A DNA stretch of 64,000 nucleotides, taken from the NCBI GenBank assembly GCA_947373245.1, contig CANBWY010000001.1:1-64000 (forward strand). Direction: 5' to 3'. The notes beneath the pieces were generated by a model that ran no database searches, was not told where the DNA came from, and worked only from the letters and a program-made list of their open reading frames with translations. Position numbers and translations under genes: made by a program. Shown one piece after another: positions 1 through 64,000 of the stretch. Every line of letters starts with the position of its first letter. The first letter of the stretch is position 1. Source of the DNA: Comamonadaceae bacterium. GTDB lineage: Bacteria; Pseudomonadota; Gammaproteobacteria; Burkholderiales; Burkholderiaceae_C.

Positions 1-2
1 AC

Positions 3-2261
3 ACCTACGCCACCGCGCGTTTGCTGATGCACACCATCGCCAAAGAGGTGTTGGGCAAAGAGGTGCTGCACGCCGACATGGGCCAGCACTACGCCGAATA
101 TTTCCCACAATTCATCCACAAGGGCGTGGAAAACGACTTGCTCGACGAAGCCATGCTGCAGTTCGACCTGCCGCGTTTGGGTGCTGCGCTCAAAGCTGAG
201 CGTGATTTGAAGTTTGATTACCTCGGCCTGCAAACTTTGTATGACCGCTACTTTTTGCACGTGCGCAAGAACCGCATCGAATTGCCACAAGCCTTCTTCA
301 TGCGCGTGGCCATGGGACTGTCGCTCAACGAAGTGGACCGCGAAGCCCGCGCCATTGAGTTCTACGAAGTGCTCTCTTCTTTCGATTTCATGTCGAGCAC
401 GCCCACGCTGTTCAACAGCGGCACCTTGCGTTCACAGCTCTCTAGCTGTTACTTGTCCACCGTGCCTGACAACTTGGACGGCATCTATGAGTTGATCAAA
501 GAAAACGCCTTGCTGTCTAAATTTGCCGGCGGCTTGGGCAACGACTGGACACGTGTACGCGCTCTGGGCAGCCACATCAAGGGCACCAATGGCGAATCAC
601 AAGGCGTCGTGCCGTTCTTGAAAGTCGTCAACGACACGGCCGTGGCTGTGAACCAAGGCGGCAAGCGCAAAGGCGCTGTGTGTACTTATTTGGAAACTTG
701 GCACTTGGACATCGAAGAGTTCCTCGAGTTGCGCAAGAACACGGGTGACGATCGCCGTCGCACCCACGACATGAACACCGCCAACTGGATTCCCGACTTG
801 TTCATGCGTCGCGTGATGGAAAAAGGCGAATGGACCTTGTTCTCGCCCTCCGACGTGCCTGATTTGCACGACTTGTTCGGCGCCCCCTTCGAGAAAGCCT
901 ATGTGGCCTACGAAGCCAAAGCCAAGCGCGGTGAAATCAAGCCCAGTAAAACGGTGCAAGCCACCGACATGTGGCGCAAGATGCTCACCATGTTGTTTGA
1001 AACAGGCCACCCATGGATCACGTTCAAAGACCCATGCAACGTGCGTTCACCCCAACAACACGTGGGCGTGGTGCACTCGTCTAACCTGTGTACCGAGATC
1101 ACGCTCAACACCAGCGACACCGAAACTGCCGTGTGCAACTTGGGCTCCGTTAACTTGTCTCAACACTTGAAAGACGGCCCCAACGGCAAAGAACTCGACC
1201 ACGACAAACTCAAGCGCACCATCAAAGTGGCCATGCGCATGCTGGACAACGTGATTGATATCAACTACTACGCCGTCAAAAAAGCGCGCGACTCCAACCT
1301 GCGCCACCGACCTGTCGGCATGGGCATCATGGCCTTCCAAGACAGCTTGTACGAAATGCGCGTGCCTTACGCCTCACAAGCAGCTGTTGAGTTTGCTGAC
1401 CGTTCGATGGAAGCCGTTTGCTACTACGCTTACTGGGCGTCCTCTGAATTGGCCAAAGAACGCGGCCAGTACGCCAGCTACAAAGGCTCTTTGTGGGACA
1501 AAGGCATCTTGCCGATCGACTCACTCGACATGCTGGCCGAAGCACGCGGAGGCTACCTCGAAGTGGACCGCGCCAAGACCATGGATTGGGACGCCCTGCG
1601 TGCCAAGATTGCCAAAGACGGCATGCGCAACTCCAACTGCGTGGCCATCGCACCCACCGCCACCATCTCCAACATCATTGGTGTGGACGCATCGATCGAG
1701 CCTTGCTTTGGCAACTTATCCGTCAAGTCCAACTTGTCTGGCGAATTCACCGTCATCAACCACTACTTGGTACACGACTTGAAACGCCTCGGCTTGTGGG
1801 ACGACGTGATGGTCATGGACCTGAAACACTTCGACGGATCACTGCGCCCCATCGACCGCGTGCCACAAGAAATCAAAGCCTTGTACGCCACCGCCTTCGA
1901 AGTAGAAGCTACTTGGTTGGTGGAAGCCGCATCACGTCGCCAAAAGTGGATTGACCAAGCGCAGTCACTCAACATTTACATGGCCGGTGCCTCTGGCAAA
2001 AAGTTAGACGAGACCTACAAGCTTGCATGGTTGCGCGGCTTGAAGACCACCTACTACCTGCGCACATCCAGCGCACAACAAGTTGAGAAATCAACCGTGC
2101 AAGCAGGCTCACACAACGCTGTGTCTTCAGGCCCGGCCACCAGTGGCATGAGCGCACTTGAAGCCGCCGCCGCTGCAGCACACGCGCAGATGAATGCCAT
2201 CCCCGCCACCGACATCAAATTCTGCGGTGTGGATGACCCCACCTGCGAATCGTGTCAGTGA
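3..2261 (+). CDS. nrdA: Ribonucleoside-diphosphate reductase alpha subunit (5' end lies outside window)
   Basis: ORF is open from the window edge. Motifs [32 protein letters not shown]-terminal redox tail DPTCESCQ. Confidence 0.95.
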
Positions 2262-2345
2262 TACAACAAAAACACGCAACGAAGTTCACGAATGCTTTGC
2301 GTTTGCCTTCGTTGCATTCATAATTCGTACATTGGATAATTTTTT

Positions 2346-3557
2346 ATGCTGACCTGGGACGAAGAAGTCAAACCCTCATCGCCATCACCTTTTGCAAGCG
2401 GCACCTCTAGCCGCTCGATGGAGCTCCCGCCTCTTTCTGAAACACCGGCCCTACAGCCTGTTGCAGTGGCACGCACGTTGAACGACGGTGCCACAGCACC
2501 TGCGGCCTCACACACCAGCGCAGCAGAGGCACCCAGCACACGTCGCGTGACGGCCGCTGACAAGCGCATCATCAATGGTCAAACCGACGTCAACCAGTTG
2601 GTGCCTTTCAAATACAAATGGGCTTGGGAAAAATACCTCGCCACATGCGCCAACCACTGGATGCCGCAAGAGGTGAACATGACGCGCGACATCGCGTTGT
2701 GGAAAGACCCCAATGGTCTGACCGATGACGAGCGCCGTCTGATCATGCGCAACCTCGGCTTCTTCGTGACCGCCGACTCCTTGGCGGCCAACAACATTGT
2801 GTTGGGCACTTACCGCCACATCACGGCACCCGAGTGCCGCCAATTCTTGCTGCGCCAAGCCTTTGAAGAAGCGATCCACACACACGCTTACCAATACATC
2901 GTCGAGTCTTTGGGCTTGGACGAAGGTGAAATTTTCAACGCGTACCACGAAGTCAAATCCATCCGCGACAAAGATGAGTTCCTGATCCCGTTTATTGACG
3001 CGATCATGGACCCCAACTTCCACACCGGCACACTGCAAACCGACCAAACACTGTTGAAGTCGTTGATCGTGTTCGCTTGCTTGATGGAAGGCTTGTTCTT
3101 CTACGTGGGCTTCACACAGATTTTGGCCTTGGGTCGTCAAAACAAAATGACAGGCGCGGCCGAGCAGTACCAATACATCTTGCGTGACGAGTCCATGCAC
3201 TGCAACTTTGGCATTGACTTGATCAACCAAATCAAACTCGAAAACCCACAACTGTGGACGGCAGAGTTCAAAGAAGAAATCAAAGCCTTGTTCATGCAAG
3301 CCGTTGAACTCGAATACCGCTATGCCGAAGACACCATGCCACGTGGCGTGTTGGGCTTGAACGCCTCGATGTTCAAAGGCTACTTGCGCTACATCGCCAA
3401 CCGACGCGCCACGCAAATCGGTTTGGAAGCCCTCTTCCCCAACGAAGAAAACCCCTTCCCTTGGATGAGCGAGATGATTGACCTCAAAAAAGAACGTAAT
3501 TTCTTTGAAACCCGCGTGATCGAGTACCAATCTGGTGGTGCTCTGTCTTGGGACTGA
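2346..3557 (+). CDS. nrdB: Ribonucleoside-diphosphate reductase beta subunit
   Basis: Class I small subunit motifs ([22 protein letters not shown]); directly follows nrdA. Confidence 0.95.
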
Positions 3558-3751
3558 TGGCTTAATAAACACACATGTCACCGAATTTGTTCACCACACG
3601 CACAAGCACCCGTTCACGAGGTGCGGTGGTGGACTCACCCTGTTCATGGGGTTGGACCCGGGTCCAGCGCCATGAATCGCTTTGCACACACAAAAAAACC
3701 GTGCGAAGTGTTTTACACCCAATGATCTAAATTCGATCTAGGAGAACAGAA

Positions 3752-4255
3752 ATGGCAACTGCAAAACCCATGGCCGCTAAAAAGGCCCCTGCAAAGAAAG
3801 CTGTCGCGGCCAAAAAGCCAGCAGCCAAAAAAGTCGCGGCTAAAAAGCCAGCAGCTAAAAAAGTAGCGGCCGCAAAGCCTGCTGCTAAAAAAGTTGCAGC
3901 TAAGAAGCCAGTGGCTAAAAAAGTAGCGGCTAAGAAGCCAGCAGCCAAAAAAGTCGCAGCTGCAAAGCCAGCGGCTAAAAAAGTAGCTGCCAAAAAGCCT
4001 GCTGCTAAGAAAGTTGCAGCTAAAAAAGTTGCAGCGAAGAAGCCAGCCGCTAAAGCAGCAGCAGCTAAAAAACCAGCTGCCAAAAAAGTAGCAAAGAAAG
4101 CAGCGGCTAAAAAGCCTGCTGCCAAAAAACCTGCTGCTAAAAAAGCCGCTAAAAAGCCTGCTGCAAAGAAAGCTGCGAAAGCACCCGCTGCCCACGCACA
4201 GACAACGTTGAACCCGCAAGCTGCTTGGCCTTTCCCAACAGCAAGCAAGCCTTAA
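3752..4255 (+). CDS. Histone H1-like Ala/Lys/Pro-rich DNA-binding protein
   Basis: About 140 aa of degenerate KKPAAKKVA repeats; AGGAGA ribosome-binding site upstream of ATG. Confidence 0.85.
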   Translation: MATAKPMAAKKAPAKKAVAAKKPAAKKVAAKKPAAKKVAAAKPAAKKVAAKKPVAKKVAAKKPAAKKVAAAKPAAKKVAAKKPAAKKVAAKKVAAKKPAAKAAAAKKPAAKKVAKKAAAKKPAAKKPAAKKAAKKPAAKKAAKAPAAHAQTTLNPQAAWPFPTASKP

Positions 4256-4291
4256 TCGTCACTGATCAAGGCTACGGTTTACCGTTCGCTC

Positions 4292-4323
4292 AAGCCCGAT
4301 GCCGCAAGGTTTCGGGCTTTTTC
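4292..4323 (+). terminator. Rho-independent terminator after the H1-like gene
   Basis: AAGCCCGA...TTCGGGCTT followed by a T-rich run. Confidence 0.7.
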
Positions 4324-4338
4324 TTCACCCCTTGCCTT

Positions 4339-4647
4339 ATGACGCTACCTGACGTTTCTTATCTGCGCCTTGAAAAAACAGGTGCGGTGATCATAGACAT
4401 TCACGTCATCCCGAACGCCTCACGCACACAGGCCGATGGCTCTCACGATGGGGCATTGCGTGTACGCTTACATGCCCCGCCCGTGGATGGCAAAGCCAAT
4501 TCAGCACTCATTGCATGGTTGGCAGACGCATTGGGCTTGGCCAAACGAGATGTAGAACTGATCCGTGGCCAGACCGCCAAACGAAAACAGCTGCGGGTCA
4601 GCGCAGCTGCTTGCGACAAAGCCGATTGGCCAGCCTTGGCGATCTAA
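4339..4647 (+). CDS. DUF167 (YggU) family protein
   Basis: VIPNASRTQ...LRVRLHAPPVDGKANSALI signature; internal ATG at 4339 lies after the terminator. Confidence 0.8.
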   Translation: MTLPDVSYLRLEKTGAVIIDIHVIPNASRTQADGSHDGALRVRLHAPPVDGKANSALIAWLADALGLAKRDVELIRGQTAKRKQLRVSAAACDKADWPALAI

Positions 4648-4667
4648 GGCGCTTGCGGGCTCTCTGT

Positions 4668-5567
4668 TTAGGCGATGGTCAAACCATCTACTGTGTAGTT
4701 TTGCGGGCCACGCTGGGCAATTTTTAAGGCGCCCACTTGGTTGCCTAAGGCTGCACATTTCGCCAGCGACCAACCTTGCTCCAAGCCAAACAACAGCGCA
4801 CCGCGCCATGCATCGCCACACCCTGTCGGGTCCACCACCGCTGCTGCTTTGATCGGGGGCACAACGGTTTTCTCGCCATCCACCCACACCTCACAGCCAT
4901 GGGCGCCCAAAGTCACGATCAGGCCCTGCACGCGGCGTGAAATATCGGCATAGCTCAAGCCTGTGCGATCACTCAGCATCTTGCCTTCGTAGTCGTTCAC
5001 CGTGACCCAAGTGGCTTGGTCGATGAAGCGCGCCAAATCAGCGCCATCAAACATGGGCAAGCCTTGGCCTGGATCAAACACAAAAGGAATGTCTGCCGCA
5101 TTGAATTGCTCGGCATGCTGCACCATGGCATCTCGGCCATCGGGCGAGATGATGCCGAGTTTGATATCTGCACGTTTTTCAATCTGGGTGGTGTGCGCTT
5201 GCATCATCGCGCCAGGGTGAAACGCCGTGATTTGGTTGTTGTCCCGGTCCGTCATGATCATGGCTTGTGCGGTGTACGTGTCTTGCACTTGGCGCACGTA
5301 CTCGGTCGAAATACCCAGCGTCTTCAAACGCTGCAAATAGTCAGCCGCATCGGTACCCAAAGTCGCCATGGGCAACGGTGTGCCACCCAAGACTTTCAAG
5401 CTGTAGGCAATATTGCCAGCACAACCGCCAAAGTCACGGCGCAACGCGGGCACCAAGAACGAGACGTTCAAGATGTGCAGCTGGTCAGGCAAGATTTGCT
5501 CAGCAAATCGGCCTTCAAAGCTCATGATGGAGTCGAACGCGAGCGAGCCGCAAATCAGCGAAGCCAT
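4668..5567 (-). CDS. PfkB-family carbohydrate/adenosine kinase
   Basis: GGCAGNIAYSL and DPTGCGDAWRGALL motifs. Confidence 0.85.
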   Translation of the reverse strand: MASLICGSLAFDSIMSFEGRFAEQILPDQLHILNVSFLVPALRRDFGGCAGNIAYSLKVLGGTPLPMATLGTDAADYLQRLKTLGISTEYVRQVQDTYTAQAMIMTDRDNNQITAFHPGAMMQAHTTQIEKRADIKLGIISPDGRDAMVQHAEQFNAADIPFVFDPGQGLPMFDGADLARFIDQATWVTVNDYEGKMLSDRTGLSYADISRRVQGLIVTLGAHGCEVWVDGEKTVVPPIKAAAVVDPTGCGDAWRGALLFGLEQGWSLAKCAALGNQVGALKIAQRGPQNYTVDGLTIA

Positions 5568-5585
5568 AGAAATTCTTTCTAGAAA

Positions 5586-6317
5586 TTAAGGGTAAAAAAT
5601 CAGCGCTTTGAAGCCCGTGATGCGCTGGCTGACTTTGTCATCCAAGTCGAAATTCAGTGTGGACCGTACATCGCGCAGCGCTTGCACATGGTCTTTGACC
5701 GCCATTTCATCGGCAGTGAAAACACGGCGCACCAAGACTTGGTCTTGCAAATCGGTGAGACTCAATTCCAAAGCAGGCATGGCCACCGCATGGTGTTGCG
5801 TGTTTTTCAAGCGCAATTGCACGGTGTAGCCGCCTGCTGGGCTTTCGATGAAGCTACTGCTTTCAATCAATACCGCATCTGGCTCACGAGGCCATGTGAC
5901 CTCGCAGGCGCACATGGTCGACAGGATGGGCTTCAAAGCCGGCTCTTCTGCGGCCAGCCAATTGCGCTGCGAGACCAACAACTGCCACAACAACGCCAAG
6001 CTCAAGAGAACCACGCCAGCCAGCCAACCCAAAGGCGGTATGGCTGGCTTGCTGGTGTTGGTGTTGGTACTGCTGCTGTCGGCAACCGGCTTAGCCTCAC
6101 TCGCAGCGACAGCAGGCGCCATCGCCGCACGAAACAAAGAAGGCGCATCGCTACTCGGCGTGGGTAGCGCAGGCACATCAGACTGCACGTCAAAATGAAG
6201 CGCCGCCTCAAACACATGCGCACAACGACCACACCGCACCCACCCTTTGGCCAGCTCAAGCTGTTGGGGCGATACCTTGAAGGCAGTCGCACATTGGGGG
6301 CAGTGGGTGATGTACAT
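5586..6317 (-). CDS. Zinc-ribbon / DUF3426 membrane protein
   Basis: N-terminal CPQCATAFKV...GWVRCGRCAHVFEA (MJ0042-like ribbon), one TM segment, DUF3426-like C-terminus. Confidence 0.8.
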   Translation of the reverse strand: MYITHCPQCATAFKVSPQQLELAKGWVRCGRCAHVFEAALHFDVQSDVPALPTPSSDAPSLFRAAMAPAVAASEAKPVADSSSTNTNTSKPAIPPLGWLAGVVLLSLALLWQLLVSQRNWLAAEEPALKPILSTMCACEVTWPREPDAVLIESSSFIESPAGGYTVQLRLKNTQHHAVAMPALELSLTDLQDQVLVRRVFTADEMAVKDHVQALRDVRSTLNFDLDDKVSQRITGFKALIFYP

Positions 6318-7198
6318 CAGCAGTCGGCGGTCATCAAAATCCAACCGTCTTCAGCGTCGCTCACCTGCAAGCTGCAATAAGGCGCGTAAGCGTCTTTGAG
6401 CTCTTGGGCTTGTCGCTCAAGAATGCCCGCCAGCACCAAGTGTCCGCCTGCGGCCACATGGCTACGCAGCAGCGGCGCCAGCACCTTCAAAGGCGTGGCC
6501 AAGATGTTGGCCAGCACCGTTTGGTAGCGGCCCGTGGCTTTGTCTGGCAAACCTGCGTTCAAGCGCACGTGGTTGGCGTCGGCATTGAGCACGGTGGCTG
6601 TCACCGCCGCTTCGTCAATGTCAACCGCGTCAATCGTGTTCGCGCCATGCAAAGCCGCACCGATGGCCAAAATGCCAGAGCCGCAGCCGTAGTCGAGCAC
6701 GCGTTGGTTCGCCACATCGTGTGTGGCAATCCAGCGCAAACACATGCGTGTGGTGGGGTGCGTGCCCGTGCCAAATGCCAAACCGGGGTCTAAGCGAATG
6801 ACTTTTTTGGCTTGCGCAGGTGGCTCGTGCCAGGTGGGAACAATCCAAAATTCGGGCGTGATTTCAACAGGTGCAAATTGCGACTGCGTCAAACGCACCC
6901 AATCTTGGTCGGCCACCGGCTGAATGCCCAACACGTCGCTTTTGGCAAAGAAGTCTTGCAAGGCCAGTAAACGCGAGGCATCTTGCGCGGCCACTTGCTC
7001 CGCAAACAAGGCCACGATGCGCGAACGCTTCCAGCCTTCTTTGGGGGGCGGCATGCCGGGCTCGCCAAACAAGGCTTGCTCGGCATCGGTTTGGGCATCG
7101 GCGTCTTCGACGGATACGCTCAAAGCATCAAGTGCATCCAGCGCCTCGCAAACAGCTTCCACGCTGTCTTCGGGGCACATCAGTCGCAACTCAAACAT
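6317..7198 (-). CDS. prmA: Ribosomal protein L11 methyltransferase
   Basis: FGTGTHPTTRMCL and VLDYGCGSGILAI; lies downstream of accC. Confidence 0.92.
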   Translation of the reverse strand: MFELRLMCPEDSVEAVCEALDALDALSVSVEDADAQTDAEQALFGEPGMPPPKEGWKRSRIVALFAEQVAAQDASRLLALQDFFAKSDVLGIQPVADQDWVRLTQSQFAPVEITPEFWIVPTWHEPPAQAKKVIRLDPGLAFGTGTHPTTRMCLRWIATHDVANQRVLDYGCGSGILAIGAALHGANTIDAVDIDEAAVTATVLNADANHVRLNAGLPDKATGRYQTVLANILATPLKVLAPLLRSHVAAGGHLVLAGILERQAQELKDAYAPYCSLQVSDAEDGWILMTADC

Positions 7199-8547
7199 CA
7201 GCGCTTGTGAGCAGCGAGCCACTCTTCCAAGTAATGAATGTTGGTGCCACCGGCCATGAACTTGGCGTCCACCATCAATTCGCGGTGCAGCGGAATGTTG
7301 GTGTTGATGCCTTCTACCAAAGTCTCATTCAAAGCCGTACGCATGCGTGCCAAAGCTTCGTCACGGGTGTCGCCGTGCACGATGATCTTGCCAATCATCG
7401 AGTCGTAGTTTGGCGGCACGTAGTAGTTGGTGTAGATGTGTGAGTCCACGCGCACGCCAGGGCCACCGGGCGCATGCCACATGGTGATGCGGCCGGGCGA
7501 TGGGATGAACTTGAACGGGTCTTCCGCATTGATACGGCACTCGATCGAGTGACCGCGTACATGAATGTCTCGCTGTGCAAAAGGCAACTTCAAACCAGCC
7601 GCCACCATGATTTGCGTTTTCACGATGTCAATGCCAGTGATGTATTCGGTCACTGGGTGCTCCACCTGCACGCGGGTGTTCATTTCAATGAAATAGAACT
7701 CGCCGTTTTCGTACAAGAACTCAAACGTGCCCGCACCGCGGTAGCTGATCTTCTTGCAAGCCGCAGCACAACGCTCACCGATCTTGTCGATCAACTTGCG
7801 TGGAATACCAGGCGCTGGCGCTTCTTCGATCACTTTTTGGTGACGACGTTGCATCGAACAATCACGCTCGCCCAAATAAACGGCGTTCTTGTGCTTGTCA
7901 GCCAAGATTTGAATTTCGATGTGACGTGGATTTTGGAGGTACTTCTCCATGTACACGGCGGGGTTGCCGAAGGCGGTCCCGGCTTCCGCTTTGGTCATTG
8001 CCACAGCGTTGATCAAAGCTGCTTCGGTGTGCACCACGCGCATGCCACGACCACCACCACCGCCAGCGGCTTTGATGATGACGGGGTAACCCACGCTCTT
8101 GGCAATGCGTTTGATAGCGGCAGGATCGTCTGGCAACTCGCCTTCAGAACCTGGCACGCAAGGCACGCCCGCTTTGATCATGGCTTGTTTGGCCGACACC
8201 TTGTCGCCCATGATGCGGATAGATTCAGCGGTGGGACCGATGAACTGGAAGCCGCTTTTTTCGACGCGCTCAGCAAAGTCGGCGTTTTCGCTCAAGAAAC
8301 CGTAGCCCGGATGAATGGCTTCAGAGTCTGTCACTTCAGCCGCCGCAATGATCGCGGGCATATTGAGGTAGCTCAGGGTCGATGACGCGGGGCCAATACA
8401 CACGGCTTCGTCGGCTAACTTGACGTATTTGGCGTCACGGTCGGCTTCGGAATACACCATCACCGCTTTGACACCCAGCTCGCGACAGGCGCGTTGAATG
8501 CGCAAGGCGATTTCGCCACGGTTGGCGATCAGGATTTTTTTAAACAT
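7198..8547 (-). CDS. accC: Acetyl-CoA carboxylase biotin carboxylase subunit
   Basis: [21 protein letters not shown] start at 8547; ATP-grasp motifs GGGGRGM and [14 protein letters not shown]. Confidence 0.97.
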
Positions 8548-8560
8548 GGCAGACCCGCCG

Positions 8561-9013
8561 TTATTCAATGATGAACAGGGGTGCGCCGTATTCCACAGCT
8601 TGGCCGTTCTCAGCCAAGATCTTGGTGATCGTGCCAGACTTGTCAGCCTCGATCTCATTCAAGATCTTCATGGCTTCAATGATGCAGATGGTGTCGCCTT
8701 CTTTGACCTGTTGGCCGACTTCGGCAAACGCCTTGGCGCCAGGGCTAGAAGAACGGTAGAAGGTCCCAACCATGGGTGACTTGACGGTGTGGCCAGCCGG
8801 TGCGGCTTCCGCCACCGGAGCGGCAGCAACTGGCGCAGCCGCCACAGGCGCGGCAACTGCGACAGGTGCAGCAGCCATTTGCGTCACCATGGCCACAGGG
8901 GCTGGTGCACTCTTAACGATACGGACCGTGCCTTCTGCCTCGGTAATTTCGAGTTCAGACACATTGGAGTCGGAGACCAGGTCAATCAACGTCTTGAGTT
9001 TTCGCAAATCCAT
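8561..9013 (-). CDS. accB: Biotin carboxyl carrier protein
   Basis: EAMKILNEI biotinylation site and Ala/Pro linker; upstream of accC. Confidence 0.97.
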
Positions 9014-9085
9014 AACTACATCCTATTTGTTGTAAATAAGTGCCTAATTTACACCAAGTTGCAGATCGACACTTGATAAATCTCG

Positions 9086-9613
9086 TCACTCAAGCCAGTT
9101 TTTGATCTCTTCTGACGTTAATTTACCCAGTTTTCGCTGAATCAAATGTCCTTGCGCATCTAACACCACCGTAAAAGGCAGCCCCCCTACGTCATTGCCC
9201 AGCTTTTTCGTCAACTCTGTCCCATTCAAGCCTGCCAAACCGATGGGGTAATGCACTGGAAATTGGCTCAGGAATTTGCGTACAAGGCTGGGCTGATCAA
9301 TGGCTAAACCCAGCACTTGCCAGCTTTTTTCTTTATTTTGTTGATAAAACGCATCTATTAAGGGCATTTCTTCAACACAAGGGGTACACCAAGTGGCCCA
9401 AAAGTTGATCACCAAGGGCCTCCCCTGAAAGGTGCGCATTGCCAAGGGTTCGCCCGTTGGGGACTCAAACTCAGCTGCCCACAAAGCCTGCATGGCATCT
9501 ATGGGCATCGCGCCAGCCGAATGACGCTTCCAAGCCACTCCGGCACCCGCCAAGGCCGCCAAAGCAGCGACGCTGCCGTACATGGCCGTGCGTCTATTGA
9601 CAGCAAAAATCAT
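9086..9613 (-). CDS. TlpA-family thioredoxin-like protein
   Basis: FWATWCTPCVEEMPLI active site; N-terminal TM/signal. Confidence 0.88.
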   Translation of the reverse strand: MIFAVNRRTAMYGSVAALAALAGAGVAWKRHSAGAMPIDAMQALWAAEFESPTGEPLAMRTFQGRPLVINFWATWCTPCVEEMPLIDAFYQQNKEKSWQVLGLAIDQPSLVRKFLSQFPVHYPIGLAGLNGTELTKKLGNDVGGLPFTVVLDAQGHLIQRKLGKLTSEEIKNWLE

Positions 9614-10200
9614 TCAAAATCCTTTATCAATCTTTTTAATGCAGCCAAATCGCCACGTTGCGTTCGCCCCTGCCCATCCGGTTTCAAAGCGCCACGCAGA
9701 TCATCTAAGTCGTAAATCATCAGATGCACCAGTACTTTTTGATCCAAACCAGGGCAGTTACACAAGATGCTCAGCGCATCCACGGCCTCGCCTTGGAAGC
9801 CTTGAACCGTGCTGACCTCATACCGAACATTGTGGTCTATGAGGCTGATTTCTGCTGATTTTGAGTCATCACAGAATAACTGCAGGTAAATATCCGACAA
9901 CGCTGTCGCCGTGCCTCGCCAAACCGCCCCACCTATATACGGCCTGAAAGTAGCCATGCGCGCCATCCATACCGCCGCTAACTCGCGCAAGGCCGCCAAT
10001 TCGGTGGGTTGGGTGTCAGCACAAAACAGGTGCAAGTATTCGCGGACGGCGTCTTCCACTTGGTCGTTGTTGGGCATCTGGGCGCGCGCATTCAAACCCA
10101 ACTGCTTGACGGCACGGCGTTTGGCGAGGCCGTATTCCAAGCCCTCTTCCACCACCATGCGTGCCGCGGTCGCTGCAATTTCTTCTTGAACCGTATTCAT
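9610..10200 (-). CDS. Conserved hypothetical protein
   Basis: Intact 196 aa ORF overlapping the start of the tlpA-like gene; no family recognised with confidence. Confidence 0.65.
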   Translation of the reverse strand: MNTVQEEIAATAARMVVEEGLEYGLAKRRAVKQLGLNARAQMPNNDQVEDAVREYLHLFCADTQPTELAALRELAAVWMARMATFRPYIGGAVWRGTATALSDIYLQLFCDDSKSAEISLIDHNVRYEVSTVQGFQGEAVDALSILCNCPGLDQKVLVHLMIYDLDDLRGALKPDGQGRTQRGDLAALKRLIKDFE

Positions 10201-10273
10201 ATAAGTAGCGATTGTGAGGCTCTAGAGACTGCGACGCATGGAACGGCCCGATACACCCTCCTAAAATGGACCA

Positions 10274-11725
10274 ATGCACATACATATTTTGGGAATTTGC
10301 GGCACGTTCATGGGTGGACTGGCTGCGTTGGCACGTGAAGCGGGCCACAAAGTCACCGGTTGCGATGCGGGCGTCTACCCGCCCATGAGCGACCAACTGC
10401 GCAGTCTTGGCATTGAGCTAATCGAAGGCTTTGGCGCCGACCAAACGAAGCTCAACCCTGATGTGTACGTCATTGGTAATGTGGTCTCACGCGCCCGCTT
10501 GGCCGATGGCTCGCCAAAATTCCCCTTGATGGAAGCCATTTTGGAAAGCGGCGCCACCTACACCAGCGGCCCACAATGGCTGGCTGAACATGTGTTGCAC
10601 CACCCAAGCCAGCCACGCCATGTGCTGGCCGTTGCTGGCACGCACGGCAAGACCACCACCACGTCGATGCTGGCTTGGATTCTTCAAGCGGCGGGCCTAG
10701 AGCCTGGCTTCTTGGTGGGGGGCGTGCCCATGAACTTTGGCGTCTCGGCACGCCTAGGGCGCTTGAGCAGCCCTGCCGATGTGGCCGCACACCAACGCAC
10801 GCCCTTCGTCATTGAAGCCGATGAGTACGACACGGCCTTCTTCGACAAACGCAGCAAGTTTGTGCATTACCACCCCCGCACGGCGATTTTGAACAACCTC
10901 GAGTTCGACCACGCCGACATCTTTGACAACCTCGCCGCCATCGAGCGCCAGTTCCACCACTTGGTACGCACCGTACCCGGCAGCGGCCGCGTGGTGGTCA
11001 ACGCAGACGAAGACAGCTTGCAACGCGTGTTGGACCAAGGCTGCTGGAGCGGCATCGCCAAGTTTGGCGTGAGCGCCAATGCCACAGGCCTCCATGGTCC
11101 TGATGGCTGGTCAGTCCAAGGCGAGCCTGACAACTTTGCGGTGCTGCACCACGGCCAAGAAGTGGGCCGCGTGCAATGGGACATCACCGGTGTGCACAAC
11201 CAGCTCAACGCCCTAGCCGCCATCGCTGCCGCTGAACACTTGGGCGTCTCACCCGCGCAAGCCGCTGCCTCGTTGACTGAATTTCAAAACGTGCGCCGTC
11301 GCATGGAAGTGCGCGGCACCGTGACACGCGCAGGCGGCGACATCACCGTGTACGACGACTTTGCCCACCACCCCACCGCCATCCGCACCACCGTCGATGG
11401 CTTGCGCCGCAAAGTAGGCCCCAACGCGCGCATCTTGGCGGTATTTGAGCCACGCAGCAACACGATGAAGCTGGGCACGATGAAGTCGCAACTGCCTTGG
11501 AGCTTGGAAGACGCCAACTTAGCGTTCTGCCATTCGGGCGGTTTAGATTGGGACGCAGTGGCGGCCTTGTCGCCCATGGGCACGCGGGCGTCGGTGGCGG
11601 GCTCTGTGGATGAAGTGATTGCGCAAGTGGTGGCTGCTGCGCAGGCGGGTGACCATGTGCTGTGCATGAGCAATGGTGGTTTTAGTGGGATTCACGCGAA
11701 GTTGTTGGCGGCGTTGGCTGGTTAA
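10274..11725 (+). CDS. mpl: UDP-N-acetylmuramate:L-alanyl-gamma-D-glutamyl-meso-diaminopimelate ligase
   Basis: MHIHILGICGTFMGG start; [11 protein letters not shown]; Mur ligase domains. Confidence 0.93.
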   Translation: MHIHILGICGTFMGGLAALAREAGHKVTGCDAGVYPPMSDQLRSLGIELIEGFGADQTKLNPDVYVIGNVVSRARLADGSPKFPLMEAILESGATYTSGPQWLAEHVLHHPSQPRHVLAVAGTHGKTTTTSMLAWILQAAGLEPGFLVGGVPMNFGVSARLGRLSSPADVAAHQRTPFVIEADEYDTAFFDKRSKFVHYHPRTAILNNLEFDHADIFDNLAAIERQFHHLVRTVPGSGRVVVNADEDSLQRVLDQGCWSGIAKFGVSANATGLHGPDGWSVQGEPDNFAVLHHGQEVGRVQWDITGVHNQLNALAAIAAAEHLGVSPAQAAASLTEFQNVRRRMEVRGTVTRAGGDITVYDDFAHHPTAIRTTVDGLRRKVGPNARILAVFEPRSNTMKLGTMKSQLPWSLEDANLAFCHSGGLDWDAVAALSPMGTRASVAGSVDEVIAQVVAAAQAGDHVLCMSNGGFSGIHAKLLAALAG

Positions 11726-11747
11726 CTTCTCTTTCGCACCACCAAAA

Positions 11748-11825
11748 GCCGAGAGCGTGGTATCTGATTTGGCGCCATCACAGCCCGAAGGGACGTTAAG
11801 CCAAGTCAGATACTGCGCTCTCGGC
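11748..11825 (+). repeat. 26-bp inverted repeat / long RNA hairpin between convergent mpl and aroG
   Basis: Arms 11748-11773 and 11800-11825; all 26 positions pair in + strand RNA, including three G.U wobbles. Confidence 0.8.
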
Positions 11826-11839
11826 GTATCCGCCATGAA

Positions 11840-12949
11840 TCACGAACGCTTGCGACGCGCCGCCACGGCCTCAGACAACACGTCCAACGAAGTCACGGAA
11901 TCGTTCCAATCCAAGCAGGCATCGGTGATGCTCTTGCCGTATTCCAGCTGAGACACATCGTCTTTGCCTGGCGTGAACTTCTGTGCGCCACCTTGAATGT
12001 GGCTCTCGATCATCACGCCAAACACTTGGTTTGAACCGCCGCTGATTTGCGCGGCAATGTCACGCGCCACCACCAACTGACGCTCGTGCTGCTTGCTGCT
12101 GTTGGCGTGGCTGCAATCCACCATCAGGGTGGCTGGCAACTTGGCTTTGGCCAACTCTTCACAGGCGGCATTCACATTGGCTGCGTCGTAATTGGGCGTT
12201 TTACCGCCGCGCAAAATGACGTGACAGTCTTTGTTGCCCGAGGTTTGCACGATGGCGACTTGGCCGTTTTTGTGAATCGACAAGAAGTGGTGGCCGCCCG
12301 CTGCCGCTTGAATCGCATCCGTCGCGATTTTGATGTTGCCATCGGTGCCGTTCTTGAAACCGATGGGTGCAGAAATACCGGAAGCCAACTCGCGGTGCAC
12401 TTGGCTTTCGGTCGTGCGCGCACCAATCGCGCCCCACGAAATCAAGTCGCCAATGTATTGCGGGCTGATGGCGTCCAAGAACTCGCTGCCCGCAGGAAGC
12501 CCAAGACGGTTGATCTCAATCAGCAACTGGCGTGCCATGCGCAGACCCTCGTCGATGCGGTAGCTCTCGTCCAAGTACGGGTCGTTGATCAAGCCCTTCC
12601 AACCCACGGTGGTGCGTGGCTTTTCGAAGTACACGCGCATTACGATTTCCAAAGTGTCGGCGTACTTCTCGCGCAGCGGCTGCAAGCGACGTGCGTAGTC
12701 AATCGCGGCAGCGGGGTCATGGATGGAGCATGGGCCAATCACCACCAGCAAGCGGTCGTCAGTGCCGTGCATGATGTTGTGAATCGTTTTACGCGTTTGC
12801 GTGATCAGCTTTTCCACAGGCGTTCCCTGAATGGGGAAGAAGCGAATCAAATGTTCGGGCGGAGGCAACACGGTGATGTCCTTGATACGTTGGTCGTCGG
12901 TTTGACTGGTGTTTTCAACGTGGCTTGGATAAGGGGTGTTCGTTTTCAT
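11840..12949 (-). CDS. aroG: 3-deoxy-7-phosphoheptulonate synthase, class I
   Basis: VVIGPCSIHDPAAAIDYA, RVYFEKPRTTVGWKGLINDP, MVDCSHANS. Confidence 0.92.
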   Translation of the reverse strand: MKTNTPYPSHVENTSQTDDQRIKDITVLPPPEHLIRFFPIQGTPVEKLITQTRKTIHNIMHGTDDRLLVVIGPCSIHDPAAAIDYARRLQPLREKYADTLEIVMRVYFEKPRTTVGWKGLINDPYLDESYRIDEGLRMARQLLIEINRLGLPAGSEFLDAISPQYIGDLISWGAIGARTTESQVHRELASGISAPIGFKNGTDGNIKIATDAIQAAAGGHHFLSIHKNGQVAIVQTSGNKDCHVILRGGKTPNYDAANVNAACEELAKAKLPATLMVDCSHANSSKQHERQLVVARDIAAQISGGSNQVFGVMIESHIQGGAQKFTPGKDDVSQLEYGKSITDACLDWNDSVTSLDVLSEAVAARRKRS

Positions 12950-12993
12950 GGTCTCGTCCTGAAGTTTGAGAAAAAGTGATTTAAGAATTTGGC

Positions 12994-13020
12994 AAAAAAA
13001 AACCGCCGGGGGTCCGGCGG
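12994..13020 (-). terminator. Attenuator-type intrinsic terminator in the aroG leader
   Basis: On minus strand CCGCCGG-ACCC-CCGGCGG followed by nine T. Confidence 0.85.
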
Positions 13021-13053
13021 TTGGTTTGGGAGTTCAGAGCGTTTGGGCTACGT

Positions 13054-13122
13054 TCAGATCTCTCGACCGCCGTGGGGGCGTGAGATAAAAAAGTAAGCAA
13101 AATAAAAACGGTTCGAACTCAT
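13054..13122 (-). CDS. Phe/Tyr-rich leader peptide MSSNRFYFAYFFISRPHGGREI
   Basis: 22-codon ORF directly upstream of the terminator, containing FYFAYFF. Too short for the supplied ORF track. Confidence 0.8.
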   Translation of the reverse strand: MSSNRFYFAYFFISRPHGGREI

Positions 13123-13188
13123 AATTTGGAATGTAGCACAGGCAATCTAGCAGTTTGCTGACAAATCGCTAGGGTTTACGAGCGGCGT

Positions 13189-14649
13189 TTATGCCGTACC
13201 ACCCACCGTCAACCCATCAATGCGCAAGGTGGGTTGCCCCACGCCCACGGGCACGCTCTGGCCCTCTTTGCCACAAGTGCCCACGCCGGGGTCTAGCTTC
13301 ATGTCGTTGCCAATCAGGCTCACGCGGGTCAAGGCGTCTGGGCCATTGCCCACCAAGGTGGCGCCTTTGACAGGGTATTGAATCTTGCCGTTTTCCACCC
13401 AATACGCCAAAGAGGTAGAGAACACAAACTTGCCTGAGGTAATGTCCACTTGGCCACCACCGAAGTTCACAGCGTACAAACCTTTCTTGAGGCTGGACAC
13501 AATTTCTTCTGGCGATTTGTCGCCGCCCAACATGTAGGTGTTGGTCATGCGAGGCATGGGCACATGGGCGTAGCTTTCGCGACGACCATTGCCAGTGGGC
13601 TTGACGCCCATCAAGCGGGCATTCATGCTGTCTTGGATGTAGCCCTTCAAGATGCCATCCTCAATCAACACATTGCGCTGGCTGGGGTTGCCTTCGTCGT
13701 CCACATTGAGGGAACCACGGCGATCCGCGAGGGTGCCGTCATCGAGCACCGTCACGCCTTTGGCGGCCACGCGTTGGCCAATGCGGCCGCTGAAGGCGCT
13801 AGAGCCTTTGCGGTTGAAGTCGCCTTCCAAGCCGTGGCCAATCGCCTCGTGCAACAAGATGCCAGGCCAGCCTGGGCCCAACACCACACTCATTTCACCG
13901 GCAGGCGCAGGGCGTGCATCGAGATTGGTGAGCGCGCATTGCACAGCTTCATCCACATAATTTTGTATCAGTGCATCGTCAAAATGGTCAAGCCCAAAAC
14001 GGCCGCCGCCGCCCGCAGAGCCGACTTCGCGGCGACCGTTTTGTTCGGTAATCACGGTCACGCTCAAGCGCACCAAGGGGCGCACATCGGCCGCCAAAGT
14101 GCCATCGGCACGCACCACCATCACCACGTCGTATTCGCTGGCCAAACCGGCCATGACTTGAATCACGCGCGGATCTTTGGCACGGGCCATTTGCTCCACA
14201 AGGCCGAGTAGCGCTACCTTTTCGGTGCTGTTGAGTGAAGCAATCGGGTCTAAGCCGCCATACAAAGAACGGCTAGACGCCACTTTGCGCGTCGGCACTT
14301 TGACGCGGCCACCTTTAGCCGCTGCGCCAATCGAGCGCACGGTGCGTGCCGCGTCGAGCAAGGACGCTTTGGAAATATCGTCTGAATAGGCGAAGGCTGT
14401 TTTTTCACCGCTCACGGCGCGCACGCCTACGCCTTGGTCAATGCTGAAAGAGCCAGTTTTGACGATGCCTTCTTCCAAACTCCAGCCTTCGGAGCGGGTG
14501 TATTGAAAGTACAAATCGGCCTCATCCACCTTGTGCGCTTTGATCTCGGCCAAGGTTTTCGCCAAGTCGGATTCGTCCAAACCAAAAGGTTCTAACAACA
14601 GTTGACGGGCAATGGCCAATCGTTCAAGGGTGGGTTCGCGTGAAATCAT
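13189..14649 (-). CDS. tldD: Metalloprotease TldD
   Basis: HEAIGHGLEGDFNRKGSSAF and GTCGKEGQSVPVGVGQPTLRIDGLTVGGTA. Confidence 0.93.
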   Translation of the reverse strand: MISREPTLERLAIARQLLLEPFGLDESDLAKTLAEIKAHKVDEADLYFQYTRSEGWSLEEGIVKTGSFSIDQGVGVRAVSGEKTAFAYSDDISKASLLDAARTVRSIGAAAKGGRVKVPTRKVASSRSLYGGLDPIASLNSTEKVALLGLVEQMARAKDPRVIQVMAGLASEYDVVMVVRADGTLAADVRPLVRLSVTVITEQNGRREVGSAGGGGRFGLDHFDDALIQNYVDEAVQCALTNLDARPAPAGEMSVVLGPGWPGILLHEAIGHGLEGDFNRKGSSAFSGRIGQRVAAKGVTVLDDGTLADRRGSLNVDDEGNPSQRNVLIEDGILKGYIQDSMNARLMGVKPTGNGRRESYAHVPMPRMTNTYMLGGDKSPEEIVSSLKKGLYAVNFGGGQVDITSGKFVFSTSLAYWVENGKIQYPVKGATLVGNGPDALTRVSLIGNDMKLDPGVGTCGKEGQSVPVGVGQPTLRIDGLTVGGTA

Positions 14650-14656
14650 GCGCGAA

Positions 14657-15811
14657 TTATGACTGCACCAACTGTTTGGCCTTGGCCACAGACATCAATA
14701 TCCCTAAGCCTAACCCCAGTGTGACCATGGCCGTGCCGCCATAGCTGATGAAGGGCAGCGGCACGCCCACCACGGGCAACATGCCGCTCACCATGCCCAT
14801 GTTCACAAAGGCATAAATGAAGAAACTCAAGGTAACGCTGCCAGCCAACAAGCGGGCAAACAGCGTGGGGCCTTCTACCGCGATGGCCAAGCCGCGCAAA
14901 ATCAAAAAGGCAAAGGCCGCAATCAACATCAAGTTGCCCACCAAGCCAAACTCTTCGCTGAAAGCGGCGAACACGAAATCGGTGGTGCGCTCAGGAATGA
15001 AGTCCAAATGGGTTTGTGTGCCTTGCATGAAGCCCTTGCCCCAAAAACCGCCCGAGCCAATGGCAATCATGCCTTGGATGATGTGAAACCCTTTGCCCAA
15101 CGGGTCTCGCGTCGGGTCTAGCAAGGTGCAAATGCGTTGCTGCTGGTAGTCATGCAACACCGGCCAACGAAAACCATCAGCGCACAGCGTGGGTTCGAAA
15201 AACACCACCAAACCCACGCCAATCAAACCGAGAAGCAGGGGCGGCACGATCAGCCACCAACTCAAGCCTGCAAAGAAAATCACGGCCAGCCCGGCAGACA
15301 ACACCAAGACAGCAGTCCCCAAATCTGGCTGACGCACGATCAGCGCCACGGGTACCAACAAGAGCACACCCGCCACCAAAAAATCGAGCGGGCGCAACTG
15401 ACCTTCACGCTTTTGGAACCACCACGCCAGCATCAAAGGCATGCCGATCTTCATCACCTCGCTGGGTTGAATCACCACGCCAATGTTCAACCAACGGCGC
15501 GCGCCTTTTTTGGTCAAGCCAAACAGGGCCACAGCCACCAAGAGCGCCACGCCCACGGTGTATAGCGGCACGGCAAAGGCCATCAAACGCTGCGGGGGAA
15601 TCTGCGCCACCACAAACATGATGAAACCCGCAATCAACATATTGCGTCCATGGTCAAAAAATCGCGCCCCATTGGCGAAACCCGATGAATACATGGTCAA
15701 CAAGCCCGCGCACGCCAACAAGAAAATACCAAACGCCAACGGCCCATCGAAGCCTCTGAGCAAGGGCATCAAGCGCTGAAATGGACTGGATTTGTGGATG
15801 ACGGTGGGCAT
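14657..15811 (-). CDS. rodA: Rod shape-determining protein RodA (SEDS family)
   Basis: SEDS topology; PERTTDFVFAAFSEEFGL and GVPLPFISYGGTAM. Confidence 0.9.
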   Translation of the reverse strand: MPTVIHKSSPFQRLMPLLRGFDGPLAFGIFLLACAGLLTMYSSGFANGARFFDHGRNMLIAGFIMFVVAQIPPQRLMAFAVPLYTVGVALLVAVALFGLTKKGARRWLNIGVVIQPSEVMKIGMPLMLAWWFQKREGQLRPLDFLVAGVLLLVPVALIVRQPDLGTAVLVLSAGLAVIFFAGLSWWLIVPPLLLGLIGVGLVVFFEPTLCADGFRWPVLHDYQQQRICTLLDPTRDPLGKGFHIIQGMIAIGSGGFWGKGFMQGTQTHLDFIPERTTDFVFAAFSEEFGLVGNLMLIAAFAFLILRGLAIAVEGPTLFARLLAGSVTLSFFIYAFVNMGMVSGMLPVVGVPLPFISYGGTAMVTLGLGLGILMSVAKAKQLVQS

Positions 15812-15866
15812 GGTGGCGAGATTATCCCCTGTTGGGAGCCGTTGAGTGCCGCTGATAGCATGCGGC

Positions 15867-16481
15867 ATGACCTTGTCCAACCCGCCATTGCCCACCACCC
15901 ATGTGCTGTATTTGCATGGGTTTCGTTCATCCCCTCAGTCCACCAAGGCTCAGCAAATGGCCCAGGTCATGGCCGCACAATTTCCCCACGTCACTTGGTG
16001 GTGCCCACAGTTGCCCCCCTCTCCCAAAGCCGCGGCGGCCTTGATTGAGCGTGGCACAGCCAACTGGCCCGCCAGCAGCATGGCCGTCATCGGTTCGTCA
16101 CTGGGCGGTTTTTACGCCACATGGCTGGCGGCGCAACGTGGCTGCAAAGCGGTGCTGCTCAACCCTGCCATCCACCCCGATCGTGATTTGGCCAAATACA
16201 TCGGCGAACAAACGGCTTGGCACGACCCTGCCGAGCGCTTTTACTTTGCCCCCGAATTTGTAGACGAACTACGCGCGTTAAAAGTCGGCCCCATGCCCCA
16301 CCCCGAGCGTGTTTGGGCACTCATTGCCAAAGGCGACGAAGTGCTGGACTGGCGCGAAATGACCGCCCGTTACCCCGGCGCTCACCAAGTCGTGCTGGCC
16401 GGCGGCGACCACGCCCTCAGCGACTTCGAAAGCCACCTGCCACAGGTGCTAGCATTTCTAGATTTGCAGCCCGGCGTTTGA
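15867..16481 (+). CDS. YqiA/YcfP-like alpha/beta-fold esterase
   Basis: VLYLHGFRSSPQSTKA and GSSLGGFYA nucleophile elbow. Confidence 0.82.
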   Translation: MTLSNPPLPTTHVLYLHGFRSSPQSTKAQQMAQVMAAQFPHVTWWCPQLPPSPKAAAALIERGTANWPASSMAVIGSSLGGFYATWLAAQRGCKAVLLNPAIHPDRDLAKYIGEQTAWHDPAERFYFAPEFVDELRALKVGPMPHPERVWALIAKGDEVLDWREMTARYPGAHQVVLAGGDHALSDFESHLPQVLAFLDLQPGV

Positions 16482-16496
16482 GCCGAACATGGGACA

Positions 16497-18572
16497 ATGC
16501 CCCGCATGTACGCATTGTTTGAAGAAGCTGGAAAATTCCAGACGGGCCGCATCCTCTCCGAAGCAGAAAGCTCGGCCCAAATTGAGTTGGAATCCGGCAA
16601 ACGGGTCAAGGTCAAGGGCGCCCATTTGCTGCTCAAGTTTGACAAGCCCTCGCCTGCCGAGCTGATGCGCGAAGCGCGCACCTTGAGCGACACCATTGAA
16701 CTCGACTTGGCTTGGGAATTCGCCCCCGAAGACGAGTTTGGCTTCGCTGACCTTGCCCGCGAATACTTCAGCGCGCAAGCCAACCTCACAGAGCAAACCG
16801 CCGCGCTATTGCGCGTGTACGAAGCGCCGCATTACTTTCGCCGCGCTGGCAAAGGACGCTTCAAAAAAGCCTCGGCCGAGGTGATTGCCCAAGCCCTGGC
16901 TGGCATCGAAAAGAAAAAACAAATTCAAGCGCAAATTGAAAGCTGGGCCGCCGCGCTGGGTCAGGGCACGTGCCCCGAACCCATCCAAACGCAGCTCTAC
17001 AAAATCTTGTTCAGGCCCGACAAAAACGCGCCCGAGTACAAAGCCGTGGTCGAAGCCGCCCGCGCCACACACACCGCGCCGCTGGACTTGTTGCAAAAAG
17101 CAGGCGCCATCACATCGGCCTACCAATTCCATTGGCAGCGCTTTTTGTTTGACAACTTCCCCAAGGGCACGGGCTTTCCCAATTTACAAGCACCCGCCAT
17201 TGCGGACGAGTTGCCACTGGCGAATGTGCAGGCGTATTCGATCGACGACTCGCAAACCACCGAGATTGACGACGCCTTGTCTGTCCAAGGCTTGGGCACG
17301 GGCACGGTCACATTGGGCATTCACATCGCTGCACCCGCTCTAGCTTTGAAGCCGGGCGACGCGATTGACCAACTGGGTCGCCAGCGTTTGTCCACCGTCT
17401 ACATGCCAGGCTACAAAATCACCATGCTGCCCGACGATGTGGTGCAAACCTACACCCTGCAAGAAGGGCGCGACTGCCCCGCCGTGTCGCTGTATGCCAC
17501 GTTTGACGAAGCCACACTGGCTCTGCAAAACACCGAGACACGCGTAGAGCGCGTGCCGATTGCCGCCAACTTGCGCCACGACCAGCTGGATGCCATCGTC
17601 ACCGAAGCGTGGCTCAACGACGACCGCTTCACGCACGCCGCAGGCGTGCAAGAGCCCGCCATGCCGCGCCCCCAACTGGCGTTTATGTTTCGCTTGGCCC
17701 AGCACCTCAAAGCCCAGCGCGAAGTGGTGCGCGGCAAGCCAGAAAACTTCAACCGCCCAGACTACAACTTCCGCCTCGTCGGCAACGACGGCGCCGAACC
17801 CAAGGGCCATGAACAAGTGCAGATCAGCATCCGCCAACGCGGTGCACCACTCGATTTGATGGTGGCCGAGGCCATGATTTTGGCCAACAGCACCTGGGGC
17901 AACTGGATGGCCGAACTTGGCGTGCCCGGCATCTACCGCAGCCAAGCCAGCTTGCTGCCCGGTGTCAAAGTGCGCATGGGCACCAAGGCTTTGCCGCACG
18001 CCGGCATTGGCGTACCCAGCTACGCATGGAGCACCTCGCCACTGCGCCGCTACACCGACTTGGTCAACCAATGGCAAATCATTGCCTGCGCCAAGCACGG
18101 CAGCACCGCTGCTTTGGCGGCCCCGTTCAAACCCAAAGATGCCGAATTGTTTTCCATCATCTCTGCGTTTGACGGTGCGTATGGCGCGTACAACGCCTAC
18201 CAAAACGGCATGGAGCGTTTCTGGACCCTGCAGTATTTGAAACAAAACAAGCTCACCGAGCTCAGCGCCACGGTGTTCAAAGTCTTCCCAGGCCAACCGC
18301 CCATGGCGCGCGCCGACGACTTGCCCTTGGTGCTGCCCATCTTTGGCGCCAACGACTTACAGCGCGGTGCGCGTGTGCAGTTGCGTTTGAGTGAGGTAGA
18401 CGACATCACCCTCGACATCAGCGGCCATGTGCTGCACGTTTTAGAAGCTGACGCACCGACCAGCGCCCAAGAAGCTGAGATGACCGACGAGGAAGACGAC
18501 AGCGCCGCAGGCCCCATTGCACTGGCGATGGACGTGAATGAGGCGCAAGCACCGGAGGTAGATGCCGCGTGA
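16497..18572 (+). CDS. RNB-domain exoribonuclease II family protein
   Basis: DDSQTTEIDDALSV and SPLRRYTDLVNQWQI motifs. Confidence 0.9.
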   Translation: MPRMYALFEEAGKFQTGRILSEAESSAQIELESGKRVKVKGAHLLLKFDKPSPAELMREARTLSDTIELDLAWEFAPEDEFGFADLAREYFSAQANLTEQTAALLRVYEAPHYFRRAGKGRFKKASAEVIAQALAGIEKKKQIQAQIESWAAALGQGTCPEPIQTQLYKILFRPDKNAPEYKAVVEAARATHTAPLDLLQKAGAITSAYQFHWQRFLFDNFPKGTGFPNLQAPAIADELPLANVQAYSIDDSQTTEIDDALSVQGLGTGTVTLGIHIAAPALALKPGDAIDQLGRQRLSTVYMPGYKITMLPDDVVQTYTLQEGRDCPAVSLYATFDEATLALQNTETRVERVPIAANLRHDQLDAIVTEAWLNDDRFTHAAGVQEPAMPRPQLAFMFRLAQHLKAQREVVRGKPENFNRPDYNFRLVGNDGAEPKGHEQVQISIRQRGAPLDLMVAEAMILANSTWGNWMAELGVPGIYRSQASLLPGVKVRMGTKALPHAGIGVPSYAWSTSPLRRYTDLVNQWQIIACAKHGSTAALAAPFKPKDAELFSIISAFDGAYGAYNAYQNGMERFWTLQYLKQNKLTELSATVFKVFPGQPPMARADDLPLVLPIFGANDLQRGARVQLRLSEVDDITLDISGHVLHVLEADAPTSAQEAEMTDEEDDSAAGPIALAMDVNEAQAPEVDAA

Positions 18573-19444
18573 TGCCATCGCGTTTTTCATGGGGCCGATG
18601 GACCACGCTGCAAAAAGCGTTGTTCATCTCGTTCGCTTTTCATGGCGCTTTGCTCACGCTACGCATCGCGGCTCCTGAACGCTTTGACAGACTGTTCAGC
18701 GACACGCCGCTGGAAGTGATTTTGGTCAATACCAAGGCCAAAGCCGATGCCCCAGACAAAGCGCAGGCCTTGGCACAAACCCAACTCGCCGGCGGTGGTG
18801 AACTCAAGGCAGGTCGCGCAGCATCGCCTTTGCCTAGCGCGGCCACCACAGCAGTAGGCGACATGACCGACGCCATGCAACGGCAAGTCGCAGCGATGCA
18901 CAAAGAACAATCGCTGCTGCTGGCCCAAGTGAAAAATCTGCTCGCGCAACTGCCGCCGCCGCAACCCAAAAAATCGCAAACCGCACCCGATGAGGTCGAA
19001 CAAAAGCGGCGTCAATTGCTCAAGCTCTTGGCCGAGATCGAAGAACGCATCAACCAAGACAATGCGCGTCCTCGCAAACACTATGTGAGCCCCGCCACCC
19101 AACAAGTGGTGTACGCGCTGTACTACGACGCCTTGCGGCGCAAGATTGAAGACCGCGGCACGCGCTACTTCCCCGCGACCAGCGGCGGGCAAAAGCTCTA
19201 CGGAGAACTCACCATGATCATCACCGTCAACACCGATGGTCGTGTGCTCGCCACCGAAGTGGTCCAAGGTTCCGGTCAAGCCGACTTAGACCGCCGCGCC
19301 CAAGCCATCGCTACAGCCGCAGGCCCGTTCGGGGCGTTCAACGAAGAGATGCGCCGCCAAGCCGACCAATTGGCCGTGGTGTCTCGCTTCATTTTCAGCC
19401 GCGACAACACCTTGCAAACACGGGGCGGCGAAGCCGCCAACTAA
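18569..19444 (+). CDS. TonB-family C-terminal domain protein
   Basis: N-terminal TM, coiled/proline region, and a C-terminal TonB-like fold (ELTMIITVNTDGRVLATEVVQGSG). Confidence 0.75.
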   Translation: MMPSRFSWGRWTTLQKALFISFAFHGALLTLRIAAPERFDRLFSDTPLEVILVNTKAKADAPDKAQALAQTQLAGGGELKAGRAASPLPSAATTAVGDMTDAMQRQVAAMHKEQSLLLAQVKNLLAQLPPPQPKKSQTAPDEVEQKRRQLLKLLAEIEERINQDNARPRKHYVSPATQQVVYALYYDALRRKIEDRGTRYFPATSGGQKLYGELTMIITVNTDGRVLATEVVQGSGQADLDRRAQAIATAAGPFGAFNEEMRRQADQLAVVSRFIFSRDNTLQTRGGEAAN

Positions 19445-19450
19445 GCCGCG

Positions 19451-20188
19451 ATGCACCACCCCACCCGCTTTCGTCCTTGGCTACGCTGGTTGTTGTTGAT
19501 CTTGGTCGCGTGGCTGGGCTTGCAAGTTTTCTTCCTCGCGCGCATCACCATCATGGCGCGCGTGGCCCCCGAGTCCACCGCGTTTGAGCGCTCCGAGGCT
19601 TGGCGCATTGCCACCTCGAAAGACCATTTGCGCTGGCGTCAGGATTGGGTGCCCTATGCCGACATCTCCAATCACCTCAAGCGCGCGGTGATTGCCTCAG
19701 AAGACGACATCTTTGCGCAACACGACGGCGTGCAGTGGGACGCAATTGAAAAAGCATGGGCCAAAAATGCCAAAGCCGAGTTGCTGGCCAGTCGTCGCGC
19801 CCAAGGTCGTGCGGTACCTAAGGTGGTGGGCGGCTCCACCATCACGCAGCAGTTGGCAAAAAACCTGTTTCTGTCTGGCGAACGCACCTTCATCCGCAAA
19901 GGCCAAGAGTTTGTGTTGACCTTGATGCTCGAAGCGGTCTTGGGCAAGCGCCGTATTTTGGAGATTTACCTCAACCATGTGGAATGGGGGGAAGGCGTTT
20001 TTGGGGCAGAAGCCGCTGCGCAGCATTACTTTCAAAAACCTGCTTCGCAGTTGAGCGCTTGGGAAGCGGGCCGTTTGGCCGTGATGTTGCCACGCCCCAA
20101 GTACTACCAAAAATTCCCGCAATCTGACTACCTCTCAGGTCGCACTGAAATCATCCTGTCGCGCATGGGCGGCGCCCAGTTGCCCTAA
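19451..20188 (+). CDS. mtgA: Monofunctional biosynthetic peptidoglycan transglycosylase
   Basis: GT51 motifs [16 protein letters not shown] and [15 protein letters not shown]. Confidence 0.93.
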
Positions 20189-20193
20189 GCCCC

Positions 20194-20742
20194 ATGCGTA
20201 TTCTTGGCATTGACCCTGGGCTTCGCACCACCGGCTTTGGCGTGGTGGAAAAACACGGCAGCCAATTGCTCTACGTTGCCAGCGGCACCATCAAAACCAA
20301 CAAAGAAGTGCAAGGCAATTTGGCGGAGCGCTTGAAAGTGTTGTTCGATGGGATCCACGAAGTGGTCGAACGCTACAAGCCCGAGACCTCGGCCGTCGAG
20401 ATCGTGTTTGTGAACGTGAACCCACAAGCCACCTTGTTGCTCGGCCAAGCACGTGGGGCTTGTTTGACGGCCTTGGCGACTTGCCATTTGCCTGTGGCCG
20501 AATACACCGCGTTGCAAATGAAACAAGCCGTGGCAGGCCACGGCTTGGCCAAAAAAGAACAAGTGCAAGAAATGGTGAAGCGTTTGCTCAACCTCCCCGG
20601 CCTGCCCGGCCCCGATGCAGCTGATGCCCTAGGGATTGCCATCACCCACGCCCATGCAGGGCATTCAATGGCCATACTCGCCGCAGCGACCGACCTTCAA
20701 CGCAAAACGAGTGGCATGTACAAAGGTGGACGCAGCCGCTGA
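20194..20742 (+). CDS. ruvC: Holliday junction resolvase RuvC
   Basis: [18 protein letters not shown] start; [14 protein letters not shown]. Confidence 0.95.
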
Positions 20743-20756
20743 TCGCTGCCAGCGCC

Positions 20757-21680
20757 TTACCAAGCGGGTGCGAGTTGCGCCAAACCCGGTGGCGCTTGGC
20801 GTGCGTCGTCGAAGGTGACGACTTCATAAGCCTCAGGCTGGCTGAGCAACTCACGCAGCAGTTTGTTGTTCAGCGCATGGCCTGATCGAAATGCCACATA
20901 CGAGGCAAGCAACGGCTTGCCAATCAAATACAAATCGCCCATGGCGTCGAGGATTTTGTGTTTCACAAACTCGTCGTCATAACGCAAGCCATCGCTGTTC
21001 AAGACCTTGTAATCGTCCATCACGATGGCGTTATCCAAGCCGCCACCCAGGGCCAAGCCATTGGCACGCATCATTTCAACGTCACGGGTGAACCCAAAGG
21101 TGCGTGCCCGCGCGATGTCGCGCGTGTAGTCTTGGGCGTCCATGTCGAACACCACACTCTGACCCGTGGCGTCCACGGCGGGGTGGCGAAAGTCGATCTC
21201 AAAGCTCAGCTTGTAGCCATGGTGCGGCTCAAGACGCGCCCACTTCACGTTAGCGCCCTCACCTTCACGCACTTCAACGGTCTTCAAGACGCGGATGAAA
21301 CGCTTGGGCGCGTTTTGCTCCACGATGCCCGCGCTTTGCAGCAAGAACACAAACGACGAGGCCGAACCGTCAAGAATAGGCACCTCTTCTGCCGTGATGT
21401 CGATGTAGAGGTTGTCAATGCCAAGACCAGCACAGGCCGACATCAAATGCTCCACCGTGAACACCTTCGCATCACCGTGCGAGATGGTGGAGGCCAAACG
21501 CGTGTCCGTCACCGCCGTGGCCGTGACAGCAATAGCCACCGGTTGCGGCAAATCCACCCGGCAGAACACGATGCCCGTGTCGGGTGGCGCTGGGCGCAGC
21601 GTCAGTTCCACGCGTTGACCGCTGTGAAGACCGACACCCACCGCTTTGGTGAGGGATTGAAGGGTTCTTTGTTTAAGCAC
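20757..21680 (-). CDS. lpxC: UDP-3-O-acyl-N-acetylglucosamine deacetylase
   Basis: [46 protein letters not shown]. Confidence 0.96.
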
Positions 21681-21747
21681 AGTTGGATTTTAGTGGATCA
21701 CCTACGAAGAGGTGATTCACTTATTCAATCACGGTGATTAAAAACGC

Positions 21748-23010
21748 TTAGTCCGCTTGCTTGCGCAAGAAGGCTGGAATTTCGTAATCGTCCATGCCGC
21801 CCGAAGACAAGGCATCGACCTTGGCGGCTGCCGAGGTACGGTTGCCACGCCACACGGCGGGAGAGTTCATGGATTCGTAGTTGGGTTGTGCCGCAGCCGT
21901 GCCCACGCCCATGCCTGCCGCCAAACCGGCCAAGCCAGCCGAGGCCGCAGCCAACACACCCGCTGGGGATGCGTTGTTGGCTTGGGTGGTGGGGAAACTC
22001 ATGCCATCGGTGCCAGTACGCAACACTTGCAACTGAGGTGCAGCGCGACGGCTACCCGCCAAACCTGTGGCGACCACGGTGACGCGAATTTGGTCGCCCA
22101 AGTTTTCGTCGTAAGCGGTACCGTAAATCACGTGCGCATCTGGCGACGCAAACTTGCGAATGGTGTTCATGGCTTCGCGCGACTCGGACAACTTCAAGCC
22201 GCCTTTGGCTGCGGTGATCAACACCAACACGCCCTTGGCACCCGACATGTCCACGCCTTCGAGCAGAGGGCAAGCCACGGCTTGTTCAGCCGCGATGCGT
22301 GCACGGTCTGGGCCGTTGGCCGCTGCAGTCCCCATCATGGCTTTGCCGGTTTCGCTCATCACCGTGCGCACGTCTTCAAAGTCGACGTTCACCAAGGCTT
22401 CCACATTGATGATTTCGGCAATGCCGCCGACGGAGTTTTTCAACACGTCGTTGGCGAAAGCAAAGGCTTCGTCTTGGCTGGCGTCGTCACCCAACACGTC
22501 CATCAGCTTTTCGTTCAACACCACGATGAGGGAGTCGACGTTTGCTTCGAGTTCAGCCAAACCGGCTTCGGCATTGCCCATGCGACGGCTGCCTTCGAAT
22601 TCGAAAGGCTTGGTCACCACGCCCACGGTCAAGATGCCCATCTCACGTGCCACACGTGCCACCACAGGCGCTGCGCCCGTACCAGTGCCACCGCCCATAC
22701 CGGCTGTCACGAACAACATGTTGGTGCCTTCCAACGCCAAGCGGATGTCGTCAATCGCGGCTTCCGCGGCTTCGCGGCCGCGCTCTGGTTTGCTGCCTGC
22801 ACCTAAGCCGCTCACGCCGAGCTGAATCACTTTGTGGGCGTTGCTCACGCGCAGGGCTTGTGCGTCGGTGTTCGCTGTCACGAACTCCACGCCTTGAACG
22901 CCGCAGCTGATCATGTGTTCCACAGCGTTACCGCCGCCGCCGCCGACGCCAATCACTTTAATTTGGGTGCCTGAGTTGAATGCTTCAACTTCGATCATTT
23001 CGATGGTCAT
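21748..23010 (-). CDS. ftsZ: Cell division protein FtsZ
   Basis: GMGGGTGTGAAPV tubulin signature; C-terminal DDYEIPAFLRKQAD. Confidence 0.98.
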   Translation of the reverse strand: MTIEMIEVEAFNSGTQIKVIGVGGGGGNAVEHMISCGVQGVEFVTANTDAQALRVSNAHKVIQLGVSGLGAGSKPERGREAAEAAIDDIRLALEGTNMLFVTAGMGGGTGTGAAPVVARVAREMGILTVGVVTKPFEFEGSRRMGNAEAGLAELEANVDSLIVVLNEKLMDVLGDDASQDEAFAFANDVLKNSVGGIAEIINVEALVNVDFEDVRTVMSETGKAMMGTAAANGPDRARIAAEQAVACPLLEGVDMSGAKGVLVLITAAKGGLKLSESREAMNTIRKFASPDAHVIYGTAYDENLGDQIRVTVVATGLAGSRRAAPQLQVLRTGTDGMSFPTTQANNASPAGVLAAASAGLAGLAAGMGVGTAAAQPNYESMNSPAVWRGNRTSAAAKVDALSSGGMDDYEIPAFLRKQAD

Positions 23011-23204
23011 TTTGTTTCTCCTATCAATCTAAAAATTTGCAGTTGCCTTGAATTTGTTGTTTGCTTGTCTTTCATCACGCTCCTTCTATGAGGGTGGCGC
23101 GGTGGCTGCACAAGGTCGCCATCGTCGCCCGGCATTCGGACGCGATGGCGGTCGCTGCGGCGGACTGCCACGTGCGAGGTAGAGCATGGTGTGTGGTGGC
23201 ATGT

Positions 23205-24434
23205 TTAAAAGTTCCCCACAAACCAATCTTTGAGGCGGTCCATCAACGAATTGACCGACCCACTCTTTTGTGACACTTTGATGCCGCGTTGGCGGTCTAC
23301 GCCGGCCTCGGCCAGCAAGCCCATCACGGTGGCAGCACGGGGCTGCGACACCATGTCGGCCAAGGCGCTGTTGTAGTGCGGGATGCCACGACGCACAGGC
23401 TTTAAGAAAATGTCTTCACCCAGCTCCACCATGCCCGGCATGACGGCGCTACCGCCCGTCAACACGATGCCCGAGGACAACACTTCTTCGTAACCCGAGT
23501 CACGAATGACTTGTTGCACCAACGAGAAAATTTCTTCCACCCGAGGCTCAATCACGCCGGCCAGCGCTTGGCGGCTCAACATGCGGGGACTGCGGTCACC
23601 CAAGCCCGGCACTTCCACCTGCACCTCGGGGTCGGCCAACAGCTGTTTGGCGTAGCCCGATTCAATTTTGATTTCTTCGGCGTCTTTGGTGGGCGTGCGC
23701 AAGGCCATCGCGATGTCGCTGGTGATCAAGTCACCCGCAATTGGAATGACCGCGGTATGGCGAATGGCGCCATTGGTGAAAATCGCCACATCGGTGGTAC
23801 CCGCACCAATGTCGACCAAGGCCACGCCCAACTCGCGCTCGTCGTCGGTCAACACCGACATGCTCGAGGCCAAGGGGTTGAGCATCAAGCTGTCCACATC
23901 CAAGCCGCAACGGCGCACGCACTTGATGATGTTTTCTGCCGCACTTTGTGCGCCCGTGACGATGTGCACCTTGGCTTCCAAGCGGATGCCACTCATGCCA
24001 ATGGGTTCGCGCACGTCTTGGCCGTCAATCACAAATTCTTGCGGTTGCACCAGCAACAAACGCTGGTCGGTCGAGATGTTGATGGCTTTGGCCGTTTCCA
24101 CCACACGGGCCACATCGGCTGCGGTGACTTCTTTGTCTTTCACTGCCACCATGCCCGTGGAGTTGATGCCGCGAATGTGGCTGCCGGTGATGCCGGTGTA
24201 GACGCGTGTGATCTTGCAGTCCGCCATCAACTCTGCCTCTTTCAAGGCCTGCTGAATGCTTTGCACGGTGGCATCGATGTTGACCACCACGCCGCGCTTC
24301 AAGCCATTGCTGGGCGCCACGCCCAAGCCCGCGAGCTTGAGCTCGCCGCCGGGCAACACTTCGGCCACGACCACCATGACCTTGGCTGTGCCAATGTCTA
24401 AGCCGACCACCAAATCTTTGTACTCTTTTGCCAT
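23205..24434 (-). CDS. ftsA: Cell division protein FtsA
   Basis: MAKEYKDLVVGLDIGTAKV start; actin-like fold motifs. Confidence 0.97.
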   Translation of the reverse strand: MAKEYKDLVVGLDIGTAKVMVVVAEVLPGGELKLAGLGVAPSNGLKRGVVVNIDATVQSIQQALKEAELMADCKITRVYTGITGSHIRGINSTGMVAVKDKEVTAADVARVVETAKAINISTDQRLLLVQPQEFVIDGQDVREPIGMSGIRLEAKVHIVTGAQSAAENIIKCVRRCGLDVDSLMLNPLASSMSVLTDDERELGVALVDIGAGTTDVAIFTNGAIRHTAVIPIAGDLITSDIAMALRTPTKDAEEIKIESGYAKQLLADPEVQVEVPGLGDRSPRMLSRQALAGVIEPRVEEIFSLVQQVIRDSGYEEVLSSGIVLTGGSAVMPGMVELGEDIFLKPVRRGIPHYNSALADMVSQPRAATVMGLLAEAGVDRQRGIKVSQKSGSVNSLMDRLKDWFVGNF

Positions 24435-24471
24435 AACAGCCTCGTTCTTTCTCGTCTTCTCTGTGCGTGCG

Positions 24472-25296
24472 TTAGCGTTTGGCGGGCACATCTTGTGTGC
24501 TCACCCCGCGCAAACGAATCGCATATCCGTTGTCATGTCGCAAATCTGCCGACTCCATCGCCGTCACTTTGCGACCTAGCTTTTGTGTGACTTGCGCCAA
24601 AGTCTTGGACACGCGTTGCACACGTGCCATCACGTCATCCACGCTGCCGCGTCCCAGTTCAATCACCGCGCCGTGCGCCAACTTGGCACGCCAGCTGCCA
24701 CGGTCTGTGAGCGCTAGGCTGTCCACGGCCAAGGTCAATTCTTTGAAACTGGGCTCCAGCGCCAAATACATGGCCAGCACTTGCTGCGATTGGCTGTCAG
24801 GCCCGCTCAGGCGCGGCATCTTTTCATCCTCCCAATCGCCAGCGTTGACTTCAAACACTTCACCATAGTTGTTCACCATGCGCGACTCGCCGTCATCGCC
24901 CCAATAGGCCACGGGTTGGTGCTCTTGCAAGTTCACGCGCAGGTGGTTGGGGAATTCGCGTTGCACAGAAGCCAGTCGCACCCAAGGCACCGCTTCAAAC
25001 GATTGGCGCACACGGCCCAAATCGACCGTGAAGAAATTGCCGGTCAACTTCGGTGCCACATTGGCACGCAGGGTGACATCACTGTTGTGTGCCACATCGC
25101 CGTGCACGGTGATGCCCGTCAAAGCAAAGGCGGGCAAGCGCACCAACGCCCACACACCGGCCATCAACGCACCCACCACCAAGCCTACGAACATGAGCGA
25201 AGCGGCCATGTGCATGAGCTTGACATCCAGCGGCACAGCCACCGAGGCATTAGCCTCGGGACGGGGTCGCATGTGGGTGGTGTAGCGCGAGGTCAT
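24472..25296 (-). CDS. ftsQ: Cell division protein FtsQ
   Basis: Single TM plus POTRA-like domain, located between ftsA and ddlB. Confidence 0.92.
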
Positions 25297-26264
25297 GCTG
25301 TTTTTGCGCCTCTCACGTGGTCAAGCGTGGCGCTTTCCAAGAGCGTCAAGCACAAGTCTTCGTAGCTGATGCCTGCGGCACGCGCAGACATGGGCACCAA
25401 GGAATGGCTGGTCATACCTGGGGAAGTGTTCATCTCCAACAGGTAAGGCTTGCGGTCGGAGGCGCGCAGCATGATGTCGGCACGGCCCCAGCCACGGCAC
25501 CCCAGGGCACGGTAAGCGGCCACGACCAAGCGTTGAATTTCTTTTTCTTCGGCCTCGGGCAAACCGCTGGGACAGTGGTATTTCACGTCGTCGGTGAAGT
25601 ACTTGTGGTTGTAGTCATACGCACCATCGGGGGCGGCGATGCGCACCACGGGCAAGGCGCGGGCGTGCGGGCCATTGCCCAAAATTGGGCAGGTCAGCTC
25701 CTCGCCGGTGATGAACTCTTCACACAACAAGTCGGGGTCAAATTGCGTGGCCAACGCTGCCGCAGCAGCGATGGCTGAGGCCTCTGTGACTTTGCTCATG
25801 CCAATGGAGGAGCCTTCACGCGGCGGCTTCACGATCAAGGGCAAGCCCAGTTTGGCGGGAATGGCGGCAATGTTGTCTGTGGTTTGGTCTTCAGGCGACA
25901 ACCACACATAGCTCGGCGTTGACAAGCCGACGGCACTCCACACGCGCTTGGTCATCACTTTGTCCATCGCCATGGCCGAAGCCATCACGCCTGAACCGGT
26001 GTAGGGAATGCCCAGCAGTTCGAGTGCGCCCTGCACCGAACCGTCTTCTCCATAGCGACCATGCAAGGCGATGAAGGCGTGGGTGTAGCCCTCGCGCTTG
26101 AGTTCGTCCAAGCCCCGCTCGGCAGGGTCAAATGCCGTGGCGTTGACACCTTGGCTTTGCAAGGCTTTGAGCACGCCCGTGCCCGACATGAAGGACACAT
26201 CGCGTTCGGCAGACAGACCGCCCATGAGGACGGCAACTTTGGCGGTTTGGATATTGAAGGTCAT
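25293..26264 (-). CDS. ddlB: D-alanine--D-alanine ligase
   Basis: [19 protein letters not shown] and [18 protein letters not shown]. Confidence 0.97.
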
Positions 26265-26266
26265 GC

Positions 26267-27688
26267 TTAAACCAATTTTTCGCGCTTACGTTCTTGCACC
26301 AACTCCAGCACCTTGACTGGCACTTGGCCAATCGAGCCGGCGCCCATGCACATCACCACGTCGCCGTCTTGGGCGTTGTCGGCAATCACTTGGGCCATCT
26401 TTTGAATGTCGTCCACGAAGACCAAGGCTTCGTGGCCTGCCACACGCATGGCACGCGACAAGGCGCGGCCATCGGCGGCGGCAATCGGTGTTTCGCCTGC
26501 GGCGTAAATTTCGGACAGCCACAACACATCGGCGCGGCCCATGACTTCGACGAAGTCTTCAAAGCAATCGCGTGTGCGGGTATAGCGGTGCGGCTGAAAC
26601 GCCAATACCAAACGACGACCGGGGAAAGCGCCGCGCGCGGCAGCCAAAGTGGCCGCCACTTCAACAGGGTGGTGACCGTAGTCTTCGATGAGCGTGAACT
26701 CGCCGCCATGCTTTGCCGCCACTTCGCCATGGCGTTGGAAACGACGACCCACACCTTTGAATTCGGCCAAGGCTTTTTGCAGCGCCTCATCAGGCACGTT
26801 CAGCTCCACCGCAATGGCGATGGCCGCCAAAGCGTTGAGCACGTTGTGCTCGCCCGCCAAGTTAAGCGTGATATCAAGGTCTGGCAAGGTGATGCCGTTG
26901 CGACGCTGCACGGTGAAGCACATGCGGCCGTTGTCGGCACGCACATTCACTGCACGCACTTGCGCGTCTTCGTTAAAACCATAGCTGGTGATGGGACGTG
27001 ACACCTCGGGCAAGATGCTGCGCACGGCGGCATCGTCGGTGCACAAAATCGCTGCGCCATAAAACGGCATGCGGTGCAAGAACTCGATGAACGCAGCCTT
27101 CAACTTGTTGAAGTCATGGCCATAGGTGTCCATGTGGTCAGCGTCGATGTTGGTGACCACGGCCATCACAGGCAAGAGGTTCAAGAACGAGGCATCGGAC
27201 TCGTCGGCCTCAACCACGATGTAGTCGCCCGAACCCAGCTTGGCATTGGCACCTGCGCTGTTGAGCTTGCCGCCAATCACAAAGGTGGGGTCCATGCCGG
27301 CTTCGGCCAACACGCTGGCGACCAAACTGGTGGTGGTGGTTTTGCCGTGGGTGCCGGCAATGGCCACGCCGGTTTTGAGACGCATCAACTCGGCCAACAT
27401 CACGGCGCGTGGCACCACGGGCACGAGCTTGGCGTGTGCGGCCACCACTTCGGGGTTGTCGGCTTGCACGGCGGTGGATGTGACCACGGCATCTGCGCCC
27501 GCAATATTTTGGGCGTCGTGGCCCACATGGGTTTGGATGCCCAAGCTTTGCAAGCGTTTCAAAGCGGCGCTGTCCGACAGGTCAGAGCCAGAGATGACGT
27601 AGCCCAAGTTCAACAGCACTTCGGCAATGCCGCTCATGCCTGCGCCGCCGATGCCGACGAAATGGATGTGATGAATGGCGTGTTTCAT
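26267..27688 (-). CDS. murC: UDP-N-acetylmuramate--L-alanine ligase
   Basis: [16 protein letters not shown] and [12 protein letters not shown]. Confidence 0.97.
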
Positions 27689-28785
27689 GTTTGATCTCCC
27701 TTCGCTGCGAGTTGCTCGCACGCGGCCACGACTTTGGCAACCGCTTCGACTTGACGCAAGGCATAGGCTTTTTCAGCACAAGCCAACAAGGTGCGACGGG
27801 TCATGAATTGCAAACGGTCAGCCAAGTCTTGGGCTTTCAATTCGGATTGAGGAATCAACCAAGCGCCGCCTGCGTCCACGACGAAACGGGCGTTGCTGGT
27901 TTGGTGGTCGTCCACCGCATGGGGGAACGGCACGTAAATGGCGGCAGCGCCCACGGCGGCCAACTCGGTCACGGTGCTGGCACCAGCGCGGGCAATCACC
28001 ACATCGGCGTCGGCAAAGGCTTGTGCGGTGTCGTCGATGAAGGGGGTCAACTCGGCTTGCACATGCACGTCGGCATACGCGGCGCGTAAGGCGTCAATTT
28101 GTTTGGCGCCGCTTTGATGCGTCACCACAGGGCGTTGGTCATGTGGAATTTTGGCGATGGCTTGAGGCACGAGGGTGTTGAGCGCTTGCGCCCCCAAGCT
28201 GCCACCCACCACCAACACGCGCAATGGCCCCGTGCGCTCGGCAAAGCGTTGCGCAGGCTCGGGCTGGTTCACAAAACCTGCGCGCAAGGGGTTGCCCACC
28301 CACTCGGCACCTGCCAACACCTTGGGAAAGGCGCTGAACACGCGCGTCGCCACACGGCGCAACACGCGGTTGGCCATGCCCGCCACCGAGTTTTGTTCGT
28401 GCAAGACCAAGGGCTTGCCACACAACACGGCCATCATGCCGGCGGGGAACGTGATGTAGCCCCCCAGACCCACCACCACATCGGGGTTGACGCGGCGCAC
28501 CACAGACCCGCTTTGCCAGAACGCACGCAACAATTTGAAAGGCAGCAACGCCAAGGTCTTGACACCTTTGCCACGCACGCCACCAAACTGAACCGTCTCG
28601 TAGGCAAAGCCACGCGTCGGCACCAACTGACTTTCCATGCTCGGCGCGGGTGCGCCCAGCCAATGCACGTGCCAGCCTTGCGCACGCAACTGCTCGGCCA
28701 CGGCCAAGCCCGGGAAAATATGACCACCTGTGCCGCCCGCCATGATGAGCGCGGTGCGTGGTGTGCTGCGTCGTGCTTGGCTCAT
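27685..28785 (-). CDS. murG: UDP-N-acetylglucosamine transferase MurG
   Basis: [33 protein letters not shown]. Confidence 0.97.
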
Positions 28786-30077
28786 AGTCGGCCTCCGTGC
28801 ATGACCACGCGGTTTTCAAAGTCCACGCGCAACACCACGGCAATGGCGATGAGGTTCAACAAAATCGCAGATCCGCCGTAGCTCATCAACGGCAAGGTCA
28901 AGCCCTTGGTGGGCAAGGCCCCCAAATTCACGCCGATGTTGATGAAGGACTGAAAGCCCATCCAAATGCCCACGCCTTGCGCCACCAAACCAGCAAACAC
29001 GCGGTCCATGGCAATTGCTTGACGGCCGATGTACATGATGCGGCGTGTCAGCCACATGAACATGCCAATCACAGCCACCACACCGACAAAACCAAACTCT
29101 TCGCCAATCACAGCGAGTAAAAAGTCGGTGTGTGCCTCTGGCAACCAATGCAGCTTTTCCACACTGCCACCCAAACCAACGCCAAATATTTCGCCGCGGC
29201 CAATCGCAATCAAGGAGTGCGACAACTGGTAACCCTTGCCCAAGGCATGCTCCATGCTCCAAGGGTCTAGGTAGGCAAAGATGCGCTCACGTCGCCATTC
29301 GGACGAAGCGATGATGAGGGCAAACACACCCACCAACGCCGTGGCAATCAAGAAGAACATGCGGGCGTTCACGCCGCCCAAGAACAAGATGCCCATGGCA
29401 ATCACGGCGATCACCATGAAGGCGCCCATGTCTGGCTCAGACAACAACAGCAAGCCCACCACCGAGACCGCCACGCCCATGGGCGTGACCGCGGCGAAGA
29501 AGTTTTCCTTCACTTCCATCTTGCGCACCATGTAGTTGGCGGCGTAGAGCAACACCCCCAACTTGGCCAGCTCTGACGGTTGAAAGTTCATGAAGCCCAA
29601 ACCAATCCAACGACGTGCCCCGTTGACCGATTTGCCAATGAACGGAATCAGCACCGCCATCAACAACACGATGGATACCACGAACACCCACGGGGCCACA
29701 CGCTCCCAAGTGTTGAGTGGAATTTGAAAGGCCAACAATGCCGCCACAAATGCCACAAACAAAGACAAGGTGTGACGAATCAAGAAATACGTTTGCGTGT
29801 AACCCGCCCCCATGCGCGGGTTGTCTGGAATGGCAATAGAGGCGGAGTACACCATGACCAAGCCAAACATCAGCAACGCGAAGGTGACCCACACCAACGG
29901 TTGGTCAAAGCCTGTCACATGCACGGGCGAAGCCGCGGTGCGCGAGAACTCGGTGCCGTGCACGCGCACGGGCAAGGCATTCATGCCTGCCTCGGGCTCG
30001 GCGCCCCACAAGCGACGAATGCTGTGTTGCATGCGTTGCACGAAGGGGGCTTTGGCAGCTGCGCTCAAGTTGCTCAC
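28782..30077 (-). CDS. ftsW: Septal peptidoglycan glycosyltransferase FtsW
   Basis: SEDS family; [18 protein letters not shown]; probable GTG start at 30077 overlapping the murD stop. Confidence 0.93.
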
Positions 30078-31804
30078 ACCATGCCTCCTGCTTCTTCCAC
30101 CAACTGGTTGACGGCGTTCACAAACACGTCGGCGCGGTGCGCATAGCTGCGAAACATATCGAGGCTGGCGCACGCGGGCGACAACAACACAGCGTCACCC
30201 GAATGGGCTTGCGCGTGACAGCACTTGACGGCGTCCTCCATCGTGGCAGCATCTAACAACGGCACGCCGCTGTGCTGCAACACCTCGCGTAAGGCGGGTG
30301 CATCGCGGCCAATCAACACCACGGCGCGCGCGTACCGAGAAACAGGCTCGACCAGCGGTGAAAAATCTTGGCCCTTGCCGTCGCCACCCAAGATGACCAC
30401 CAAACGGCGCTCCAGTCCCAAGCCTTGCAACGCGGCCACGGTGGCACCGACGTTGGTGCCTTTGCTGTCGTCAAAATATTCCACACCGTTCAACACCGTG
30501 ACCGCTTCCACGCGGTGTGACTCACCTTGGTATTCGCGCAGACCAAACAACATGGGCGCCAAATCGCCACCGGCACTGCCGGCCAACGCCAGGGCGGCCA
30601 GGGCGTTGAGCGCGTTGTGGCGGCCACGGATGCGCAGCGCATCGGCGGGCATCAAACGCTGGAAGTGAATTTCTTCTTCATCGTCTTTACGGCGTTTACG
30701 CGTTTCGTCTGCTTCCAGTGCGCGGACCAACCACGTCATGCCGTTAACGGTTTCGATGCCGTAGTCACCGGGGCGTTGCGGCATATCGCCACCGAAGGTG
30801 AGGTGCGCGCGCACTTGGGGTTTTTGCAATTTCACGCGAATAGGCTCGGGCAGCATGGCCATCACGCCTGCGTCTTCGCGGTTGAGCACCAGCACACCGT
30901 GCTTGCCAAAGATGCGCGCTTTTGCGGCACCGTAGCTGTCCATGCTGCCGTGCCAGTCGAGGTGGTCTTGCGTGAGGTTGAGCACGGTCGCTGCCGTAGG
31001 CTCGAAGTTGTCCACGCCGTCCAACTGGAAGCTGGACAACTCCAGCACCCACACCTGTGGCAAATAGGGATGATCCGCTGGCGGAGGGGGTGGCGGCACA
31101 AGCGGTGGCAAGTCCACTTCAAAAGCGTCTGAGGCCGAGGCGTCTACGCTGACGTCCTCGGTTTGCGTCTCTTCAGCCGCCAACGCCAACTGAGCCGCAT
31201 GTGCTGACGCTTCTTGTTCTTTGGCCTCATCCGCCGCTTGTGCAGCTTCTTCTGCGGCGGCAATCACATCGGCGGCGGCTTGCTGCTCGGCTGCGTCGTC
31301 CAACGCGTGCGACAAGGTGTCAAGCAAGGTCGGGCCAATGTTGCCAGCGACGGCCACCTGTTTGCCGGCACGCTCTAGCAAACGTCCGGTGAGTGATGTG
31401 ACCGTGGTCTTGCCATTGGTGCCCGTGATGGCCAACACTTTGGGGTAATAGGCTTGGCCGTTTTGTAACTCGCTCAGAGCTTGGGCAAACAAGGTCAACT
31501 CGGTGCCAACCCATAAGCCCGCAGCCACAGCGGCGTTCCACACCGGAGCGACCGACTCGGGGCTCAGGCCTGGGCTCTTGAACACCGCGCGCACGTCTTG
31601 GCCTTCAACCAAGGCTGCGTCGAATGGCCCGTGCACAAAGTTCACCTCCGGCAATTCAGCGCGCAGCGCAGCCAAATGCGGCGGCTCGGCGCGCGTGTCC
31701 ACCACTTGCACATGCGCACCGAAGCGCACGCACCAACGTGCCATCGCTAGGCCGGAATCACCCAAGCCCAGAATTAGCACAGATTGGTTGTGGAGTTGTT
31801 GCAT
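30074..31804 (-). CDS. murD: UDP-N-acetylmuramoylalanine--D-glutamate ligase (576 aa, with internal low-complexity insertion)
   Basis: [37 protein letters not shown]. Confidence 0.95.
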
Positions 31805-31808
31805 CGCC

Positions 31809-32987
31809 TTATCTCAACTTCAAGGTAGACAGACCCACCAAGCACAACAGCATGGTGATGATCCAAAAGCGCACAACCACTTGCGTTTCTTTCCAGCCAC
31901 TCTTTTCGAAGTGGTGGTGCAGGGGTGCCATTTTCAAAATGCGTCGGCCGGTGCCGTATTTCTTTTTCGTGACCTTGAAGTACGTGACTTGCAACATGAC
32001 CGACAAGGCTTCGACCACGAAGATGCCGCCCATGATGGCCAGCACGATTTCTTGACGCACGATGACAGCCACCGTGCCCAGCGCAGCGCCTAAGGCCAGT
32101 GCACCCACGTCACCCATGAACACTTGCGCAGGATGCGTGTTGAACCACAAAAACGCCAAACCCGCGCCGGCCATGGCCGAACAGAAAATCATCAACTCAC
32201 CCGAACCTGGGATGTAGGGGAACAGCAGGTATTTGGAGAACACCGAGCTACCGGTGACATAGGCAAACACGCCCAAGGCCGAGCCCACCATCACCACCGG
32301 CATGATGGCCAAGCCATCCAAACCATCGGTCAAGTTCACGGCGTTGCTAGAACCCACGATGACCAAGTAAGTCATGATCACAAAGCCGAACACACCCAAG
32401 GGGTAGCTCACCTCTTTGATGAAGGGCAAAAGCAAACCGGCTTTGGGAGGCAAGTTCACATCGAAACCCGACTTGACCCACGAGTAAAACAACTCCAACA
32501 CGCGCAAGTTGCTGCTCTCTGAAATGCTGAACACCAAGTACAAAGCGGCCAACAAACCAATGATGGATTGCCACATGTATTTTTCGCGCGAGGGCATGCC
32601 CTCTGGATCTTTGTTGACCACCTTGCGCCAGTCATCGACCCAGCCAATGGCGCCAAAACCCAAAGTGACGATCAACACGATCCACACAAAACGGTTCGAC
32701 AAATCAGCCCACAACAAGGTGGACACGGCGATGCAAATCAGAATCAGCACCCCGCCCATGGTCGGGGTGCCGCTTTTGACCAAATGCGATTGCAAGGCGT
32801 ATTCGCGGATGGGCTGGCCAATCTTCAAGGCGGCCAAACGACGAATCACGGCGGGGCCTGCGACCAAACCGATCAGCAAGGCGGTCAACGCGGCCATCAC
32901 CGCACGGAAAGTGAGGTACTGGAACACGCGAAAGAAACCAAATTCTGGCGACAGGGTTTGCAGCCATTGGGCCAAAGTCAGCAGCAT
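31809..32987 (-). CDS. mraY: Phospho-N-acetylmuramoyl-pentapeptide-transferase
   Basis: [35 protein letters not shown]. Confidence 0.97.
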
Positions 32988-34399
32988 GGCGTCATTTCCT
33001 TTTTGTTGTTGTCGTGACAGGCGGTAATGGCATCGATCACGCGCTCCATCTTCATAAAGCGCGAGCCTTTGACGAGCACGCTGCCGAGTTGGGGCAGCTG
33101 CTGCGTCACGTGGTGGTTCAACGCTTCGATGGTGGCCAGGTGCTGCGCGTTGGCGCCGCAGGCTTGTGCAGTGAAGGCCGTCAATTCGCCCAAGCACAGC
33201 ACATGGTCAATTCCCATGTGTGCGGCGTGCAGTCCTACCTCTTGGTGGAACTCTGGGCCTTGCGTGCCCACCTCACCCATGTCGCCCAACACCAGCAGAC
33301 GTGGCGCAGGCAACTCGGCCAACACATCGATGGCGGCACGCACAGAGTCGGGGTTGGCGTTGTAGGTGTCGTCCACCACGGTGATGGTGCGTCCTTGGCA
33401 AGCAATGCCAAAGGCCCGCGAACGTCCTTTCACGGGCTCAAAACTCTGAAGGCCTTTGGCAATGACATCCAAAGGCACGCCCGCAGCCAATGCACAAGCG
33501 GTAGCGGCCAAGGCATTGCCGACGTTGTGGCGGCCAGCAATGTGCAGCTGCGTGTGCAACACGCCTGCGGGTGTTTGGGCTTCGACAGCCCAGTGGTCGT
33601 TCAACCAATCCGCCTTGCGCAATTGCACCTCGGCCTCCCCCACCATGGAAAAACGCAGGCACTGGCGTTGGCCTGCCAGACGTTGCCACAGCGGTGTGTA
33701 GTCGTCATGTGCAGGGAACACGGCAATGCCGTTCGCCGGCAAAGCCAAGATAACTTCGCCGTTTTCTTGCGCCACCGCGTCGACGCTGGCCATGTACTCT
33801 TGGTGTTCGCGCTGGGCGTTGTTGACCAAGGCCACGGTGGCTTGCGTCATGTCAGCCAAACCGGCAATTTCACCCGGGTGGTTCATGCCCAACTCCACCA
33901 CCGCGCTGCGGTGGTGGGCGCGCAAGCGCAGCAAGGTTTGCGGCACACCGATGTCGTTGTTCAAATTGCCTTGCGTGGCCAAGGCATCGTCCCCCAAGCC
34001 TGCATGCAAGATGCTGGCGATCATTTGGGTGACCGTGGTTTTGCCGTTGCTGCCGGTCACCGCAATCACCGGTAAGCTGAATTGGCTGCGCCAAGCTTTG
34101 GCCAACTGGCCCAAGGCAATGCGTGTGTCGGCCACTTCAATGCCAGCCAATTGGGCTGCCTCTAAACCGTGATGGGCCAGTGCTGCTGTGGCGCCGCTGG
34201 CAGCGACTTGTGGCAAAAAGTCATTGGCGTCAAAGCGCTCACCTTTCAAGGCCACAAACAAGTCACCGGCTTGGCAGGTACGGCTGTCGGTGTTGACGCG
34301 CTGGATGCGCAAGCTGGCATCGCCGTGCACCTCCGCGCGGCGCTGTGCGCCAGCCAACCATTGCTGGATCTGCGTCAAGCTGAGGTTCATGTCAGACAT
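32978..34399 (-). CDS. murF: UDP-N-acetylmuramoyl-tripeptide--D-alanyl-D-alanine ligase
   Basis: [30 protein letters not shown]. Confidence 0.95.
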
Positions 34400-35930
34400 G
34401 TGCCCTCCCGGTTTTGGCACGGTGTGCCAGCGCCTCACGCGCATGCAGCACATCGCTGAAGGGATGTTTGATACCCGCGATGTCTTGGTAGTCCTCGTGG
34501 CCTTTGCCTGCAATCAGCACCACGTCTTGCGCACGTGCATGCAGCACCGTTTGCGCAATCGCTTGCGCGCGGTCCGCCATGACGAGGGCGCGATCGGCAT
34601 GCTGCAAACCTGCCAACATGTGATTCAAAATAATTTGCGGGTCTTCGCTGCGTGGGTTGTCGCTGGTGAGCACCACGTGTTGTGCATAGCGTTCAGCGGC
34701 AGCCGCCATCAAGGGGCGTTTGGCGGCATCGCGGTCACCGCCACAACCCAACACACAGGTCAAAGCACCACCCCGCAATTGCGCCAGCGGCAACAAGGCT
34801 TGTACGGCTTGGGCCACTGCGTCCGGCGTGTGTGCGTAGTCGATCACCACCAAAGGCTCACCGGCCTCGCCCATGTGTTGCATGCGGCCCGGCACAGCGG
34901 GCAAGGCACGGCAGGCCTGCACAGCGTCTGCCAAGCTGTGGCCCATGGCGCGCAAACAGGCGATGACACCCAACACATTGCTCACGTTGTAGTGACCCAC
35001 CCAATGGGTGTGCAACGCGTGCGCCTCTTGGCCTTGCACCACGTCAAAGTTCAAACCCAAAATTCCGAGCTGAATGTGGCGCGCCACGATGTGCTGCGCG
35101 CCCATCGCGGCATCAGCGACATGCGCGACATCCGTGACATCAACCGCACACGACACAGTCCACACCGACACACCACCGCGCGCTTGCAGCTGTGCGGCCA
35201 GTGCCGCGCCCTGTGCATCATCCACATTCACCACGGCAGCTTGCAAACCCGACCAGTTGAACAAGGCCAATTTGGCTTGCCAATAATTGGCCATGTCGCC
35301 GTGGTAATCCAAATGGTCTTGTGTGAAATTGGTGAACATGGCCACGCGTACTTGCGTGCCATCCAGACGATGCTCTGCCAAGCCAATGGACGAGGCTTCG
35401 ATCGCGCACGCGTGCACACCTGCATCGGCCATGTCACGCAAGCGTGCTTGTAACAACACGGGGTCTGGCGTGGTCATGCCCGTGACTTCGAGCCGGTCAA
35501 CCTCGCCCACGCCCAAGGTGCCCACAACGGCGCAACGCTTGCCCAAGTTTTGCAAGGCATGCGCCAACCACCACGCGGTGGATGTTTTGCCGTTGGTGCC
35601 CGTGATGGCCACCACGTCCAACGCTTGGCTGGGTTGTTCGTAATACGCGGCAGCAATCAGACCGCTGGCGGCTTTCAAGCCGTCATAGGAGGCGATGGCT
35701 TCGTTGCTCGCCCAAGCGAAGCTCTCCGCACCGGCCTGTTCCACCACGCAAGCCGTGGCACCTTGCTTCAAGGCAGAGGCCACAAATTGTCGGCCATCTG
35801 TCACACCACCGGGCCAAGCGATGAAGCCATCGCCCGCGCCCACACGGCGGCTGTCGGTGTGCAACACGCCACGCACCTGGGCATGCAACCACTGCGCAGC
35901 TTCTTGAGGGCTATGAAGTCGCTTCATCAA
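34392..35930 (-). CDS. murE: UDP-N-acetylmuramoyl-L-alanyl-D-glutamate--2,6-diaminopimelate ligase
   Basis: [28 protein letters not shown] (DNPR motif); CVLGCGGDRDAAKRPLM. Confidence 0.95.
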   Translation of the reverse strand: MMKRLHSPQEAAQWLHAQVRGVLHTDSRRVGAGDGFIAWPGGVTDGRQFVASALKQGATACVVEQAGAESFAWASNEAIASYDGLKAASGLIAAAYYEQPSQALDVVAITGTNGKTSTAWWLAHALQNLGKRCAVVGTLGVGEVDRLEVTGMTTPDPVLLQARLRDMADAGVHACAIEASSIGLAEHRLDGTQVRVAMFTNFTQDHLDYHGDMANYWQAKLALFNWSGLQAAVVNVDDAQGAALAAQLQARGGVSVWTVSCAVDVTDVAHVADAAMGAQHIVARHIQLGILGLNFDVVQGQEAHALHTHWVGHYNVSNVLGVIACLRAMGHSLADAVQACRALPAVPGRMQHMGEAGEPLVVIDYAHTPDAVAQAVQALLPLAQLRGGALTCVLGCGGDRDAAKRPLMAAAAERYAQHVVLTSDNPRSEDPQIILNHMLAGLQHADRALVMADRAQAIAQTVLHARAQDVVLIAGKGHEDYQDIAGIKHPFSDVLHAREALAHRAKTGRAHV

Positions 35931-37663
35931 AACGACTCCTTTTCAACTTGGGTCACCACTTGGGGTTTGACCGCCATGTCGGGCTGCACGCCCATCATGC
36001 GCAACGTTTGTTGCACGGTTTGGCTGAACACAGGGGCCGCCACATCGCCACCGAAATACGCACCGTTGGTGGGTTCATCCACCATCACGGCCACCACGAT
36101 GCGGGGATTGTCGATAGGCGCGATGCCCACAAAGAAGCCACGGTACTTTTTGCTGGCGTAGCCTTTGCCTTCCACCTTGTGCGCGGTACCGGTTTTGCCA
36201 CCCACCGAGTAGCCCATGGTTTGCGCCTTGGGTGCCGTGCCACCTTGGATGGTCACCAGGTGCAACATGTTGCGCATGGCAGCTGCATTTTTCACAGAAA
36301 ACACCCGCGCACCGGTGGCGGCTTGATCGGTCTTGAGCAAACTCACAGGCACCACCTCGCCATCGTGAGCGAACACGGTGTAGGCCTGCGCCAGCTGAAA
36401 CAAGCTGGCAGACAAACCGTAGCCATAGCTCATCGTGGCCTGCTCAATGGGACGCCATGTTTTGTAAGCGCGCAACTTGCCAGACACCGCCCCGGGGAAT
36501 GGCACATGCGGTTTTTGACCCAAACCCACCTGTGTGAACACTTCCCACATGTCATGCGGCTCCATTTGCAACGCCAACTTAGACGCCCCAATGTTGCTGG
36601 ACTTCTGAATTACTTGATTGATGGTCAATAGGCCATGGGCGTGTTCATCGGTGATGGTGGCGGTACCCACCTTGAACTTGCCATTGCCAATTTGGATCGT
36701 GCTCTCTGGCGTCACAAGTCCTTTTTCCAGCGCTAAGCCAACCACGATGGGTTTCATCGTCGAGCCCGGCTCAAAGGTGTCAGTCAGCGCGCGGTTGCGC
36801 AACTGCGCACCGCTCAAATTACCGCGCTGGCCTGGTGAATAGCTGGGGTAGTTAGTCAACGCCAAAATCTCGCCCGTTTTGACATCAAGCACAACCACAC
36901 TGCCTGCTGCGGCCTTGTTGCTCAGCACGGCTTCTTTGATTTTTTCATACGCAAAGTACTGCACTTTGCTGTCGATGCTCAGTTGCAAATCTTGACCATC
37001 CACAGGCGGCACCATTTCGCCAATGTCTTCTACGACGTGGCCAAACCGGTCTTTGATGACGTGACGCGAACCGGCCTTGCCGCCCAAGTCATGGTTGAAG
37101 GTCAACTCCACGCCTTCTTGCCCCAAGTTCTCGACATTGGTGAAGCCCACGACGTGCGCCACCGACTCGCCCTCTGGGTAAATGCGCTTGTATTCTTTGC
37201 GGTCGTACACGCCTTTGATCTTGAGATCGGCAATGTTTTTAGCCACGGACTCATCGACTTGGCGCTTGAGCCAGACAAAGGTCTTGTCTTCGTTTTGCAG
37301 CTTCTTATCGAGCTCGGCGCCACTCATACCCAGCAACTTGGCCAAGGTTTTGAGCTTGGCGGGATCGCGCTCCATGTCTTCCGGGTTGGCCCAAATGCTG
37401 GGCACAGGCACGCTAGAGGCCAAGATGTTGCCATTGCGGTCCAAAATGCGGCCACGGTTGGCTGGCAAATCGAGCGTGCGCACAAAACGCACCGCGCCTT
37501 GATGTTTGAAGAAGGCGTTGTCAATCACTTGCACATAGGCAGCGCGCGCCACCAAACCCAAAAAGCCCGCGGCAATGACGGCCACGATGAACTGGCTGCG
37601 CCAGATAGGCGTCTTGCTGGCCAGCAAGGGGCTGGAGGTGTACTGCACGCTGCGGCTGCTCAT
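35927..37663 (-). CDS. ftsI: Peptidoglycan D,D-transpeptidase FtsI (PBP3)
   Basis: PGSTMKPIVVGLAL active site (STMK), KSSN, VGGKTGTAHKV. Confidence 0.95.
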   Translation of the reverse strand: MSSRSVQYTSSPLLASKTPIWRSQFIVAVIAAGFLGLVARAAYVQVIDNAFFKHQGAVRFVRTLDLPANRGRILDRNGNILASSVPVPSIWANPEDMERDPAKLKTLAKLLGMSGAELDKKLQNEDKTFVWLKRQVDESVAKNIADLKIKGVYDRKEYKRIYPEGESVAHVVGFTNVENLGQEGVELTFNHDLGGKAGSRHVIKDRFGHVVEDIGEMVPPVDGQDLQLSIDSKVQYFAYEKIKEAVLSNKAAAGSVVVLDVKTGEILALTNYPSYSPGQRGNLSGAQLRNRALTDTFEPGSTMKPIVVGLALEKGLVTPESTIQIGNGKFKVGTATITDEHAHGLLTINQVIQKSSNIGASKLALQMEPHDMWEVFTQVGLGQKPHVPFPGAVSGKLRAYKTWRPIEQATMSYGYGLSASLFQLAQAYTVFAHDGEVVPVSLLKTDQAATGARVFSVKNAAAMRNMLHLVTIQGGTAPKAQTMGYSVGGKTGTAHKVEGKGYASKKYRGFFVGIAPIDNPRIVVAVMVDEPTNGAYFGGDVAAPVFSQTVQQTLRMMGVQPDMAVKPQVVTQVEKESF

Positions 37664-37965
37664 GGGTGAACCTCCACAGCATCAGAGGCAGAGGCCGCAG
37701 CCCCACCTATCTTGGCGTATTGCGTGATGGCAGGCGTGATGGTGTGCATGTGCAGCTGCTCGCGCGCCAACTTCTCCACACGCAGCGGCGTGGCTTGTGC
37801 GCGACGGTCCACATCCAGGCGGTCGTTTTCAATTTCCAAACGGCGGGCTTCTTGGGTGGCTCGGTCAATCTCGGTGGTCAATGCACGCGACTCATATTGC
37901 GTGCGCACCAGATACAGGGCACTGACCATCACGGCCAACCACAACAAGAAGCTCACGCGGCTCAT
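37660..37965 (-). CDS. ftsL: Cell division protein FtsL
   Basis: Short single-TM coiled-coil protein between ftsI and rsmH. Confidence 0.88.
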
Positions 37966-38879
37966 GCGCCCGCTCCCAAACGCTCAGCCACACGCATGAT
38001 GGCACTGCGTGAGCGGGGGTTGCCCGCCACTTCCGCCACACTGGGCTTGACGCGATCAATCGCCTTGAAGTCCATCACCTTGGGTGCGGCAAATGGCGCA
38101 CGACGGTCATACACCTCACGCGAATGCTGTGTGATGAACTGTTTGACGATGCGGTCTTCCAAGGAATGGAAACTGATCACCGCCAAGCGCCCACCGGGAC
38201 GCAAAACATGCAAAGTTGCCGTTAACGCTTGTTGCAACTCCTCAAGCTCGGCATTGATGAAAATCCGAAAAGCCTGAAATGTGCGCGTTGCAGGGTCCTT
38301 GCCCGGCTCGCGGGTTTTGACCGTGTCAGCCACGAGCTTGGCCAGTTCAGCGGTGGATGTAGGCACGCCCCGTTCTTGTCGGCGAGCATCAATCGCCTTT
38401 GCAATCTGTAAAGCAAACCGTTCTTCGCCATATTCACGTATCACCTCCGCGATGTGTTGAACTTCCGCCTCGGCTAGCCATTCAGACACGCTTTGGCCAC
38501 GGGTGGTGTCCATGCGCATGTCTAAAGGGCCATCGTTTCGGAAGGAGAAACCGCGTGCTGGATTGTCGATCTGAGGTGAGCTCACCCCCAGATCCATCAG
38601 CACGCCGTCGATCGAGCCCGCGTCTAACTCGCCCAAGTGCGTGAAGCCTTGGTGGCGAATCGAAAAACGTGGGTCTTGAATTTGCTCAGCCGCTGCAATG
38701 GCGTCCAAATCTTTGTCAAAGGCAATCAATCGCCCCTTGGGTGAAAGCTTGGACAAGATGAGACGGGAGTGCCCGCCACGGCCAAAGGTCGCGTCTACAT
38801 AGGTTCCGTCCGGCTGGATGTCGAGAGCATCGACAGCTTCGCTGAGTAGGACGGTGGTGTGCTGCCAGGGCGTGTCCAC
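37962..38879 (-). CDS. rsmH: 16S rRNA (cytosine(1402)-N(4))-methyltransferase
   Basis: [39 protein letters not shown]. Confidence 0.97.
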
Positions 38880-38888
38880 CGCGATCCT

Positions 38889-39317
38889 TTAAAAAGAGAA
38901 TTCCTTGAACACATCGGGCATCTCGCCCTGCATGGCTTGGGCTTCTTGCGCTTCGTAAGTCGCCTTGTCCCAAAGTTCAAAGTGGTTACCCATGCCAAGC
39001 AGCATGGTGTCCTTGCTGATGCCCGCCGCCGTGCGCAACTCTGGCGAGATGAGGACGCGACCCGTGCCGTCCATCTCCACATCCATCGCATTGCCTAAGA
39101 AAATGCGTTTCCACCATTGCGCACTCATGGGGAGTGCGGCAATGCGTTCACGGAACTTTTCCCACTCGGTGCGCGGGAAGATCATCAAACAGCCATGGGG
39201 GTGACGCGTGACCGTGAGTTGCCCTGCCGCTGTTGCACTCAAGACGTCGCGATGCCGTGTCGGCACCGACAGACGGCCTTTGGCGTCAAGACTCAGCGAT
39301 GAAGCACCCTGGAACAC
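38889..39317 (-). CDS. mraZ: Transcriptional regulator MraZ
   Basis: [23 protein letters not shown]; probable GTG start at 39317 preceded by AAAAAGG. Confidence 0.93.
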
Positions 39318-39375
39318 GTGGCGAACCTTTTTCCCTTGGCAAACAAAACAAACAACCAGCGGGAAAAGGCTCAAG

Positions 39376-39412
39376 GCACTTTTCACCACTTAATTGCACT
39401 TATTTGCACTGT
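39376..39412 (-). promoter_or_regulatory. Putative MraZ operator (four 10-bp-phased AGTG boxes)
   Basis: Minus strand reads ACAGTGCAAATAAGTGCAATTAAGTGGTGAAAAGTGC; AGTG complements begin at + positions 39377, 39387, 39397, 39407. Confidence 0.75.
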
Positions 39413-39570
39413 AGCAGGAAAACGCCTTCTCAACACTTATTTTGGTGATTTTTTCAATGAAATCAACAACTTACAGCGACTTCAACATTTACGAGAAAGG
39501 TTGAAAATCGTTATGAATGAAGCACTTAGCAAAGGTACTAAAAGTGTCGTATGAAGAGAATTGGACATAA

Positions 39571-39598
39571 AAAAAGCAGGCCGTGAAGCCTGCTTTTT
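39571..39598 (-). terminator. Intrinsic terminator downstream of the dksA-family gene
   Basis: Perfect 11-bp stem AAAAAGCAGGC/GCCTGCTTTTT with 6-nt loop, poly-T on both strands. Confidence 0.85.
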
Positions 39599-39621
39599 GA
39601 GGATTTTTGGCAGTTTCGTCC

Positions 39622-40893
39622 TCAATCTCCGAACATACGCTGCTTGATCTCACGGCGTTCTTGCGCTTCCAACGACAAACTGGCGGTGGGACGCGCCAAC
39701 AAGCGGCCAACACCAATGGCTTCGCCGGTCTCGTCACAGTAGCCGTAATCACCGCTGTCGATGCGATGGATCGATTGCTCAATTTTCTTAAGCAACTTGC
39801 GCTCGCGGTCGCGTGTGCGCAACTCCAAGGCGTGCTCTTCTTCAATCGTGGCGCGATCGGCAGGATCGGGCACCACCACCGTGTCTTCGCGCAGATGCTC
39901 GGTGGTTTCGCTGGCATTGCTCAACACTTCGTTCTTCAAATGAACGAGTTTGAGGCGGAAAAATGCCATTTGGGTTTCATTCATGTACTCGCTGTCAGGC
40001 ATGGCGATGATTTCTGCATCGGTCAGTTGGTCAGCCGTTTTGGTCTTCCAGTTATCAGCGAGCTTGGCGTCTTTTTTAGGTATCACAGGAACAATGGTTG
40101 GAGCAGAGGGGGCCGTCATCGGCATAAAGCTGTTCTTGGCTGCGTTGGACGCAACCACTTGAGCAGGCGGGGGAGGAACCAAAGCCGCCATTTTGGCCGC
40201 TCTGGAGTTTTTCTTGTGCACCACAGGGGTGTAACCAGGAATGATGGGGGTCACATGCACCACGGGTGCAGGCGCTGCCGCCACGGACTTGGTTTTTGGT
40301 GTTTTAGCGACTTTGGCTGGTTTTTCAGCCTTGGCGACAACCGCCTTGCCCGTCACAGGTTTGACGGCCTTGGTTGGGGTGGTTTTTGCCACAGGTGCCT
40401 TTTTGGCGGGGACCGCCTTGGCAGGCTTGGCGGCGACTTTGGTCGTCACCGGTTTAACAGCACTTTTCACAGCCACTTTAGCAGGCGCTTTAAGGGGCGA
40501 TTTGACCGTTTTGGCGGGCGCTTTCACAGCCACTTTCGGGGCCGCCTTTGCAGGGGCTTTCACTGGCGCCTTTGCCAATGTTTTGACCAATGTCTTTTGG
40601 GCTACCGCTTTTTTAGCAGGAGCGACAGGCTTTTTAACAATCACTTTTTTTGCCGCCACCTTGGGGGAGGCAGCTTTCGTTGCAACCCCTTTCTGAGCCG
40701 TCACCTTCTTGGCAACCACTTTTTTCGGGACCGCTTTGACTGGAACGGCTTTTTTAGCCACCGTCTTGGCAGGCGCTTTCACGGACTTGACTGGCGTCTT
40801 GACCGCCACAGGTTTCTTCACGGCCGTCTTGGCCGTCGCTTTTGTAGCGAGAACAGGCTTCTTAGAAGCGATTTTCTTGGATTTGGCAGTCAC
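39622..40893 (-). CDS. dksA: DksA/TraR-family RNA polymerase-binding protein with long Lys/Ala/Pro-rich N-terminal extension
   Basis: C-terminus has DPADRATIEEEHALELRTRDRERKLLKKIEQ...GDYGYCDETGEAIGVGRLLARPTASLSLEAQERRE. Likely GTG start at 40893 after GAGGAGA. Confidence 0.85.
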   Translation of the reverse strand: MTAKSKKIASKKPVLATKATAKTAVKKPVAVKTPVKSVKAPAKTVAKKAVPVKAVPKKVVAKKVTAQKGVATKAASPKVAAKKVIVKKPVAPAKKAVAQKTLVKTLAKAPVKAPAKAAPKVAVKAPAKTVKSPLKAPAKVAVKSAVKPVTTKVAAKPAKAVPAKKAPVAKTTPTKAVKPVTGKAVVAKAEKPAKVAKTPKTKSVAAAPAPVVHVTPIIPGYTPVVHKKNSRAAKMAALVPPPPAQVVASNAAKNSFMPMTAPSAPTIVPVIPKKDAKLADNWKTKTADQLTDAEIIAMPDSEYMNETQMAFFRLKLVHLKNEVLSNASETTEHLREDTVVVPDPADRATIEEEHALELRTRDRERKLLKKIEQSIHRIDSGDYGYCDETGEAIGVGRLLARPTASLSLEAQERREIKQRMFGD

Positions 40894-41040
40894 TGTGGGT
40901 CTCCTCGCAGTCTTCGGCCGCACGGGTGTGCTGGGTGATGTCTCACGGATAGGCGAGGCATCAAGGCTTGGGGCTGGCGCGCGGGATTGTAGCCACAATC
41001 CCCAGGGCGACATCAAATTTGCAAAAACTGCCATATTTCA

Positions 41041-42105
41041 TCAAACCAATGACTGATCGAGACCTTGAATCAAAATGTCTTTGGGCAGGTCGATGCCAAT
41101 GAACACCATTTTGCTAACGCGCTCTTCGCCTTCGGCCCAATCGGGGCCCAAATCACTGCCCATCAACTGGTGCACGCCTTGGAAAATGACTTTTTTATCC
41201 GTGCCCTTCATATTGAGCACGCCTTTGTAGCGCAGCATCTTGGGGCCGTAGATATTGACGATGGCGCCCAAGAAGTCTTCCAGCTTGGCGGGGTCAAATT
41301 TGCGCTTGGACTTGTAGACGAAGCTTTTCACATCGTCGTCATAGTGGTGGTGATGGCCCTGCCCGTGGTCATGGTCATGCGCGTGCGACGGATGGTTGCA
41401 ATGCTCGCCGTGTTCATGGTCATGGTGATCGTGCGTGTGGTTGTGTCCGTCATCGGCCAAAAAGTCAGGGTCAATGTCCAGCTTGGCGTTCAAGTTGAAC
41501 CCGCGCAGGTCAAACACTTCGGCCAAGGACACCTCGCCAAAGTGCACCACTTTTTGTGGGGCGCGTGGGTTCATGTGCTTCAAGCGGTGCTGCAAGGCAT
41601 CCAACTCAGCGGGCGACACCAAATCGGCCTTGCTGATGAAGATTTGGTCCGCAAACCCCACTTGACGACGCGCTTCTTGACGGTCGTTGAGCTGTTGGGC
41701 CGCATGTTTGGCATCCACCAAGGTCAAGATCGAGTCAAGTAAAAAGCTCTCCGCAATTTCGTCATCCATGAAGAAGGTTTGCGCCACCGGGCCTGGATCG
41801 GCCAAGCCGGTGGTCTCGATCACCACGCGGTCGAAGTGGAGCAGACCTTTGCGTTTTTTGGCTGCCAACAGTTGCAAGGTGGTGCGCAAGTCTTCGCGGA
41901 TGGTGCAGCACACGCAACCGTTGTTCATCTGGATGATTTGCTCGTTGGTGTCTGACACCAAGATCTCGTTGTCGATGTTTTCTTCGCCAAACTCGTTTTC
42001 GATGATGGCAATTTTTTGGCCGTGCGCCTCGGTCAGCACGCGCTTCAACAGGGTGGTTTTGCCCGAGCCCAAAAAGCCGGTCAGGATGGTGGCGGGGATC
42101 AACAT
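41041..42105 (-). CDS. COG0523/CobW-family GTPase (putative metallochaperone) with His-rich loop
   Basis: GFLGSGKTTLLKRVL (Walker A), GCVCCTI (CxCC), His-rich HNHTHDHHDHEHGEHCNHPSHAHDHDHGQGHHHH. Confidence 0.9.
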   Translation of the reverse strand: MLIPATILTGFLGSGKTTLLKRVLTEAHGQKIAIIENEFGEENIDNEILVSDTNEQIIQMNNGCVCCTIREDLRTTLQLLAAKKRKGLLHFDRVVIETTGLADPGPVAQTFFMDDEIAESFLLDSILTLVDAKHAAQQLNDRQEARRQVGFADQIFISKADLVSPAELDALQHRLKHMNPRAPQKVVHFGEVSLAEVFDLRGFNLNAKLDIDPDFLADDGHNHTHDHHDHEHGEHCNHPSHAHDHDHGQGHHHHYDDDVKSFVYKSKRKFDPAKLEDFLGAIVNIYGPKMLRYKGVLNMKGTDKKVIFQGVHQLMGSDLGPDWAEGEERVSKMVFIGIDLPKDILIQGLDQSLV

Positions 42106-42126
42106 GAGAGAGCCTTGTGAAATAAC

Positions 42127-43353
42127 TTAATGAGCCAATATTGTGGCCGAGCTGGCTTTTTCAACCAATTCCGCGGCTTTCACGACCACCAGCCCCTTGA
42201 GGTATTCGCCCTCAGGGAAGGTCAAGGTCATGGGATGGTCGGGCGCGCCTTGCATGCGTTCGCTGATGTAGCCGTCGCACGGCGCGTCAATCCCCGCCGA
42301 CGCGATGATTTTGTGGAACAAGTCGGCGCTGATGCCACCCGAGCAGCTGTAGGTGAACAACACGCCACCTGGCTCCAGCAGCTTGAAGGCCAAGCGGTTG
42401 ATGTCTTTGTAAGCACGCGCGGCCCGGTCAGCGTGTGCGGCAGTCGGCGCAAACTTCGGCGGGTCGAGCACGATGGCGTCAAACGTGCGGCCTTCTTGGA
42501 TGAATTGGCGCAGCGAGGCGTTCACATCCGCATCCATCATGGTGGTGCGTGCGGCATCAAAGCCATTCAGCGCCACGTTGGCTTTGGCCAGTTCAATCGC
42601 GGGGCCGGATGAATCAATCGACATCACATGTGCCGCACCGCCGGCCAACGCGGCCACGGTGAAACCACCGGTGTAGCAATAGCAGTTGAGCACGCGCTGG
42701 AACTGCAAGCGACGGGCGTAATCGGCAAACTTTTTGCGGCTGTCACGTTGGTCCAAATAGAAACCGGTCTTGTGACCCTCGGCCACGTCGAGTGATAACT
42801 GCCAATCGTGCTCACGCAGCACCACGCCTGTGGCGCCCTCGCCCCGCAGCCAGCCCGTCACTTCAGGCAAGCCTTCGAGCTTGCGCACGTTGGAGTCTGA
42901 GCGTTCGTAGAGTTTGGTCAAGCCGGTTTGTGCCAGCAACGCGTCGGCAATCACAGACTTCCAGCGCTCCGTGCCACAAGAGAGAAATGAGGCCACCAAG
43001 GTTTCGTCATAGCGATCCACGATGAGGCCAGGCAAACCGTCAGACTCGCCATGAATCAATCGCACGCCATTGCTTTGAATGTCGAAACGGCTGCGCGCTG
43101 CGATGGCGCGCGCAATCGAGGACTTGAAGAATGAGGCGTCAATGCGCTGGCCTTCGTCAAAACTCCAAATACGCGCGCGAATTTTGGATTCGGGGCTGAA
43201 CGAGGCCCAGCCAAGGAACTGGCCGTCATTCGATTCCACACGCACGGTTTCACCCGCATCGCCACTGCCTTTGGCAATGGCACCATCAAAAATCCACGGG
43301 TGGCGGCGCAGCGCGGAGCGCTCTTTGCCTTCTCTTAACTTGATTGATTTCAT
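42127..43353 (-). CDS. Class I SAM-dependent rRNA methyltransferase (RlmI-like)
   Basis: PUA-like N-terminus (RRHPWIFDGAI), FYLDQRDSR, VLNCYCYTGGF, LDPPKFAP. Confidence 0.88.
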   Translation of the reverse strand: MKSIKLREGKERSALRRHPWIFDGAIAKGSGDAGETVRVESNDGQFLGWASFSPESKIRARIWSFDEGQRIDASFFKSSIARAIAARSRFDIQSNGVRLIHGESDGLPGLIVDRYDETLVASFLSCGTERWKSVIADALLAQTGLTKLYERSDSNVRKLEGLPEVTGWLRGEGATGVVLREHDWQLSLDVAEGHKTGFYLDQRDSRKKFADYARRLQFQRVLNCYCYTGGFTVAALAGGAAHVMSIDSSGPAIELAKANVALNGFDAARTTMMDADVNASLRQFIQEGRTFDAIVLDPPKFAPTAAHADRAARAYKDINRLAFKLLEPGGVLFTYSCSGGISADLFHKIIASAGIDAPCDGYISERMQGAPDHPMTLTFPEGEYLKGLVVVKAAELVEKASSATILAH

Positions 43354-43366
43354 CTCACCATTGTCG

Positions 43367-44293
43367 TTACTTCTTACGCGCTCTCGGATGCGCCGCGTCA
43401 TAAGCCTGCGCCAAGTGCTGAAAGTCCAACCGCGTGTAAACCTGCGTGGTGGTGATGTTGGCGTGTCCCAGCAACTCTTGCACGCCACGTAAATCTTGGC
43501 TGGACTGCAACAGGTGGCTGGCAAATGAGTGGCGCAGCATGTGGGGATGCACGGGGGTGGACAAGCCTGCTTTCAAACTGCGCTGGCGCAAGCGCTGCCA
43601 AATGGCTTGCGCCGTCAGTCGCGTGCCATTGCGGCCAATGAACATCGCGGCTTGCTCGGCCGTGGCGGGGGTGAGGCCTTGGTCGCGCACCGCGACCCAA
43701 GCTTGCATCGCCTCTAGCGCTTTGCTGCCCACAGGCACGCTACGGCGCTTGCTGCCTTTGCCAAGCACGTGGGCCTCGCCACCGTCAAAGTCAATCCAGC
43801 CTTTGGCATGCACACCCGCTTGCACATCCAAGCCCACCAACTCGCCCACACGTAAGCCGCAGCCGTAGAGCATTTCGACGATGGCCGCATCGCGGCATTC
43901 GAGCCACGGGTCACTGGCGTCGGGTGCGGCGTGGTACTCAGCCAGTTGCACCGCATCGTCCACACCCAAGGCTTTGGGCAAGGGCTTGGGGGCTTTAGGG
44001 GCGCGCACGTCTTGCACAGGGTTGCTGAGCACCTTGCCTTCGCGGCCCAGCCACACATAAAAACCGCGCCAGCCCGACAAGATGAGCGCAATGCCGCGCC
44101 CGCTGCGTCCACCGCTGTGCATCTGTGACACCCAGCGTCGGATGTGCGTGTTTTGCACCGCCTCTAGCGCCACGTTGGCTTGGGCGGCGTACTCGGCGAG
44201 CTTTTGCAGGTCTAAGGTGTAGAGGGCCAGCGTGCGCTCGGCCAAGCGCTTTTCAAAGCGAACGTGGTCGAGGTAGCGGGCGACCAAGCTCAT
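43367..44293 (-). CDS. xerC: Tyrosine recombinase XerC
   Basis: R-HxxR-Y catalytic residues (GCGLRVGELVGLD, HPHMLRHSFASHLL, TTQVYTRLDF). Confidence 0.92.
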   Translation of the reverse strand: MSLVARYLDHVRFEKRLAERTLALYTLDLQKLAEYAAQANVALEAVQNTHIRRWVSQMHSGGRSGRGIALILSGWRGFYVWLGREGKVLSNPVQDVRAPKAPKPLPKALGVDDAVQLAEYHAAPDASDPWLECRDAAIVEMLYGCGLRVGELVGLDVQAGVHAKGWIDFDGGEAHVLGKGSKRRSVPVGSKALEAMQAWVAVRDQGLTPATAEQAAMFIGRNGTRLTAQAIWQRLRQRSLKAGLSTPVHPHMLRHSFASHLLQSSQDLRGVQELLGHANITTTQVYTRLDFQHLAQAYDAAHPRARKK

Positions 44294-44316
44294 GGTGTGA
44301 TTGACCGCAAGTGGTT

Positions 44317-45024
44317 TTAACGCAGGTGTGACAACGCCGCGCTGGCTAAGTCGCCCATGCGTTCGATGATGGTGGTGCCCATGCCCTCGTAGTAGCGCTG
44401 CGGGTCGGGCGAGGCCAACACCAACAAGCCAATCACAGGTTGCTGCGCAGCGGTTTGCGGGGTGTCTTCTGGGCGCGTGGCGCGCAAAGCGATGAATGCC
44501 ACCGACTGCGCGGCGGCGGGGTCAGCCAGCCACTGCACGGCATCGAAATTGTTTCTGATGCCCACATACGGCGTGGTCAAGGTGGCTGCGAAGTCTTTGA
44601 TGGGGTCGATCACGCTTTGTGCAAAGGGCTCAATCTGGAACGCCTCACTCACGCCCCACACCTTGATGGCCACTTGCGGCACCATGAAGTCGTGTTGGAT
44701 GTGGTCGGCAATGGTGTGTGGCAAGTCGCGCGCGTTGCTGGTCATGAGCAAGGTTTTGACCCAGCGCTGCATGCGTTCAATCAGCACCTCGTTTTCCGTG
44801 CCGTGGCGCATCATGTCCATCATGCGCAGCTCAAGGGCACGAATTTTCTCGCGCATCATTTCAGCTTGGCGCTCTTGCAGGCTCACGGCGCGGTGGCTGT
44901 GCGGGCTGGTGAGTTTGACCGTGGCCAACAACTCAGCGTGGCGCTCAAAAAAATCAGGCGTGTTCACCAAAAAATTGGCGATGTCGTCTTCGGTGATGGG
45001 GTTCATCGCTGCGTTGTGGGTCAT
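44317..45024 (-). CDS. DUF484 family protein
   Basis: [26 protein letters not shown]; lies between dapF and xerC. Confidence 0.88.
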
Positions 45025-45908
45025 AGGGTGTCCGGTATCGTGATTTCGCCTTGGAAGACGGTGGTGGCTGGGCCGGTCATGCGCACCGAAGTGTCGCCGC
45101 CCTGCCATTCGATGAGAAGTGTGCCGCCGTGGGTCTGCACGCGCACACTTGCGTCCAGCAAGCCCCAGCGTATGCCGGTCACCACTGCCGCACAAGCGCC
45201 CGTGCCGCACGCCAGCGTTTCGCCGGCGCCGCGCTCGAACACGCGCAAGCGCACCGCGCCGCGGTTGAGCACTTGCATGAAGCCCGCGTTCACGCGTTTG
45301 GGGAAGGCGGCATGGTTTTCGATCAAGGGGCCTTGCTCAAGCACAGGAGCGGTGTCCACATCGGCCACCACTTGCACGGCGTGCGGGTTGCCCATGGAGA
45401 GCACGCCGACTTTGGGCATGTCGCCGTTGCTCAGGGGCAGTTGCCACACCTGCGCGTCAGCAGCGCTGGCGGGTTGACCGGCCAGACCCAAGGGTGTGGC
45501 GTGCGCGGCGTTAAACGGCACTTGGGGCAAGTCAAACACGGGCGCGCCCATGTCAACGCTCACTTGACCGTCTGGCATTTCGTGCAAGGTGATCACACCG
45601 CCGTGCACTTTGACGCGCACGGTGGTTTTGTCGGTCAGGCCTTGCTCGCGCACAAAGCGCACAAAGCAGCGCGAGCCGTTGCCGCACTGTTCCACTTCAC
45701 CGCCATCGGCGTTGTGGATGAGGTATTCAAAGTCGACGTCGGACTGGGGCGCGGGGCGCACGGTCAGAATTTGATCTGCCCCCACACCAAAGTGGCGATC
45801 GGCCAGAAAACGGTACTGGGCGGGCGTGAGGTTCAGCGGTTGCGCGGTCTCGTCCAAGACCACAAAGTCGTTGCCTGCGCCCTGCATTTTGGTGAAGCGG
45901 ATTTGCAT
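45021..45908 (-). CDS. dapF: Diaminopimelate epimerase
   Basis: [48 protein letters not shown]. Confidence 0.97.
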
Positions 45909-46008
45909 GCCCCGATTATCGAGCACGTCGCTGTCGCGAAGTGGGCAGACCGTTCAAGCGCTTGCGTTTATGCTCGCGCCTTCTTTGAACTGAACCTGAG
46001 ACACCAAC

Positions 46009-46566
46009 ATGCGCATTCCTGCTTGGACCCCCGAACAAAAACACCAACCGCAAGATTTGGTTGACGCCATCCTCGCCCGTCGCGGCGGCGAACTGATCAA
46101 CCTCGACACCGCATTGCTGTGGAGCGAGCCCGTGGCACGGGGATGGAATGTGTATTTGAAAAACGTGCGTACGGGCCTGCCCACCAGTCGCAAGCTGTGC
46201 GAGCTGGGCATTTGCACTGTGGCACTGCTGACCGGTGCCACCTATGAGTACCACCACCACGCACCCGACTTTTTACATGCCGGAGGCACACAGGCCGAGC
46301 TAGACGCCTTAAACCGCGTGGTGCAAGGTGATGCCCGTCAACCCGTGACCGATGCCGCCCTGGGTGAGATTGAACGTTTGGTGGTGCAATACGCCGCGCA
46401 AATGACACGCGACGTGAAAGTGGAAGACGCGTTGTTTGCGGCCCTGCAAACCCGCTTCACCACCACCGAGTTGGTGGAGTTGACCATCGCGATTGCCACC
46501 TACAACATGGTGGCCCGCTTTTTAGTCGCTTTGCAAATCACGCCAGAGGGTGAACCCGCGCGTTGA
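46009..46566 (+). CDS. Carboxymuconolactone decarboxylase-like (AhpD-fold) protein
   Basis: RKLCELGICTVALLTGATYEYHHHAPDFLHAGGT and C-terminal ELTIAIATYNMVARFLVAL. Confidence 0.75.
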   Translation: MRIPAWTPEQKHQPQDLVDAILARRGGELINLDTALLWSEPVARGWNVYLKNVRTGLPTSRKLCELGICTVALLTGATYEYHHHAPDFLHAGGTQAELDALNRVVQGDARQPVTDAALGEIERLVVQYAAQMTRDVKVEDALFAALQTRFTTTELVELTIAIATYNMVARFLVALQITPEGEPAR

Positions 46567-46569
46567 CCC

Positions 46570-47550
46570 TCAGTCAACCTTGATGCCGTTTTCCTTCACG
46601 ACCTTGGCCCAAACGGTCATCTGTTTGTCGATGAAGGTGCTGGCGTGGGCCACGCTGCCGCCAGACACGTCAATGCCTTGCGCGTCGAGCTTCTTGGCCA
46701 CCTCGGGGTTCTTCAGCACCTTGTTGAGCTCTTCGTTCATGCGCTTGACGATCTCGGGAGGTGTTTTGGCCGAGGCCAACACCGCCCACCACGCCGGCGC
46801 GTCAAAGCCGGGGTAGCCGTTTTCAGCAATCGTGGGCACATTGGGCAAATCGGCCGCACGTTGGGTGGTGGTCACCGCCAAGGGCCGCATGCGACCGCTG
46901 TCGATGTGGGGTTTGGTCAAGAACACCGTGCCGATGGACAAAGGCACATGGCCCGCAATCGCATCGCTCATCATCGGACCGCCGCCTTTGTAGGGCACGT
47001 GCGTCAATTCCACGTGCGTATCTTTGGCCAGCAGCGCCATCGCCAAATGGCCCAAGCTGCCGTTGCCAATCGAGCCAAAGCTCACGTTCTTTTTGGCTTT
47101 TGCAGCGGCCATCACGTCAGCAAATGTTTTGTATTCGGAGTTCACATTGGTGGCCAACACCATGGGCGATGTGCCCACCAGCACCAAAGGAATCAAGTCC
47201 TTCTTGCTGTCAAATGGCATATTGGGGTTAAGGCTGGGGTTCACGCCATGTGTGTCAAACACCACCGCGAAGGTGTAACCATCCGCCGGCGCTTGCACCA
47301 CGGCTGCCGTGCCAATGACGCCCGATGCGCCACCCCGGTTTTCCACAATCACCGTTTGTCCCAACTGCTGTTGCAAGGGCTGCGCAAGAATGCGTGCCAC
47401 TTGGTCCACCGAGCCGCCCGGGGGGAACACGGCCACCAGTTTGATGGGCTGCTTGGTGGGCCACGCTTGCGCAGTGGCCAGCTGCGGCAGGCTGAGGGCG
47501 GCCAAAGTCAGGGCCAGACCGAGTGCGGATTTGAAATGACGTGGTTGCAT
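46570..47550 (-). CDS. Bug/TctC-family tripartite tricarboxylate transporter substrate-binding protein
   Basis: Signal peptide, WPTKQPIKLVAVFPPGGSVDQVARIL, VIVENRGGASGVIGTAAV. Confidence 0.9.
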   Translation of the reverse strand: MQPRHFKSALGLALTLAALSLPQLATAQAWPTKQPIKLVAVFPPGGSVDQVARILAQPLQQQLGQTVIVENRGGASGVIGTAAVVQAPADGYTFAVVFDTHGVNPSLNPNMPFDSKKDLIPLVLVGTSPMVLATNVNSEYKTFADVMAAAKAKKNVSFGSIGNGSLGHLAMALLAKDTHVELTHVPYKGGGPMMSDAIAGHVPLSIGTVFLTKPHIDSGRMRPLAVTTTQRAADLPNVPTIAENGYPGFDAPAWWAVLASAKTPPEIVKRMNEELNKVLKNPEVAKKLDAQGIDVSGGSVAHASTFIDKQMTVWAKVVKENGIKVD

Positions 47551-47689
47551 GCTTTAAATCTCCAAAACGTTTTGTCTTAGTCAAATTGTTGATGCAAGCC
47601 CGTCGCAAATGCATGCGGCTTCTACGCAAGGGTAAACACGAGGCATTCATGACACGGCCACCGCATCCGTGCCTCCCCATAATGTGCAG

Positions 47690-49357
47690 ATGGTCCGATC
47701 TACCCAACTCATTCACCCGCAGCGCGAACCCGCCCGCGTGCTTCCCGCTGCCACCGTTTTGTTACTGCGCGATGGCGCGCAAGGCCCAGAAGTCTTGATG
47801 ACGCGCCGCGCCATGACCGCCAGCTTTGCCCCCGGCGCCTATGTGTTTCCGGGCGGCGGCATCGATGCAGCTGACGCGCTGGCCCATCCGCACGCCAAGC
47901 GCCGCAGCACGCAAAGCGATTTGCATCTCACGCAGGCCATCGCAGCCATTCGCGAAAGCTTTGAAGAACTCGGCATTTTGTTGGCCCGTCATGCCAACGG
48001 GCAAATGGCCAGCGCCGCAGACATTGCCGCCCTCGACCGCCATGCCCCCCAAGGCGACTTTGCTGCGCAGTGCGCTGCACGTGGCCTCACACTGGCCGCC
48101 GACGAGGTGTTTTTACTCACCCACTGGGTGACCGACCGCGATCTGCCACGCCGCTTTGACGTGCCCTTTTTGGTCACCCGCATGCCCGACGCACAAACCC
48201 CCGTGGCCGACGAGAAAGAACAGTTCGACCCGGTGTGGGTGCGCCCTGCCGAAGCCTTGGCGCGCCACGCCGAGGGCAACTTCTTCATCATCTACCCCAC
48301 CATCCGCACGCTCGAGCGCTTGCAAAGCTACGCCACCGTCAACAGCATCTTGGCCGATTGCCAGAGCGAGCAACCGTGGTTCACTAGCTGCCCGCGTGCG
48401 GGCTGGCTAGGCGGCAAAGAAGCCCGCTACATGGAGCACGAAGCGCCCTTTGGCGAATTGGCGTTGACCTGCCCTGATGGGCAAATGCTGCACCACCTCG
48501 ATTGGGTGACCGACCAAGCGGTGCTGCTGCTGAAAAACGTGCAACGCCTCACCGCCCCCAACCCAGGCGTGATGACCGGGCCCGGCACCAACAGCTATTT
48601 GGTGGGCGACCCCGACAGTGGCTATGCCGCCATCGACCCCGGCCCGGCGGACAGCGAACACCTAGACCGCTTGTGGCGCGCCGCAGGCGGCAACATCCGA
48701 CTCATCGTGTGCACCCACTCACACCCCGACCACTCGCCCGGCGCGGCACCGCTGCAAGCCTTGTGCGCGCAACACGGCCACCAGCCGCCCATCCTCGGCT
48801 TAGCCTCGCACGCCTCAGCGCGTGCCGCCAGCGCCTTCACGCCGGACCGTGAGGTACGCGATGGCGAACGGCTGGTGCTGCAAGGTGCAAATGCCACGCA
48901 TAGCCTGCGCGTGCTTCATACGCCGGGCCACGCAGCCAACCACCTGTGCTTGGTGTTGGAGGAAGACGGCTTGTTGTTCAGTGGCGACCATGTGCTCAAC
49001 GGCAGCACCACCGTCATCGACCCGCCCGACGGCGACATGAACGACTACTTGAACTCGCTGGACAAACTCCTGGCAGCGTGTGAGCAAGACCGCATTGACT
49101 TCATCTTGCCCGCCCACGGCTACGTGCTGGGCAATCTGTGGGATGCGCCGCACGACGCGCGTGCGTGCATCCGCCACCTCCAAGCGCATCGTCTCAAACG
49201 CGAAGCCAAAATCTTGAAAGTCATGCAACAACACCCCGACGCCAGCATGGACGATTGGGTCAGACAAGCCTACGACGACGTGCCCCCGCGTCTGTGGCCC
49301 GTCGCCATGCGCTCGCTGTTGGCGCATGTGGCGCGCATTCGCAGCTTGGCGTCATAA
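47690..49357 (+). CDS. NUDIX hydrolase / metallo-beta-lactamase-fold fusion protein
   Basis: N-terminal FPGGGIDAAD...AIAAIRESFEELGILL; C-terminal MBL motif THSHPDHSPGA, HTPGHAANHLCLVLEEDGLLFSGDHVLNG. Confidence 0.85.
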   Translation: MVRSTQLIHPQREPARVLPAATVLLLRDGAQGPEVLMTRRAMTASFAPGAYVFPGGGIDAADALAHPHAKRRSTQSDLHLTQAIAAIRESFEELGILLARHANGQMASAADIAALDRHAPQGDFAAQCAARGLTLAADEVFLLTHWVTDRDLPRRFDVPFLVTRMPDAQTPVADEKEQFDPVWVRPAEALARHAEGNFFIIYPTIRTLERLQSYATVNSILADCQSEQPWFTSCPRAGWLGGKEARYMEHEAPFGELALTCPDGQMLHHLDWVTDQAVLLLKNVQRLTAPNPGVMTGPGTNSYLVGDPDSGYAAIDPGPADSEHLDRLWRAAGGNIRLIVCTHSHPDHSPGAAPLQALCAQHGHQPPILGLASHASARAASAFTPDREVRDGERLVLQGANATHSLRVLHTPGHAANHLCLVLEEDGLLFSGDHVLNGSTTVIDPPDGDMNDYLNSLDKLLAACEQDRIDFILPAHGYVLGNLWDAPHDARACIRHLQAHRLKREAKILKVMQQHPDASMDDWVRQAYDDVPPRLWPVAMRSLLAHVARIRSLAS

Positions 49358-49394
49358 CTAGCGAGAAGCGAAAGAATCGCTACTGGCCTTGACG

Positions 49395-50153
49395 CTACGC
49401 CTGTGGCTTGGCTTGCGTGGCCAAAAATGTGCGCGCCACGCTAGGCGAAATTTGCGCCCACGCCTCATCGCTCAAGTGCGCGGGCTTTTTTTTGTTAAAC
49501 GTGATTTTGGTGTCTTTAGAAAAACCGTTCATGGCAAACACCACGCAGTTGGTCGTACCCGGTGCGTTCACCACCCACAAAGCGCCGTCAAAGGCCGACT
49601 CGATTCGGTCCACATACACATCGCGGTAGGGGCTGAAGCGGTGCAGGTTGGCAACGGCCACGCCGCCCGGTGTCAGCACACGGCGGCAATCGGAATAAAA
49701 CTGGGGCGAGCACAGCTGCTCTGGCATACCTTGCGGGTCAAAGCCATCGACCAACACCACGTCAAAGGTTTGCTCGGTGTGGGCCATGAAGTCAGCGGCG
49801 TCCATTTGCAGCACTTGAAACCGCGCATCGTCATCGGGGATGCAAAAGCTTTGGCGCAAGGCAATGACGTGCGGGTTGATTTCCACCACCGTGATGTGCG
49901 TGTCGGGCAAATGCTTGTAGCAAAACTTGGCCAGCGAGCCGCCGCCCAAGCCCACCATCAACATACGTTTGGGCTGCGGGTGAAACAGCAGCACGCCCAT
50001 CATCAAACGCGTGTATTCAAACTGCAACTCGTCGGGCCGCGCCACGCTCATGCGGCTTTGGATGTCAATGTCTGAAAACACCATCGACTTGGCTAATGCC
50101 GTTTCGTGCACGATGGGTTTTTCAAAATCGTCGCTGGGCGTTGGGTGTGACAT
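49395..50153 (-). CDS. Spermidine synthase-like methyltransferase
   Basis: MLMVGLGGGSLAKFCYKHLPDTHITVVEINPHVI, DVVLVDGFDPQGMPEQL. Confidence 0.8.
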   Translation of the reverse strand: MSHPTPSDDFEKPIVHETALAKSMVFSDIDIQSRMSVARPDELQFEYTRLMMGVLLFHPQPKRMLMVGLGGGSLAKFCYKHLPDTHITVVEINPHVIALRQSFCIPDDDARFQVLQMDAADFMAHTEQTFDVVLVDGFDPQGMPEQLCSPQFYSDCRRVLTPGGVAVANLHRFSPYRDVYVDRIESAFDGALWVVNAPGTTNCVVFAMNGFSKDTKITFNKKKPAHLSDEAWAQISPSVARTFLATQAKPQA

Positions 50154-50220
50154 CTCGGTCTTTCAAAGTGAGATGCACGTCAGCCAAAGCCAACCGAAAA
50201 AATCTCGAAACAAATAAAAG

Positions 50221-50543
50221 TGTGAAGCTCGCCGATACGCCGGATTCTGTGCACGCGGGTTGCCCCACGCGTGACCGTCATTAATCTGGGCCGAGGGTTG
50301 CCCACTCGGCTCGGTGCTACCTACCCGCCAACTCAGCGAACCGCCTCAACGTTGGCCTACTTGGTATTGCTGCGCGTAGAGATTGCCCGTTTCACCCGAA
50401 CTAAATCGGCTCGTCTCTGTTGCTCTGATCCTCACCTCACGGTGGAGAGGTGTTACCTCTTACGCTGTCCTACGCAGTCCGGACGTTCCTCCAGTGCCTG
50501 GTTTCCCAGATTGCACCAGCGACGGCCTAGCGAACTTCACGCG
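50221..50543 (-). ncRNA. rnpB: RNase P RNA, bacterial type A
   Basis: Minus strand contains GAGGAACGTCCGGACT, CAACAGAGA, GGGTGAAACGGGC, AAGTAGGCCAA and AGAATCCGGCGTATCGG. P1 ends GTGAAGTTCGC/GCGAGCTTCAC pair. Confidence 0.92.
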
Positions 50544-50650
50544 GTGATTATCGCTAATGCGCGAGTCCTGATCTTTGAGAGCCAAACTCAGCAGCATCAC
50601 AAGCGTCCTGCTGACAATGCATTCACACTGAAATCTTGAAAGGGGCATGT

Positions 50651-50920
50651 GTGAATCAAAAGCGCCAACAAACATGGTGGTCCCCCTTGGTGCACTTTGG
50701 TGTTCATGTCGTGGTGGGCTCATTGATTTTTGTGTTGATCTCACTCCCCGCTTTTGGACTGGGCTTAGTGGTTCAGTACTTAGCAGTCAATGGGACGGCG
50801 CCCTATGTCATTCAAGTGCTGACTTTATTAGAATATGCCATCTTCACCATTGATGCCATGGCTTTCTTGGCTTATCTGGTGATTACCGGCATTCATGCTG
50901 TGAGGGAGATGACGGAATGA
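50651..50920 (+). CDS. Small hypothetical membrane protein
   Basis: Two hydrophobic segments; GTG start with AAAGGGG upstream; ends in ATGA overlap with the next ORF. Confidence 0.65.
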   Translation: MNQKRQQTWWSPLVHFGVHVVVGSLIFVLISLPAFGLGLVVQYLAVNGTAPYVIQVLTLLEYAIFTIDAMAFLAYLVITGIHAVREMTE

Positions 50921-51084
50921 ACAAGCTCTTATATGAAATGCAAGTGGCGGCAAAGCAGGCACCTAGGCTTTACTTTGCGCCATTTGTGGGTGCCGTGACG
51001 GCCATGAAAAAAGAAGTCCGCGCCCTTCGCCGAACAACAGCGCAAACAACCACCAAAGAGTCAAACAGCAAAGTACCTGTTTAA
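50917..51084 (+). CDS. Small hypothetical protein MNKLLYEMQVAAKQAPRLYFAPFVGAVTAMKKEVRALRRTTAQTTTKESNSKVPV (55 aa)
   Basis: ATGA translational coupling with the upstream ORF; followed by an intrinsic terminator. Not in the supplied ORF track. Confidence 0.6.
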   Translation: MNKLLYEMQVAAKQAPRLYFAPFVGAVTAMKKEVRALRRTTAQTTTKESNSKVPV

Positions 51085-51100
51085 TTTCAAAAACTCACGC

Positions 51101-51123
51101 AACCCGCCGCTGGCGGGTTTTTC
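51101..51123 (+). terminator. Intrinsic terminator
   Basis: AACCCGCCGCTGGCGGGTTTTT. Confidence 0.8.
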
Positions 51124-51165
51124 AATCTCCAACATGACTGCCCGATCACCACGGGCCACACGCTT

Positions 51166-53025
51166 GTGATTCGACTCTCAGAACTCAAACTCCCGCTGTC
51201 TGCTCTTCCCCTTGAAGAACGCCGCGCCGCCGATGCGCCCGCCGAAACCGAGGCAGACCGCCAGCTCCCACCTCACCCGATTGATGCACTGCGCGCTTTA
51301 GCCGCTGAGACTTTGGGGGTTTCAACAGACGCCATCGCCACGCTAGAGGTGTTCAAGCGCAGCTTTGATGCGCGCAAGCAAAACTTGCTGGTGGTCTACA
51401 TCGTGGACATCACCTTGACCGACACATCGCAAGAAGCCGCGCTGCTGGTCAAGTACGAAAAAAACTCACACATTCAGCCCACGCCAGACATGACGTGGCA
51501 CGCGCCCGCACACGCGCCGGGTGATTGGGGCACGGCATCTTCAACAGGTGCAGGCGAACGCCCTGTGGTGGTGGGCTTTGGCCCCTGCGGTATTTTTGCG
51601 GCACTGGTATTGGCGCAAATGGGCTTCAAGCCCATCGTGATTGAGCGTGGCACCCCCATGCGCCAACGCACGAAAGACACCTGGGGCTTGTGGCGTAAAA
51701 AGATTTTGAATGCGGAGAGCAACGTGCAGTTCGGCGAAGGCGGTGCAGGCACGTTCTCGGATGGCAAGCTGTACAGCCAAATCAAAGACCCACGCCACTT
51801 GGGCCGCAAGGTGATGCACGAGTTTGTGCGCTTTGGTGCGCCTGAAGAAATTTTGTTTGCCGCGCACCCGCACATCGGCACGTTCAAGCTGGTGAAAGTG
51901 GTGGAAGGGCTGCGCGAAGAAATCATCCGCTTGGGCGGCGAGGTGCGCTTTGAGCAACGCGTGGTGGATATTGAATATGAAGAGACCACTGGCACCAAAT
52001 ACAACACGACCAACGCGTCATCATCCAGAGCCATCCAAGCCCTGCACATCTTGAACAACGCCACGGGCGAGCGCTACACCCTACCCGCCCACCATGTGGT
52101 GATCGCGCTGGGCCACAGCGCGCGCGACACCTTCACCATGCTGCACCGCCATGCCGTGGCGATGGAAGCCAAGCCGTTTTCGGTGGGCGTGCGCATTGAA
52201 CACCCCCAAGGCGTGATTGACCGCGCACGTTGGGGCCAGCACGCGGGCCACCCGCTGCTAGGCGCTGCCGACTACAAACTGGTGCACCACGCTGAAAACG
52301 GCCGCGCCGTGTACAGCTTTTGCATGTGCCCCGGCGGCACCGTGGTGGCCGCCACCAGCGAAGCCGGCCGTGTGGTGACCAACGGCATGAGCCAGTACTC
52401 ACGCGCCGAGCGCAACGCCAACGCGGGACTCGTGGTGGGCATTGACCCGAGTGACTACCCCACCGACCCCGCCGCCTTTGAAGCCGAGTTAGGTCAAGCG
52501 CTAGGCAATACCGTGCGCCACACCACACACGATGCGCCCGGTGGCTACCACCCGCTGGCAGGCTTGGTGTTGCAACGCCAACTCGAAGCCCACGCCTACA
52601 CCTTGGGTGGCAGCAGCTACGAAGCCCCCGCACAGTTGGTGGGCGACTTTGTGGCCGACCGTGCTTCCACCGCCTTGGGCAGCGTGGCACCTTCGTACAA
52701 ACCGGGCGTGAAGATGGGCAGCCTCAACAGCGCATTGCCCCACTACGCCATCACCGCCATGCGCGAAGCGCTGCCCGTGTTTGGCCAAAAAATCAAAGGT
52801 TTTGACATGCATGACGCGGTGATGACCGGTGTGGAAACTCGCACCTCATCGCCCCTGCGCATTGCGCGTGAAGACGACACGCTGCAAAGCCCGACGCTGT
52901 CGGGCTTGTACCCAGCGGGCGAAGGTGCTGGCTATGCCGGCGGCATTTTGTCAGCGGGCGTAGATGGCATTAAAGTAGGCGAAGCCGTCGCACGACACAT
53001 CATTTCTTCAAGGAGCAACCCATGA
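51166..53025 (+). CDS. FAD-dependent dehydrogenase (COG2509-like)
   Basis: [71 protein letters not shown]. Confidence 0.85.
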
Positions 53026-53939
53026 AAGCCCACAGCGTTTTAGACACCATCGGCCACACGCCTCACATCCGCATCAACCGCCTGTTTGGCAACACACATC
53101 AGGTGTGGGTCAAGTCTGAGCGCGCCAACCCCGGTGGCTCTATCAAAGACCGCATCGCGTTGGCGATGGTGGAAGACGCTGAGAAGTCTGGTGCTTTGAA
53201 GCCAGGCGGCACCATCATCGAGCCGACATCGGGCAACACAGGCGTGGGCTTGGCCATGGTGGCCGCCGTCAAAGGCTACAAGCTGGTCCTGGTCATGCCC
53301 GACAGCATGAGCATCGAGCGCCGCCGCTTGATGCTGGCCTATGGCGCCTCGTTTGATTTGACGCCACGCGAAAAAGGCATGAAGGGCGCCATCGCCCGCG
53401 CCGAAGAACTGGCCGCACAAACACCCGGCGCGTGGATTCCACAACAGTTTGAAAACCCAGCCAATATCGACATTCACGCACGCACCACGGCGCAAGAAAT
53501 CATCGCTGACTTCCCCGAAGGCGTGGACGTGCTCATCACGGGCGTGGGCACGGGCGGCCATTTAACGGGCACAGCCAAAGTGCTCAAAGCCAAGTGGCCT
53601 AAGCTCAAGGTGTACGCCGTCGAGCCTTCGGCCTCACCCGTCATCTCTGGCGGCGCACCGGCACCCCACCCCATCCAAGGCATTGGCGCTGGTTTTATTC
53701 CTAAGAACTTAGACACCACGTTGCTAGACGGCGTGATTCAAGTCGAAGCCGACGCGGCCCGCGAAATGGGTCGTCGCAGTGCTGCCGAAGAAGGTTTGTT
53801 GGTGGGCATTTCGTCGGGCGCCACGCTGGCCGCGATTGCACAAAAGTTGCCAGAGATTGCAGCGGGCGCTACGGTGCTGGGCTTTAACTACGACACGGGC
53901 GAGCGTTACTTATCTGTGGATGGCTACTTACCTGTTTAA
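53022..53939 (+). CDS. cysK: Cysteine synthase A
   Basis: [43 protein letters not shown]. Confidence 0.93.
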
Positions 53940-53955
53940 GCGAAAGGCGTCTGGC

Positions 53956-54402
53956 ATGTCCAACCGCACCATTCATCTTCACCGCGTCCTCAAAACCTCA
54001 CCCGAAAAAGTCTATCGCGCTTTTCTGGAAGGCAGCGCTTTGGCCAAGTGGTTGCCGCCCTATGGCTTCACGTGTACCGTGCATCACCTCGAGCCACAAG
54101 TGGGTGGCACCTTCCGCATGTCGTTTCACAATTTCGGCAGCGGCAACGGCCATTCGTTTGGTGGCGAGTACCTTGAACTCGTGCCCAACCAACGCATCCG
54201 CTACACCGACAAGTTTGAAGACCCCAACTTGCCCGGCGTGCTGGAGGTGACGGTGTCACTCACACCCGTAATCTGCGGTACGGAGGTCAACATCAGCCAA
54301 GCCGGCATTCCCGATGCCATTCCGCTGGAGATGTGCTACTTGGGCTGGCAAGAATCATTGGAACAATTGGCCAAACTGGTTGAGCCAGATATTCCGGGCT
54401 AA
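53956..54402 (+). CDS. SRPBCC/AHSA1-family protein
   Basis: IHLHRVLKTSPEKVYRAFLEGSALAKWLPPYGF; true start is internal to the listed ORF. Confidence 0.82.
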   Translation: MSNRTIHLHRVLKTSPEKVYRAFLEGSALAKWLPPYGFTCTVHHLEPQVGGTFRMSFHNFGSGNGHSFGGEYLELVPNQRIRYTDKFEDPNLPGVLEVTVSLTPVICGTEVNISQAGIPDAIPLEMCYLGWQESLEQLAKLVEPDIPG

Positions 54403-54425
54403 CAGGTCAGAAGTTCAAAGTTTTG

Positions 54426-54452
54426 CAGCGCCCCTCAGAGGCGCTGTTTTTT
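54426..54452. terminator. Intrinsic terminator between convergent genes
   Basis: CAGCGCC-CCTCAGA-GGCGCTG followed by TTTTTT. Confidence 0.75.
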
Positions 54453-55542
54453 ATCGGTACAGCAACCGATCCAAATCCGTCAACTCTGCCCGCGCCTCTT
54501 TGGCCAATTGGGCTTGTTCTTTGAGCCAGCGCTTGAGCTCCGCTTCGTTTTGAATGCGACGCAAGTCGCGCTCTAGCGCGTCGACCTCATGCGCTTTGTT
54601 GCGCAGCTGGATAGCCAGCGCACGGGCCAAGCTCTCGGCGCTGATGTGGTCTAGCTCGCTCACGCCGAGGTAGTGGCGAATTTCAAACTGGGCTTGCGCT
54701 TCGTCCTCTTGCAGCGCGTCGACTTGCTCTTTGAGCAGCAAGCACATGGCATTGAGTTTGTCGTCAGCAATGCGGCTCAAAGCAGCGCTGTCGATTTGGG
54801 CCAACTGCAATTGCAGCTTGAGCAACTCCGACAAGTTTTTGCGGTCATACGCGGCGTTGACTTCGCTCATCAACGCGGTCTTGCGCACGCGCTCAGCCTC
54901 GTCGGGTTCGCGGTCAGGGTGCAGGGCGCTAGCGAGCTGGCGATACACCGTGCGCAGCGCAGTGTTGGCATCCATGGTTTGCTGCGCGTCTTTGAGCTGA
55001 CGCGCCGCTGGCTTTTTCTTAGCCTTCTTGGCTTGGCGTTTGTCTTCGAGGCGCTGTTGCTGTTCGCGGTATTGGCGCAGGCCCGCTTCAAACACGGCTT
55101 TTGCGTGCTCAGCACCGGCGCGGGCTTCTTCGGCCAAGGCTTGTGCGTCTTCTTCGCTATGGTGCTGGTTGAACACCGCTTGCACTTGCGCGTCGTTCTT
55201 GTGCTCAAGCGCTTCGCAAAGGCCAAGGATGATTTGCATCGCGCTGCGTCGGTGCGTGGCGGTGAGCTCGGCTTGGTGCAAACGAGCATCCAAAAACAGC
55301 AACAAACTTTTGCGCGCTGCGTCTTCTTGGCGCTGCAAAGCAGACATCGCCGTCAGGTGGCTGCTGCGGTGCTGCGTGGACAAAGCCTCTAGCGTGGCGA
55401 TGGACTCTGACAGCTGCGACACACGCGCCAACAAGGTGTTGAAACGTTTTTGTGCAGGCGTGAGTTCAGCGGTAGGCTGAATGGCGACGGTGGCCACGGC
55501 TTGCGCACGGGCGACCGTCCAAGGGGATTGCGGCGCGTTCAA
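54451..55542 (-). CDS. Coiled-coil protein with a J-domain-like segment
   Basis: LRTVYRQLASALHPDREPDEAERVRKTALMSEVNAAYDRKNLSELLKLQ contains HPD and a helix III-like NAAYD; flanked by Gln/Glu/Ala-rich coiled coils. Confidence 0.65.
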   Translation of the reverse strand: MNAPQSPWTVARAQAVATVAIQPTAELTPAQKRFNTLLARVSQLSESIATLEALSTQHRSSHLTAMSALQRQEDAARKSLLLFLDARLHQAELTATHRRSAMQIILGLCEALEHKNDAQVQAVFNQHHSEEDAQALAEEARAGAEHAKAVFEAGLRQYREQQQRLEDKRQAKKAKKKPAARQLKDAQQTMDANTALRTVYRQLASALHPDREPDEAERVRKTALMSEVNAAYDRKNLSELLKLQLQLAQIDSAALSRIADDKLNAMCLLLKEQVDALQEDEAQAQFEIRHYLGVSELDHISAESLARALAIQLRNKAHEVDALERDLRRIQNEAELKRWLKEQAQLAKEARAELTDLDRLLYR

Positions 55543-55545
55543 GGC

Positions 55546-56418
55546 CTACTGCGCCGCTTGCAACGCAGCAATGCGTTCTTCCAACGGTGGGTGCGAGGCA
55601 AACAACTTACCCAAACCGCCGGTGATGCCCATGGCCGCCACACTGGGTGGCAAGTCGCCAGCTTGCATGCTGTTTAAGCGGGCCAAGGCGTTGATCATGG
55701 GTTGTTTGTTGCCCAAGAGCTGTGCAGAGCCTTTGTCTGCACGGAACTCGCGCTGGCGGCTGAACCACGCCACGATCATGCTGGCCACAAAACCGAGCAC
55801 GATATCCAGCACAAAGCTGGTGATGTAGTAGCCCATGCCAGGGCCTGTGGATTCGTCGTCTTTGCTACGCAACATGTTGTCGACAAAGTAGCCAATGACG
55901 CGACTCAAGAACACCACAAAGGTGTTGAGCACGCCTTGAATGAGTGTGAGCGTGACCATGTCGCCGTTCGCCACGTGAGCCATCTCGTGGCCCAACACGG
56001 CTTCGATTTCTTCGCGGGTCATGCCTTGCAGCAAGCCGGTGGACACCGCGACCAAGGCTGAATTTTTAAACGCCCCTGTGGCAAAGGCGTTGGGCTCGCC
56101 TTCGTAAATCGCCACTTCGGGCATGGTGATGCCTGCGCGTTCAGACAGGCGCTGCACCACACTGACCAGCCATGCTTCATCTGGGTTGCTGGGCTGGTTG
56201 ATGACGTGTGCGCCGGTGCTCCATTTGGCCATAGGCTTGCTCATCAAGAGCGAAATGATGGCGCCGCCAAAACCCATGATGAGCGAGAAGCCCAAAAGGC
56301 TAGACAAGCTCAAGCCGTTGGCCGTGAGGTAGCGATTGACGCCCAGCAAACTGGCGACGACCCCCAGCACCACCATGACGGCGAGGTTGGTGAGAACGAA
56401 CAGAAGAATGCGTTTCAT
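55546..56418 (-). CDS. htpX: Membrane zinc metalloprotease HtpX
   Basis: [15 protein letters not shown] start; [13 protein letters not shown]. Confidence 0.95.
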
Positions 56419-56518
56419 GATTTCCTTTTCAGCGGTGAATACAAAGGACCGCAAGTTTGGCATGGTAGAGGTGAATTCTTGGCATTCAATCCAAGGACCT
56501 CAAAAAGCCACATGAAAA

Positions 56519-57400
56519 CTAGGCCACTTCGCGCTTGGCGCGAAACACCTGTGTGTCTTCGTAAAACGCCCGCTCGGCGTTCGCGGGCCACCAGCCGGGC
56601 ACGCCCAACACGGGCAAGGGTTCGTAGGGCTTGGTGGCCAGCTTAGCGGGTTGCAAGTCTTGCACCAGCCAGGCATCCAACGCAGCTTCATCGTGCGGGT
56701 TCACATCATTCGCCAGGCGATACACATGGCCCGTGATGGACTTGTAAGGCGTGACGAGTTTTTCAAGCAAGGCATGGCCAAACAACACAAGGTGCACGTG
56801 CTGCCATCGCGCGCGCAAGTCGACAAAGAGTGTGAGCCAATCACGTGCTTGCAATGCGGCCCACACGTCATCAGGCGCATGCATGAGGACGACGTTTTCA
56901 TCAAACAAGGTGAGTGCGTCGCGCACGGGGCCGCGAGTGGCGCGAATGCCTTGGGATTCAATTTCCGCGGCTTGCAATTGGTTCAAGCGATGTTTGGCGC
57001 GTGGGAAGCGGTGCCAGCACAGGCCGTTGAAGAAGTCGTGCAGACCGTCTCTTGTGGGGACTTGGGCCGTTTTAAAAATGAAGTCTTCGTAGGCTTGGTT
57101 CTCGGGCAATGCGGCCTGGGGAACGAACTTCACCTCTTTGACAACGCCAAGCGCGAGGGGCGCACTGTTCGTGCTCATACTCGCTTCGCTCGCCAAATCG
57201 CCCGAGCCAGTGCCCCTCTCTCGCTTGGCTGCGTGCGTTATTTTATTGAGCGCTTGGGCCACATTGTGCTGTTGCAAGGCTTGCATTGCGATCGGTTCGC
57301 CTAAGTCGCGCCACGGGGTGAACCACGGCTGCGACCAATCAATGTCGGCCAACACGGCCCCTGCAAAGCCCTCAGTTTGCAAGCTTAAACCACGCGCCAA
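56519..57400 (-). CDS. DUF3025 domain protein with palindromic in-frame insertion
   Basis: [45 protein letters not shown]. Confidence 0.75.
57144..57234. repeat. Palindromic element inside the DUF3025 CDS
   Basis: Arms ACGCCAAGCGCGAGGGGCGCACTG (57144-57167) and CAGTGCCCCTCTCTCGCTTGGCTGCGT (57208-57234) are imperfect inverted repeats. Confidence 0.75.
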
Positions 57401-58428
57401 GGCAAGGCCTCGCCAGAGCGCAAAGGCTTCAACTCAGCTTCACCAAAGGCAAAGCTCTCGGGTGGTGTCCAGCTCTCGCGACGCAACGTGAGCGTGCCGG
57501 TGTTGCGTGGCAGACCGTAGAAGTCGGCGCCGTAGAAACTGGCGAAACCTTCGAGTTTGTCGAGCGCGCCTGCGTTGTCAAACGCTTCGGCGTACATGGG
57601 CATGGCTGCGTGTGCGGTGTAGCAACCAGCGCAACCTGTGGCGTGTTCTTTCAGATGGGCGGGGTGTGGTGCGCTGTCGGTGCCTAAAAAGAATTTAGGC
57701 GAACCGCTGATAGCCGCTTTCACCAACGCTTGGCGGTGGGTCTCGCGTTTGAGCACAGGCAAACAGTAGTAATGCGGGCGAATGCCGCCCGTGAAAATGG
57801 CGTTGCGGTTGTAAAGCAAATGGTGCGCGGTGATGGTGGCGCCCGTGTACTTGTCGCTCGCAGCCACGTAGTGCGCAGCTTCGGCGGTGGTGATGTGCTC
57901 AAACACAATTTTGAGTTCGGGAAAGTCTTTGCGCAGCGGAATGAGCTGGGTATCAATGAACACGGCCTCGCGGTCAAACAAGTCAATGTCGGGGCTGGTC
58001 ACTTCACCGTGCACCAACAGCAACATACCCGCCTTTTGCATGGCTTCAAGTGTTTTGTAGGTTTTACGCAGATCGGTCACGCCGGCATCGCTGTTGGTGG
58101 TGGCACCGGCTGGGTAGAGCTTGGCGGCGACCACCCCTGCGTCTTTGGCGCGGACGATTTCGTCGGCGGGCAAGTTGTCGGTGAGGTAGAGCGTCATCAA
58201 GGGCTCGAAGTGCACGCCCCCCTCGGCATTTTTGGGCACAGCGGCCAAGATGCGTTGTTTGTACGCCAGCGCCTGCGCCGCCGTAGTGACGGGCGGCCTG
58301 AGGTTGGGCATGATGATGGCGCGGCCAAATTCGGCGGCGGTGTGGGGCACCACGGTGTTCAGTGCAGCGCCGTCGCGCACGTGCAGGTGCCAGTCATCGG
58401 GTCTTGTGATGGTGATTTCTTGCGTCAT
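57385..58428 (-). CDS. pyrC: Dihydroorotase
   Basis: [37 protein letters not shown]. Confidence 0.95.
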
Positions 58429-58463
58429 GCTGTTGATTGTCTTCGGTTTTTTTGCTGAGCTCG

Positions 58464-58541
58464 CTGCGGGCGGAGGCAGTGGGCAGGTTCCTCATGCTGG
58501 GGTACCAGAAATCGTCACCTGCCCACTGCCTCCACCCACAG
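58464..58541 (-). repeat. Hairpin element A (25-bp stem, conserved 22-nt loop)
   Basis: Arms 58464-58488 and 58517-58541; loop contains CATGCTGGGGTACCAGAAATCG (58493-58514). Confidence 0.85.
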
Positions 58542-58674
58542 ACTGCGGCTGACAGAAGTTAGATTGGGACATTGGTATGCCAACAAGGCATCTGCAAAGA
58601 GAGTGACTGTTAGCCTGCAGCTAGCGCTAGTCATCGCATATGTGAACTAAAAATAGTTCAACCTGAAACAGTTG

Positions 58675-58744
58675 CGCAGCTTGGGTGCGGCGGCTGGCGA
58701 TTTCTGGTACCCCAGCATGCGTCAGCCGCCGTACCCAAGCTGCG
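58675..58744 (+). repeat. Hairpin element B (22-bp stem, same 22-nt loop in inverse orientation)
   Basis: Arms 58675-58696 and 58723-58744; loop contains CGATTTCTGGTACCCCAGCATG (58698-58719). Confidence 0.85.
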
Positions 58745-58771
58745 TAGCCCCATCCGGCGAGAAAACAAAAA

Positions 58772-59509
58772 TCAATGCGCCAAGATTTTGTTCAAGAACT
58801 CTTTGGTGCGCGGTTGACGGTTTTCGGGGTGGTTGAAGAACTCGTCTTTTGAGCAATCTTCCAACACCTTGCCGCCCACATCCATGAAGATCACGCGGCT
58901 ACCGACTTTGCGGGCAAAGCCCATTTCGTGCGTGACGCACATCATGGTCATGCCCTCGTTGGCCAAATCCACCATCACGTCCAGCACCTCGCCTACCATC
59001 TCGGGGTCGAGTGCCGAAGTGGGCTCGTCAAACAACATCACGATGGGGTCCATGCTCAAGGCACGGGCGATCGCGACGCGTTGTTGTTGGCCGCCTGAGA
59101 GCTGGCCTGGGAACTTGTCTTTGTGCGCCATCAGGCCCACACGCTCTAGGTATTTCAAACCATGGGCGTGCGCTTCTTCTTCGCTGCGGCCCAACACTTT
59201 TTGCTGCGCGAGGGTTAGGTTTTCGGTCACCGACAAATGCGGAAACAACTCGAAGTGTTGAAACACCATGCCCACTCGGCTGCGTAGTTTGGGCAAGTCG
59301 GTATCTTTGCCGTGCACCGCAATGCCATCTACAAAAATCTCACCTTGCTGAAAAGGCTCCAAGGCGTTGATGGTTTTGATGAGCGTGGATTTGCCTGAGC
59401 CAGAGGGACCGCAGACCACCACCACTTCGCCTTTTTCAATCTTAGTGGAACAGTTGTTCAGCACCTGCACGGGGCCGTACCACTTAGAAACATTTTTTAA
59501 TTCGATCAC
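58772..59509 (-). CDS. Amino-acid ABC transporter ATP-binding protein (GltL/GlnQ-like)
   Basis: [30 protein letters not shown]; probable GTG start at 59509. Confidence 0.92.
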
Positions 59510-59526
59510 AGCAAACTCCAACGCAT

Positions 59527-60201
59527 TCAGCGAATGATGGCGATACGCGCTTGCAGGCGACGCACGGTGGCCGAGAGGCCGAAACAAATCACAAAATAAG
59601 CCAAGGCCGCCAAGATGTACACCTCTTCTACGCGACCATAAATCTTGCCTGCGGTCACGAACCCCTTGAGCAAGTCATACGCACCAATGGCGTAGACCAA
59701 CGAGGTGTCTTGAAACAAGATGATGGTTTGCGTCAGCAGCACGGGGATCATGTTGCGAAAAGCTTGTGGCAACACGATGAGGCGCATGTTCTGCCCATAC
59801 GTCATGCCCAAGGCTTGACCGGCCATGACTTGGCCACGCGGAATGGACTGAATGCCCGCACGCATGATCTCGCTGAAGTACGCCGCCTCAAAAGCCACAA
59901 AGGTGATGGTGGCCGACAGCTCCGCACCGATAGAGCGGCCAATCAAAAACGGGATCAGCAAGAAGAACCACAAAATCACCATCACCAAAGGAATGGAGCG
60001 CATGCCGTTCACATAGATGACGGCAGGCAGTTCTAAAACTTTTTTACCCGACAAGCGCATGAGCGCTAGCAAGGTGCCAAACACAATGCCGCCCACCGTG
60101 GCAACGACGGTCAACTGCACGCTGAACAACATGCCCTTCAACACAAACTTGCTGAAGATGTCCCAGTCGACAAAAGAGAAATCAAGTGCGCCCATGCTCA
60201 A
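59527..60201 (-). CDS. Amino-acid ABC transporter permease (GltK-like)
   Basis: HisM-type permease; [23 protein letters not shown] motif. Confidence 0.9.
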
Positions 60202-60932
60202 TGCCCCCCGCCCACATTGCCGGCCACCACGAGGCCAGGAATTTGCATGCGACGCTCGACCAAGGCCATGGCTCGGTTCACCGCAAACGCCGAGAGGGTG
60301 TACAGCGCCGTCACGGCCAGATACACCTCAACCCCACGTGAGGTTTCTTCTTGCACTTGCATGGCGTACATGGTGAGTTCGGCAATTGACACGGCAAACG
60401 CCACCGACGAGTTTTTGAGCAAGTTCATCGACTCGCTGGTGAGTGGCGGCCAGATGGTGCGAAACGCAATGGGCAGCAACACATAGCGGTAGGTCTGCCA
60501 AGTGGTAAAGCCCATGGCCATGGCCGCATAGCGCTGGCCGCGTGGCATGGCTTGAATACCGGCGCGCAGCATCTCGGCCACACGCGAGGACGTGAAGAAG
60601 CCTAGGCCCAACACCACCAACACAAACCCCGGCACTTGTTGCATGGCCGGAAAAACCTTGGGCAACACGAAGTACCAGAGAAAAATTTGGACCAACACGG
60701 GGATGTTGCGAAACAGCTCCACCCACACGTTGGCGAATCTCGTTAACCAAACATTCAAACGCGTCTCTTGTGGCAAGGTGCGCAGAATGCCCATGAGGCA
60801 CCCCGACACCATCGCTACCACCCAAGCACTGCCCGCGACAGACAGCGTCCAGCCCCAAGCTTCAAACATCCACTCGAGGTAGGTTCGTCCCCCGCCATCG
60901 TCTTGAAGAAAAACCTGCCAATCGAGTGCCAT
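60198..60932 (-). CDS. Amino-acid ABC transporter permease (GltJ-like)
   Basis: HisM-type permease; SRVAEMLRAGIQAMPRGQ. Confidence 0.9.
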   Translation of the reverse strand: MALDWQVFLQDDGGGRTYLEWMFEAWGWTLSVAGSAWVVAMVSGCLMGILRTLPQETRLNVWLTRFANVWVELFRNIPVLVQIFLWYFVLPKVFPAMQQVPGFVLVVLGLGFFTSSRVAEMLRAGIQAMPRGQRYAAMAMGFTTWQTYRYVLLPIAFRTIWPPLTSESMNLLKNSSVAFAVSIAELTMYAMQVQEETSRGVEVYLAVTALYTLSAFAVNRAMALVERRMQIPGLVVAGNVGGGH

Positions 60933-60951
60933 GTGTGTTGTCTTTTAAAAA

Positions 60952-61851
60952 TTACTTCTTGGCGTAGGCTTCGACAGGCTTGTCGTTCAAGTTCTTCCAA
61001 GCGTCCTTGTTGGCATCGCTGGCGGGCATGCCCAACTTGATGTTCTTTGGAGGAATGGCTTGTGTGAACCACTTGTCATACAACTTGGCGAGTTCGCCCG
61101 ATTTGGCCATGGCCGCGATGGTGTCGTCCGCCAACTTCTTGAAAGCAGGATCGTCTTTGCGGAACATGATGGCAATGGGCTCGACGTTCAACACTTCGCC
61201 CACGATTTTGAAATCGGCTGGGGCTTTGGAGTTGGCAATGTTGCCAGCCAAGATTTGACCGTCCATCACAAACGCGTCAGCGCGGCCTGATTCGAGCAAC
61301 AAGAAGCTGTCTGCATGGTCTTTGCCGAACACTTCTTTGAAGTCCACACCCGTCGCGCGTTCGTTCTTGCGCAACAGTTGCACAGAGGTAGTGCCTGTCG
61401 TGGTCGCCACATTCTTGCCATTCAACTGGGCGATCGACGTGATGCCCGAGTTGGCACGCACCGCGATACGCACTTCTTCCACGTAGGTGGTGTTGGCGAA
61501 AGCGACTTGCTTTTGGCGGGCTTCGTTGTTGGTGGTAGAGCCGCACTCGATGTCGACCGTGCCGTTCTCAACCAAAGGAATGCGGTTTTGCGAAGTCACA
61601 GGCGTGTACTTCACTTCCAGTTTTTTGCCCACTGCTTTTTCAAGGTTGGCGATGATGTGCTGGCAAATCTCAACGTGGTAACCCACATACTTGCCGTCAC
61701 CTAAGGTGTAAGACAAAGCGCCAGACGAGTCGCGCACACCCATGGTGATGGCGCCAGCGGCTTTGACTTTGGCGATGGTGTCATTGGCTTGCGCGAACGC
61801 GGTGCCAGCCAACAATGTGGCCACAGCCAAGGTAACGAACTGCTTTTTCAT
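60952..61851 (-). CDS. Glutamate/aspartate-type periplasmic substrate-binding protein (GltI-like)
   Basis: Signal peptide; ITMGVRDSSGALSYTLGDGKYVGYHVEICQHI; VDIECGSTTNNEAR. Confidence 0.92.
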   Translation of the reverse strand: MKKQFVTLAVATLLAGTAFAQANDTIAKVKAAGAITMGVRDSSGALSYTLGDGKYVGYHVEICQHIIANLEKAVGKKLEVKYTPVTSQNRIPLVENGTVDIECGSTTNNEARQKQVAFANTTYVEEVRIAVRANSGITSIAQLNGKNVATTTGTTSVQLLRKNERATGVDFKEVFGKDHADSFLLLESGRADAFVMDGQILAGNIANSKAPADFKIVGEVLNVEPIAIMFRKDDPAFKKLADDTIAAMAKSGELAKLYDKWFTQAIPPKNIKLGMPASDANKDAWKNLNDKPVEAYAKK

Positions 61852-62062
61852 GCGGAACTCCGATTCAGGTTAAGGAAGCCAAAATTAGTATTCTAGAGAG
61901 TGTTTCGATGACGCCAATCGCCAAGAACCCTCATTACTCAAAACGACACAGCGTGGTAAGACTATAAATTTTCACTTCAGGGAAAGCCCCTACGAATGCA
62001 CCAAAACGAACATGAACAATCCGCGACGGAGCATTTTCCAAATCAACTAGGCAAGGGTCCGT

Positions 62063-63958
62063 GTGCGCACTTCTACAAAAAACCAGCTGACATCGTTGTT
62101 TGGTGTGTTGACCTGTTTGGCAATGGCGGGATGCCAGTCGACCCCGACTATGCCAAGTGAGGCAGTTTCGAAACAAAAGGCGTGCGACGAATCGCTTGGC
62201 GCCGCTTTCCAAGCAGACCCTTTGACAAGCCTGATTTCAGCAAAGGCCTACCAAAAGGGCGACAAAGTTTTCGTCTCTGACTCTGCGGTGCCTGTCACTT
62301 TGGCCGCCGACGTTTGCCTCGTCAAACTCAAAGTAGGACCTGGCAATCCTGGCCCAGCCAATGCGCGATCGACCTCCGATGGCATTGGGATAGAAGTTTG
62401 GCTGCCGTCCCATCAAAACTGGAATCACCGAATCCGCAACTACGGTGGCGGTGGTTTTGTGGGAGGAAATCACATCTATTCAGAAAGCGATGGCTCAACG
62501 ATTCAAAAAGCCGTTGGCTCTAAGTTTCCTGCGCCTGTGATTGCAGGTATGGGATATGCAACAGCAACCACGGATGCGGGTCAGCGCTGGTCTCAGAATG
62601 GCTCATTCATCTTCTTGCCTGATGGCAAACTCAACTCCGTTTTGTTGGCTGATTTTTCACACAGAAGTTTGGTTGAACAAGCCGTCAAGTCCAAGCAGCT
62701 GGTGGCGTATTTTTATGACCAACTCCCCGCTTACTCGTATTTTGACGGGCACTCCACGGGGGGACGTCAGGGCTGGAAAATAGCTCAAGAAAATCCTGAT
62801 TTGTACGACGGCTATTTATTAGCGGCACCTGCCATCAGCCAATCTAAATTTTCGACCAATGCTTTTTATCCACAAGTCGTGATGAAGATGGATCTGGGAT
62901 TCACCTCCGCTGACCCATTATTTACATCGACGCATTTCAAGCAAAAAGTGACCTTGGCCAATCAACGCGCCGTTGCGTCATGCGACAAGGAAAAGTTAGG
63001 TTTTTTGATCGATCCATTTGCCTGTGATTACGACCCGGCCAAGGACACCTCGCTTTTGTGTCAAGGCGTCAAACATCAAGGGCTTGCAGGGAAAAACAAA
63101 GCACCTGACCTCTGCTTAAGCCTCATTGAAGCCAATGCCATTCATAAGTTTTGGTACGGTATCTCATCGGATGGCTCGTTTGATGCCAAGCAAACGGCGC
63201 AAGCACGCAGTGGCAAATCGCTGGGAAACAAACAGCTTTGGTGGAGCTATCCCCAAGGGGCGAATTGGGGGGCCTTGGTTTCAGACGTGAATGATGCAGA
63301 GCGCGTTGCCATGATTCTCAAAGACGTGCGTTACGCACCCTCAAAGCAAGTCAATCCTAAAGTTGATATTCAAAATGCGTCGACGCAGGAACGCGACAAG
63401 TGGCGAGAGATTGATTACGCCGCCCTGGCCCAGGTGTATGCCAAGGGGATTGAGATGCAGCCAGAATTGGCAAACATCAACACAGACAAAGCGGACTTGC
63501 ATCAGCTCAAAGCGCTGGGTCGTAAAGTCATCACCTATACCGGTCTGGCCGAAGATGCCATCCCTCCTGCAACGTCCGTGAACCATTACGAACGCGTGGC
63601 GGCAACGATGGGGGGCGCAGCCTCGGTGAATGAGTTTTTGCGTTTGTACCTGGTGCCCGGAAAGGCACATAGCTCGCAAGGCCGTGGCTATACGGTGGCA
63701 TCCGCCACGGACCCTGCGAAAAACAACACTGTTCCGTTGCCCAAACTCCCGGGTGTTGGCAATCAAACGCCAACCGAGTCACAAGATCAAATGTTCACAG
63801 CGCTGCGCGATTGGGTAGAACACCAAGTTGAGCCTGAAGCCATCACGCTGACATCACGCGACAACACGGTGAGTTACCCCATTTGTGTTTACCCAAAAAA
63901 AATCACTTGGGATGGGGTTGGATCTTCCAAGTCAGCTGAGAGTTATGCGTGCCAATAG
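62063..63958 (+). CDS. Tannase/feruloyl esterase-family lipoprotein
   Basis: Lipobox LAMAGC; YFDGHSTGGRQGWKIAQENPDLYDGYLLAAPA (GHSTGG); long insertion domain typical of tannases. Probable GTG start. Confidence 0.82.
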   Translation: MRTSTKNQLTSLFGVLTCLAMAGCQSTPTMPSEAVSKQKACDESLGAAFQADPLTSLISAKAYQKGDKVFVSDSAVPVTLAADVCLVKLKVGPGNPGPANARSTSDGIGIEVWLPSHQNWNHRIRNYGGGGFVGGNHIYSESDGSTIQKAVGSKFPAPVIAGMGYATATTDAGQRWSQNGSFIFLPDGKLNSVLLADFSHRSLVEQAVKSKQLVAYFYDQLPAYSYFDGHSTGGRQGWKIAQENPDLYDGYLLAAPAISQSKFSTNAFYPQVVMKMDLGFTSADPLFTSTHFKQKVTLANQRAVASCDKEKLGFLIDPFACDYDPAKDTSLLCQGVKHQGLAGKNKAPDLCLSLIEANAIHKFWYGISSDGSFDAKQTAQARSGKSLGNKQLWWSYPQGANWGALVSDVNDAERVAMILKDVRYAPSKQVNPKVDIQNASTQERDKWREIDYAALAQVYAKGIEMQPELANINTDKADLHQLKALGRKVITYTGLAEDAIPPATSVNHYERVAATMGGAASVNEFLRLYLVPGKAHSSQGRGYTVASATDPAKNNTVPLPKLPGVGNQTPTESQDQMFTALRDWVEHQVEPEAITLTSRDNTVSYPICVYPKKITWDGVGSSKSAESYACQ

Positions 63959-64000
63959 TGCACACGTCAAACCATTTTTCTCAACTGCCAAAGCGCCAAT

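Follow-up and report, generated by a model that had tools for sequence, protein, structure and literature searches.

Attenuators of aromatic amino acid biosynthesis

The pheL-pheA and trpL-trpEDCBA attenuators of Escherichia coli act at terminal branches of aromatic amino acid biosynthesis, each sensing a single amino acid through a leader translated from a 5' untranslated region (UTR) with a Shine-Dalgarno sequence. The locus described here lies upstream of the DAHP synthase gene aroG in a 64-kb window, by which we mean the whole stretch of DNA that was analysed. It shares with the two E. coli systems a leader open reading frame (ORF) and the logic of a 1:2 protector, a 2:3 antiterminator and a 3:4 terminator, but differs from them in standing before the first enzyme of the shikimate pathway, in carrying codons for several aromatic residues and in being probably leaderless. 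The preliminary description of this DNA had drawn the parallel with pheL; it holds for the logic of the hairpins but not as the sole precedent, a better one being aroR of Corynebacterium glutamicum.

In C. glutamicum, the AroR leader peptide, with its Phe-Tyr-Phe motif, precedes the DAHP synthase gene aroF (Neshat et al. 2014, as described in PMC11802643). According to that account, ribosome stalling at aroR raises transcription on Phe limitation, and Tyr availability is reported to be without effect. As far as the published description allows comparison, both loci place a leader peptide with Phe/Tyr codons before a DAHP synthase gene; unlike the short F-Y-F of the actinobacterium, the window leader has a longer aromatic run, to which relatives usually add Trp.

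A leaderless precedent is provided by trpL of Sinorhizobium meliloti (rnTrpL/peTrpL), where the attenuator RNA begins with the ATG of the leader peptide, the Trp codons control trpE(G), and both the terminated RNA and the peptide act in trans (PMC7298713). The window locus resembles it in having a promoter placed for a start, here a predicted one, at the leader ATG and in lacking a Shine-Dalgarno sequence; it differs in its Phe/Tyr codons and in the DAHP synthase gene that follows. Among gammaproteobacteria, attenuation has, going by the descriptions, also been predicted for DAHP synthase loci, namely aroF of Shewanella (PMC2659441) and the DAHP synthase-tyrA operon (aroA-tyrA) of Vibrio (PMC1173090); these predictions are Tyr-specific or of unspecified specificity, unlike the multi-aromatic window leader.

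We found no report of a beta-proteobacterial aroG leader in the open-access literature, and an earlier prediction elsewhere is possible. Searches against Rfam returned only weak and unrelated matches for the window (RNAI, ncS54 and NsiR1, E 1 to 4.5) and none at the gathering score, amino-acid leader families included, for 17 related loci. Identity of the leader with ncS54, a Burkholderia sRNA, was checked on the Burkholderia loci and is not supported. The leader is thus apparently an uncatalogued, well-conserved relative of the trp and phe leader-peptide switches: the type of mechanism is already known, while the combination of features is unusual.

The leader ORF and its conservation

The sequence comparisons and folding calculations set out below make it very probable that the locus is a ribosome-mediated transcription attenuator of aroG (Table 1). 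Direct support comes from the sequences themselves, their conservation, coding constraint, covariation and the order of events in the folding calculations. The Phe/Tyr-rich leader ORF, the CGGCGGT segment, the terminator with its T9 tract and the extended -10 element 7 nt before the ATG, all named in the preliminary description, were recovered base-exact on the minus strand. Within the window, the leader is the only ATG-initiated ORF of 10-40 aa that packs five or more aromatic residues into seven codons. A first-order Markov simulation yields 0.15 such ORFs per 64 kb and, at the observed level of six aromatics, none in 20 runs. The 130-nt leader also folds more stably than dinucleotide shuffles (z = -4.75). 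In the source genome (84% complete) one AroG-like protein was found, and neither a second one nor a class II DAHP synthase.

Table 1. Positions of the features of the aroG leader and its surroundings within the window
Feature	Position	Strand	Basis or remark
tldD-like gene, directly upstream of leader	13189-14649	minus	ends 67 nt upstream
Extended -10 promoter element TGTGCTACATT, no clear -35	13140-13130	minus	consensus of relatives
TGCTACATT	13138-13130	minus	7 nt to leader ATG
Predicted transcription start, at or next to A of leader ATG	13123-13122	minus	inferred from usual -10 distance
Leader peptide ORF MSSNRFYFAYFFISRPHGGREI with stop codon	13122-13054	minus	22 codons; frame kept in 129/130
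Leader start codon ATG	13122-13120	minus	
Putative regulatory codons F-Y-F-A-Y-F-F (codons 6-12)	13107-13087	minus	genus codon table and Trp counts
Element 1, AUCUC, 5' side of protector hairpin	13086-13082	minus	RNAalifold 1:2 hairpin; 94% of cells paired, with too little variation for much covariation support
Element 2, CGGCGGT (antiterminator) and GAGAG (closes protector hairpin)	13072-13060	minus	CGGCGGT 13072-13066; GAGAG 13064-13060
Leader stop codon TGA	13056-13054	minus	
Stop-to-terminator spacer ACGCTCTGAACTCCC	13053-13023	minus	
CUCC pyrimidine patch in spacer, tentative second GAGAG partner in antiterminator	13032-13029	minus	
Element 3, AACCGCCGG, terminator 5' arm and antiterminator 3' partner	13022-13014	minus	
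Terminator stem AACCGCCGG-ACCC-CCGGCGGTT	13022-13001	minus	
Element 4, CCGGCGGTT and T9 tract, intrinsic terminator	13009-12994	minus	T9 13002-12994
AGGA of aroG	12960-12957	minus	
aroG, class I DAHP synthase, the regulated gene	12949-11840	minus	PF00793, 317.7 bits
Imperfect inverted repeat GCCGAGAGCG..GTATCTGA.. / ..TCAGATACCACGCTCTCGGC	11835-11750		
mpl-like gene	10274-11725		

The tldD neighbourhood is retained at most loci of the Comamonadaceae and Burkholderia types. On the other side of aroG, the gap towards the convergent mpl-like gene holds a long imperfect inverted repeat, which has no T-run and is possibly a bidirectional terminator shared by the two genes.

Regions upstream of AroG relatives were gathered by family, genus and named-species searches, and 155 of them, each with at least 250 nt upstream, form the basis of the counts. 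In 149 of the 155, the DAHP synthase orthologue is preceded by a leader ORF in which aromatic codons are densely clustered. Forms of the leader include MQTRIAFYFYFWFSVPGGREASV (L005, Comamonadaceae type), MRFVPSYFFAYFWFSHRPAEERSARRL (L057, Rhizobacter), MSAKFYFYFFWYLRPLADREG (Burkholderia) and MNANRSFYFWYYGFPMPLAEEGVRSP (Xanthomonas). The six loci without it belong to three Polynucleobacter, two Cupriavidus and one metagenome-assembled genome (L061, L062, L063, L066, L069 and L090), and the absence suggests that the switch has there been lost or replaced. Genomes with two copies carry a second, roughly 58% identical DAHP synthase. The 20 upstream regions sampled from this second copy contain no comparable leader and terminator, only one spurious GTG ORF that overlaps the gene and is not followed by a terminator.

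A covariance model made from 43 leaders finds a single site in the source genome. Among 150 Burkholderiales genomes sampled, it detects sites in 31, a minimum count given the stricter filters. All 19 of the matches inspected in other Burkholderiales precede a DAHP synthase gene. Within the genus, conservation spans the region from the -10 element to the T-run and falls off past the terminator. The comparison of relatives that the preliminary description had proposed thus shows the aromatic run and the terminator/antiterminator to be kept in about 150 of them.

The ORF bears the marks of coding constraint. Its ATG lies 30, 33, 36, 39 or 42 nt from element 1, in frame in 129 of 130 leaders; the Phe and Tyr codons differ in their third base (TTT 433, TTC 220, TAC 149, TAT 91); and pN/pS over codons 6-14 within the genus is 0.45. 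Together, these observations argue for selection at the level of the protein, rather than for a mere U-rich stretch. They also bear on whether the element is instead a structured 5' UTR, a metabolite riboswitch or an attenuator governed by an RNA-binding protein, with no translated leader, as its strong conservation and alternative hairpins might suggest. Against this stand the synonymous variation of the aromatic codons, the in-frame changes in length and a geometry that follows ribosome position; moreover, there is no Rfam riboswitch match, and the structures are just the three hairpins of a leader-peptide attenuator. We regard such a riboswitch or protein-bound element as extremely improbable.

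The specificity of the leader appears to have shifted within the group. A Trp codon, usually directly before a conserved Phe/Ile-Ser, is present in 114 of the 121 leaders from outside the genus of the window, as against four of the 28 within it; codon 12 of the window leader aligns with the Trp codon of most extra-genus relatives. Judged from these codons, all three end products of the pathway, Phe, Tyr and Trp, were probably sensed by the ancestral switch; the genus of the window, in which Trp has mostly been lost, probably senses mainly Phe and Tyr. The Phe/Tyr specificity originally proposed therefore describes the window leader but not most relatives, whose added Trp codon makes the switch by origin an aromatic one.

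Terminator, antiterminator and protector hairpins

The terminator of the aroG leader has nine pairs, seven of them GC, and is the strongest of six terminator-like sites in 3.5 kb. A simple scan places a terminator between leader ORF and gene in 133 of 149 relatives and misses it in the other 16. Unguided RNAalifold analysis of 118 leaders returns two hairpins, 1:2 (UUCUC/AUCUC with GAGAG) and 3:4 (AACCGCCGG with CCGGCGGTT). The former, pairing AUCUC with GAGAG in the window, is a third hairpin, the protector, beyond those of the preliminary description.

The antiterminator 2:3 (CCGGCGGU with ACCGCCGG) consists of standard pairs in 85-90% of cases, compared with 16-64% when the partner is slid, and shows changes on both sides at four of eight pairs, a result equalled by one of 500 shuffles. 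Seven leaders combine CCGTC in element 3 with GACG(G) in element 2 and an unchanged CCGGCGG in element 4, so that the terminator pair has turned into U-G. The sequence of element 2 thus tracks that of element 3, as it must in an antiterminator. These leaders are probably related, perhaps reflecting one event in one clade, which leaves few independent compensatory events; a second compensatory change, AGCGG with CCGCT, occurs in L171. The outermost U-A pair of 2:3 is missing in about half of the leaders, where U is replaced by A or C. The pairing of CGGCGGT with ACCGCCG, first put forward from the single sequence, is nevertheless borne out by these pairing frequencies and compensatory changes.

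The antiterminator may extend into the spacer. In 84 of 136 leaders (37.6 in shuffles), the 18 nt leading up to element 3 contain CTC. We tentatively suggest that this pyrimidine patch, mostly located 7-11 nt before element 3, adds a second segment to the antiterminator by pairing with GAGAG. Conservation of the stop-to-terminator spacer within the genus is about that of the leader itself, and the spacer is possibly part of the antiterminator.

The position of tldD, which is on the same strand and ends 67 nt upstream, in an adjacency common among relatives, raises the question of whether the hairpin merely terminates tldD transcription, with the aromatic ORF a by-product of T-rich DNA. We reject this explanation as highly improbable: tldD is separated from the terminator by a conserved promoter element, the ORF keeps its frame and its amino acids, element 2 covaries with element 3, and several leader loci with long flanks have no tldD match (for example L052, L057, L065 and L071).

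For calculations of nascent folding of the putative attenuator, the ribosome was assumed to cover positions -15 to +12 relative to the A site, and the RNA was ended before element 4. A ribosome placed at any one of the six aromatic codons leads to formation of the 2:3 helix. With the ribosome moved to the stop codon this helix does not appear, nor does it in ribosome-free RNA, which folds into 1:2 instead. The notion that a stalled ribosome frees CGGCGGT and that one at the stop covers it was thereby reproduced. Because the terminator is always the favoured structure at equilibrium, the choice would be a kinetic one, as in other attenuators. Since the footprint reaches element 1 at Y10, F11 and F12, these are, in this model, the likely control codons of the window leader.

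In the proposed mechanism, RNA polymerase would begin transcription at the leader ATG or immediately beside it, and the leader would be translated leaderlessly. When charged tRNA-Phe or tRNA-Tyr is short, the ribosome would stall in F-Y-F-A-Y-F-F and block the pairing of element 1, leaving element 2 (CGGCGGU) free to pair with element 3 (ACCGCCG), so that no terminator forms and aroG is transcribed. When these tRNAs are charged, a ribosome at the stop, 9 nt past element 2, would cover that element, allowing the 3:4 terminator to end transcription. If the leader is untranslated, element 2 would be locked into the protector hairpin by element 1 and GAGAG, again ending transcription. The transcription start, translation, termination efficiency and amino-acid response are the parts of this scheme that we infer.

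Promoter placement and its wider meaning

Aligned on the leader, 142 relatives give the extended -10 consensus CTGTGCTACATT and no visible -35 signal; a sigma-70 scan that requires a -35 finds no promoter at the window locus. The -10 element was chosen by a scoring rule across a range of possible spacings; in 136 of the 142 relatives, 6-8 nt separate its end from the ATG, and positions that were not scored are also conserved, such as a G at -16 (96%). A Shine-Dalgarno-like motif occurs in none of 149 leaders. The fixed spacing and the missing Shine-Dalgarno sequence together predict a start at the ATG, and the leader is probably translated from a leaderless mRNA, as the preliminary description had suggested.

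In leaders of the Burkholderia type (L077, L082, L094 and similar), a TATAAAGT-like element stands about 25-35 nt upstream of the start codon. The mRNAs of these leaders are probably not leaderless, and leaderlessness is therefore not universal in the class. That a class including such leaders (MSAKFYFYFFW...) tolerates a 5' UTR lends some weight to the idea that attenuation is real at the window locus but that its leader, too, is translated from a longer 5' UTR. The spacing of the -10 element in the family of the window and the lack of Shine-Dalgarno-like motifs speak against it, and we consider it unlikely, though worth keeping in mind.

By analogy with S. meliloti, the leaderless, terminated RNA of about 130 nt, or the aromatic peptide, might also act in trans on other mRNAs. 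We think this quite doubtful; the unusual conservation of the spacer within the genus would fit such a role, and the tentative extra antiterminator pairing could also explain it. If true, the leader RNA or peptide would be a widespread dual-function signal of aromatic starvation in Burkholderiales.

The putative attenuator suggests how entry into the shikimate pathway may be regulated in Comamonadaceae and in Burkholderiales more widely; some Xanthomonadales have similar leaders. Its variants constitute natural experiments, setting leaders able to sense Phe, Tyr and Trp against leaders without Trp, and leaderless against 5'-UTR-bearing versions of the same switch. The leader would also probe whether leaderless translation couples to transcription tightly enough for attenuation.
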